Below are positions 1-34,497 of a stretch of DNA of 34,497 bases, in pieces; the stretch's first letter is position 1, and each line of letters starts with the position of its first letter. The notes under the pieces were generated by a model. That model was not told where the DNA came from, searched no databases, and saw only the letters and a program-made list of their open reading frames with translations. The DNA lies in contig JAUWCZ010000014.1 in the NCBI GenBank assembly GCA_030609055.1, positions 1-34,497 on the forward strand, read 5' to 3'. Made by a program: the position numbers and the translations under genes. The stretch comes from Chloroflexota bacterium. GTDB taxonomy: Bacteria > Chloroflexota > Anaerolineae > Anaerolineales > UBA11858.

Positions 1-243
1 ATCAGGTATCCCGAAAAATCCTAATTGATGCTGGAGATGTTCCAAACGCGCATGGTCAGGCACCACAATATGCACGGTCTCATGCTCATGTAAAGCCATG
101 GTCATAAGCAGCCAGAGGTGTTCCAGATGCAATTGAGATCCTTCATTGGTATCATTATGAGGCCATATCAGCCAGGTCCCTTGATGAGGTTCCCATTCGG
201 CCGGCATACGATAACCTAAAGTTTTTGGCGTTTCGTTTTCCAA
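1..243 (-). CDS. Agmatine deiminase family protein, N-terminal part (runs off left edge)
   Basis: Reading leftward from a TTG at 243, 81 codons stay open to the window edge. The sequence has GYRMPAEWEPH at residues 10-20, then TWLIWPHND. This is the N-terminal signature of the agmatine deiminase / Porphyromonas-type peptidylarginine deiminase family, which hydrolyses guanidino groups to ureido groups and ammonia. The TTG start is preferred because AGGAG (250-254) lies 6 nt upstream. The first ATG (207) would cut into the conserved motif. The start lies 9 nt after the stop of the preceding methyltransferase gene, so the two are probably co-transcribed. The catalytic Cys/His/Asp residues lie outside the window, so the substrate (agmatine, arginine or a methylated guanidine) cannot be judged. 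Confidence 0.85.
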   Translation of the reverse strand, partial: MENETPKTLGYRMPAEWEPHQGTWLIWPHNDTNEGSQLHLEHLWLLMTMALHEHETVHIVVPDHARLEHLQHQLGFFGIPD

Positions 244-252
244 GGATAACTC

Positions 253-1713
253 CTAGGCTTGCAGTCTTGCCGCTTCCTTATCGGCTGCCGCCAGGATACG
301 GTCCAGTTCAGATAGTTTTTCCATGGGCAGAGGTTCGGGCTGATGGGTGTCATTGATACGGTTGAACTTCTCCAGCGCAACTTCCCTGGAAGACCGCCGT
401 TCATCACCCAGATAGATTTCTTCTGTGATCGGACCTAACAAGAAGTCGCGGATGTGCTCCCTGGTGTGTTTCTCCCTTAAGAAATGGGAACCCGGACCGA
501 CGGATTTGATCACATCCAAGGCAAGATCAGCCTCGTCGAATTTAAGCTCCCGATAGGCTTGGTATACTTCATAGCATAACTCGTGATCGAGAATGATCTG
601 CTCGGGATAAAGCAGCATGGAACCATCCAGCATGCCAAGATATCCGCAGATCTCACCCCCACTCACAGGGATGAATGCCGCACCCATCCCTGTTGCACTG
701 CCGGAGTACCAGCCAATGTCCTTGGCATCACAGCTGGTCCCTCCACCTCCCAGACTGGGCACGTTCCAGTTGTGAGCGATTTGTACTGTACTTGTACCAA
801 AGGGAAAATCAACTCCTGTCACATATCCTCCTGTACGGGGGTGCATCAGGGAGACTTCAATTGAGTGGAATACCGGCGCTCCCGGATGCGCTAATTGCAT
901 CAGCACCATGGCGCTGACAACTTCAGCATCACCTGATACCAGGGCGCCCCAGGGTGTGGCCGGAGCGGTGGACCCCATGGTTGGCATGGCCATAAAACTA
1001 GTGGGAATGCCTGCCTCAGCAAACACCAGAGCAGTTTCAATGCCATGCTCATCTTGAGCAAGCGGTGCGATGGTGCATATATTGGCGCAGATCGGGGGAC
1101 GTTTCCGACGTTCGGCATCGCTGCCAGCAACAACTGTCGCCATCTCTACCAGATAGGGAGCCAATTCCGGGAATACCGTTGTCCCCCCTCGAACGTGCTT
1201 TAAGGTATTGGTTAACCCGGCGTGGCATTCATGCAGCGGTGCTGTTAATCCATGATCCTGGGCACTCACCAGCGGCCAGAAGAAACCAATCAACGGCAGC
1301 GCATCACTGATCCGAGCCATCCGGGCAACATCTTCCTTCTGTGAATGCCTCTCTTGCCGGGTTTCAAGATCAATCACCCGGGTGCCGCAGCCATCTGTAG
1401 ATAGATAGGAGTGTTTTCCATCCAGGATTAAATCAAATCGCGGTTCTCGCCCTCCCAAGATAAACGATCGAGGCGCAGTCGAGAGGGCTTTGTCTACCAA
1501 ATCGGCAGATATCCGCACGATTTGGGTATTCCGATCGACGTCAGCCCCATGGTCTGCAAAGATATCCAAAGCTTTAGCGGATGGGAAACGCACACCTACT
1601 TCTTGCAGTATTTGTAATGTGCCATCCTTAAGAGTATCAAGTTGTGTTTGAGACAATACCTCGCGTTTGTTTTCAGATGAAAAAGCAAGGATATCAGGTG
1701 TTTTTGAATTCAT
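253..1713 (-). CDS. MttB-family trimethylamine/betaine:corrinoid methyltransferase homologue, non-pyrrolysine (paralogue 1)
   Basis: A 486-residue protein of the MttB family, which moves a methyl group from a (quaternary) amine to a Co(I) corrinoid protein. It aligns by eye along its whole length with the next upstream gene: N-terminal LDTLKDGTLQILQEVGVRFPS, then DGCGTRVIDL, the VSAQD segment and a C-terminal HLREKHTREHIR. The frame is full length with no internal amber codon, so it is not a pyrrolysine MttB. It belongs with the larger MtgB-like group, whose known members act on glycine betaine, carnitine, proline betaine and similar compounds. The DxQAG motif kept in paralogue 3 (4027..5448) is absent here; the position reads DAKDIGWYSG. 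The gene is 36 nt downstream of paralogue 2, in an operon. The substrate is unknown. Confidence 0.88.
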   Translation of the reverse strand: MNSKTPDILAFSSENKREVLSQTQLDTLKDGTLQILQEVGVRFPSAKALDIFADHGADVDRNTQIVRISADLVDKALSTAPRSFILGGREPRFDLILDGKHSYLSTDGCGTRVIDLETRQERHSQKEDVARMARISDALPLIGFFWPLVSAQDHGLTAPLHECHAGLTNTLKHVRGGTTVFPELAPYLVEMATVVAGSDAERRKRPPICANICTIAPLAQDEHGIETALVFAEAGIPTSFMAMPTMGSTAPATPWGALVSGDAEVVSAMVLMQLAHPGAPVFHSIEVSLMHPRTGGYVTGVDFPFGTSTVQIAHNWNVPSLGGGGTSCDAKDIGWYSGSATGMGAAFIPVSGGEICGYLGMLDGSMLLYPEQIILDHELCYEVYQAYRELKFDEADLALDVIKSVGPGSHFLREKHTREHIRDFLLGPITEEIYLGDERRSSREVALEKFNRINDTHQPEPLPMEKLSELDRILAAADKEAARLQA

Positions 1714-1749
1714 ATATACAACCTTTTTACTAATAACATCAGCTCTAAT

Positions 1750-3198
1750 TTATTCTATTAACTCTTTTTCGGCATTTGCTATTATACGGTTGATTTCATC
1801 CTGCACATTTTCTGAAGGTGGTTCAGGATGATGATTGTCCATGATCCATTTAACTTTTTCGCGGGCATATTCTACAGGATGACGATATTTACCCTTCTCA
1901 TTTATTTGATGGCTAACACTTCGAACCATTGCTGTCCGCATATGTTTCCTAGTGTGTTTTTGACCTAAAAAGTGTCCCCCTGGTTTAACTATATCGATCA
2001 CGTCAACTGCCAATGTCTCCGGGTTGACCTCCATATCCATAAGAGAGTAGCGGGCCCGGTGATAAATATCATCATCCAGAATGATAGCCTCAGGGTATAA
2101 CAATGTGTAAGTATCCCGCAGACCAATTCCAGTGACAATTTCGGCTCCTGCCAGGGCTACCAGGAGGGGGTCGGTGGTCACTTCGGCAGCTGACCGCCAG
2201 CTATCCAATGCGGGGGATTCTGTACCGAAGGCACCACCCAGGGCAGGCATACCCCAATGATGTGCCATCTCTACTGGGGCGTACCGAACACGGGAATCCA
2301 ACGGATACCCCACATAAGCACCCGTTCGAGGATCCGCCCAAGCATGCAGGATTGAATGAAATACTGGTGTTCCAGGATTCGCTAACTGCATCAAAACTGT
2401 GGCGCTAATAACCTCGGCATCACCGATTACCAACGCTCCTGCGTAAGCTGCTGGCGCGGTTGTGCCTAAAGTGGGCATTGACATAACTACTATCGGTATG
2501 CCAGCTTCTCCCAAGACTAAAGCACCCTCGATGGCTTCTTTATCCTGCATAAGGGGAGCAATAGTACATACAATCAGCGATATCGGCGGGCGGCGACGCA
2601 CTTCTTCCAGGCTACCCCGCAATACCGTTGCCATCTCAACCCCATAACGGCAGATAATCTCACCCATCATGGTTACGCTCTGGTAATGTTTAGTATTATT
2701 CTTCCAGGTAACGTCCAATTCGTGCAGTGGCGAGGTAACACCACAATCCTGGGCACTGACCATCGTCCAACTAAATGCCATGGAAGATAGATAGTCATTG
2801 ATACGAGCCATCATACCAACATCATCTTTCCTGGATGCTCGCCGCTCACCTGTCTTAAAATCAATTACATTGTGACCACAGCCATCATTGGTAAAGAAAG
2901 ATATACCTTCCTGGAGTTTTAAATCAAACTCGGGATCGCGCGCCCCGAGAGTGAAATAGCGCGGAATTGTCGACATTGCCTTAAAAACAAGCTCCCGCGG
3001 GATTTTTACAATTTGCGAGTCATCGTCAACCTCCGCACCATGCCCGGCGAAGATAGCCAGCGCCTTTTGAGATGGAAATTGAACCCCTGTCGTCTCAAGA
3101 ACCCTAAGGGTGGCTTCTTGCAAATTATCCAACTGCTGATCATTTAAGAAGGATAATTCTTGAGATGTTCTTATCGGTTCAATTGGTGGACGTTCCAT
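1750..3198 (-). CDS. MttB-family trimethylamine/betaine:corrinoid methyltransferase homologue, non-pyrrolysine (paralogue 2)
   Basis: A 482-residue MttB-family protein, clearly a tandem duplicate of the 253..1713 gene. The two share LDNLQEATLRVLETTGVQFPS near the N-terminus, the TNDGCGHNVIDF block, and the HFLGQKHTRKHMR block near the C-terminus. There is no in-frame amber codon. It starts 11 nt after the stop of the corrinoid protein gene, the tightest spacing in the cluster. It is therefore the best candidate for the dedicated partner of that corrinoid protein. In the region where canonical MttB carries pyrrolysine, this protein reads GTESPALDSWRSA. This departs both from paralogue 3 and from paralogue 1 and suggests a different methyl donor. 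The family assignment is firm; the substrate is not inferable. Confidence 0.88.
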   Translation of the reverse strand: MERPPIEPIRTSQELSFLNDQQLDNLQEATLRVLETTGVQFPSQKALAIFAGHGAEVDDDSQIVKIPRELVFKAMSTIPRYFTLGARDPEFDLKLQEGISFFTNDGCGHNVIDFKTGERRASRKDDVGMMARINDYLSSMAFSWTMVSAQDCGVTSPLHELDVTWKNNTKHYQSVTMMGEIICRYGVEMATVLRGSLEEVRRRPPISLIVCTIAPLMQDKEAIEGALVLGEAGIPIVVMSMPTLGTTAPAAYAGALVIGDAEVISATVLMQLANPGTPVFHSILHAWADPRTGAYVGYPLDSRVRYAPVEMAHHWGMPALGGAFGTESPALDSWRSAAEVTTDPLLVALAGAEIVTGIGLRDTYTLLYPEAIILDDDIYHRARYSLMDMEVNPETLAVDVIDIVKPGGHFLGQKHTRKHMRTAMVRSVSHQINEKGKYRHPVEYAREKVKWIMDNHHPEPPSENVQDEINRIIANAEKELIE

Positions 3199-3209
3199 CC
3201 TTCATACTC

Positions 3210-3860
3210 CTAAACTGGTGCATCCATTAGCCTGTAAGCGATATCTACTGCGGAAATTGCATCTTCTGCATATCCATCAGCACCGATCTCTTGGGCATAA
3301 AGATCGGTAACAGGTGCTCCACCAATCATGACTTTCACACTGTCTCTTATACCGGCACTCTCCAAGGCTTCTATAAGCTTCTTCTGCTGAAGCATTGTGG
3401 TTGTAAGCAGTGCCGAAGCACCCACGATATCTGCCTTATTCTCTTTAATTGCTGCTACAAAGGCTTCTGAATTTTGGTCGACACCGATGTCGGTGACCAG
3501 AAAACCATTGGCAGTGAGCATTGTGCCGACAAGGGTTTTTCCGATCTCATGCAGGTCTCCTGCGACTGTTCCCAGCACTACGCGACCAACAACTTCTCTC
3601 TCCTGACCGCTAACCAGGGCAGGTTCAAGAATATCCAGGGCGGCTTTCATGGCATCAGCTCCGATGATCAGCTCGGGTAAGTAATAATCCCCTTTCGAGA
3701 ATAATTCCCCAACCTCTTGAATGCCTGGCGTCAAACCAAGATTGATACAATCAAGAGGATCGACGCTCTGGTCCAAGGCTTGCTTAGCAAATATTTCGGC
3801 ATCTTCTGGCTCTCCGTCAATCACGGCCTGCTTTAATTTCCCAATTAGTTCTTCAGACAT
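3210..3860 (-). CDS. Corrinoid methyl-carrier protein (MttC/MtgC type)
   Basis: A 216-residue cobalamin-binding protein with an N-terminal helical cap (about residues 1-85) and a Rossmann-like B12 domain. The B12 signature DLHEIGK supplies the lower-axial histidine to cobalt and is followed by a conserved GxxxxxxGA-type tail (VMIGGAPV). It would accept methyl from an MttB-family enzyme and pass it to a second methyltransferase. The start was moved to ATG 3860: AAGGAG at 3867-3872 sits 6 nt upstream, and the longer reading from 3881 has no Shine-Dalgarno sequence. It is the only corrinoid protein seen among three MttB homologues, so it either serves all three or others lie elsewhere. No methyltransferase II (MtgA/MtbA type) and no reductive activator (RamA/RACE) is in the window. 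Confidence 0.93.
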   Translation of the reverse strand: MSEELIGKLKQAVIDGEPEDAEIFAKQALDQSVDPLDCINLGLTPGIQEVGELFSKGDYYLPELIIGADAMKAALDILEPALVSGQEREVVGRVVLGTVAGDLHEIGKTLVGTMLTANGFLVTDIGVDQNSEAFVAAIKENKADIVGASALLTTTMLQQKKLIEALESAGIRDSVKVMIGGAPVTDLYAQEIGADGYAEDAISAVDIAYRLMDAPV

Positions 3861-4026
3861 TTTCATCTCCTTTTCAATCAACCTATTTGAATAATTATGT
3901 TATTAGTCTAAATGATTTTACATGAAGTTCACACCCCAATCTTTTTTTCAATCACCAAAATCCTGTCTGTTTCCGCTTGATCCTCTCAGTCCACGGGTAG
4001 GTACTGGTGTTATTCCAAAATATGGT

Positions 4027-5448
4027 TTAGCCTTCATAACTAAAATCAGGTAAAAAGCGACGCATTATGCGCTCAATCTCCGCCTCAACGCTTGCAGGCA
4101 GCGGTGGGGGTTGATGATTTGCCACGATTTCCTGCGCTTTACGACTGCAAATTTGGTCGATGGTTTCGCCTTTCTCTTTCCAGGTATCATAAGTATCTCG
4201 GCTGATAATCTCAGGATACCAATGACGCCGGTAGTTTTGCAGAGTGTGTGGAGCAGACAAAAAATTTCCCCGGGGAGTAAGCGCCTTAATTAATTCAATT
4301 TCCTCCTTTATGTCGTGCACAGAAATTCCATCCCACATGCGACGTATCCCGGCAATAATCTCGTTATCAAAAATCATCTGCTGATAGGAAATTGCAGATC
4401 CAGCATCTACCGCGCCTACTCCATATATAATGGAAGCACCTTCCTGAAGCAGGGGGATTGCGGTGTTGGTTTTTTCGAAACCAGCTTGAGCATCCAATTC
4501 TTTGGCGTCAGTTGAGAGCCCGCCGCACATAGAATGAATACCATAATAATTTGCCATAATGGCAGCTCCGCTGTTAATCATTCCACGTTCAGGAGCGCCG
4601 AGAGGTAGTAAGCCCGTTTTCATGTCAAGCACTGCAGAGACACTACCATAAATTAATGACGTCTTAGGATATAGATTTTGCAACACCACGATCCAGGCCA
4701 GAATGTCCGTGTTAATAACAATTAATTCACCGAGAAGGGTCACTGGCGCGGACGCTCCTCCCATAGCCATGCTCAACAGAGTAATAGGGACGCCGTATTC
4801 TGCCCATTTAAGCATACAGTTTACATTCTCGGGAGTGAAGTATCCCGGACTGATTGGACAGTACAAGGTGGCAAAGTGGGGTTTTGCATGGAATGCCTTT
4901 TCACCTCCCACAACAGAAAATAACATCTCGGCAGCGGCATCCACGCGATCTGGTGAAAGTGTGCGGTGGACGATGGGTTTGGTAGTATTCCGCAGTAACT
5001 CGGTAATCTCCACCAGGTCTGAGTATTCTCCTTGGTCTGTGGCGGTCACTGTAGGGCGAACAATATCTATCTGAGGAAGGGCATCTTGGATGGCGACTAA
5101 CTGGCAGACATCTTGCCTTGTAGATGATCGATGTTCCCCAGAGTTGAGATCGAATACATTTACGGGGGTCCCAGCTCCCATAAAGCAAGCGTCAATCCCA
5201 AAGTGAGCCAGACTATTCCCCTCCCGGTTGTAGATCTTGACATCCTTAGGCAAGGTCTTAAGGGCAGAATCCAATAAATCAGGTGTAATCCGAACCATCT
5301 GGGATTCCAGATCGACGAGGAATCCCGCAGATGCAAGGCGTGCCAGAACTTTATCGACTGGTACACAAAACCCAACTTTTGTGAGGATGTCTACTGACGA
5401 TTCATGGACAAGATTAGCGATAGTCTCAGAGTGATGTGATTTTCTCAT
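4027..5448 (-). CDS. MttB-family corrinoid methyltransferase homologue, non-pyrrolysine (paralogue 3)
   Basis: A 473-residue MttB-family protein, more distant from paralogues 1 and 2 than those are from each other. It keeps the motif GGLSTDAKELDAQAGFEKT near residues 308-326, the segment that carries pyrrolysine in archaeal MttB but here has only ordinary residues and no in-frame stop. The C-terminus reads GNFLSAPHTLQNYRR. It is separated from the corrinoid protein gene downstream by about 165 nt, longer than other gaps in the cluster. It lies about 50 nt after the Lrp-type regulator. It probably demethylates a different compound from the tandem pair, but this is inference only. Confidence 0.87.
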   Translation of the reverse strand: MRKSHHSETIANLVHESSVDILTKVGFCVPVDKVLARLASAGFLVDLESQMVRITPDLLDSALKTLPKDVKIYNREGNSLAHFGIDACFMGAGTPVNVFDLNSGEHRSSTRQDVCQLVAIQDALPQIDIVRPTVTATDQGEYSDLVEITELLRNTTKPIVHRTLSPDRVDAAAEMLFSVVGGEKAFHAKPHFATLYCPISPGYFTPENVNCMLKWAEYGVPITLLSMAMGGASAPVTLLGELIVINTDILAWIVVLQNLYPKTSLIYGSVSAVLDMKTGLLPLGAPERGMINSGAAIMANYYGIHSMCGGLSTDAKELDAQAGFEKTNTAIPLLQEGASIIYGVGAVDAGSAISYQQMIFDNEIIAGIRRMWDGISVHDIKEEIELIKALTPRGNFLSAPHTLQNYRRHWYPEIISRDTYDTWKEKGETIDQICSRKAQEIVANHQPPPLPASVEAEIERIMRRFLPDFSYEG

Positions 5449-5499
5449 ACCTTTTCCCGTGATGTATGAACAAGACCACGGTATTGAATAGGTAGTTGG

Positions 5500-5994
5500 T
5501 TAGGGATGCTCTACAGATTCATTCCATTGATTTGCGAATTGTGGGGGTCCAGCTTCGCCCCAGCGGTAAGACAATTTATGCATCTTGAGAATCATAAAAG
5601 ATTGGGTGCGCTCTACACCTGATATCTGTTGAAGTTTATCATTGAGGAAGGATACAAAATGCTCCCGGTCTCTACAGAAGACTTCCGCTATCAAGTCAAA
5701 TTCTCCCGCTGCCTGGAACAAATATGCCACCTCAGGCAACTTGGCAATCTCATCAGCAATGGAAGAGAGCAAGTTTGTTTGGACAGATATCCCAATCATT
5801 GCTGCTTCTTCCCACCCCATATTATGTGGTTCAACAATGGCTACAACCTGCATTGTGCCGTTATCGATGAGTTGTTTAACACGTCGCCGCACAGTCCCCT
5901 CAGTTGTATCTAATTCGGTGGCTATCTTTGTGAGGGGCATGCGCCCATCATATTGGAGGAAGGATATGATTTCTCGATCAAGTTCATCTACCAT
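5500..5994 (-). CDS. Lrp/AsnC family transcriptional regulator
   Basis: A 164-residue feast/famine regulator. An N-terminal winged helix covers about residues 1-55 (DREIISFLQYDGRMPLTKIA, then TEGTVRRRVKQL as the recognition helix). A RAM/AsnC effector domain follows at about residues 65-150. It is the first gene of the corrinoid methyltransferase cluster on the same strand, so local control of the cluster by an amino-acid-like ligand is plausible. The start at ATG 5994 has no Shine-Dalgarno sequence. Instead TTGACA (6023-6028), 16 nt, TAAAAT (6001-6006) and 6 nt precede the ATG, so transcription should begin at or next to the start codon (leaderless mRNA). Confidence 0.93.
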   Translation of the reverse strand: MVDELDREIISFLQYDGRMPLTKIATELDTTEGTVRRRVKQLIDNGTMQVVAIVEPHNMGWEEAAMIGISVQTNLLSSIADEIAKLPEVAYLFQAAGEFDLIAEVFCRDREHFVSFLNDKLQQISGVERTQSFMILKMHKLSYRWGEAGPPQFANQWNESVEHP

Positions 5995-6000
5995 GCTTTC

Positions 6001-6028
6001 ATTTTACCGAAATTCGTAACGCTGTCAA
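6001..6028 (-). promoter_or_regulatory. Promoter of the Lrp/AsnC gene, leaderless layout
   Basis: On the minus strand TTGACA (6028-6023) is separated by 16 nt from TAAAAT (6006-6001), and the ATG at 5994 begins 6 nt after the -10 box. A perfect -35 and near-perfect -10 make this a strong promoter. The spacing leaves no room for a 5' leader. Confidence 0.8.
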
Positions 6029-6195
6029 TGGTTTTAGATGTATAACGTTGCAATACCGCCCAAATATGTCGATTTTCATAATTTTCTAGCCTGTTTTTTA
6101 CTAAACCCATTGGCAATCATCAGACTAATAATTATCAAATTCAATATTTTTTAGGCATAATAAAGCGAAGGGATAACAACGAAGATTTTGATTGG

Positions 6196-6234
6196 AAAAG
6201 CAAAAGAAGCGAAATCCGTAATGGATTACGCTTC
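6196..6234 (-). terminator. Terminator-like hairpin after tRNA-Arg
   Basis: The inverted repeat 6206-6217 / 6223-6234 (GAAGCG-A-AATCC against GGATT-A-CGCTTC, 5-nt loop) forms an 11-bp stem with one A/A mismatch. On the minus strand it is followed by a T-rich stretch, CTTTTGCTTTT. It lies about 40 nt downstream of tRNA-Arg and would end that transcript. The remaining stretch 6029-6195 shows no gene or other clear signal. Confidence 0.65.
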
Positions 6235-6272
6235 CTATTAGATACCTAACCAGTTAATCCCCCTCTACAAGG

Positions 6273-6345
6273 CGCCCTCGGCAGGAATCGAACCTGCAAC
6301 CGTCGGATTAGAAGTCCGGTGCTCTATCCGTTGAGCTACGAGGGC
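6273..6345 (-). tRNA. tRNA-Arg (anticodon UCU)
   Basis: The cloverleaf is complete on the minus strand. The acceptor stem GCCCTCG (6345-6339) pairs with CGAGGGC (6280-6274), with discriminator G at 6273. The D-arm contains TAGCTCAACGGATAGAGC, the anticodon loop is CTTCTAA with UCU, and the T-arm is GCAGGTTCGAATCCTGC. The 3' CCA is not encoded; the genomic sequence continues CCTTG. It lies 20 nt beyond the stop of the 145-residue gene on the same strand and may be read from the same transcript. Confidence 0.97.
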
Positions 6346-6365
6346 ATATTCTCTTAAACCAGCCG

Positions 6366-6803
6366 CTATTTTCTAGATACCGGTCGGATCCCTTTGTATA
6401 CACGTGGACCGGAAATTGTCTGCAGAATTATCTGAGATGGACGATTTAAGGTTTCTGCTAATTCATCCGGGGATAAGGGTTGATTTCCGTTAGAAAGGAA
6501 CAATCGGAAAAGGGCTTCTGTCAGGGTCGTTTGCTCTGTAATGAACTGCTCTTCCTTTGCACAGTGTGAAATCAAGGTGTGCTGCAGTCCATCCACGCAC
6601 TGGACTTCCGCAGTTTCCGGATCTATCCAATCAACTTCTTTGTCTCCGGAGATGTTTGCGTACATCTCCTGGTGTTCATCACAGAGGCAGCTTCTTAAGT
6701 TAACCCGCCAAGACCGATCGTGTTCCTTCCACCAATCGAAATCAATTTGAAACGGTGTTTCAACCGTAGGTTTGAGCAAACTCGACAACTTGGGTTTTGG
6801 CAC
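6366..6803 (-). CDS. Conserved-looking protein of unknown function with winged-helix-like C-terminus
   Basis: A 145-residue protein that I do not recognise. It starts at GTG 6803 behind an unusually strong Shine-Dalgarno sequence (AGGAGGAAGGAG at 6811-6822, 7 nt spacing). Four cysteines occur in the first half, as RSCLCDEHQ and as VQCVDG...SHC, and could bind a metal. The C-terminal third (about 95-140, EALFRLFLSNGNQPLSPDEL then PSQIILQTI) reads like a winged-helix segment. It is 32 nt downstream of the 527-residue gene, which also ends in a winged-helix-like segment, so the two probably work together. No signal peptide or membrane segment is visible. Function unknown. Confidence 0.75.
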   Translation of the reverse strand: MPKPKLSSLLKPTVETPFQIDFDWWKEHDRSWRVNLRSCLCDEHQEMYANISGDKEVDWIDPETAEVQCVDGLQHTLISHCAKEEQFITEQTTLTEALFRLFLSNGNQPLSPDELAETLNRPSQIILQTISGPRVYKGIRPVSRK

Positions 6804-6835
6804 CGCTGCTCTCCTTCCTCCTGATCTAGATTGGT

Positions 6836-8419
6836 TTATTTTCCTTCTGAATCATCAAATCGAAAATGCAAATCACCTACATGTACAAACCAGGGTCTGG
6901 TTTCGAGCAAAGACATCAAAGGACCCGGTGGACAACGGCGGACAGTATTTACCGCCGCATATAATTCTGTCACATGGACATGTCCCTGAGGGTTAAGTTT
7001 GGTCAATTCCCGCACCGTATCAACCACGATTTGTTCAAATGGTGGTGGTTCATCCTGGTTTTTTTCCCAGACCTGATCAACAGGCTCAATATCCGGGATC
7101 ACAATTGCCATTCTCTGGTTATAATCCGAGGAAACGATCTGCTTTAACGTGGCAAATACCAATTCCCCATCAGATCCTACCAGAATCGTACGCATCCAAT
7201 CCTTGGTTGACCGGGAGCTTTTCGTCTCAACAATCACTTCTCCAGGTTCTTTGCCTGGTTTGATAAAGACGATACCTCCCGGAATCAGTCCATTTTTCTC
7301 ATACCATTCCTTCAATCCAGATACATAGCGCTCTTTTCGGACAACCCAACCCGGGAAACGTTCTCCTGTATTCCCATCGATTAACGTAAACCGGATTCGG
7401 GGGGCTTCATACGCGGTTGGAAACAACGGCATGACACGCTCCGATAAAGGAAGTGTTCCCGCCCGCCAATGTGGAAAGATTAATCGAACTTCAACGTTCT
7501 CTTCCACATCCTGGCGGTGATCTTTCCAAAGAGTTAACTCATCATCGAGAGATTTCTCCAAGGAGATCATTTCCTGGGTTAGTGAATCCGGATCATACTC
7601 GATGGGCATGTAGTTGAGAAACAGCGGAGTTTTTTGGACACTCTCCGGTTCCAGGGTTTTTAAGTACCAGGCAACAATACCCGCCGGACCCACTTCATCA
7701 AACCGGGGATCCTCCTGTAATGCCAGGTCTAGAGAAAATTCAATCAAATTTGAATTGTCATCAGCAGGTAAATCCAGATCTTTTACCAAATCAACAGTCG
7801 AAAGCGGACCGCCCTGATTCATATCCAGAACAGCTTCTGCCAGGTTTAAATGCCCTGTATTTACATCCACCAACAATGCTCGCAAAAACCAGCGCCCTGC
7901 AATTTGGACAAAATTCTCAATGCTTGCCAGGCCGATTTCAATTTGCTCTTCCAGCAAATCACTATATTCTCCAATCACAACTTCAGGGTTCAACGAATCT
8001 GCCTGATCAGCCTCCGGAGGTACATTTAAAGTATGGTCATTAATACCCGAAGCAAATTCCCGTTCTTCCCCGCTTTCAAATTCAACCTGGATGACATTGA
8101 ATTGACCCACTTCGGGATTCTCTCCGGAACGAAGGTTGATTACCTCCCCTTTTAGCCACTCATAAGCTGGAAATACTAACTTATTCCCAACCTCATATTG
8201 ATCTTTGGGATAATATATATCATTCCCATCCAGACGTTTCTCTTCCAGCCGGACCTTTTCTCGTGAGATCCGCTCCCCGATCAAGATCGGTATGAGTTCT
8301 TCTGACGTCAGGGGAGTTTCTTTTTCCAGAAGATAATCATATAGAAATGAGATATCCTCTTCTTCCAATTCATATTCCTCCCAGTAATTCTCTCGGAGGG
8401 ACAGTACTGCAGTTACCAT
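6836..8419 (-). CDS. Large unrecognised soluble protein, probably co-transcribed with 6366..6803
   Basis: A 527-residue acidic protein with no family that I can name. Residues 20-60 (ISFLYDYLLEKETPLTSEEL, then ISREKVRLEEKRL) resemble a helix-turn-helix 'gatekeeper' segment. Residues 65-125 look like a small beta domain (FPAYEWLKGEVINLRSGENP, then VIQVEFESGEEREFA). The middle is mostly charged and helical. The last 50 residues (HVHVTELYAAVNTVRRCPPG, then WFVHVGDLHFRFD) look like a second winged helix. No signal peptide or transmembrane stretch is present. The start ATG 8419 follows GAGGT at a usable distance, and a good promoter lies at 8480-8507. Function unknown. The domain arrangement hints at nucleic-acid or transcription-complex binding, by inference only. 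Confidence 0.8.
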   Translation of the reverse strand: MVTAVLSLRENYWEEYELEEEDISFLYDYLLEKETPLTSEELIPILIGERISREKVRLEEKRLDGNDIYYPKDQYEVGNKLVFPAYEWLKGEVINLRSGENPEVGQFNVIQVEFESGEEREFASGINDHTLNVPPEADQADSLNPEVVIGEYSDLLEEQIEIGLASIENFVQIAGRWFLRALLVDVNTGHLNLAEAVLDMNQGGPLSTVDLVKDLDLPADDNSNLIEFSLDLALQEDPRFDEVGPAGIVAWYLKTLEPESVQKTPLFLNYMPIEYDPDSLTQEMISLEKSLDDELTLWKDHRQDVEENVEVRLIFPHWRAGTLPLSERVMPLFPTAYEAPRIRFTLIDGNTGERFPGWVVRKERYVSGLKEWYEKNGLIPGGIVFIKPGKEPGEVIVETKSSRSTKDWMRTILVGSDGELVFATLKQIVSSDYNQRMAIVIPDIEPVDQVWEKNQDEPPPFEQIVVDTVRELTKLNPQGHVHVTELYAAVNTVRRCPPGPLMSLLETRPWFVHVGDLHFRFDDSEGK

Positions 8420-8479
8420 AAACGTACCTCAAACAGGTAATCAAAAAATGACCTGAAATTCCTGATTTCAAGCCTGTAT

Positions 8480-8507
8480 ATTATACTCTACTCTTTCTGG
8501 TAGACAA
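8480..8507 (-). promoter_or_regulatory. Promoter of the 527-residue protein gene
   Basis: On the minus strand TTGTCT (8507-8502), 16 nt, TATAAT (8485-8480). Transcription would start near 8473, leaving a leader of about 55 nt before the ATG at 8419. Confidence 0.7.
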
Positions 8508-8553
8508 CCTTGGTTAAAAGTGATTCCCTCAATATCTGGCAGGGGACGATCTT

Positions 8554-9951
8554 CTAAGGATAACTGCTTTCCAACCAATCCATCGGATCAACTTGAATAC
8601 CACCCACCCAAACTTCCCAATGGAGATGCGGTCCACTGGATCTGCCAGTTGATCCCACTCTCCCCAGCAGATCTCCAGCATTCACATGCTCCCCCTGCTG
8701 GACCAGGAACTCGGATAAATGAGCATAAAGCGTATAAATCCCCCATCCGTGATCTAACATGATCGTATTTCCATGGATTGGTAGTTTATTGTTGTATACC
8801 ACCTTTCCGGGTGCAGCCGCGAATATACTTCCTCCCATTGCGCCACAAAAATCCAAACCAGTATGATAGTAGAAGAATCCGCTGCCATTGTAAGATCGGC
8901 GGTTTCCATAATAGGACAGCCAACATGTGCTGAGTTCATCCGGAACAGGACTCAGGAAATCACCCTTCCAGAATTTATTCGCAGTTGCCTGGACGGCTAT
9001 ATCCCGGAGCTGTTCAGTTTCCTGTTCAGTCAGATCTACATCAATCGTTTCTCTAGGAACGTTGGTTATCTCCTCATAGGGATACTCCCCACTGAAGATT
9101 TGTACCATTTGAGTGTGAGCAAATGGTGTACCATCCGGCAGAATTCCGGAAACAGAGAGCGGTTTTAATCCCAATTTTTCTTTGGCGTGTAATCCCTGCA
9201 GCGCTAGATAATTTCCGCTGGTATTTGAGAAGAAGGAGAGTGGATATTCGCCCAGAGATCCCTGGATTGTTGTTCCTTCTGGACCTTTGATATTTACAAC
9301 TGATGTATGCCCCTGTAAAAAGGTTCCCGGTGAGTAAGCAGCTTTGCTAATTTGTTCCGGAAATGCCCCGGGGCCTGAACTGACTGTACCTCGAATAAAA
9401 AGAACCTCCCCGGGAATTAGATCCCATTCCCCCTCCTGAGCATTAGTCATTACCAGAGCCCAGGGATTCAGATTCTCTACCACAGCAAGTTCAAGGGAAG
9501 ATTGTTCAGGAGCGAGTGCAACACGCCTCCCTGCTTGATCAGTGGGATTCTCTTCCCCTGCCAGCACAGCAGATACCCCAACATAAAATTCCATCGGACT
9601 GGTTAACCTGTTTAGCTTAATTAACACTTCCTCCGGAACATCATAACGTCGGCTTATGCTTTGTAAGGATTCACCATAAGAAACTTTAATGGTAGTTAAC
9701 ACACCAGTGATCTCTTCCAGGCCTGGAACTTTTAATTCTGTACCGGGCAAAATGGAACTTTCACTTGTAATCTGATTCTCAGTCAATAGTTCGTTATACG
9801 GTACATGAAGATTTCTGGCGATGGTCCACAATGTATCTCCCGCCTTGACAATATATATAGGCCCATCAGTCTGGACTTCCTGGGCAAACCCCGAGGTGGT
9901 CAGACTGATAAGTAAAATCACCAGAATACTATGCCAGGTTATCTTTTTCAA
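8554..9951 (-). CDS. LysM-domain M23 metallopeptidase (cell-envelope endopeptidase)
   Basis: A 465-residue secreted peptidase. Residues 1-24 form a signal peptide (KKITWHS, hydrophobic core ILVILLISLTT, then GFAQ). Two LysM repeats follow at 32-76 (YIVKAGDTLWTIA) and about 86-130 (KVSYGESLQSISRRY), which bind glycan. A long linker domain of unclear fold leads to the M23 catalytic domain at about 360-455. Expected zinc ligands H363, D367 (HTGLD) and H444 are present, along with catalytic H411 (YAHL) and H442 (HLH), so it should be active. The start is a TTG at 9951 inside the end of the DUF192 gene (23-nt overlap), implying translational coupling. Likely role: peptidoglycan or pseudopeptide cleavage outside the membrane. 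Confidence 0.92.
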   Translation of the reverse strand: MKKITWHSILVILLISLTTSGFAQEVQTDGPIYIVKAGDTLWTIARNLHVPYNELLTENQITSESSILPGTELKVPGLEEITGVLTTIKVSYGESLQSISRRYDVPEEVLIKLNRLTSPMEFYVGVSAVLAGEENPTDQAGRRVALAPEQSSLELAVVENLNPWALVMTNAQEGEWDLIPGEVLFIRGTVSSGPGAFPEQISKAAYSPGTFLQGHTSVVNIKGPEGTTIQGSLGEYPLSFFSNTSGNYLALQGLHAKEKLGLKPLSVSGILPDGTPFAHTQMVQIFSGEYPYEEITNVPRETIDVDLTEQETEQLRDIAVQATANKFWKGDFLSPVPDELSTCWLSYYGNRRSYNGSGFFYYHTGLDFCGAMGGSIFAAAPGKVVYNNKLPIHGNTIMLDHGWGIYTLYAHLSEFLVQQGEHVNAGDLLGRVGSTGRSSGPHLHWEVWVGGIQVDPMDWLESSYP

Positions 9952-10306
9952 AATTCAGCTCATCTCCAATTTCAAATTCTGTTAACCTATCCGGATGGAT
10001 TTCCAATACATATCTAGCCGGTTGCTGAGGGGTATACAAGGGTCGCCAGCTTTCAGCCAGTTGGATATCGACGATTTTCTGGGCATTGTTCAGCCAGATT
10101 ATGCCTAAATCCATTCCAACAAAAAACATATGAATAGCCGCGTTGGACCGGCTTTCACCCTTTTGAACCAGCAATAAACCATCTTCCAGATCCAATTCAT
10201 TTCGAAACATTAATCCCCGTAAACGGCAGAAGAATGTATCACAATTTTTTACCCGAAGTGGTTTTCCCAAACTTCGGGTTTTATTATTGACATTTACTTT
10301 CATCAT
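9929..10306 (-). CDS. DUF192 family protein
   Basis: A 125-residue protein matching the DUF192 (COG1430) family: CDTFFCRLRGLMFRNEL at the start, AAIHMFFVGMDLGIIWLN in the middle, and an ARYVLEI element near the end. The family folds as a small beta barrel and its biochemical role is not established. Many members are exported, but here no signal peptide is visible. The 3' end overlaps the M23 peptidase start by 23 nt, so the two products are made together. An ATG directly after the first (10303) is an equally good start. Confidence 0.9.
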   Translation of the reverse strand: MMKVNVNNKTRSLGKPLRVKNCDTFFCRLRGLMFRNELDLEDGLLLVQKGESRSNAAIHMFFVGMDLGIIWLNNAQKIVDIQLAESWRPLYTPQQPARYVLEIHPDRLTEFEIGDELNFEKDNLA

Positions 10307-10343
10307 GGTGAATTGGGCGGTTAACTACTGGAACCGGATCAAT

Positions 10344-10733
10344 CTATTTCTCGGTTTGGGAGAGCACATACTTAACGCGCTCCGCCAATTCTTCCGGACG
10401 GAAAGGTTTTGTGATATAGTCATCCACTTTTGCTACCTGACGCCATAACACAATATCAATGCTCTGGACTTTTGCTGTGACAACAATTATCGGGATATCT
10501 CTGGATTTTTCGTTTTCCTTTAACCGTTGAAAAACCTGTGTCCCATCCATTTCCGGCATCATTAGATCCAGGAGGATCAGATCAGGGTTCTGCTCCAAGA
10601 CTAAGGCTAGACCTTCTTCTCCACCATTTGCTCCCAGGACCTCATACCCCTCTCTGGCCAGAATCAACTTCATTAGATTAGTGGTCTCTGGTTCGTCCTC
10701 AATGCAAATGATACATTTTTTGTCCGCCATCAT
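10344..10733 (-). CDS. Stand-alone response regulator (CheY-like receiver domain)
   Basis: A 129-residue single receiver domain. The acidic pocket is E12-D13, the phospho-acceptor is D56 (LILLDLMMPEMDG), the switch residue is T86 (VVTAK), and the conserved lysine is K109 (ITKPF). There is no output domain, so signalling must be by protein contact or phosphotransfer. No histidine kinase lies nearby. AAAGGG a few nt upstream of ATG 10733 serves as the ribosome site. It is first in a minus-strand run with DUF192 and the M23 peptidase (37-nt gap), but functional linkage is not proven. Confidence 0.94.
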   Translation of the reverse strand: MMADKKCIICIEDEPETTNLMKLILAREGYEVLGANGGEEGLALVLEQNPDLILLDLMMPEMDGTQVFQRLKENEKSRDIPIIVVTAKVQSIDIVLWRQVAKVDDYITKPFRPEELAERVKYVLSQTEK

Positions 10734-10858
10734 AAAATTCCCTTTCTAATCATCAGTAAGTTTACCATAATTTAGGAGGGTTTACATCGGCTTACAGGGA
10801 TATCAACTCCTGCCAGCCAACTTCTCAAAGGCCAAAAACTCGCGCCCCTTTCTTTCCC

Positions 10859-10887
10859 TTGTCACCATATTAAGGGAAGGATATAAT
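10859..10887 (+). promoter_or_regulatory. efp promoter
   Basis: TTGTCA (10859-10864), 17 nt, TATAAT (10882-10887): near-consensus sigma-70 promoter. The predicted leader to the ATG at 10932 is about 38 nt. Confidence 0.8.
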
Positions 10888-10931
10888 CACCAGACAGATT
10901 TACTTTCAATACCGCCGATAAGGGCTTAAAA

Positions 10932-11489
10932 ATGATTGATGTAAACGAATTACGAAAGGGTGTGACATTTGAATTGGATGGGAATATTTATAAAGTGCTT
11001 GAGTACGATCATCACAAACCGGGTCGTGGAAAGGCTACCATTCGGGTAGATGTGAGAGATCTTCGCTCAGGAACACGCCTCAAGAAAAAATTCAATTCAG
11101 GGGATTCTGTTCAGGATATCCGCCTTACCTACCGGAATGCGCAGTATTTATACAACGATGGGGATATGTACTATTTCATGGATGTTGAAACATATGAACA
11201 ACCAGCTCTGAAGGGAGATATTCTGGGAGACAACACAAAATTCCTTACCGATGAGATGGAAGTGAAATTAACTTTCTACAAAGGTGATCCCCTGGACATT
11301 GACCTGCCAATCACGGTCGACCAGAAGGTTGTTAGAGCTGATCCCTCCATTCGCGGGAATACGGCGACCAGCGTCACGAAATCCGTGACCACATCCACTG
11401 GTCTTGAGGTGGATGTCCCGAATTTCGTTGAGGAAGGGAATATTATCCGAATTGATACCCGCACCGGAGAATATATTACTCGGGTATGA
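10932..11489 (+). CDS. efp: Translation elongation factor P, Arg32 type
   Basis: A 185-residue EF-P with its three beta-barrel domains: KOW-like N-domain 1-62, OB domain II about 65-128, OB domain III about 130-185 ending TGEYITRV. It relieves ribosome stalling at polyproline stretches. The loop that reaches the peptidyl-transfer centre reads HHKPGRGKA, placing Arg at position 32 where Escherichia (K34) and Bacillus (K32) carry lysine. Arginine at the tip is rhamnosylated by EarP in Pseudomonas-type EF-P; whether this one is modified is unknown, and no modifying enzyme is nearby. Its last 4 nt overlap the next gene (ATGA). Confidence 0.97.
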   Translation: MIDVNELRKGVTFELDGNIYKVLEYDHHKPGRGKATIRVDVRDLRSGTRLKKKFNSGDSVQDIRLTYRNAQYLYNDGDMYYFMDVETYEQPALKGDILGDNTKFLTDEMEVKLTFYKGDPLDIDLPITVDQKVVRADPSIRGNTATSVTKSVTTSTGLEVDVPNFVEEGNIIRIDTRTGEYITRV

Positions 11490-11815
11490 AAACACCTGCT
11501 GGCATTGAATGCCGATATTTTTACGGAGATTATCACCGCGGAAAGAACAGAGAAGAATGCCGGTTGCTTGATGCGTCAATTCCCCCTTTAGTCTGGCAGG
11601 ATAAATTATGCTATACCTGTCCAGTTCCGGGGATCCTGCGGGCAAATTCCTGTGAACATATGCAGCTCAGACCAGCTCTAAAAAGACCATTTCCTTTTCT
11701 TTCCACCAGAGTTCATGTAAACGCTTTCTGCACAAAAACCGGGCAAGACGTTCTCGAGCCGCAGGTTGGGTGCGGAAAATGTCACCAACTTCCAGAGATA
11801 TTTTTAGAGGGTTGA
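11486..11815 (+). CDS. Small cysteine-rich protein coupled to efp
   Basis: A 109-residue protein whose ATG overlaps the efp stop (ATGA), the classic arrangement for translational coupling. It contains C9, C25, C42-x2-C45 (LCYTCPVP), C56, C82 and C96-x2-C99 followed by H100, a spacing that suggests one or two zinc sites or a small iron-sulfur site. There is no signal peptide. I do not recognise the family. The antisense reading frames over the same stretch lack such a pattern. A role in translation or EF-P function is suggested only by its position. Confidence 0.8.
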   Translation: MKTPAGIECRYFYGDYHRGKNREECRLLDASIPPLVWQDKLCYTCPVPGILRANSCEHMQLRPALKRPFPFLSTRVHVNAFCTKTGQDVLEPQVGCGKCHQLPEIFLEG

Positions 11816-11930
11816 ACCTTGAGGTATATACATGGATAAGTTTTTCCCGCATTGAAGATTCTTCTTTATTCTCGATCGAAATACCTTAATCACAAATAGA
11901 TCCCCAACATGTGTCTTAAATATGAAGTTC

Positions 11931-11980
11931 CGACTAAAGTCGTAGAAGGAGCTTAGCTGGGTGTCCCTCTCCAGGGACAC
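11931..11980. repeat. Left REP-like hairpin pair flanking the RAYT gene
   Basis: Two palindromes lie 18 nt apart. The outer is CGACT-AA-AGTCG (11931-11942). The inner is GTGTCCCT-CTCC-AGGGACAC (11961-11980, perfect 8-bp stem). Between them are GTAG and GGAG tetranucleotides typical of REP elements. The pair is matched in inverted orientation on the other side of the transposase gene (12473-12523). Confidence 0.75.
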
Positions 11981-11991
11981 TTCAAATTGTT

Positions 11992-12408
11992 TCAATTTTC
12001 GTAAATTGCTTCTAAATCCAAATCTAGATCATTATCGGAGTGGTGTTCTTTTTGACTCTTAACATAATTAATTACCTTATGTAAATCCCACCTGCTGATA
12101 GAGAAGGCTCCATATCCAATCTGCCACTTAAATTGATCATTAAGATTCAGAGATTGATTGATAAACCGTGATGAAACCCCTTTTGATTTCTTTACAAGCT
12201 CAGCAACACATATGGTCGAATGGAATTTGACTGCCAAATGGACATGATCAGGCATACCATTAATTGCCAGAGCTTTGCATCCCAAACCATAAACCTGCCT
12301 TATGATGCTTCTATAGATCTGTCTTTCGATTTGAGGAATAATCCAAGGTGTTCGGTCCCAAGTAGCCCAAACCAAATGTAGATACAAAGCTAACTTCTTG
12401 TTTCCCAT
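11992..12408 (-). CDS. REP-associated tyrosine transposase (RAYT, IS200-like Y1 family)
   Basis: A 138-residue Y1-type HUH nuclease. The HUH motif is H55-V-H57 (GMPDHVHLAV) and the nucleophile is probably Y115 (KVINYVKSQK). It nicks and rejoins single-stranded DNA at hairpins. The start was set at ATG 12408 because AAGGGGG lies 5 nt upstream; the longer reading from 12441 has no ribosome site. There is no accessory TnpB. The gene sits between mirror-image pairs of REP-like hairpins, the arrangement known for RAYT domesticated transposases rather than for a self-mobile IS200. Catalytic residues are intact. It lies between the efp and mutL transcription units. Confidence 0.9.
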   Translation of the reverse strand: MGNKKLALYLHLVWATWDRTPWIIPQIERQIYRSIIRQVYGLGCKALAINGMPDHVHLAVKFHSTICVAELVKKSKGVSSRFINQSLNLNDQFKWQIGYGAFSISRWDLHKVINYVKSQKEHHSDNDLDLDLEAIYEN

Positions 12409-12472
12409 CTTAACCCCCTTTGCTTGATCCATTTGTAACATTAATTTCGAATGATATCAATTGCAAAACCAG

Positions 12473-12523
12473 CGTCGACGCAGGTCGACGTCCGGCAATG
12501 CCCTAAGGTGCGATTTCAATCGC
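12473..12523. repeat. Right REP-like hairpin pair flanking the RAYT gene
   Basis: The inner palindrome is CGTCGAC-GCAG-GTCGACG (12473-12490) and the outer is GCGATT-TC-AATCGC (12510-12523), 19 nt apart. Read on the opposite strand, the order outer hairpin, linker, inner hairpin and parts of the linker match the left pair. The two flanks are therefore inverted, diverged copies of one unit. Confidence 0.72.
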
Positions 12524-12599
12524 CTGTCTCTGGATGTGAGCTACAATTGCTTATGGAAGATTATTCAGGATCACTTTCAAGACACCGGGAGCTTTTTTC

Positions 12600-14342
12600 T
12601 TAACCCGGTCCTGTTCTACCAAATTTCCTTTCTAGCAAATCAACCGATAAATGGATCATCGTCGGGCGTCCATGGGGACAAGTGCGTGGAGATTGACAGG
12701 CTTCTAAATCAAGCAGCAGTTGTTTACTCTCCTCTGGAGATAATAGTTGCCCGGCTTTAACAGCCGCCCTCTTACAGACCCGGGCGATAATCTTCTGTTC
12801 ATGGTTTTTTTCCAGAGGCGTTTCATCCACCTCAAGATCCTCAACAGCCGCCCTGAGGATCGCTTCCGGAGAGGATCCACCCAGAAGCGCCGGAACAGCC
12901 CGGATTACATACGCACCAGGTCCAAAACTTTCCAGATCAAAACCGAGTTCCCCCAGCAGCACTAGGTGTTCGTTAACCAAATCTGCGGCTCCGGGAGGAA
13001 ACTCAACTACGATTGACTCAAGTAGAATCTGGGATGGTACATTTTTATCTCTGTTTGATAAAAATTGTTCGAATAATATTCTCTCATGAGCTGCATGCTG
13101 ATCAATCAGATATAAACCATCCGGTCCTTCTGCAATCAAGTAGGTAGCTGCTACCTGCCCGATCAGACGCAGAATTGGCGTACCCACTCCCACAGGTACT
13201 TGATGGTATTCTACCGGCCCGCTTAATGATCCCTCTTGTTTGGCATCCTCTAGCATTTCCCAGGCCAGATCTGTTCGCCGTTGAACGTCCGAATGGTCTG
13301 GTGCAGGACCTCCCCACAAATTCACTCCCCCCAGATTTCCGACCTCCGGTACAGGTGTGTGCGCTAGCAATGCCCGCCTGACTGCCCGACCGACACTTCG
13401 GAATATATCCCCTTTCTGCTCAAATCTGACTTCTGCTTTTGTTGGGTGCACATTCACATCCACTTTTTCCGGCGGGAGTTCCAGAAATAGAACTGCCATA
13501 GGAAACCTTCCCTTCATTAAAAGGGTGTGATATGCCTGTGTCAACGCTTTACTTAAGGCAGGATCCTTTACTGGGCGCCGGTTGACAAAAAATAAAATTT
13601 CCCGCCGGTTTGATCTTGTTAATCCCGGAGGACTGATAAAACCATTCACTTTCAATACATGGTCTTCATAGAGGACTTCAAGCATCTTTCTAGCTGTTCC
13701 AACACCATAAACAGTAGAAATTACCTCCCTCGTATCACCACTTCCGCTAGTTTGAAAGACCAACTTTTCATCCTGAAATAGTTTTAGGCGAACTCCAGGA
13801 TTGGCGAGTCCATAGCGGCTCACAACATCATTGATTTGTCTTTTTTCTGTCCGGTCAGTTTTTAGGAATTTTAATCTGGCAGGGACGTTATAAAAGAGAT
13901 GCTCGACACGAACGGTCGTACCGGGGGGCATTCCCAGCTGGGTAATTGGCTTGATCTCTCCCCCTTCCACTCTTACTCCGGCCCCCATATCCTCCCTTTG
14001 AACCCGGGAAAGAAGGGATAGCTGGGAAACGGAACCGATTGAGGCCAACGCTTCTCCCCGGAATCCTAAAGTGGAAACCCGGAACAAATCAGCGGCGTCC
14101 AACAATTTGCTGGTGGCATGACGGTGCACAGCTAGACTCAATTCCTTTGCAGGGATACCCGCCCCATTGTCTACGACTTCAATCAGGCGTTTTCCCGCCT
14201 CACGGACAAGGATAGTGATCTGATCTGCCCCGGCGTCTAGCGCATTCTCGATCAATTCCTTCACAACAGACGCGGGACGTTCTACAACCTCACCTGCCGC
14301 GATCTGGGAGGCGACCTCTTCAGGCAATATCTGGATAGGCAT
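12600..14342 (-). CDS. mutL: DNA mismatch repair protein MutL (endonuclease type)
   Basis: A 580-residue MutL with the N-terminal GHKL ATPase (ENALDAG, DNGAGIP, TLGFRGEAL) and a C-terminal dimerisation/nuclease domain. The metal-binding endonuclease motif DQHAAHERILFE is at about residue 410. The supporting motifs CKRAAVKAG, CPHGRPT (about 559) and FGR near the end are all present. It is therefore a nicking MutL of the kind found in bacteria without MutH/Dam. The ATG at 14342 has no Shine-Dalgarno sequence: TATAAT on the minus strand ends exactly 6 nt before it, suggesting a leaderless transcript. It is divergent from the HAD gene. Confidence 0.97.
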   Translation of the reverse strand: MPIQILPEEVASQIAAGEVVERPASVVKELIENALDAGADQITILVREAGKRLIEVVDNGAGIPAKELSLAVHRHATSKLLDAADLFRVSTLGFRGEALASIGSVSQLSLLSRVQREDMGAGVRVEGGEIKPITQLGMPPGTTVRVEHLFYNVPARLKFLKTDRTEKRQINDVVSRYGLANPGVRLKLFQDEKLVFQTSGSGDTREVISTVYGVGTARKMLEVLYEDHVLKVNGFISPPGLTRSNRREILFFVNRRPVKDPALSKALTQAYHTLLMKGRFPMAVLFLELPPEKVDVNVHPTKAEVRFEQKGDIFRSVGRAVRRALLAHTPVPEVGNLGGVNLWGGPAPDHSDVQRRTDLAWEMLEDAKQEGSLSGPVEYHQVPVGVGTPILRLIGQVAATYLIAEGPDGLYLIDQHAAHERILFEQFLSNRDKNVPSQILLESIVVEFPPGAADLVNEHLVLLGELGFDLESFGPGAYVIRAVPALLGGSSPEAILRAAVEDLEVDETPLEKNHEQKIIARVCKRAAVKAGQLLSPEESKQLLLDLEACQSPRTCPHGRPTMIHLSVDLLERKFGRTGPG

Positions 14343-14348
14343 GAAGAT

Positions 14349-14354
14349 ATTATA
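14349..14354 (-). promoter_or_regulatory. mutL -10 box, leaderless layout
   Basis: TATAAT on the minus strand (14354-14349) with ATCTTC (6 nt) between it and the ATG. No good -35 hexamer is visible at the expected distance. Confidence 0.65.
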
Positions 14355-14447
14355 ACGGAGTGTGGGGTTTGAAATAGAAAACCCGTGATCAAAGTCCCGT
14401 TCGTATGTCAGACAGCTCTCGATTCAGTCTTCCAGATCAGGATCAGG

Positions 14448-14453
14448 TATAAT
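14448..14453 (+). promoter_or_regulatory. HAD gene -10 box, leaderless layout
   Basis: TATAAT at 14448-14453, 6 nt (GCGGGT), then the ATG at 14460. The preceding bases TCAGG are the same as at the pfkB-like gene (26868-26872). No clear -35 is present. Confidence 0.65.
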
Positions 14454-14459
14454 GCGGGT

Positions 14460-15107
14460 ATGCAATTTTCAACCCTTTTTTTTGATCTGGATGCAACCTT
14501 GTATCCCGCCTCAAATGGCCTGTGGGAACTGATCAGGCTCCGGATTTATAAATTTATGCGAGAAGAAATAGGAATCCTTGAAGCGGATATTCCAGCGACA
14601 AGGGATAAATATTGGAAAACCTACGGGACTACCTTAGAAGGGCTCCGGATTCACCACCAGGTAAAAGCAGAAGAGTATCTAAATTATGTTCATGATCTCC
14701 CATTGAAGGATTTCTTATCCCCAGATCCAGACCTGTATCAACTTTTGAGCAGTCTTCCTCAAGATTTGTGGGTATTCACCAATGCGGATTATCGACATGC
14801 CAATAGTGTACTAAATGAGCTGGGGATTAAGGATCTTTTTAAGGGTATTGTAGATCTTTATGCGCAAGATTTTATTGTAAAACCCAATCCAAAAGCCTAC
14901 CATAAAGCGCTGCAGCTGGCAGGCGAAACCGAACCTGCTCAATGTATACTGTTTGATGATCTACTTCAAAACTTGATTGCAGCGAAGGATCTCGGGTTTT
15001 TTACCTCACTGGTTGGTCAAAATGGACACTCCAACCAGATTGATATCCACCTGGAGTCAATCCATGAGATGAAAGAAAAAATACCGCAATTGTGGTCCCG
15101 GGAGTGA
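14460..15107 (+). CDS. HAD-superfamily pyrimidine 5'-nucleotidase-like hydrolase
   Basis: A 215-residue HAD hydrolase. Motif I is FDLDATLYP (residues 7-15, nucleophile D8 and acid D10), motif II is VFTNAD, motif III is the lysine of VKPNPKAY, and motif IV is LFDD. DATLYP with a helical cap matches the SDT1/pyrimidine 5'-nucleotidase subgroup, which removes phosphate from UMP/CMP or related compounds. A longer reading from 14385 exists, but ATG 14460 starts directly at the conserved strand and follows a TATAAT box by 6 nt. The gene is divergent from mutL across about 117 nt. Confidence 0.88.
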   Translation: MQFSTLFFDLDATLYPASNGLWELIRLRIYKFMREEIGILEADIPATRDKYWKTYGTTLEGLRIHHQVKAEEYLNYVHDLPLKDFLSPDPDLYQLLSSLPQDLWVFTNADYRHANSVLNELGIKDLFKGIVDLYAQDFIVKPNPKAYHKALQLAGETEPAQCILFDDLLQNLIAAKDLGFFTSLVGQNGHSNQIDIHLESIHEMKEKIPQLWSRE

Positions 15108-15216
15108 TTTCTATCGCCAAGGATGATTTTCAGGTAGATGGGTAGCAACTCTCACATTCAATACATCCAATAGTTGGGCTGCTAATCCACTTTCTGCAAA
15201 TGATAAGGATAAGTCC

Positions 15217-18200
15217 ATGAGTGAAAATGAGTTTCCTCAGCAAATCAGATTCAGTTACGGCATCAGTTTCGCCCGTGCTGTCACCAAAAGCCTTGCCGTA
15301 ATTCTGGTTATCTCCATCCTGGTCTTGCTGGGGGATACTGTTATTTCCGCAGGTCCAATCGTTCCGATCACCTCCTTGATCCTATCCATTTTCGTAGCAG
15401 CAAATTTACTTGGTTATGTTGAACTCTCAATGAGTGTCCCCCAGGCCGGAGGGGCTTACCAGCTAGTTCAAGCCTGCGAGGAAGGCAACTGGCTGTCATT
15501 TATCACCGGCTGGGCACTGTTGCTGGCAGGAATTTCTGCTGCCGGAATACTGATTCAAGGTTTCGCTCAGCAAATCTCTGCTCTGATTGAAATTCTCGCG
15601 GGAGTATCACTACCTGAAACCCCCTTAGCGGCGGGAATTCTGATCCTTATCACAGCGATTAAACTCCTTCCAATTAGGAAAAAGAGGGAAAGCTACCTCT
15701 TGATCCTGATCCTCGCGGTTATTCTGGTTTTCAGCCTGATTGCCGTTCCCAGAATAAAGTTAGAGTACTTGAGATTAGCAGATACTGATTGGCGAATTCC
15801 CTTTAATCTTTTATTAATCTCATTTATCGGAATAGAAATCACAGCTGGATTTCAGGGAGAAATAACCAAAAGAACAACCAACGCACCTAGAGCTATGTTT
15901 TTGATCCCAATCCTGTCCGGGATTGTTATCGCGTTAATCTCTGCTTTAGTAATTGGTGTTCTACTTCCCATATCTACAGCGAACCTGGTCCAGCCTCTGG
16001 CTGGTTTAGTCGGCACAGTCGCCGGGAAATGGGCTCAGTCAGTTATGTTAATTCTGAGTATTGCGGTTATCCCAATGGCATTAGATCGAGTTATTACTCT
16101 TTTAACCCACCAGGGGTATGCCATGACAAGAGATGGATTCTGGCCTGAAATACTTAAAAGGACCCACCCACGCTCAAACAAACCCATATTCCTGATCATC
16201 TCATTCAGTTTTCTAAGCCTGCTGACTCTGGTCATCCCCCTGCAATCCTTAGCCCGTGTAGGTGGTTTGCTCTATTTGATCGTTTTAATGGCAGTAAACC
16301 TCTCCCTCACCAGGAGAGAGCAAATTACCTCATCCTCCTTTCAACTTCCCATTCACCCCTGGATTCCTGCCTTAGTCCTGGTTTTTGATTTGTTACTTAT
16401 TTTAACTTGGGCAGAATACCTACCAGCAGCTGGATTGCTGCTCTTGATCGGTTTTGTTTTGTTCTTAGGCTACGGAAGGCATCATTGTATCAAGGCAAAA
16501 GAAGGGATCACGGTCTTCAAAGCTCCCCTCGTGGAAGAGAAAACCAGAAAGAGTTTTCGGGTTCTAGTCCCAATTGCTAATCCAGAGACTGCCGAGACTC
16601 TGCTCCACTTAGCCGGTACTCTTGTCCGCCCCCAGGGAGGAAAAGTAATTGCACTCCGTGTGATCACAGTCCCCGGCCAAGTCCCCCTTTCAGAGGGTCG
16701 GTTTCAGGCTCAGAAAGACCGGATACTGCTGGATCGGGCAATTGCCCAAGCGACCAAAGAGGAATTCCGGGTTCAAACGATGACCCGGGTTTCCCGCAGC
16801 ATCTCTGAAGGTATCCTGGATACTGCCCGGGAGGAGAAAGTAGATCAAATTCTACTCGGTTGGCGCGGTGAACCGCGTTCCATCTCCAAGTCAATGGGAC
16901 CGGTGCTGGACCCGATCATCAGGAACGCGCCTTGTGATGTATTAATTATAAAGGGAGATCATTGGCACGAAATCCAAAGCATTCTGGTTCCAACTGCCGG
17001 AGGACCTAACGCCCCAATCGGAGCCAAGTTAGCCTCCTCTCTTTCGCAAAGCTATGGTGCCGCCGTAATTGGTCTTTATGTTCAGGTCGGCCGGGCGTCC
17101 CCCCGCCGTATGGATGAAAATCAACAGATCATTGACAACACTTTCGAGGGGCTTCAATTCCATCAACCACCTGAAAAGAAAGTGATCAGCGCAAATAATG
17201 TTCTGGAAGGAATTCTGAAGGAAGCCGAAGCCTATGATATGGTTATTGTCGGCTCTTCAGAACAGGGATTCATTGACCAATTTGCGTTTGGAAGTATTCC
17301 CCAGAAAATCGCCGCCCAAGCCCCGAATGCATCAGTGATGGTAAAAGGATACAGCGGAACCCCAGAATTCTGGTTCCGTAAATTACTCACTGCTATTTAC
17401 AATCTCTTTCCCACCCTTTCCATAGAAGAGCAACTGGAAGTGCGTGAGGAATTGATTGATGACGCCCAACCGGGTTCAGATTACTTCATGCTGATTGTTC
17501 TTTCCTCTATCATAGCTGCCCTAGGACTACTGCTTAACAGCCCTGCGGTTGTTATCGGCGCGATGTTGGTAGCTCCCTTAATGTCCCCCATCCTCGGATT
17601 TTCACTTGGTATAGTACTTGGTGAAGTTCGATTAATACGGACATCTCTGGAGTCAGTATTCAAAGGAGTGATGGCATCCATTGTTGTAGCAATCCTGGTT
17701 GGATTAATCTCCCCCATCAAGGAGATGACCCCCGAAATCATGGCTCGCACACAGCCAACCCTGCTAGATTTATTCATTGCCCTGGCATCCGGAATGGCAG
17801 GAGCATACGCGGTGAGCAGAAAAGATGTCAGCGCCGCCTTACCCGGTGTGGCAATCGCCGCAGCCCTGGCACCACCGCTAAGCGTGGTCGGTCTCGGATT
17901 AGCAATCGGTAACATGCAGGCGGCAGGTGGCGCCTTGTTATTGTTTATAACCAACCTCATCACCATCAGCCTCGCCGGAGTGATCACCTTCTCCCTGCTA
18001 GGGATTCACCCCTTGAATCTGCAGCCAGAGATAAAGAAGCGGGTCCGGAGAGGGATCACTGGCATTGTATTCCTGGTCTTTTTGATCACCATTCCCCTGG
18101 CGATCATCATGAACGGTATCATTAAACAAACCCGCGAACAAAAGGCGATAGAACGGATTCTGCTTGAGTCCCCCTTTGCGGAAGATATCAACATTCTGGA

Positions 18201-18378
18201 TATTGAAAGGATACAATCCCGGGATAAATTGCTGATCAGCGCCACGATCAGGTCACCAAAACCACTGGATCAACAAAGTGTCGATAATCTGGCAAGGGCT
18301 CTAGAGGAAGAGTTGAGCCGTCCTCTAACTCTGGATATCATCACCCTGCCGGTAATCCGGTCGGAGCAATCTAATTAA
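15217..18378 (+). CDS. Fusion protein: APC-family permease, two Usp domains, DUF389 membrane domain
   Basis: A 1053-residue polypeptide with four recognisable parts. Residues 1 to about 425 are an APC-superfamily amino-acid/polyamine permease (PQAGGAYQLV matches the unwound helix region; about 12 hydrophobic segments). Residues about 445-580 and 586-712 are two universal-stress-protein (UspA) domains; the second ends in the nucleotide-loop-like VGSSEQGFIDQFAFGS. Residues about 736-1000 form a DUF389 (TIGR00341-like) membrane domain with VVIGAMLVAPLMSPILG and ALAPPLSVVGLGLAIG, followed by a soluble tail. The frame is continuous, with a Shine-Dalgarno (AAGGATAAG) before ATG 15217. APC-Usp fusions are known; having DUF389 on the same chain is unusual. 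Transported substrate unknown. Confidence 0.92.
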   Translation: MSENEFPQQIRFSYGISFARAVTKSLAVILVISILVLLGDTVISAGPIVPITSLILSIFVAANLLGYVELSMSVPQAGGAYQLVQACEEGNWLSFITGWALLLAGISAAGILIQGFAQQISALIEILAGVSLPETPLAAGILILITAIKLLPIRKKRESYLLILILAVILVFSLIAVPRIKLEYLRLADTDWRIPFNLLLISFIGIEITAGFQGEITKRTTNAPRAMFLIPILSGIVIALISALVIGVLLPISTANLVQPLAGLVGTVAGKWAQSVMLILSIAVIPMALDRVITLLTHQGYAMTRDGFWPEILKRTHPRSNKPIFLIISFSFLSLLTLVIPLQSLARVGGLLYLIVLMAVNLSLTRREQITSSSFQLPIHPWIPALVLVFDLLLILTWAEYLPAAGLLLLIGFVLFLGYGRHHCIKAKEGITVFKAPLVEEKTRKSFRVLVPIANPETAETLLHLAGTLVRPQGGKVIALRVITVPGQVPLSEGRFQAQKDRILLDRAIAQATKEEFRVQTMTRVSRSISEGILDTAREEKVDQILLGWRGEPRSISKSMGPVLDPIIRNAPCDVLIIKGDHWHEIQSILVPTAGGPNAPIGAKLASSLSQSYGAAVIGLYVQVGRASPRRMDENQQIIDNTFEGLQFHQPPEKKVISANNVLEGILKEAEAYDMVIVGSSEQGFIDQFAFGSIPQKIAAQAPNASVMVKGYSGTPEFWFRKLLTAIYNLFPTLSIEEQLEVREELIDDAQPGSDYFMLIVLSSIIAALGLLLNSPAVVIGAMLVAPLMSPILGFSLGIVLGEVRLIRTSLESVFKGVMASIVVAILVGLISPIKEMTPEIMARTQPTLLDLFIALASGMAGAYAVSRKDVSAALPGVAIAAALAPPLSVVGLGLAIGNMQAAGGALLLFITNLITISLAGVITFSLLGIHPLNLQPEIKKRVRRGITGIVFLVFLITIPLAIIMNGIIKQTREQKAIERILLESPFAEDINILDIERIQSRDKLLISATIRSPKPLDQQSVDNLARALEEELSRPLTLDIITLPVIRSEQSN

Positions 18379-18535
18379 GGTAAGACTCTACTTTCATCTT
18401 GATTCAAAGATCATGCAGGTGTCATTCTGGATTATTGATATACTTCTTAGATTGATTTAATCTCCCCGTGATATGCTGGTATAACAGAAAAGATTAGTAA
18501 TAAATTGTATCTGGATTTTGAGATTGGAGAATCGT

Positions 18536-19804
18536 ATGAAAAAAAGCATCTGGATCATTATCGGAATAGTTGGTGGTCTGGTCGTCATCGCCAGCGCGTT
18601 TTCTGCCGGCGCAATTGTCGGCAACCTCTTAGTACCGCAATCAAGCATCCCCTGGTTTCCGAATGCAACCCAACCGACACCATACAGTCCTGCTGAACAT
18701 GCAATAACCACTGATTCCCAAGCTAAACTCTCTCCAGAGGAATTGTTCTTTCCTTTTTGGGAGGCCTGGGATATTGTTCATGAGCAGTATATTGATCAGC
18801 CTGTTGACGATACAGTACTGATGAGGGGGGCTATTTCAGGCATGTTGGATTCTCTGGGAGATCAGCATACTTCCTATGTCGATCCGGATCAATATATGCA
18901 GGCAAACATGTCCATGGATGGAGAATATGAGGGAATTGGCGCCTGGGTAGATACAGGTACTGAGTACTTGACAATAATCAGTCCCATGCCCGATTCCCCT
19001 GCAGAAAAAGCCGGCTTATTACCTGGTGATGAAGTAATTAAGATAGATGGGGAGGACATGACCGGGCTCGATGGATCACTCGTCATCCGGAAAGTTCTTG
19101 GTCCTGCCGGATCAAAGGTGATTCTGACTATCCGCCGGGAAGGAGAAATGGAACTATTTGATGTCACTATCATCCGGGAAAAGATAATCATACACAGTGT
19201 GGAAAGCAAAATGCTGGAAGATAATATCGCATACATTCAGATCATTACTTTCGGGACTGACACCAGGGCTGAGCTCCGGGATAATCTTAACAGCTTATTA
19301 GACCAGGATCCAGATGGTCTTATTGTCGATCTCCGCAATAACGGGGGGGGATTCCTGCAAACTGCTGTCACGGTAGCTTCTGAATTCGTAGGTGAGGGTG
19401 TGATCCTTTATGAAGATTTTGGATCTGATGAGGGTTTAACGGAACACAAAGCCTTAAAAGGAGGGCTTGCGACCGATATACCCCTCGTTCTCCTGGTCAA
19501 CGAAGGATCGGCCTCAGCATCTGAAATTGTTGCTGGAGCGATCCAGGACAATCAACGTGGTCCGCTGATTGGCGCAACAACCTTTGGAAAAGGCTCAGTT
19601 CAGAATTGGATTGAATTGAGTGATAACCAGGGCGCTGTCCGGGTGACAATTGCCCGTTGGTTGACGCCGGCTGAAAGACAAATTCACGAAGTAGGACTCA
19701 CCCCAAAATACCTGGTGGAATATACAGAGGAAGACTACCAAAACGAGTTGGATCCTCAGCTTGATAAAGCAATTGAAGTGCTGTTACAAATCATCGAAGA
19801 TTAA
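18536..19804 (+). CDS. S41 family C-terminal processing peptidase (CtpA-like)
   Basis: A 422-residue periplasm-facing serine protease. An N-terminal membrane anchor (IIIGIVGGLVVIASAFSAGA) is followed by an S41 N-terminal helix bundle. The PDZ domain lies at about 130-215 (GIGAWVDTG..., AGLLPGDEVIKIDG), and the catalytic core carries Ser at about 327 (EGSASASEIV) and Lys at about 351 (FGKGSVQ). Such enzymes trim or degrade envelope proteins. The start was set to ATG 18536: GGAGA lies 5 nt before it, and the upstream ATG at 18518 lacks a ribosome site. It is followed 13 nt later by the zinc peptidase gene, so the two proteases form an operon. Confidence 0.95.
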   Translation: MKKSIWIIIGIVGGLVVIASAFSAGAIVGNLLVPQSSIPWFPNATQPTPYSPAEHAITTDSQAKLSPEELFFPFWEAWDIVHEQYIDQPVDDTVLMRGAISGMLDSLGDQHTSYVDPDQYMQANMSMDGEYEGIGAWVDTGTEYLTIISPMPDSPAEKAGLLPGDEVIKIDGEDMTGLDGSLVIRKVLGPAGSKVILTIRREGEMELFDVTIIREKIIIHSVESKMLEDNIAYIQIITFGTDTRAELRDNLNSLLDQDPDGLIVDLRNNGGGFLQTAVTVASEFVGEGVILYEDFGSDEGLTEHKALKGGLATDIPLVLLVNEGSASASEIVAGAIQDNQRGPLIGATTFGKGSVQNWIELSDNQGAVRVTIARWLTPAERQIHEVGLTPKYLVEYTEEDYQNELDPQLDKAIEVLLQIIED

Positions 19805-19817
19805 ATAGGTCCAGACA

Positions 19818-20516
19818 ATGTTTTATTTTAATCCACAGTATCTGCTGTTTATGGCGCCTGCGATACTCGCCATGCTGGCAGCTCAGTTGTATGTCAATTC
19901 CACCTACAAAAAGTGGGGAAAGATCCCAACCAGGGCTCGCTTGACTGGTGAGCAGGCAACCAGAAGTTTGATTTCAACAGGCGGTCTTCATGAGGTCGAG
20001 ATTCAACAGGTCCAGGGTCAGCTGACAGATCATTATGACCCCAGGAAAAAAGTGCTTAGTTTGTCACCTACCGTATACCAGGGTAATTCGATTGCTTCAG
20101 TAGCCATTGCTACCCATGAATTGGGTCATGCCCTGCAGGACAAAGAAAGATATTTCCCTCTCCGCTTAAGATCAATGCTGGTACCGGTTGTGAATATCGG
20201 GTCCACCCTGGGCTGGATACTGATTTTGGTTGGTTTATTAATTAACGCCATCGGTTTAGCCTGGCTGGGTGTTTTTGCCTTCTCTGGCAGTGCTGTGTTT
20301 GCCCTGGCAACCCTACCGGTTGAATTGAACGCTTCCGCCCGGGCGAAACAGCTCCTGAAAGGTAGTGGCGTCATCAGCTCTCCAGATGAAGAACGGGGAG
20401 TGAATAGTGTCCTTAACGCAGCAGCGCTCACTTATGTTGCATCTTTGTTCACCGCTGTGATGCAGTTACTTTACTGGATTTCGATTGTCTCGGGAGGTAA
20501 GGGAAGACGGCGTTAA
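19818..20516 (+). CDS. Membrane zinc metallopeptidase, YugP/Zn_peptidase_2 family
   Basis: A 232-residue membrane protein. The zinc motif HELGH sits near residue 100 (IATHELGHALQD). There is a hydrophobic segment at the N-terminus, two in the middle (VNIGSTLGWILILVGLLINA and LAWLGVFAFSGSAVFALATL) and one near the C-terminus. An ELNASARAKQLL element, typical of the family, follows the membrane hairpin. The physiological substrate of this family is not established. It is located directly after the S41 protease gene, suggesting joint envelope proteolysis. Confidence 0.93.
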   Translation: MFYFNPQYLLFMAPAILAMLAAQLYVNSTYKKWGKIPTRARLTGEQATRSLISTGGLHEVEIQQVQGQLTDHYDPRKKVLSLSPTVYQGNSIASVAIATHELGHALQDKERYFPLRLRSMLVPVVNIGSTLGWILILVGLLINAIGLAWLGVFAFSGSAVFALATLPVELNASARAKQLLKGSGVISSPDEERGVNSVLNAAALTYVASLFTAVMQLLYWISIVSGGKGRRR

Positions 20517-20579
20517 TCCAATCATCCGCTGTTAATATTACTCACTAAGATAGCGGAATAACAAATAGTGAAAGTCTGC

Positions 20580-20585
20580 TATAAT
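20580..20585 (+). promoter_or_regulatory. Flippase-like gene extended -10 box, leaderless layout
   Basis: TGCTATAAT (extended -10; TATAAT at 20580-20585), 6 nt (CACCCC), then the ATG at 20592. Confidence 0.7.
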
Positions 20586-20591
20586 CACCCC

Positions 20592-21605
20592 ATGCGAAAA
20601 TTCATCATAGCGATTGGCTTGCTTCTGGGGGTCCTCTTTATTGCGAGCAATTTTGCTGAGGTCGAAGAGATTGCAGCCATTCTCCAAAGGGGGGAATGGC
20701 GTTTTATCCTCTTGGCAATCATGCTGTTGTTGATCTGGCTGGTCAATATGGCAGGATCTTATAAAACAATCTTCCAGGTGTTAGGTTTAGAGGAAACTTT
20801 TGGCAGATTGCTGATCCTGACAACAGCCGCGAATTTTATTAACGTAGTAGCTCCTTCCGGTGGGATTGGTGGGATGGCTATCTTTATCACTGAATCCCGT
20901 CAAAAAGGAAATACCGGAGCAAGAGCTATGGTCGCGGGAGCCCTGTATGTAATCTTTGATTATCTGGGGTTTTTCCTATTTTTAGGATTGGGGCTGATCG
21001 TTCTCTTCCGCAGGAATATCCTTAACGGAGCTGAAATATCCGCATCTGTAATATTGTTTATCATGTGGGTGGGGCTGAGCTTCCTGGTTTATCTGGGATT
21101 TAAATCCGAACAAGCGCTAGGTGATGCACTGGTGCGGTTAACAAGATTCATAAACCGCCTCCTAAAACCGTTCATCCACAAGGAGAAATTCAGTGAGGAG
21201 GCGGCCAGGCATCTTGCCCATGATGCCGTTAATGGGATAACTGAACTTCGCCGCCGGCCATTGGAATTAATTTACCCCTTCCTTCTATCGATCTCTAATA
21301 AATTGATCTTGTTGTTGATTTTTTTCGCATTGTTTCAGGCATATCAAGTGCCGACTTCGATAGGCATTCTAGTCGCCGCCACAAGCCTGGCATATTTATT
21401 CGAGATTGTATCTCCTACACCCTATGGGATGGGTATCGTGGAGGGGGTGTTGACGCTGGCATTTCGATCGATGTTTATCCCTATCAACGAAGCACTTGTG
21501 ATTACGATGGCATACCGAGGGGTAACCTTCTGGTTTCCGCTCATCCTGGGTGCAATAGCTTTCCGCTGGGTTGGAACACCTGAAGAGGAAATCACATTAA
21601 AATAA
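20592..21605 (+). CDS. Flippase-like membrane protein (LPG synthase TM / UPF0104 family)
   Basis: A 337-residue integral membrane protein with about eight hydrophobic segments. Features of the family include NFINVVAPSGGIGGMAIFI (about residues 78-97) and PTPYGMGIVEGVLTL near the C-terminus. Relatives include the membrane half of lysylphosphatidylglycerol synthase (MprF) and lipid flippase-like proteins; no soluble aminoacyl-transferase domain is attached here. The start at 20592 is chosen because an extended -10 box ends 6 nt before it; the longer reading from 20568 would begin inside the promoter. The substrate lipid cannot be told from sequence. Confidence 0.9.
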   Translation: MRKFIIAIGLLLGVLFIASNFAEVEEIAAILQRGEWRFILLAIMLLLIWLVNMAGSYKTIFQVLGLEETFGRLLILTTAANFINVVAPSGGIGGMAIFITESRQKGNTGARAMVAGALYVIFDYLGFFLFLGLGLIVLFRRNILNGAEISASVILFIMWVGLSFLVYLGFKSEQALGDALVRLTRFINRLLKPFIHKEKFSEEAARHLAHDAVNGITELRRRPLELIYPFLLSISNKLILLLIFFALFQAYQVPTSIGILVAATSLAYLFEIVSPTPYGMGIVEGVLTLAFRSMFIPINEALVITMAYRGVTFWFPLILGAIAFRWVGTPEEEITLK

Positions 21606-21683
21606 AAGATTGTGCATCCATAAATCTGATATTGAAAGAGAAATTAACAATAACGCAGGGGCACTAATAATTAACACTCAGAG

Positions 21684-21711
21684 CTCTCGAGAACGGATTC
21701 GAGAGTTTATT
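21684..21711 (+). terminator. Hairpin terminator after the flippase-like gene
   Basis: CTCTCGA (21684-21690), 8-nt loop, TCGAGAG (21699-21705), followed by TTTATTT: a 7-bp stem with a modest T tract. Confidence 0.6.
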
Positions 21712-21724
21712 TGGTGAAAAGATA

Positions 21725-21755
21725 GGAAACGGTATTCTTGAAGGATACCGTTTCC
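21725..21755. terminator. Bidirectional terminator between convergent genes
   Basis: GGAAACGGTAT (21725-21735) and ATACCGTTTCC (21745-21755) form a perfect 11-bp stem with a 9-nt loop. On the plus strand it is followed by TTTACTT. On the minus strand it begins right after the TrmO-like stop and is followed by TATCTTTT. Confidence 0.8.
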
Positions 21756-21756
21756 T

Positions 21757-22248
21757 TTACTTCACAAATCGGTCATCCGATAGTTTTCCCCCAATCTTTC
21801 CCTGGCTTTGTTCCAGCCATCCTACCCGATCTGCTTCCGGCCTATCAAAGTAAGGCACATAGGGTTTGATATCGAGCAGCGGGGTTCCATCAAGGATATC
21901 AACATTGGCGATCTGGATTACATTCTGGTGGATCTCGAGCAGCTTCACGATCGATAAGCCAATTCCGTTTGGCCGTCTGGGTGCCCGGGTGGCAAATACT
22001 CCCCGTTTTTGATCATCTAAAAATGGCTTTACCAGCAGTTCCGGATCCCCGGCTTGATGAAAATGATACAGCAAATACAAATGGGAAAATCCCCCCAGAT
22101 CCTGTAAGCCCGCTTGTAACGCCGGATCAATGATCACCTCACCCTCCACTCCTTCCGCCGCGCTGGGTTGAATGGGCATGCCGGTAAGATCCTGAAATGG
22201 ACTATGAATAATCCCTATCGGGCGAAAACAAATCTCTTTCTGTTCCAT
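21757..22248 (-). CDS. TrmO/TsaA family tRNA methyltransferase-like protein
   Basis: A 163-residue protein of the TsaA/TrmO (UPF0066) family, whose Escherichia member methylates N6-threonylcarbamoyladenosine at position 37 of tRNA-Thr using S-adenosylmethionine. Visible family motifs: IGIIHSPF at residues 12-19, GFSHLYLLYHFH in the middle, and FATRAPRRPNGIGLSIVKLL. The C-terminal half of the longer enterobacterial TrmO is lacking, so this is the short single-domain form, which may act on other substrates. The Shine-Dalgarno AAGGAAGGG precedes the ATG. It is second in a two-gene unit with the DUF364 gene (29-nt gap) and ends at the 11-bp hairpin. Confidence 0.88.
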   Translation of the reverse strand: MEQKEICFRPIGIIHSPFQDLTGMPIQPSAAEGVEGEVIIDPALQAGLQDLGGFSHLYLLYHFHQAGDPELLVKPFLDDQKRGVFATRAPRRPNGIGLSIVKLLEIHQNVIQIANVDILDGTPLLDIKPYVPYFDRPEADRVGWLEQSQGKIGGKLSDDRFVK

Positions 22249-22277
22249 ATTGGTCCCTTCCTTAAGATAGATGCCGG

Positions 22278-23015
22278 TTAGGCTGCCACCTGCGTGATGA
22301 GCCTGACACCAGCCTGATGAATCTGCCGGAAGTTTCCCCCCTGTCCCAACGCCCCTAATACTGCCGGGATATTTTCCACTGCTGAACCAGCTAGAAGGTC
22401 TACTCCAAATTCATACAGAACTGGGCTCAGCGGGGTTGAAGGACCCAGAATCATCACATACGCTTCTGGTTTACAGAGAGCCAATAATTCCGGCAGGGTA
22501 TGGTTGATAAAAGTCATCCCGGTGATGGCAACCAGATCTGCGGTAGGAAGGTAATCAGGCGCAGCACTGGCAGGCAAATCGGATTCTGAAGGATTAAGAT
22601 CCAGCACAGTTAATTCCCCCAACTCCTCCCGTAAATGATAAACAAAGGGAAAATGACCGATGAGTACTGCTCTTTTTCCTCTCCCGTGTTCTAAGATTGC
22701 ACTTTCAGCGTTTTGATCCAACCACAAGGAGGGGTTCTGCGGCAGCAGGGCATTGATGGCAGCGCAGCCCACACTCCGCCGGAGAGGGATCTCTGATTCA
22801 ATCCAACCTGCCAGGTCCAAAGCTGAGAACGATTCCAGATTACCGGGGGTGGGAATCGTCGGTTCACCGGTATGTAGATGATCCCCCGCCAGTGTAGATG
22901 CTAATCCACACTGCTGCCGGCCATTATTATCAACCACCACAGCAGTCCAATTTAATCCAATCCGGACCTCTAGAATTTCTTGGTTTAACAGGTTGTTGAG
23001 TATTCTGGTATACAT
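22278..23015 (-). CDS. DUF4213/DUF364 (Rossmann-like, putative metal-chelation) protein
   Basis: A 245-residue protein. The N-terminal part (about 1-85, LEVRIGLNWTAVVV, GEPTIPTPGN) matches DUF4213. The C-terminal part (about 100-240, GKRAVLIGHFPF, DLVAITGMTFINHTLPELL, YVMILGPSTPLSPVL) matches DUF364. Members are proposed to handle metals or tetrapyrroles, but no activity is established. The start was set to ATG 23015, with a purine-rich GAGAAGAAGAG upstream. The longer ATG at 23033 has no ribosome site, and its extra residues (MRRRDH) derive from that purine stretch. TATAAT on the minus strand at 23063-23058 is a likely promoter. Confidence 0.85.
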   Translation of the reverse strand: MYTRILNNLLNQEILEVRIGLNWTAVVVDNNGRQQCGLASTLAGDHLHTGEPTIPTPGNLESFSALDLAGWIESEIPLRRSVGCAAINALLPQNPSLWLDQNAESAILEHGRGKRAVLIGHFPFVYHLREELGELTVLDLNPSESDLPASAAPDYLPTADLVAITGMTFINHTLPELLALCKPEAYVMILGPSTPLSPVLYEFGVDLLAGSAVENIPAVLGALGQGGNFRQIHQAGVRLITQVAA

Positions 23016-23057
23016 GTGATCTCTTCTTCTCATTCAAATAGAAGGCTAGGTAAACGA

Positions 23058-23063
23058 ATTATA
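23058..23063 (-). promoter_or_regulatory. -10 box of the DUF364-trmO-like unit
   Basis: TATAAT on the minus strand, about 42 nt before ATG 23015. No strong -35 hexamer is seen at 16-18 nt. Confidence 0.5.
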
Positions 23064-23150
23064 ATATTAACTCCATCGATCCCTGGTCAGTTTCCAAAGA
23101 TGGGACACAGGAAATGAAAGAAAATTGACCTAATCCCCTCTCAAAGGAGT

Positions 23151-23179
23151 TTGACCAAACGCTACCCATTAGGTATAAT
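23151..23179 (+). promoter_or_regulatory. rpmH operon promoter
   Basis: TTGACC (23151-23156), 17 nt, TATAAT (23174-23179): strong sigma-70 promoter with a predicted leader of about 39 nt. GAAGGAG 8-9 nt before the rpmH start serves as the ribosome site. Confidence 0.85.
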
Positions 23180-23224
23180 GTTTCGTCGGTAGTTGAGTTT
23201 GAACGTTGAAGGAGTTACAAGAAG

Positions 23225-23401
23225 ATGCCAAAACGGACCTATCAACCGAAAAAAAGACGCCGGGCACGCATCCATGGATTCCGGGCTCGGATGAAAAGCA
23301 AAGGTGGACAAAACGTAATCAAACGGCGTCGTTTAAAAGGCCGTACTAGACTGGCGCATACTGCGAATAATCACGTCAAAAAAACAAACTGGAAGAGTTA
23401 A
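23225..23401 (+). CDS. rpmH: 50S ribosomal protein L34
   Basis: A short gene of 58 codons. The product begins [20 protein letters not shown], continues with [19 protein letters not shown], and has a C-terminal extension ending KKTNWKS. It is rich in Arg and Lys throughout, as expected for L34, and is somewhat longer than the usual 44-47 residues. It is followed after 21 nt by rnpA, the near-universal bacterial order, and is read from the strong promoter at 23151-23179. Confidence 0.98.
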
Positions 23402-23422
23402 TTCTGGAATGACAAAATCCTA

Positions 23423-23773
23423 GTGGAACGGAGATTTCGCCTAACAAGTTCAATTGAGATCATGCGGGTGCGGCGATTTGGAAGATCATTTGCCCACCCG
23501 CTTGTTATTTTGAAAATTCAGGAAGTGAATCATTCTCTTTCCCGATTTGCAGTTACCGCCGGGAATTCAGTCGGCAACGCTGTCCAACGAAACCGGGCAA
23601 AACGGATCATCCGGTCTGCCCTGAGGGAATTGATCCAGGATATTCGACCCGGATATAACGGAATCCTGATTGCCCGACAATCATTAATTACCTCCAATTG
23701 CGAAGAAGTAAAAGAAGCGTTAGAATCTCTTATCAGGCAAGTTGGACTTATACAAAATCAAACCGATGACTAA
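23423..23773 (+). CDS. rnpA: Ribonuclease P protein component
   Basis: A 116-residue RnpA starting at GTG 23423. The RNR signature is present as [20 protein letters not shown] at about 53-72, with RFAVTAGN before it. It binds the RNase P RNA and assists 5' tRNA maturation. Its last codons overlap the start of yidD (ATG 23766). No RNase P RNA gene is visible in the window. Confidence 0.96.
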
Positions 23774-24071
23774 CCAGATCAGTATAGAAAACACTGAACA
23801 GCACCATCACACCCAGAATCTCCCTCTTAAAGATCTAGAATTGACAATCTGGACAGTATTTAGATTCCCTGTTCTGGCTTTAATTCTTCTTTATCAGAAG
23901 ACTTTATCAAGAGCTTTGCCCGAAAATAACTGCCGGTACTACCCCAGCTGTTCTCATTATTCCTACCAGGCAATCTATAAATACGGTGTTCTCCGGGGTA
24001 GTTTAATGGGAATTTGGCGTATACTTCGCTGTAATCCCTTTTCCCGGGGAGGGTTTGACCCGGTTCCATAA
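23766..24071 (+). CDS. yidD: Membrane protein insertion efficiency factor YidD
   Basis: A 101-residue protein with the YidD core [55 protein letters not shown], including the three conserved cysteines. YidD supports YidC-dependent insertion of inner-membrane proteins. It has a longer N-terminus than usual (about 30 residues, His/Gln rich). ATG 23766, overlapping the rnpA stop, is preferred to TTG 23742 because of the overlap-type coupling and family length. Confidence 0.95.
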
Positions 24072-24086
24072 CAGGACCAACCATCT

Positions 24087-25202
24087 ATGAATAAAAAAAC
24101 CATGAAAAAATATCTCTTTATATTACTAATCGTCCTCTTTGCTCTTACATTGGGTGCCTGTACAGGACGGCGCGTGACAGCAACTGGATGGTCTGGGATC
24201 ACCATTAAGGAAGATATTGTTTATTTCTCCTACGGACCCCAGGTCTATGCGCTCGACCTGAACAATGGATTCCAAAAATGGGCTTATCCTGAGGAAGCAG
24301 AAAGCGGCCTGGATTTTTACGCGGCTCCCGTATTTGCTGATGAGGACAACCAGCTAATACTTGCCAGTTATAACAGCACGATTTACAGCGTTGATCCCGA
24401 TACTGGCCAGAAAAAATGGGATTTTGTTATCCCAAATGGCGATAATGAGAAGTCCAGATTTATCGCCTCTCCCCTGGTTACAGATCAGGCAATCTTCGCA
24501 CCTTCATCTGATAACAATCTCTACGCAATAGACTTCGCTGGAGTCCCTCTTTGGACTTTTGAAACCGGAGATCCGATCTGGGCTTCTCCCACCTGGTCTG
24601 AAGGCTGTGAATGTATTTATCTTACCTCCATGGATCATTTCCTCTATGCCGTTGATCCGGAATCCGGTTCCCTGTTGTGGAAATCAGAGGATCTGGGAGG
24701 ACCGGTAGTCAGTCAACCAGCAGTGTCAGAAGACGGCTTGATTCTGGTTAGTACTTTTGCAAATGAGATCATCGCCCTGGATGAAAAAAGCCACCAGGTA
24801 GAATGGCGTTATCATACATCAGATTGGGCTTGGGCTAGCCCGGTAATTGATGGCGAACAGGTCTACGCTAGTGACCTATCCGGCACATTTTACGCTTTAG
24901 ATTTGAATTCTGGAGATCCGCTGTGGCAGATTCAGCCAGGCGGCAGCATTGTGTCCGCTGTGTTGGTCCAAGATGACTTGATTTATTTTGGAACACATAT
25001 TGAAAAAAATACCAGCAGCTTGGTAGTGGTCAGCCGGGATGGAGTTATTCAACGCAATCAACCCATAAACGGTAAATTATATACCAGTCCAGCTTCGGAT
25101 GGTGATACGATTCTGATCGCTCCCGCAGAAGCAGAATTCTATCTGATAGCACTCAATCAGAGTGGCGTACAAATCTGGGGATTTCCTCCGAGTGACAAAT
25201 AA
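24087..25202 (+). CDS. PQQ-type beta-propeller lipoprotein (BamB-like)
   Basis: A 371-residue lipoprotein. The signal peptide KKYLFILLIVLFALTLGAC ends in lipobox LGAC, with Cys25 as lipidation site. The mature part is a series of about seven propeller blades with repeated DPDTGQKKWDF / DPESGSLLWKS / DLNSGDPLWQI elements, each closing with Trp, as in PQQ_2 repeats. The fold is shared by the BamB outer-membrane assembly factor and by quinoprotein dehydrogenases, but no quinone-site residues can be identified. It lies between yidD and yidC in an otherwise universally ordered operon. A role in envelope protein assembly is therefore attractive but inferred. Confidence 0.9.
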   Translation: MNKKTMKKYLFILLIVLFALTLGACTGRRVTATGWSGITIKEDIVYFSYGPQVYALDLNNGFQKWAYPEEAESGLDFYAAPVFADEDNQLILASYNSTIYSVDPDTGQKKWDFVIPNGDNEKSRFIASPLVTDQAIFAPSSDNNLYAIDFAGVPLWTFETGDPIWASPTWSEGCECIYLTSMDHFLYAVDPESGSLLWKSEDLGGPVVSQPAVSEDGLILVSTFANEIIALDEKSHQVEWRYHTSDWAWASPVIDGEQVYASDLSGTFYALDLNSGDPLWQIQPGGSIVSAVLVQDDLIYFGTHIEKNTSSLVVVSRDGVIQRNQPINGKLYTSPASDGDTILIAPAEAEFYLIALNQSGVQIWGFPPSDK

Positions 25203-25251
25203 GAACTTACTATGGTTCTTAACTAACCTTATCATCTAACAGGAAAATATT

Positions 25252-26019
25252 ATGGACTGGATCTGGAGTGAATTTATTGGATTAATGATTACTATACTAC
25301 TTTTTATCTATGATCTGATCGGTCAGAACTTTGGATGGGCGATCATTATCTTTACCGTGCTCGTCAGGCTTGTGACCTATCCCCTGACTGCCCGCCAGAT
25401 GAAAAGCAGCAAAGCCATGCAGGAGTTTCAAAATTCAAAAGAATGGGCTGACATCCAGAAAAAATACAAGAACGACAAAGAAACCTTGAACCGTAAACAA
25501 ATGGAACTATACCAAGAGAAGGGGATAAATCCCTTAGGTTCCTGTCTGCCGCTATTAGTTCAGTTTCCGGTTATTATCGGCCTTTACCGGGCAATCATTC
25601 TAACCTTGGCGGTCACGCCCATTCAGTTGGTAAACCTTTCTAGCCATATCAGTAACGGCACCGATCTGATTCCTATCAACAATCATTTCTGGTGGATGGT
25701 GCTCAGCGAGCCGGAACGCTATCCAATTTTTGGGATCGGGATTCCTGTACTTGCTATCCTGGTTGTAATTACCTCATACATCCAGACCAAGATGATTTCA
25801 CCACCTCAAACTGCAGGTGATCCCGGCGGTCAGGGTGCCCAGATGACCCAGGCAATGACACTCTATATGCCCTTCTTTATGGGTTACCTGGCATGGTCTT
25901 TTGCCTCCGGCTTAGCATTGTATTTCATCGCTACTAACCTGGCCACAATTATCCAATATATGCTGACTGGTCAGGCGAATTTTAAGAATATACTTCCCTC
26001 CCTTCCAACGAGGAAATAA
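25252..26019 (+). CDS. yidC: Membrane protein insertase YidC (short, Oxa1-like)
   Basis: A 255-residue YidC/Oxa1/Alb3 insertase. The hydrophilic groove helix region is GWAIIIFTVLVRLVTYPLT with the positively charged residue (R) on the first core helix. The coiled cytoplasmic hairpin DIQKKYKNDKETLNRKQMEL and the GSCLPLLVQFPVIIGLYRAI segment follow. It lacks the large periplasmic P1 domain of Gram-negative YidC and is not a lipoprotein. AGGAAAA precedes ATG 25252. It sits between the propeller lipoprotein and jag in the rpmH operon. Confidence 0.96.
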   Translation: MDWIWSEFIGLMITILLFIYDLIGQNFGWAIIIFTVLVRLVTYPLTARQMKSSKAMQEFQNSKEWADIQKKYKNDKETLNRKQMELYQEKGINPLGSCLPLLVQFPVIIGLYRAIILTLAVTPIQLVNLSSHISNGTDLIPINNHFWWMVLSEPERYPIFGIGIPVLAILVVITSYIQTKMISPPQTAGDPGGQGAQMTQAMTLYMPFFMGYLAWSFASGLALYFIATNLATIIQYMLTGQANFKNILPSLPTRK

Positions 26020-26068
26020 TTGAGTCTCTGCTTGTCGCAGTGAGAGAGGAATACACAAAAGAGGTCCT

Positions 26069-26779
26069 ATGAAAAATAACCGCGCAACATTGGAGGTTAT
26101 TGCACAGACAGTTGAAGAAGCCATCGATAAAGGGTTAAACGATCTGGGCTTACCGCGTGAAGCGGTGGAAATCACCGTGCTTGATAAAGGAGGAGGCGGT
26201 TTGTTAGGGTTCGGCTCCCGCCAAGCCCGGGTTCGGATATCCGTCCTGGCAGATGGAGAGGAATCTCAGCCGGAAGAAGAATCTGATCAACTCCCCCCTT
26301 CTGAGAAAGATTCAACCTTAAAATTGACTGAGGAAATTGTCTCTGAATTGCTTGAGAAGATGAATCTGACTGCTGAAGTTGAAGCAAAATATGGTGAAGA
26401 GCGTGATAGACTCCCCTTCCGACCCATCCTGGTAAATATCTCCGGAAATGATTTGAGTATTTTGATCGGTCGACGAGCGAAAACATTAAATGCCCTCCAG
26501 TACATCACCCGGTTGATACTTGGCAAGGAACTGGAACACGGAATCCCGCTAAGCATTGACGTGGAAGGATACCGCGAACGGAGGGAGATGCAAGTCAGGC
26601 AGTTGGCCCGCAGAGTTGCCGACCAGGTAGCTGATACAAACCGCGAGCAAGCCTTAGAACCGATGCCTCCTAATGAACGCCGGTTTGCCCACATCGAGCT
26701 CCAGGATAACACCCAGGTTTTCACGGAAAGTGTCGGAGAAGAACCTAACCGGAAAGTAGTTATCTATCCTAGTGATTAA
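26069..26779 (+). CDS. jag: Jag/KhpB RNA-binding protein
   Basis: A 236-residue protein with an N-terminal Jag_N domain (1-56, VEITVLDKGGGGLLGFGSRQA), an acidic linker, a KH domain at about 110-175 (LIGRRAKTLNALQYITRLIL) and an R3H domain at about 176-232 (REQALEPMPPNERRFAHIEL). It binds RNA and in other bacteria affects cell elongation and division. It is the last gene of the rpmH operon, followed directly by a strong terminator. Confidence 0.95.
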   Translation: MKNNRATLEVIAQTVEEAIDKGLNDLGLPREAVEITVLDKGGGGLLGFGSRQARVRISVLADGEESQPEEESDQLPPSEKDSTLKLTEEIVSELLEKMNLTAEVEAKYGEERDRLPFRPILVNISGNDLSILIGRRAKTLNALQYITRLILGKELEHGIPLSIDVEGYRERREMQVRQLARRVADQVADTNREQALEPMPPNERRFAHIELQDNTQVFTESVGEEPNRKVVIYPSD

Positions 26780-26801
26780 TTCTGGTTGAAATGAAATCAC
26801 G

Positions 26802-26836
26802 CTGGCATGGGAAAATCCCCCTGCCAGTATTTTTTT
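26802..26836 (+). terminator. Rho-independent terminator of the rpmH-jag operon
   Basis: CTGGCA (26802-26807) pairs with TGCCAG (26822-26827) and an inner GGG with CCC around an AAAAT loop, followed by TATTTTTTT. It is a strong stem with a long T run, placed about 20 nt after the jag stop. Confidence 0.9.
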
Positions 26837-26872
26837 CTGAAGTTCCTGCTCCACCTGGTTTTTGCTTTCAGG

Positions 26873-26878
26873 TATAAT
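26873..26878 (+). promoter_or_regulatory. PfkB-like pseudogene -10 box, leaderless layout
   Basis: TATAAT at 26873-26878, 6 nt (TCAGCC), then the ATG at 26885. No clear -35 hexamer is present. Confidence 0.65.
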
Positions 26879-26884
26879 TCAGCC

Positions 26885-27731
26885 ATGGTCCCCGGGAAGG
26901 GTAAACAGGAGATTGATTATCTAATTATCGGTCACATTACCCGGGATATTATTAAAAATGGATTCCACCTGGGCGGCACGGCTGTTTACAGTTCTATACT
27001 AGCGCAAAGGATGGGTTTAAGGGTGGGTCTGATTACCTCGTGTGAGGTTAACGTCCCGTTTGAACCACTGGACGGAATCCAGATTATTAACCACCAATCA
27101 AAAAGAACCACAACTTTTAACAATATTTACACTCCATCCGGCAGGGATCAATTCCTCCTTGAAAAAGCAAAATTATTAGGGAGAAATCTGATTCCAGAAG
27201 AATGGTATTCAGCAAAGATAGTCCATCTTGGACCTGTTGCCCAGGAGGTCAGCCCGGAATTAGGGCAGTTTTTTCCCGAATCAGCTGTCTGTTACTCCCT
27301 TCAGGGCTGGCTCAGAAAATGGGATCGGGAAGGATTGGTAACCCCATCAGAGTTCCCGAGAATAGAAATCCCCATTAAAGAGCCCCGTAGGGTTCCTCAG
27401 TAGAGAGGATATTGGCTTCGACCGGAGCGTGCTAGACCAGTTTCGATCGCTTTTCCCGCTGTTGATCCTCACTAAAGGTAATGCTGGCGCAGAGCTCATC
27501 AGGCAAACTGAGATCCTTCTTATCCCTGTTGAGCCAGCAGAGGAAGTGGATCCCACCGGAGCTTGAGACATTTTTGCAGCTGCATTTATGATTTTCCACT
27601 TTATAAAAGGGAAATCAGCCCTCGAATCCGCGGGACTGGCTTCCACGCTGGCAGCTATCTCTGTCACCCGGTCGGGAATTGAAGGAATTCCCACCTGTGA
27701 GGAGATTCAATCCGTAAAAGAGGTTCAATAA
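26885..27731 (+). pseudogene. PfkB-family carbohydrate kinase, broken by a frameshift and a stop in the GAGD motif
   Basis: The first 165 codons (from ATG 26885: LIIGHITRDIIKNGFHLGGT, AVYSSILAQRMGLRVGLIT) read as a ribokinase-like N-terminal half. Near 27380 the frame shifts by one base. The +1 frame from AGC at 27381 continues naturally as SPVGFLSREDIGFDRSVLDQ and LTKGNAGAEL and reaches the PfkB signature DPTGA. TGA (27564-27566) then stands where the glycine of GAGD should be, before DIFAAAFMIFHFIKG and a normal end at TAA 27729. A single G-to-T change from GGA would explain the stop. Two lesions point to a decayed gene, though assembly errors are possible. The stop lies 4 nt before parA, with which it would be co-transcribed. 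Confidence 0.88.
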
Positions 27732-27735
27732 CCTT

Positions 27736-28521
27736 ATGGGTCTAATCTACACAATTGCCAACCAAAAAGGTGGTGTTGGAAAAACAACCACAACAATCAA
27801 TCTGGGAGCTTTCTTGGCCTATTATGGGAAAAATATCCTCCTGGTGGACATCGACCCACAGGCAAATGCAACATCCTCACTTGGTATTGATAAAAACAAC
27901 ATTTCAGGCGGAACCTATGAGGTAATTTTAGATGAGAAGAATATCCGGGATTATATTCTTCGTAATCCCAAGCTAAAACTCTCTATCCTACCTGCCTCTC
28001 CCGATTTAGCCGGGGCAGAAATCGAACTGGTCAACGAAGTCGGGCGGGAAAGCTTATTAAAGAGGAAACTGCTCCCAATAGCAGATGAGTTCGATTACAT
28101 CCTGGTAGACTGCCCACCCTCTTTGGGATTACTCACATTAAACGGTTTGGTCAGTGCTGTAAACGGGATCCTGATTCCGGTTCAATGTGAGTACCTGGCC
28201 ATGGAGGGTTTAGGGCAGCTGGTCACAACCATTGAGCGGGTCCGCCGGGTGATCTCTCCTGACCTGATCATCCGCGGTGTGATTCTGACCATGTTTGATA
28301 CCCGAACCAACCTGGCCAATGATGTCGTAGTGGAAGTCAGGAAATATTTCCAGGAAAAAGTCTTTGAAACTATCGTACCCCGCAGCGTCCGTCTTGCCGA
28401 AGCGCCTTCTTACGGTGTGCCCATATCTCTCTATTCCCCTGGTTCAATAGGTGCCAATGCCTATCAAGAGCTGGCGAAGGAACTCCTGTTGGGAGACGGT
28501 CACACCCTACCTGCGGTATAA
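27736..28521 (+). CDS. parA: Chromosome partitioning ATPase ParA (Soj)
   Basis: A 261-residue ParA/MinD-type ATPase. Deviant Walker A is KGGVGKTTT (residues 11-19), Walker A' is LLVDIDPQANATSSL, and Walker B is DYILVDCPPSLG. No N-terminal DNA-binding extension is present, so it is the short chromosomal (Soj) type. It works with ParB to segregate origins. It starts 4 nt after the degraded PfkB-like gene and is followed 65 nt later by parB. Confidence 0.96.
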   Translation: MGLIYTIANQKGGVGKTTTTINLGAFLAYYGKNILLVDIDPQANATSSLGIDKNNISGGTYEVILDEKNIRDYILRNPKLKLSILPASPDLAGAEIELVNEVGRESLLKRKLLPIADEFDYILVDCPPSLGLLTLNGLVSAVNGILIPVQCEYLAMEGLGQLVTTIERVRRVISPDLIIRGVILTMFDTRTNLANDVVVEVRKYFQEKVFETIVPRSVRLAEAPSYGVPISLYSPGSIGANAYQELAKELLLGDGHTLPAV

Positions 28522-28586
28522 TTGGCTCAAATAAAAACACGAAACGAATCAATCAAAAGAATAAAGGGATATACCTCAGTAAACAT

Positions 28587-29468
28587 ATGGCAGCTAAACG
28601 ACCCGGCCTAGGTAAAGGCCTTGACGCTCTGATTCCTTCCCACCCAGAAGGTGAAATATTATCTGATTTTAATGGAGTTCTGGAAGTTCCTCTGAACTTG
28701 ATTACTGCGAACCCCCACCAACCCCGGAGAGGATTTGACCGGGATAAGTTAAATGAACTGGCGGTCTCCATCCAGGAACACGGGATTATTCAACCGTTGG
28801 TGATAACTGCCCAGGGAACCGATCCGGATCCAAAAAGATATTCCTTAATTGCCGGTGAACGGCGTTTACGGGCTGCAAAACTGGCGGGGTTGGATACTGT
28901 CCCAGCGATCCTTCGAGAAGCAGACAGCCAGGACCATTTGGTGGTTGCGTTAATTGAGAATATGCAGCGAGCGGATCTCAACCCACTGGAAGCTGCTACC
29001 GCGTATCAGAGCCTTTCGGTGGAGTTCGGGCTTTCTCATGAGGAAATTGCCGAACGGGTTGCCAAAAGCAGAAGCACAGTGACCAATACACTCCGGCTGT
29101 TAGATCTTCCGGATGTAGTGCAGCAGTCCGTGCGGAAAAATCAGATCAGCATGGGTCATGCCCGGGCACTGCTGGGCCTGGATACCATCAAAGCCCAGAG
29201 TGCTGCCCTGCAGACTATTCTTACCCAGGATCTGAGTGTCCGGCAAACGGAGGAGCTCGTAAATAAACTTAAGGGGAAAAAGCGCCCCAAGCCGCCCAAA
29301 AAAGATCCCAAATCTCCGGAGCTGAAATCCCTGGAGGAGGAATTACAGTCCTCCCTGGGGACAAAAGTTCGAATAACAAGAAACAAACAGGGTAAAGGAA
29401 CCCTTACCATCCACTACTATTCGGATGAAGAGTTCAATACCTTGATTGACCGCTTCCTCAAAGAGTAA
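28587..29468 (+). CDS. parB: Chromosome partitioning protein ParB (Spo0J)
   Basis: A 293-residue ParB. The start GLGKGLDALIP near residues 7-17 is the ParA-interacting end. The CTPase core has NPHQPRR and GERRLRAAKLAG (90-101), then ENMQRADLNPLEAA. A helix-turn-helix (EIAERVAKSRSTVTNTLRLL) binds parS, and the C-terminal dimer domain ends NTLIDRFLKE. Start ATG 28587 lacks a strong ribosome site but is fixed by the conserved N-terminus. I could not find a good parS palindrome in the window. Confidence 0.96.
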   Translation: MAAKRPGLGKGLDALIPSHPEGEILSDFNGVLEVPLNLITANPHQPRRGFDRDKLNELAVSIQEHGIIQPLVITAQGTDPDPKRYSLIAGERRLRAAKLAGLDTVPAILREADSQDHLVVALIENMQRADLNPLEAATAYQSLSVEFGLSHEEIAERVAKSRSTVTNTLRLLDLPDVVQQSVRKNQISMGHARALLGLDTIKAQSAALQTILTQDLSVRQTEELVNKLKGKKRPKPPKKDPKSPELKSLEEELQSSLGTKVRITRNKQGKGTLTIHYYSDEEFNTLIDRFLKE

Positions 29469-29491
29469 TCCATCCCCCAACCTGACAATTA

Positions 29492-31081
29492 ATGGAAATC
29501 ATCCAGCTGACCAATGGAATCATCTATACTATGGATCCTCAGCAGCCCAGGGTGTCATCACTGGTGATCCGTGATGGGAAAATTCAGCATGTGTTGTCAG
29601 GTGAAGAAGCAGAAGGCTTGCCAGTCTCTGGAAAGACGATTAACCTGAACGAACAGGTGGTTCTTCCCGGATTAATTGATTCCCATCTGCACCTGCGGCA
29701 GATCGCCGACAATCTCCAGGCCATTCACTGTGAAACAGACACCAAAGCGGATTGCCTCCTACAGGTCGCAGAGCGGGCTGCCCAAACCCCACCCGGGGAA
29801 TGGATTCAAGGTCACGGCTGGAATCACAATAACTGGTCCGATGGATACGGAACCGCCGCGGATTTGGATCAAGCTGCCCCTCACAATCCAGTTTACCTGA
29901 CCGGGAAATCTCTCCATGTATCCTGGGCAAATACCCTGGCGCTAATAGCTGCCGGTATATCCGATACTACACCGGATCCTCCCGGCGGCACGCTGGGTAG
30001 GGACCAGAAAGGTCAACCCACCGGGATTCTGTTAGAAAATGCAGTTAAATTAATTGAGAATGTTATTCCTATTCCGGATCTTGAACTCACTGCGGATGGG
30101 ATCAAGAAAGCCCAGGAAACCCTCTGGAAACTGGGGCTAACCGGTGTGCATGATTTTGACAAGGAGCGTTGTCTTCACGCTCTGCAGTTCCTGGCAGATA
30201 GGGAAGATCTGAAGCTGAGAGTGGTAAAGAGTATACCCTCAGAATATCTGGACCAGGCTCTTGAGCTGGGTTACCAAACCGGCTCCGGGAATGATTGGCT
30301 GTGGATTGGCGGGGTGAAAGACTATGTGGACGGCGCTCTCGGTCCTCAAACCGCTGCCATGTTGGAACCTTATGAAGGGAGTTCAGATAATCGAGGAATG
30401 CTCTTGTTGGACGAGGAAGGATTGCTTGAGCTGGGAATAAAAGCAGCCCAGGGAGGATTATCCCTCTCCATCCATGCCATCGGTGATCTGGCGAATAGGA
30501 CTGTTTTGAACGCCCTGGAAAAAATCCGAATTTACGAGAAAGAGAGGGGATTAGCGCCTTTACCGCACCGGATAGAACACGTTCAGCTGGTCGATCCGGC
30601 TGACCTTCCCCGGTTGGCTGAGTTGGATGTCACCGCCTCGACGCAGCCGGTTCATGCTACCTCGGATATGGTGATGGCAGAAAAGTACTGGGGGAAACGA
30701 ACTGCTTACGCATATGCACCGAAACACATATTAGACCAGGGCGCGCGGGTGGTTTTTGGATCCGATGCTCCTGTGGAAATCCCCAACCCCTTCTGGGGGA
30801 TGCACGCCGCAGTTACCAGGCGGAACGCAAAGGGCGAACCCGGACCAGATGGCTGGCATCCGGAAGGCAGAGTCACCATTCAACAAGCTCTGGAGGCCTA
30901 CACGATTGGACCGGCCGCCGCGGGGGGAAAAGCTGATATACAGGGAAAACTGGCTCCCGGTTACTGGGCGGATTTGACCGTGCTGGAGAAAGATCCCCTC
31001 TCCTGTTCACCAGACGAACTGAGGGAGATTAAACCTTCGGCAACAATGGTAGGTGGGACCTGGGTCTGGCGGGATTTCTGA
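29492..31081 (+). CDS. YtcJ-type metal-dependent amidohydrolase
   Basis: A 529-residue amidohydrolase of the COG1574/YtcJ group. Metal ligands are H65 and H67 (LPGLIDSHLHL), the lysine in GGVKDYVDGALG, the histidine of IHAIGD, that of RIEHVQL, and the Asp of FGSDAPVE. The C-terminal composite beta domain ends APGYWADLTVLEKDPL. No signal peptide is present, so it is cytosolic. Substrates of this group are varied (N-substituted amides, formamides) and cannot be predicted here. It begins 23 nt after parB on the same strand and may simply ride on that transcript. Confidence 0.92.
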   Translation: MEIIQLTNGIIYTMDPQQPRVSSLVIRDGKIQHVLSGEEAEGLPVSGKTINLNEQVVLPGLIDSHLHLRQIADNLQAIHCETDTKADCLLQVAERAAQTPPGEWIQGHGWNHNNWSDGYGTAADLDQAAPHNPVYLTGKSLHVSWANTLALIAAGISDTTPDPPGGTLGRDQKGQPTGILLENAVKLIENVIPIPDLELTADGIKKAQETLWKLGLTGVHDFDKERCLHALQFLADREDLKLRVVKSIPSEYLDQALELGYQTGSGNDWLWIGGVKDYVDGALGPQTAAMLEPYEGSSDNRGMLLLDEEGLLELGIKAAQGGLSLSIHAIGDLANRTVLNALEKIRIYEKERGLAPLPHRIEHVQLVDPADLPRLAELDVTASTQPVHATSDMVMAEKYWGKRTAYAYAPKHILDQGARVVFGSDAPVEIPNPFWGMHAAVTRRNAKGEPGPDGWHPEGRVTIQQALEAYTIGPAAAGGKADIQGKLAPGYWADLTVLEKDPLSCSPDELREIKPSATMVGGTWVWRDF

Positions 31082-31138
31082 GTAGAATTGCCTAAAGATT
31101 AATCCTAAAAATCCCTGGTAATTTCTTAAAATTCAGTC

Positions 31139-31167
31139 TTGACAAATATATTGTTTTACGTTATATT
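31139..31167 (+). promoter_or_regulatory. Strong promoter of the DUF2975-regulator pair
   Basis: TTGACA (31139-31144), 17 nt, TATATT (31162-31167) in a very AT-rich stretch. Transcription is expected to begin near 31174, giving a leader of about 54 nt with AAGGAG before ATG 31228. Confidence 0.82.
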
Positions 31168-31174
31168 TTTATTG

Positions 31175-31186
31175 ATTATCGATAAT
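31175..31186. promoter_or_regulatory. Candidate operator palindrome
   Basis: ATTATCGATAAT is a perfect 12-bp palindrome positioned at the expected transcription start, directly downstream of the -10 box. A bound repressor here would block transcription. The Cro/C1-type protein encoded at 31886..32095 is the natural candidate. Confidence 0.55.
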
Positions 31187-31227
31187 TTATATACGTAATT
31201 CATTAATTTTATGTCTAAGGAGAAACC

Positions 31228-31878
31228 ATGACTAAATCAAATAAAAACCTACTGCCACGAGTCATCAAGGTCCTGTTGGATATCATTTATGGCTTGCTGA
31301 TTTTTGTGCTCGTGGGTCTGGCGGTATGGATGGTTATCTCACCGATCCTAGTAAATCGGGTAGGTACTCTGGGAACAGCTTCGGTTCCAGTGACTCTAGG
31401 AACAGGTGATCTAGCAAGAATGGAGGTCACCTTCCAGGGGTCGCCCAGCGTGGGTATTAACGATGCATTTGTAGAAGAAGCCAATGGAATCCTGCGTCTG
31501 GAAACCAACAGTCCCCTGCTGATTCTAATTGCCAACGGGGCAAAACTGATTGTCGCAGTTGGGCTCGCTTACATTTTTTACCTGCTCAGAAAGGTAATGC
31601 AAACCATTCTGGATGGTGAACCGTTCGCAGCCAATAACGTTGTGTTAATTCGCCGGCTGGGCTATACAGTCCTGCTGGTTGGGTTCGGGGGTTCGTTGCT
31701 GGAGGGCTTGGCTACTATGGAAATCCTGAACAGACTGCCGGCCACAGTGCCCCATTTACAGGCAGCTACCACATTCGATCCCCGTCTGATCCTGGCCAAT
31801 ACCCTATTTATCTTCCTGCTGGCTCAGATCTGGGGCTATGGGATGGAATTAGAGCGCGATAAAGCGCTGACGATCTGA
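31228..31878 (+). CDS. DUF2975 family membrane protein
   Basis: A 216-residue membrane protein with four hydrophobic segments: about 14-34 (LLDIIYGLLIFVLVGLAVWM), about 98-120 (LLILIANGAKLIVAVGLAYI), about 143-165 and about 190-205. The loop GEPFAANNVVLIRRLGYTVL in the middle matches DUF2975. The DUF2975 gene is typically paired, as here, with a small YozG-type regulator gene. AAGGAG precedes the ATG. No molecular function is known for the family. Confidence 0.88.
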   Translation: MTKSNKNLLPRVIKVLLDIIYGLLIFVLVGLAVWMVISPILVNRVGTLGTASVPVTLGTGDLARMEVTFQGSPSVGINDAFVEEANGILRLETNSPLLILIANGAKLIVAVGLAYIFYLLRKVMQTILDGEPFAANNVVLIRRLGYTVLLVGFGGSLLEGLATMEILNRLPATVPHLQAATTFDPRLILANTLFIFLLAQIWGYGMELERDKALTI

Positions 31879-31885
31879 GGTCCCT

Positions 31886-32095
31886 ATGACAATACGAGTA
31901 AATTTAGACTTGATACTGGTCAAACGGGGAATAAAACTCACTGAATTGTCAGGGGCGGTTGATATCACGCTTCCCAATCTTTCAATTCTGAAAACGAACA
32001 AGGCAAAAGCGATCCGGTTTTCAACCTTAGATGCAATTTGCAAGGAACTCAACTGCCAGCCCGGCGACCTGCTGGAGTATATTCCGGAGGAATAG
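31886..32095 (+). CDS. YozG-type Cro/C1 (XRE) transcriptional regulator
   Basis: A 69-residue single helix-turn-helix domain (LDLILVKRGIKLTELSGAVD, then ITLPNLSILKTNKAKAIRFS, then LDAICKELNCQPGDLLEYI). The closing CQPGDLLEY is characteristic of this regulator group. It lies 7 nt after the DUF2975 gene and is co-transcribed with it. It probably binds the palindrome at 31175-31186 and controls its own operon (inferred). Confidence 0.93.
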   Translation: MTIRVNLDLILVKRGIKLTELSGAVDITLPNLSILKTNKAKAIRFSTLDAICKELNCQPGDLLEYIPEE

Positions 32096-32182
32096 GAACT
32101 CAGAGTCTTTTCAGGAGGATTCCCCCCTACCCCGAGAAACATGAGTACCCTATCTCAAAGTCCGCTAGTCTCCAAGTCTATT

Positions 32183-32213
32183 AGTCCCCTGATCAGGTTT
32201 GATCCAGGGGACT
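32183..32213. terminator. Hairpin at the 3' end of the integron integrase gene
   Basis: AGTCCCCTG-ATC (32183-32194) pairs with GAT-C-CAGGGGACT (32201-32213): 12 bp with one bulged base and a 6-nt loop, overlapping the integrase stop codon. On the minus strand no T run follows, so it may be an mRNA-stabilising or weak terminator structure. Confidence 0.45.
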
Positions 32214-33155
32214 CTGCACCGCCCTGCCCCCTTTGTTAAGTACATGGGTATAAATCATTGTTGTGGAAACATCAGCATGTCCCAGCAGCTCCTGAACTGT
32301 GCGGATATCATAGCCATTTTCCAGCAAGTGGGTAGCAAAACTGTGCCGGAAAATGTGGGGCGTGACATGTTTTTGGACGCCGGATTTTCGGGTCGCATCC
32401 CAAACCGCTCGCCGTAAGCCGCAGGGGTGCAGGTGATGGCGGCGGATGGTTCCCGAGCGGGGATCACGGGAAAGATTTGGCGCCGGAAAGATGTATTGCC
32501 AGATCCATTCCCGATTTGCCCGAGGATATTTTCTGGATAATCCTCTGGGAAGGTAAACCGATCCATAACCATCCTTGAGGTCTTGCTGGAAGGTCATCTG
32601 AACCCGCTCCAGATGGTCTTTCAGGGAAGGGGTTACTGCAGCTGGCAGGATTGTCCGTCGATCCTTGGCTCCCTTGCCACTGCGGACCGTGATTTCACCC
32701 CGGTCAAAATCCAGATCCTGGACGCGTAGAGTCAGGCATTCCGTCACTCGCAGCCCACTGCCGTAGAGCAGCTGGGCAATGATCAGGAACACACCATGGA
32801 GTTCACTAAGAACTGCTCGGGCTTCCTGTTGGCTTAGAACAACAGGCAGGTGTTTGGTTCTTTTTGCCGGTACAGGCAGGATATCCTGGTCTAGCGGAAG
32901 ATGAAGCACTTCCCGGTAGAGAAACTGCAGGGCTGCCAGGGCTTGGTTCTGTGTGGAGGGAGAGACTTCCAGTTCCACCGCCAGGTGAGTCAAAAAGGAT
33001 TCAATTTCCACCGCACCAAGCTCCTGGGGGTGGCGTTTGTCATGGAAGAGGACGAATCGTTTGATCCAGCTGGTATAGGCTTGTTCGGTGCGGTAGGCGT
33101 AGTTTTTTCGGCGGATGGTATTACGGACTTGGTCAAGCAGTTTTTTCTTGGTCAT
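32193..33155 (-). CDS. intI: Integron integrase (IntI-type tyrosine recombinase)
   Basis: A 320-residue tyrosine recombinase. The SAM-like N-terminal core-binding domain covers about 1-90. The catalytic residues R136 (YGSGLRVTE), Lys near 161-164 (GKGAKDR), H267-xx-R270 (HIFRH), H293 (LGHADVSTT) and Y302 (MIYTHVL) are all present. What separates it from XerC/D is the extra IntI-specific segment at about 200-250 ([35 protein letters not shown]) and the end [12 protein letters not shown]. It is transcribed away from an attI-like region and a cassette array with attC, so the integron is structurally complete. The ribosome site AAGGGGG lies 4 nt before ATG 33155. Confidence 0.96.
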
Positions 33156-33167
33156 TTAACCCCCTTG

Positions 33168-33185
33168 GGTCATGCCAACATGACC
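33168..33185. promoter_or_regulatory. Perfect inverted repeat in the intI leader
   Basis: GGTCATG-CCAA-CATGACC (33168-33185), 7-bp arms with a 4-nt spacer, lies between the intI -10 box and its ribosome site. It could be a repressor operator or an RNA hairpin that limits integrase translation. It does not fit the Escherichia or Bacillus LexA boxes. Confidence 0.5.
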
Positions 33186-33192
33186 GTTATGC

Positions 33193-33207
33193 TATACTTC
33201 AATTATA
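33193..33207. promoter_or_regulatory. Facing -10 boxes for intI (minus) and the cassettes (plus)
   Basis: TATAAT on the minus strand (33207-33202) is the likely intI -10. TGC-TATACT on the plus strand (TATACT 33193-33198) is an extended -10 that could drive the cassettes (Pc). The two are almost superimposed, so the two transcripts may interfere. No strong -35 is seen for either. Confidence 0.45.
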
Positions 33208-33239
33208 TCCCAACCAGCAGAAAGTACATTGCTGCGCGA

Positions 33240-33323
33240 TAACACAATAATATATTACACGCAAGCGATAAGCGTAACACAATAACATATTATCCCGCAG
33301 CAGCAACATAATTAACGTTAGGC
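33240..33323 (+). other. attI-like recombination site with direct repeats
   Basis: Two 18-nt direct repeats, TAACACAATAATATATTA (33240-33257) and TAACACAATAACATATTA (33275-33292), differ at one base and are 35 nt apart. They resemble the accessory integrase-binding repeats of attI sites. The region ends in the core site GTTAGGC (33317-33323), a perfect GTTRRRY match, preceded by TTAAC. Cassettes would be inserted between its G and TT. It lies between intI and the first cassette, the position of attI in all integrons. Confidence 0.75.
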
Positions 33324-33342
33324 TTTTCAGGGATAAATAAAA

Positions 33343-34032
33343 ATGAAGAAAAATAAAATCTTCCGCATAATCTGGAAAATTGACTCTGTATTGATCCTCA
33401 TAAGCGGGTTGATGGTTGTAGTAATCCTCGGCTATGCAGGTTACAGGATTTATCAAGATGTCTTCCGCTCCAGAAAAGTTTCTAGCTTCGTCAATGTTGA
33501 GTCTGACACAGAGATCAGTGCTGAATGGAGGCTTGGCGGTTTTGATAGATTGGAGGGAACAGATTACTTGATGGCCCCGGTTTACTCTACTCAAACTTTC
33601 CAGGCGTCTTATTACGAAAAGGGTACATCGGCTGTGCGCAACTACTTATTTGTTAACGCTGTTGATAAATCAAGCCGATGGTTAATTCCACACAATAATT
33701 ACTTATTTCTTAACAGACATCAAGAGTGGCATAATCCTGCTGGGAGAAGTAGTGTGGTTAAGTGGCTCAGATACGAAGTGGTCAAATCAGACACAAATCA
33801 AGATGGACGATTGACCAGTGAAGATCAACGAACCATAGGAATATCCGATCCAACTGGAGAAAGTTACGTAGAACTTATCTCCGATGTTGATCGGATTCTT
33901 GGCTATGAGATGCGGGATGAGAATAATTTGCTCATCTTCTACAGAACTGGCACAAAGAACTTTATAGCGGAGATTAACTTACCAGAGCGACGCATAACAG
34001 TGACAGAGGAACTGCCAGAAATTCAACCCTAA
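33343..34032 (+). CDS. Integron cassette 1: membrane-anchored protein of unknown function with an EF-hand-like loop
   Basis: A 229-residue protein beginning with a short basic stretch and one hydrophobic segment at about 15-35 (SVLILISGLMVVVILGYAGY). The rest should lie outside the membrane. At about 150-161, DTNQDGRLTSED fits the EF-hand/dockerin calcium loop (D-x-N-x-D-G-x-L-x-x-x-D/E). I do not recognise the family. The gene starts 20 nt after the attI core and ends 35 nt before the attC core, so it fills one cassette. It is more AT-rich than the core genes, consistent with acquisition from elsewhere. AGGGATAAA precedes the ATG. Confidence 0.85.
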   Translation: MKKNKIFRIIWKIDSVLILISGLMVVVILGYAGYRIYQDVFRSRKVSSFVNVESDTEISAEWRLGGFDRLEGTDYLMAPVYSTQTFQASYYEKGTSAVRNYLFVNAVDKSSRWLIPHNNYLFLNRHQEWHNPAGRSSVVKWLRYEVVKSDTNQDGRLTSEDQRTIGISDPTGESYVELISDVDRILGYEMRDENNLLIFYRTGTKNFIAEINLPERRITVTEELPEIQP

Positions 34033-34067
34033 CTATTCCGCTTAAGATTTTTGTAAGCGGATGCCGC

Positions 34068-34141
34068 GCCTAACCCCCGCTCCACCCGACCCTTCGATTT
34101 CGCTCCGCTTCACTCAGGACGGGTGAGCTCTTCCGTTATGT
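34068..34141 (+). other. attC site of integron cassette 1
   Basis: It begins with R''-like GCCTAAC (34068-34074, RYYYAAC) and ends with R'-like GTTATGT (34135-34141, close to GTTRRRY). Inside, CGCTCCACCCG (34079-34089) and CGGGTGAGC (34120-34128) are complementary apart from one unpaired base, the extrahelical base expected in the folded bottom strand. The length of about 74 nt is typical for attC. Its orientation (R'' first, R' last when read away from intI) is correct for a cassette array. Confidence 0.88.
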
Positions 34142-34182
34142 GATTTTTGACCTATATTTTTTTAGATATTGGATTCTAAACG

Positions 34183-34497
34183 ATGAAAAAAGATGATAAC
34201 GAAAAATCTGAAGATGTCATAATATCGCCAAACAAAGGTAGGATAAAGATAACTACTTACGCCCCAACTGTGTGGATTACAGCGTCCTTTGCACGCGTTT
34301 GGTTTGATGATGCAATATCTGAATCGCGAAAACCTGGTAAAGATAGACGTCGCCTTGAAATAATATTCTCTGTTGCATTCGCTGAAAGTTATCTTTTTGA
34401 GTGGGTCAGGGATTCAATTTTGAACTCCGATTATGACAAACTAAATTTGTACTTTATACCCGGAGATCACCTACCTGTAAAAGAAAAGTGGATAAAA
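34183..34497 (+). CDS. Integron cassette 2: protein of unknown function, 3' end outside the window
   Basis: ATG 34183 opens a frame of 105 codons with no stop before the window edge. It begins MKKDDNEKSEDVIISPNKGR and contains WFDDAISESRKPGKDRRRLE and FSVAFAESYLFEWVRDSIL. There is no signal peptide or obvious membrane segment. The family is not recognised; the Ala/Glu/Ser/Phe-rich helix only weakly recalls HEPN-type helices, and I do not claim that. It begins 42 nt after the attC core GTTATGT, so it belongs to the next cassette. Confidence 0.7.
   Translation, partial: MKKDDNEKSEDVIISPNKGRIKITTYAPTVWITASFARVWFDDAISESRKPGKDRRRLEIIFSVAFAESYLFEWVRDSILNSDYDKLNLYFIPGDHLPVKEKWIK

Follow-up and report, generated by a model that had tools for sequence, protein, structure and literature searches.

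A conserved fusion of an APC-fold permease module, two Usp domains and DUF389 in Chloroflexota, and a channel-like model of the DUF389 membrane core

The gene and its modules

The window, i.e. the whole stretch of DNA analysed, is the entire 34.5-kb contig C54 of a draft genome of 2.14 Mb (123 contigs, ~92% complete); the close relatives, judged by the gene at 15217-18378, are MAGs named Anaerolineales or Chloroflexi. This gene is a single open frame of 1053 codons from ATG to stop. The domain order given by Pfam and NCBIfam is AA_permease_2, two Usp stretches and DUF389, so that the preliminary description of one continuous 1053-codon frame joining an APC permease, two Usp domains and DUF389 is borne out. 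AA_permease_2 (PF13520) matches residues 30-364 (E 9.6e-18, 64.7 bits, over the gathering cut-off of 27), Usp (PF00582) matches two stretches (E 5e-29, 102.1 bits, above the gathering cut-off) and DUF389 (PF04087) matches residues 783-918 at model positions 1-136 of 137 (E 5e-42, 143.6 bits for a cut-off of 23.9). The NCBIfam model TIGR00341 scores above its cut-off and TIGR00271 slightly below its own. The TIGR00341 profile differs from the window protein ahead of the membrane core, having a different part of ~115 residues where the window protein has the Usp domains. As the frame extends over 1053 codons, the domain matches lie far past their cut-offs and the arrangement is retained in relatives, the fusion is not a product of chance. 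The module limits, which are structure-based, are collected together with the other features in Table 1.

Table 1. Features of the fusion gene, with positions in the window and residues of the encoded protein
Feature	Positions	Strand	Basis
Shine-Dalgarno-like AAGGA, 7 nt upstream of ATG	15205..15209	+	read directly
Whole gene, 1053 aa: APC - Usp - Usp - DUF389 - C-terminal alpha/beta domain	15217..18378	+	open frame, Pfam, full length kept in relatives
APC-fold permease module, residues ~10-430, 12 TM	15244..16506	+	PF13520 E 9.6e-18; phmmer to GkApcT 5oqt; model match to ApcT 3gia
TM1 site with APC substrate motif lost, residues 27-35 (AVILVISIL; GAIIGTGIF in GkApcT)	15295..15321	+	alignments
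Usp domain 1, residues 446-580	16552..16956	+	Pfam Usp; DSSP pattern of the model
Usp1 nucleotide-motif remnant G548-WR-G551-9x-G561-P562, S/T missing	16858..16902	+
Usp domain 2, residues 586-712	16972..17352	+	second Pfam Usp stretch; HMM built from A1; model
Usp2 nucleotide-motif remnant G679-SS-E682-9x-G692-S693, second Gly replaced	17251..17295	+
Two amphipathic helices, predicted cytosolic, joining Usp2 to the putative DUF389 pore, residues 715-752	17359..17472	+	DUF389-model helices 2-16 and 22-36; ~6.9 K/R per sequence
DUF389 membrane core, residues 753-927: two halves of three helices each, the second helix of each half broken	17473..17997	+	PF04087; model; FNT/aquaporin matches
First broken-helix segment of DUF389, residues 776-798	17542..17610	+	near-invariant GAMxxxP; weak internal-repeat partner of 876-898
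Second broken-helix segment of DUF389, residues 876-898	17842..17910	+	invariant G877, P886, P887; weak internal repeat
Seventh membrane helix of DUF389, residues 937-966, predicted to take the chain outside	18025..18114	+	model helix 937-984; K/R-rich loop ahead
C-terminal beta-beta-alpha-beta domain, residues 967-1048, predicted extracytoplasmic	18115..18360	+	model; P/T linker and SH3_3 after it in relatives

No neighbouring gene was found to be constant across lineages, and hence none that would place the gene in a stress or transport operon. In the clade of the window the gene is repeatedly flanked by a HAD-family gene on its upstream side and by an S41 peptidase gene on its downstream side, a pattern best taken as local synteny. 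Genes for Usp-Usp-DUF389 proteins lacking the permease have, in one case each, a ClC channel gene 4 nt upstream (L033), CPA (Na+/H+) exchangers alongside (L088) and MscS alongside (L093); these neighbours are suggestive of an ion or osmotic role and are too few to count as evidence.

Distribution, age and conservation of the fusion

The same domain order is present in other genomes. Within the genus the full-length protein is found in five of the nine other genomes (63-75% identity, single open frame over residues 1-1050), a sixth (G008) has only the last 594 residues, located at a contig start, and the remaining three encode a Usp-Usp-DUF389 protein without the permease. Three genomes of a different family within the same taxonomic order carry the full protein at 31-35% identity. 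With the further copies from a scan of one genome per species the fusion occurs in nearly 30 distinct genomes, mostly Chloroflexota, with one Acidobacteriota (L057) and two Planctomycetota (L094, L097); entries split by contig ends (L008/L041, L011/L048) were not taken as whole fusions. The fusion is uncommon, since in an even sample of the phylum 2 of 301 genomes (that of the window and G110) match at full length, and none of 72,556 plasmid records contains 80% or more of the protein in one place. No paper on the triple fusion was found in the searched literature; the domains are known, their order apparently undescribed.

The split versions that the preliminary description had suggested looking for exist as two kinds of proteins in related Chloroflexota. 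APC-Usp-Usp proteins, separate and of ~770 aa, share the order over the first 720 residues, retain the TM1 substrate motif and stop after Usp2, whereas the fusion is devoid of the motif and adds DUF389. Usp-Usp-DUF389 proteins (600-790 aa) share the order over the last 600 residues of the fusion but have no permease, and many carry a P/T linker and an SH3_3 tail.

In a DUF389 tree comprising 30 rows for fusions, 28 of them distinct, together with 50 Usp-Usp-DUF389 rows and 8 DUF389-only rows, the architecture labels cluster far more than shuffled labels, and the fusions group with few changes of state. On the APC tree a 99% branch has all permease modules of the fusions on the same side. From these two observations it follows that the fusion is old and has been retained. 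An error of assembly or sequencing joining two neighbouring genes can be practically dismissed: the source is a draft MAG and the parts also occur apart, but the same fusion recurs across many independent assemblies and lineages and groups on both trees as described. The preliminary description had pointed to a hidden frameshift or stop at 17370-17430 as a possible flaw; the frame stays open there in the five same-genus relatives. A frameshift, a stop or a chimera is ruled out by this intact frame in relatives together with dN below dS on both sides of the junction.

The modules differ in conservation. Within the genus, identity is 87-90% for the DUF389 core, 76-82% for Usp1, 70-77% for Usp2, 48-68% for the APC module and 38-68% for the C-terminal domain; at order level the corresponding values are 54-60%, 32-37%, 35-40%, 19-23% and 17-22%. 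In the closest pair of sequences (L003-L004) dS is 0.32-0.43 for the main modules and dN rises from 0.018 in DUF389 through 0.032 and 0.047 in the two Usp domains and 0.059 in the C-terminal domain to 0.086 in APC; it stays below dS throughout, and well below it on both sides of the junction. All modules are under purifying selection and, every dN in this pair being below dS, none is decaying freely. DUF389 is the most conserved module and constraint is concentrated there, while APC is the fastest-diverging large module, which is the opposite of what is expected of a catalytic heart. The fusion is thus ancient, conserved and under selection.

The permease module and the tandem Usp unit

In the structural model the APC fold of the permease is unmistakable, residues 11-436 aligning to ApcT (3gia) with Z 43.1 and an rmsd of 2.1 over 393 residues; the nearest solved relatives by sequence are GkApcT and CAT4. 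Canonical APC carriers hold their substrate at the unwound TM1 via a G-x-G-I-F type motif. This motif is kept in none of the 25 fusions tested, as compared to 10 of 11 APC relatives without DUF389 (Fisher p 4e-8, counting related sequences as independent); as a single branch of the APC tree splits fusions from non-fusions, the loss amounts effectively to one evolutionary difference and not to 25. The TM6 region and the EE-x-K-N-P continuation are likewise eroded in the fusions. PF13520 scores are 156-202 bits in four relatives of the APC-Usp-Usp type, which lack DUF389, as against 65 bits in the window protein, and some fusions give no match at all. Given the loss of the TM1 motif and the fastest divergence among the large modules, the permease is probably not a canonical amino-acid carrier, a changed specificity being as possible as a loss of transport. 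Of the amino-acid/polyamine-type carrier named in the preliminary description, the APC fold therefore stands, whereas an active carrier is disfavoured by the lost motif and the reduced PF13520 scores.

The two Usp domains lie between the membrane parts, as had been described, but the nucleotide-binding stress module of that description is putative, the motifs being incomplete: the ATP-binding motif G-2x-G-9x-G(S/T) is partial in each domain, and the canonical Asp after beta-1 is absent in both. An A. fulgidus Usp protein without the second Gly still bound dAMP (PMC3673472), so the partial motifs leave nucleotide binding possible. The genome encodes a diadenylate cyclase (DAC), which makes c-di-AMP a candidate ligand only.

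KimA, an APC-fold K+ importer with c-di-AMP bound, and the SLC12 transporters KCC and NKCC are likewise single chains with an APC membrane domain ahead of a Usp-like cytosolic domain; these have no second membrane module and are 12-16% identical in sequence to the fusion. In a comparison of the whole model, NKCC1, KCC1 and KimA align to the APC-Usp-Usp part over 500-650 residues (Z 36.6 for KimA and ~36 for NKCC1), with an rmsd of 15-27 A, near 25 A in the long matches to NKCC1 and KCC1, because the domains are placed differently. Matches of this kind therefore show the same order of folds in the chain and not the same arrangement of domains. The layout is general to APC-Usp proteins and is no proof of membership of the KimA or SLC12 families.

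The DUF389 core and a possible function of the fusion

DUF389 is present in both bacteria and archaea, as seen in the control genomes of Methanocaldococcus jannaschii, Haloferax volcanii and Synechococcus elongatus, and the searched literature describes no function for DUF389, TIGR00341 or TIGR00271. An AlphaFold2 model of DUF389, computed from 76 sequences, has a pLDDT of 93.1 and a pTM of 0.87. It is composed of two amphipathic helices, TM1, a broken TM2 (a short half-helix and a second segment), TM3, TM4, a proline-containing TM5, TM6, a long TM7 and a beta-beta-alpha-beta domain. The invariant residues (A767, G770, L771, G781, A782, M783, P787, P847, D851, G859, G877, P886, P887, N913) belong to the two broken segments or are located in, or adjacent to, TM1, TM4 and TM6. 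The internal repeat of the two halves is weak, 4 of 150 shuffles being equally good.

Among the best 50 rows of a structural re-alignment, 26 cover the membrane part, and every one of these is an FNT channel (11) or an aquaporin (15); the remaining rows match the C-terminal domain. Individual values include those for the FNT protein HSC (3tds; Z 11.2, rmsd 4.2 over 199 residues), a Z level which the tool calls unsafe for helical bundles, and for aquaporin 7w7r (Z 10.9, rmsd 3.2 over 170), in a range reachable by chance in helical bundles; FocA and AqpZ give Z 10.4 and 10.3. Foldseek alone retrieved HSC at E 0.03 and ranked CDF/ZnT transporters higher (E ~1e-3). The latter were rejected as the fold of DUF389, since their TM-scores are low (0.16-0.40) and the rmsd large. 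Residues 250-331 of the DUF389 model resemble ribosomal S3 KH domains and the C-terminal domain of MamB/CDF, and the CDF/ZnT resemblance probably stems from the C-terminal alpha/beta domain and the helix preceding it.

At the sequence level hhalign found no relation of DUF389 to FNT or aquaporin profiles (FNT probability 0.3%, as against 68% for FNT and aquaporin in the positive control), the Pfam scan of the window protein gave no match to FNT (PF01226) or MIP (PF00230), no pair of NPA motifs is found in the window protein, and searches by sequence yielded no convincing solved homologue of DUF389. Two proteins of other genomes with weak PF01226 matches (L138, L139) were rejected as DUF389 because its profile finds nothing there; by eye they are presumably Nramp-like. 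FNT proteins and aquaporins have a common fold, and both termini of FNT are cytosolic (PMC5572259). By structural alignment the DUF389 core may share their fold, and it is like them in its predicted N-in/C-in set of six helices and in its broken helices; it differs in the extra seventh helix and outer domain and in the points of sequence just listed. The model suggests, as the likely fold, a membrane core shaped like a channel of the water/formate (aquaporin/FNT) type.

The number of K/R residues per loop is 6.9 before TM1, 0 in 773-776, 1.7 in 802-808, 1.5 (with 1.5 acidic) in 832-848, 1.7 in 867-872, 0.3 in 897-902 and 4.0 in 928-945. These counts fit a predicted topology with the N-terminus inside, the C-terminal end of the core inside and TM7 leading outside. 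In 23 of 30 extended relatives a long C-terminal P/T linker leads into an SH3_3 domain, which together with the positive-inside rule would place the C-terminus of DUF389 outside the cell. With the predicted N-in topology the Usp unit would be cytosolic and directly attached to the N-terminal helices of the pore.

The preliminary description had tied DUF389 to solute transport under stress. The fusion being real, ancient and under selection, DUF389 is functionally tied to the permease fold and Usp, and a role in transport gains an independent structural argument from a model that looks like a transport pore; support from operons and from a constant partner gene did not emerge. The reading that we prefer, at a probability of about 0.4, is a channel-like DUF389 pore under the control of the cytosolic tandem Usp unit and with a permease-fold partner, the whole adjusting the flux of small solutes under stress. 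The conserved core would be the DUF389 pore of aquaporin/FNT shape, with a cytosolic N-terminus bearing the amphipathic helices, six core helices of which two are broken, and a seventh helix leading to the alpha/beta domain outside. The cytosolic tandem Usp unit, just ahead of the N-terminal helices of the pore, would most likely set it open or closed, acting through adenine nucleotide, another cytosolic ligand or dimerisation. The APC-fold module, its canonical amino-acid site lost, would most likely be a specialised partner of the pore, either as a carrier of altered specificity (e.g. for an ion or a small osmolyte) or as a membrane-embedded sensor, and the stress may be osmotic, ionic or energetic. 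The single polypeptide, its conservation, its module limits, the constraint on each module and the loss of the TM1 motif are established here, and the topology and the pore-like fold are supported by prediction; how Usp would gate the pore, which ligand and solute would be involved and what the protein would do in the cell are points that we infer. By analogy, a Usp-controlled pore would have precedent in the Usp-like domains that serve the KCC and KimA transporters. KCC1 binds ATP/ADP in a pocket resembling the one in TeaD, a Usp protein that acts as regulator of the ectoine transporter TeaABC (PMC8280820), and the flux of FocA is controlled by PflB through the FocA N-terminal helix (PMC5572259). 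A bolder version, which we put forward tentatively, would make DUF389 an unrecognised branch of the aquaporin/FNT fold and the protein a natural machine of carrier, sensor and channel, whose single Usp unit links the permease-fold module to the pore within the same chain.

Other readings place the weight elsewhere in the chain. It is unlikely, if worth keeping in mind, that the APC module moves ions or osmolytes in the manner of KimA or CCC proteins, with DUF389 as a second path or outward sensor of one osmoregulatory unit. KimA, NKCC1 and KCC1 are among the best matches of the whole model, and the diadenylate cyclase and the single ClC, CPA and MscS neighbours of APC-less genes agree with this, but the neighbours are mostly unrelated genes, the closest relatives by sequence are CAT/ApcT and not CCC or KimA, and the APC-plus-Usp layout does not fix the substrate, being common to such proteins whatever their cargo. 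Slightly less probable is active carriage of amino acids or polyamines, controlled by Usp domains that bind nucleotide and assisted by DUF389. The clear fold, the purifying selection on the APC module and the frequent occurrence of APC-Usp-Usp proteins, a type already known (PMC3673472, PMC12159084), speak for such a carrier; the absent TM1 motif and eroded TM6 region speak against it, as does APC being the least conserved large module though supposedly catalytic. Less likely again is a membrane sensor whose two membrane parts act as receptors or scaffolds and exchange signals with the Usp unit and the outer alpha/beta domain: the degenerate permease, the incomplete Usp motifs and the outer domain, with SH3 tails in relatives, would suit it, but the protein has no output domain (kinase, cyclase, DNA-binding), and its best conserved part is the deep DUF389 membrane core, with broken helices typical of transport proteins.

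The channel-like model, the predicted topology and the fusion to Usp together give a concrete transport hypothesis for the uncharacterised DUF389. If true, the protein would exemplify, in a bacterium, the control of two membrane modules by a single sensor within one chain, and the DUF389 family would have its first testable function.

Other genes of the window

The MTTB-type trimethylamine methyltransferase family is represented by three genes clustered on the minus strand (window 253-5448). An IS200-like transposase ORF adjoins mutL, and a tyrosine recombinase gene lies close to the contig end. The 527-aa ORF gave no match in Pfam at 1e-5.

Additional features of the window
Feature	Position	Strand
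MTTB-type methyltransferase family gene	253-1713	-
MTTB-type methyltransferase family gene	1750-3198	-
MTTB-type methyltransferase family gene	4027-5448	-
ORF, 527 aa	6836-8419	-
IS200-like Y1 transposase family ORF, 149 aa	11992-12441	-
Tyrosine recombinase (phage integrase family)	32193-33155	-

DUF389 genes at other loci

The genome of the window also encodes a stand-alone DUF389 gene on another contig (locus L002, G000:C87:20680-21426), whose frame is 408 aa with an identity of 29%. At locus L033 (3309-7500, minus strand), a ClC-type channel gene is followed 4 nt downstream by a Usp-Usp-DUF389 gene, and further upstream of the latter are found APC pieces with a broken frame (6848-7500). 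An annotated DUF389 protein of Mimivirus AB-566-O17 (BFVD A0A1X9VNW0) was detected via its fold (Foldseek E 3.2e-6).

C-terminal variants of DUF389 proteins

The C-terminal alpha/beta domain is doubled in tandem at loci L073 and L101. At L013, L014, L023-L031, L051, L058, L098 and others, the DUF389 proteins have an SH3 domain of the bacterial type at the C-terminus together with long linkers rich in P/T, a combination pointing to a tail located outside the cytoplasm.
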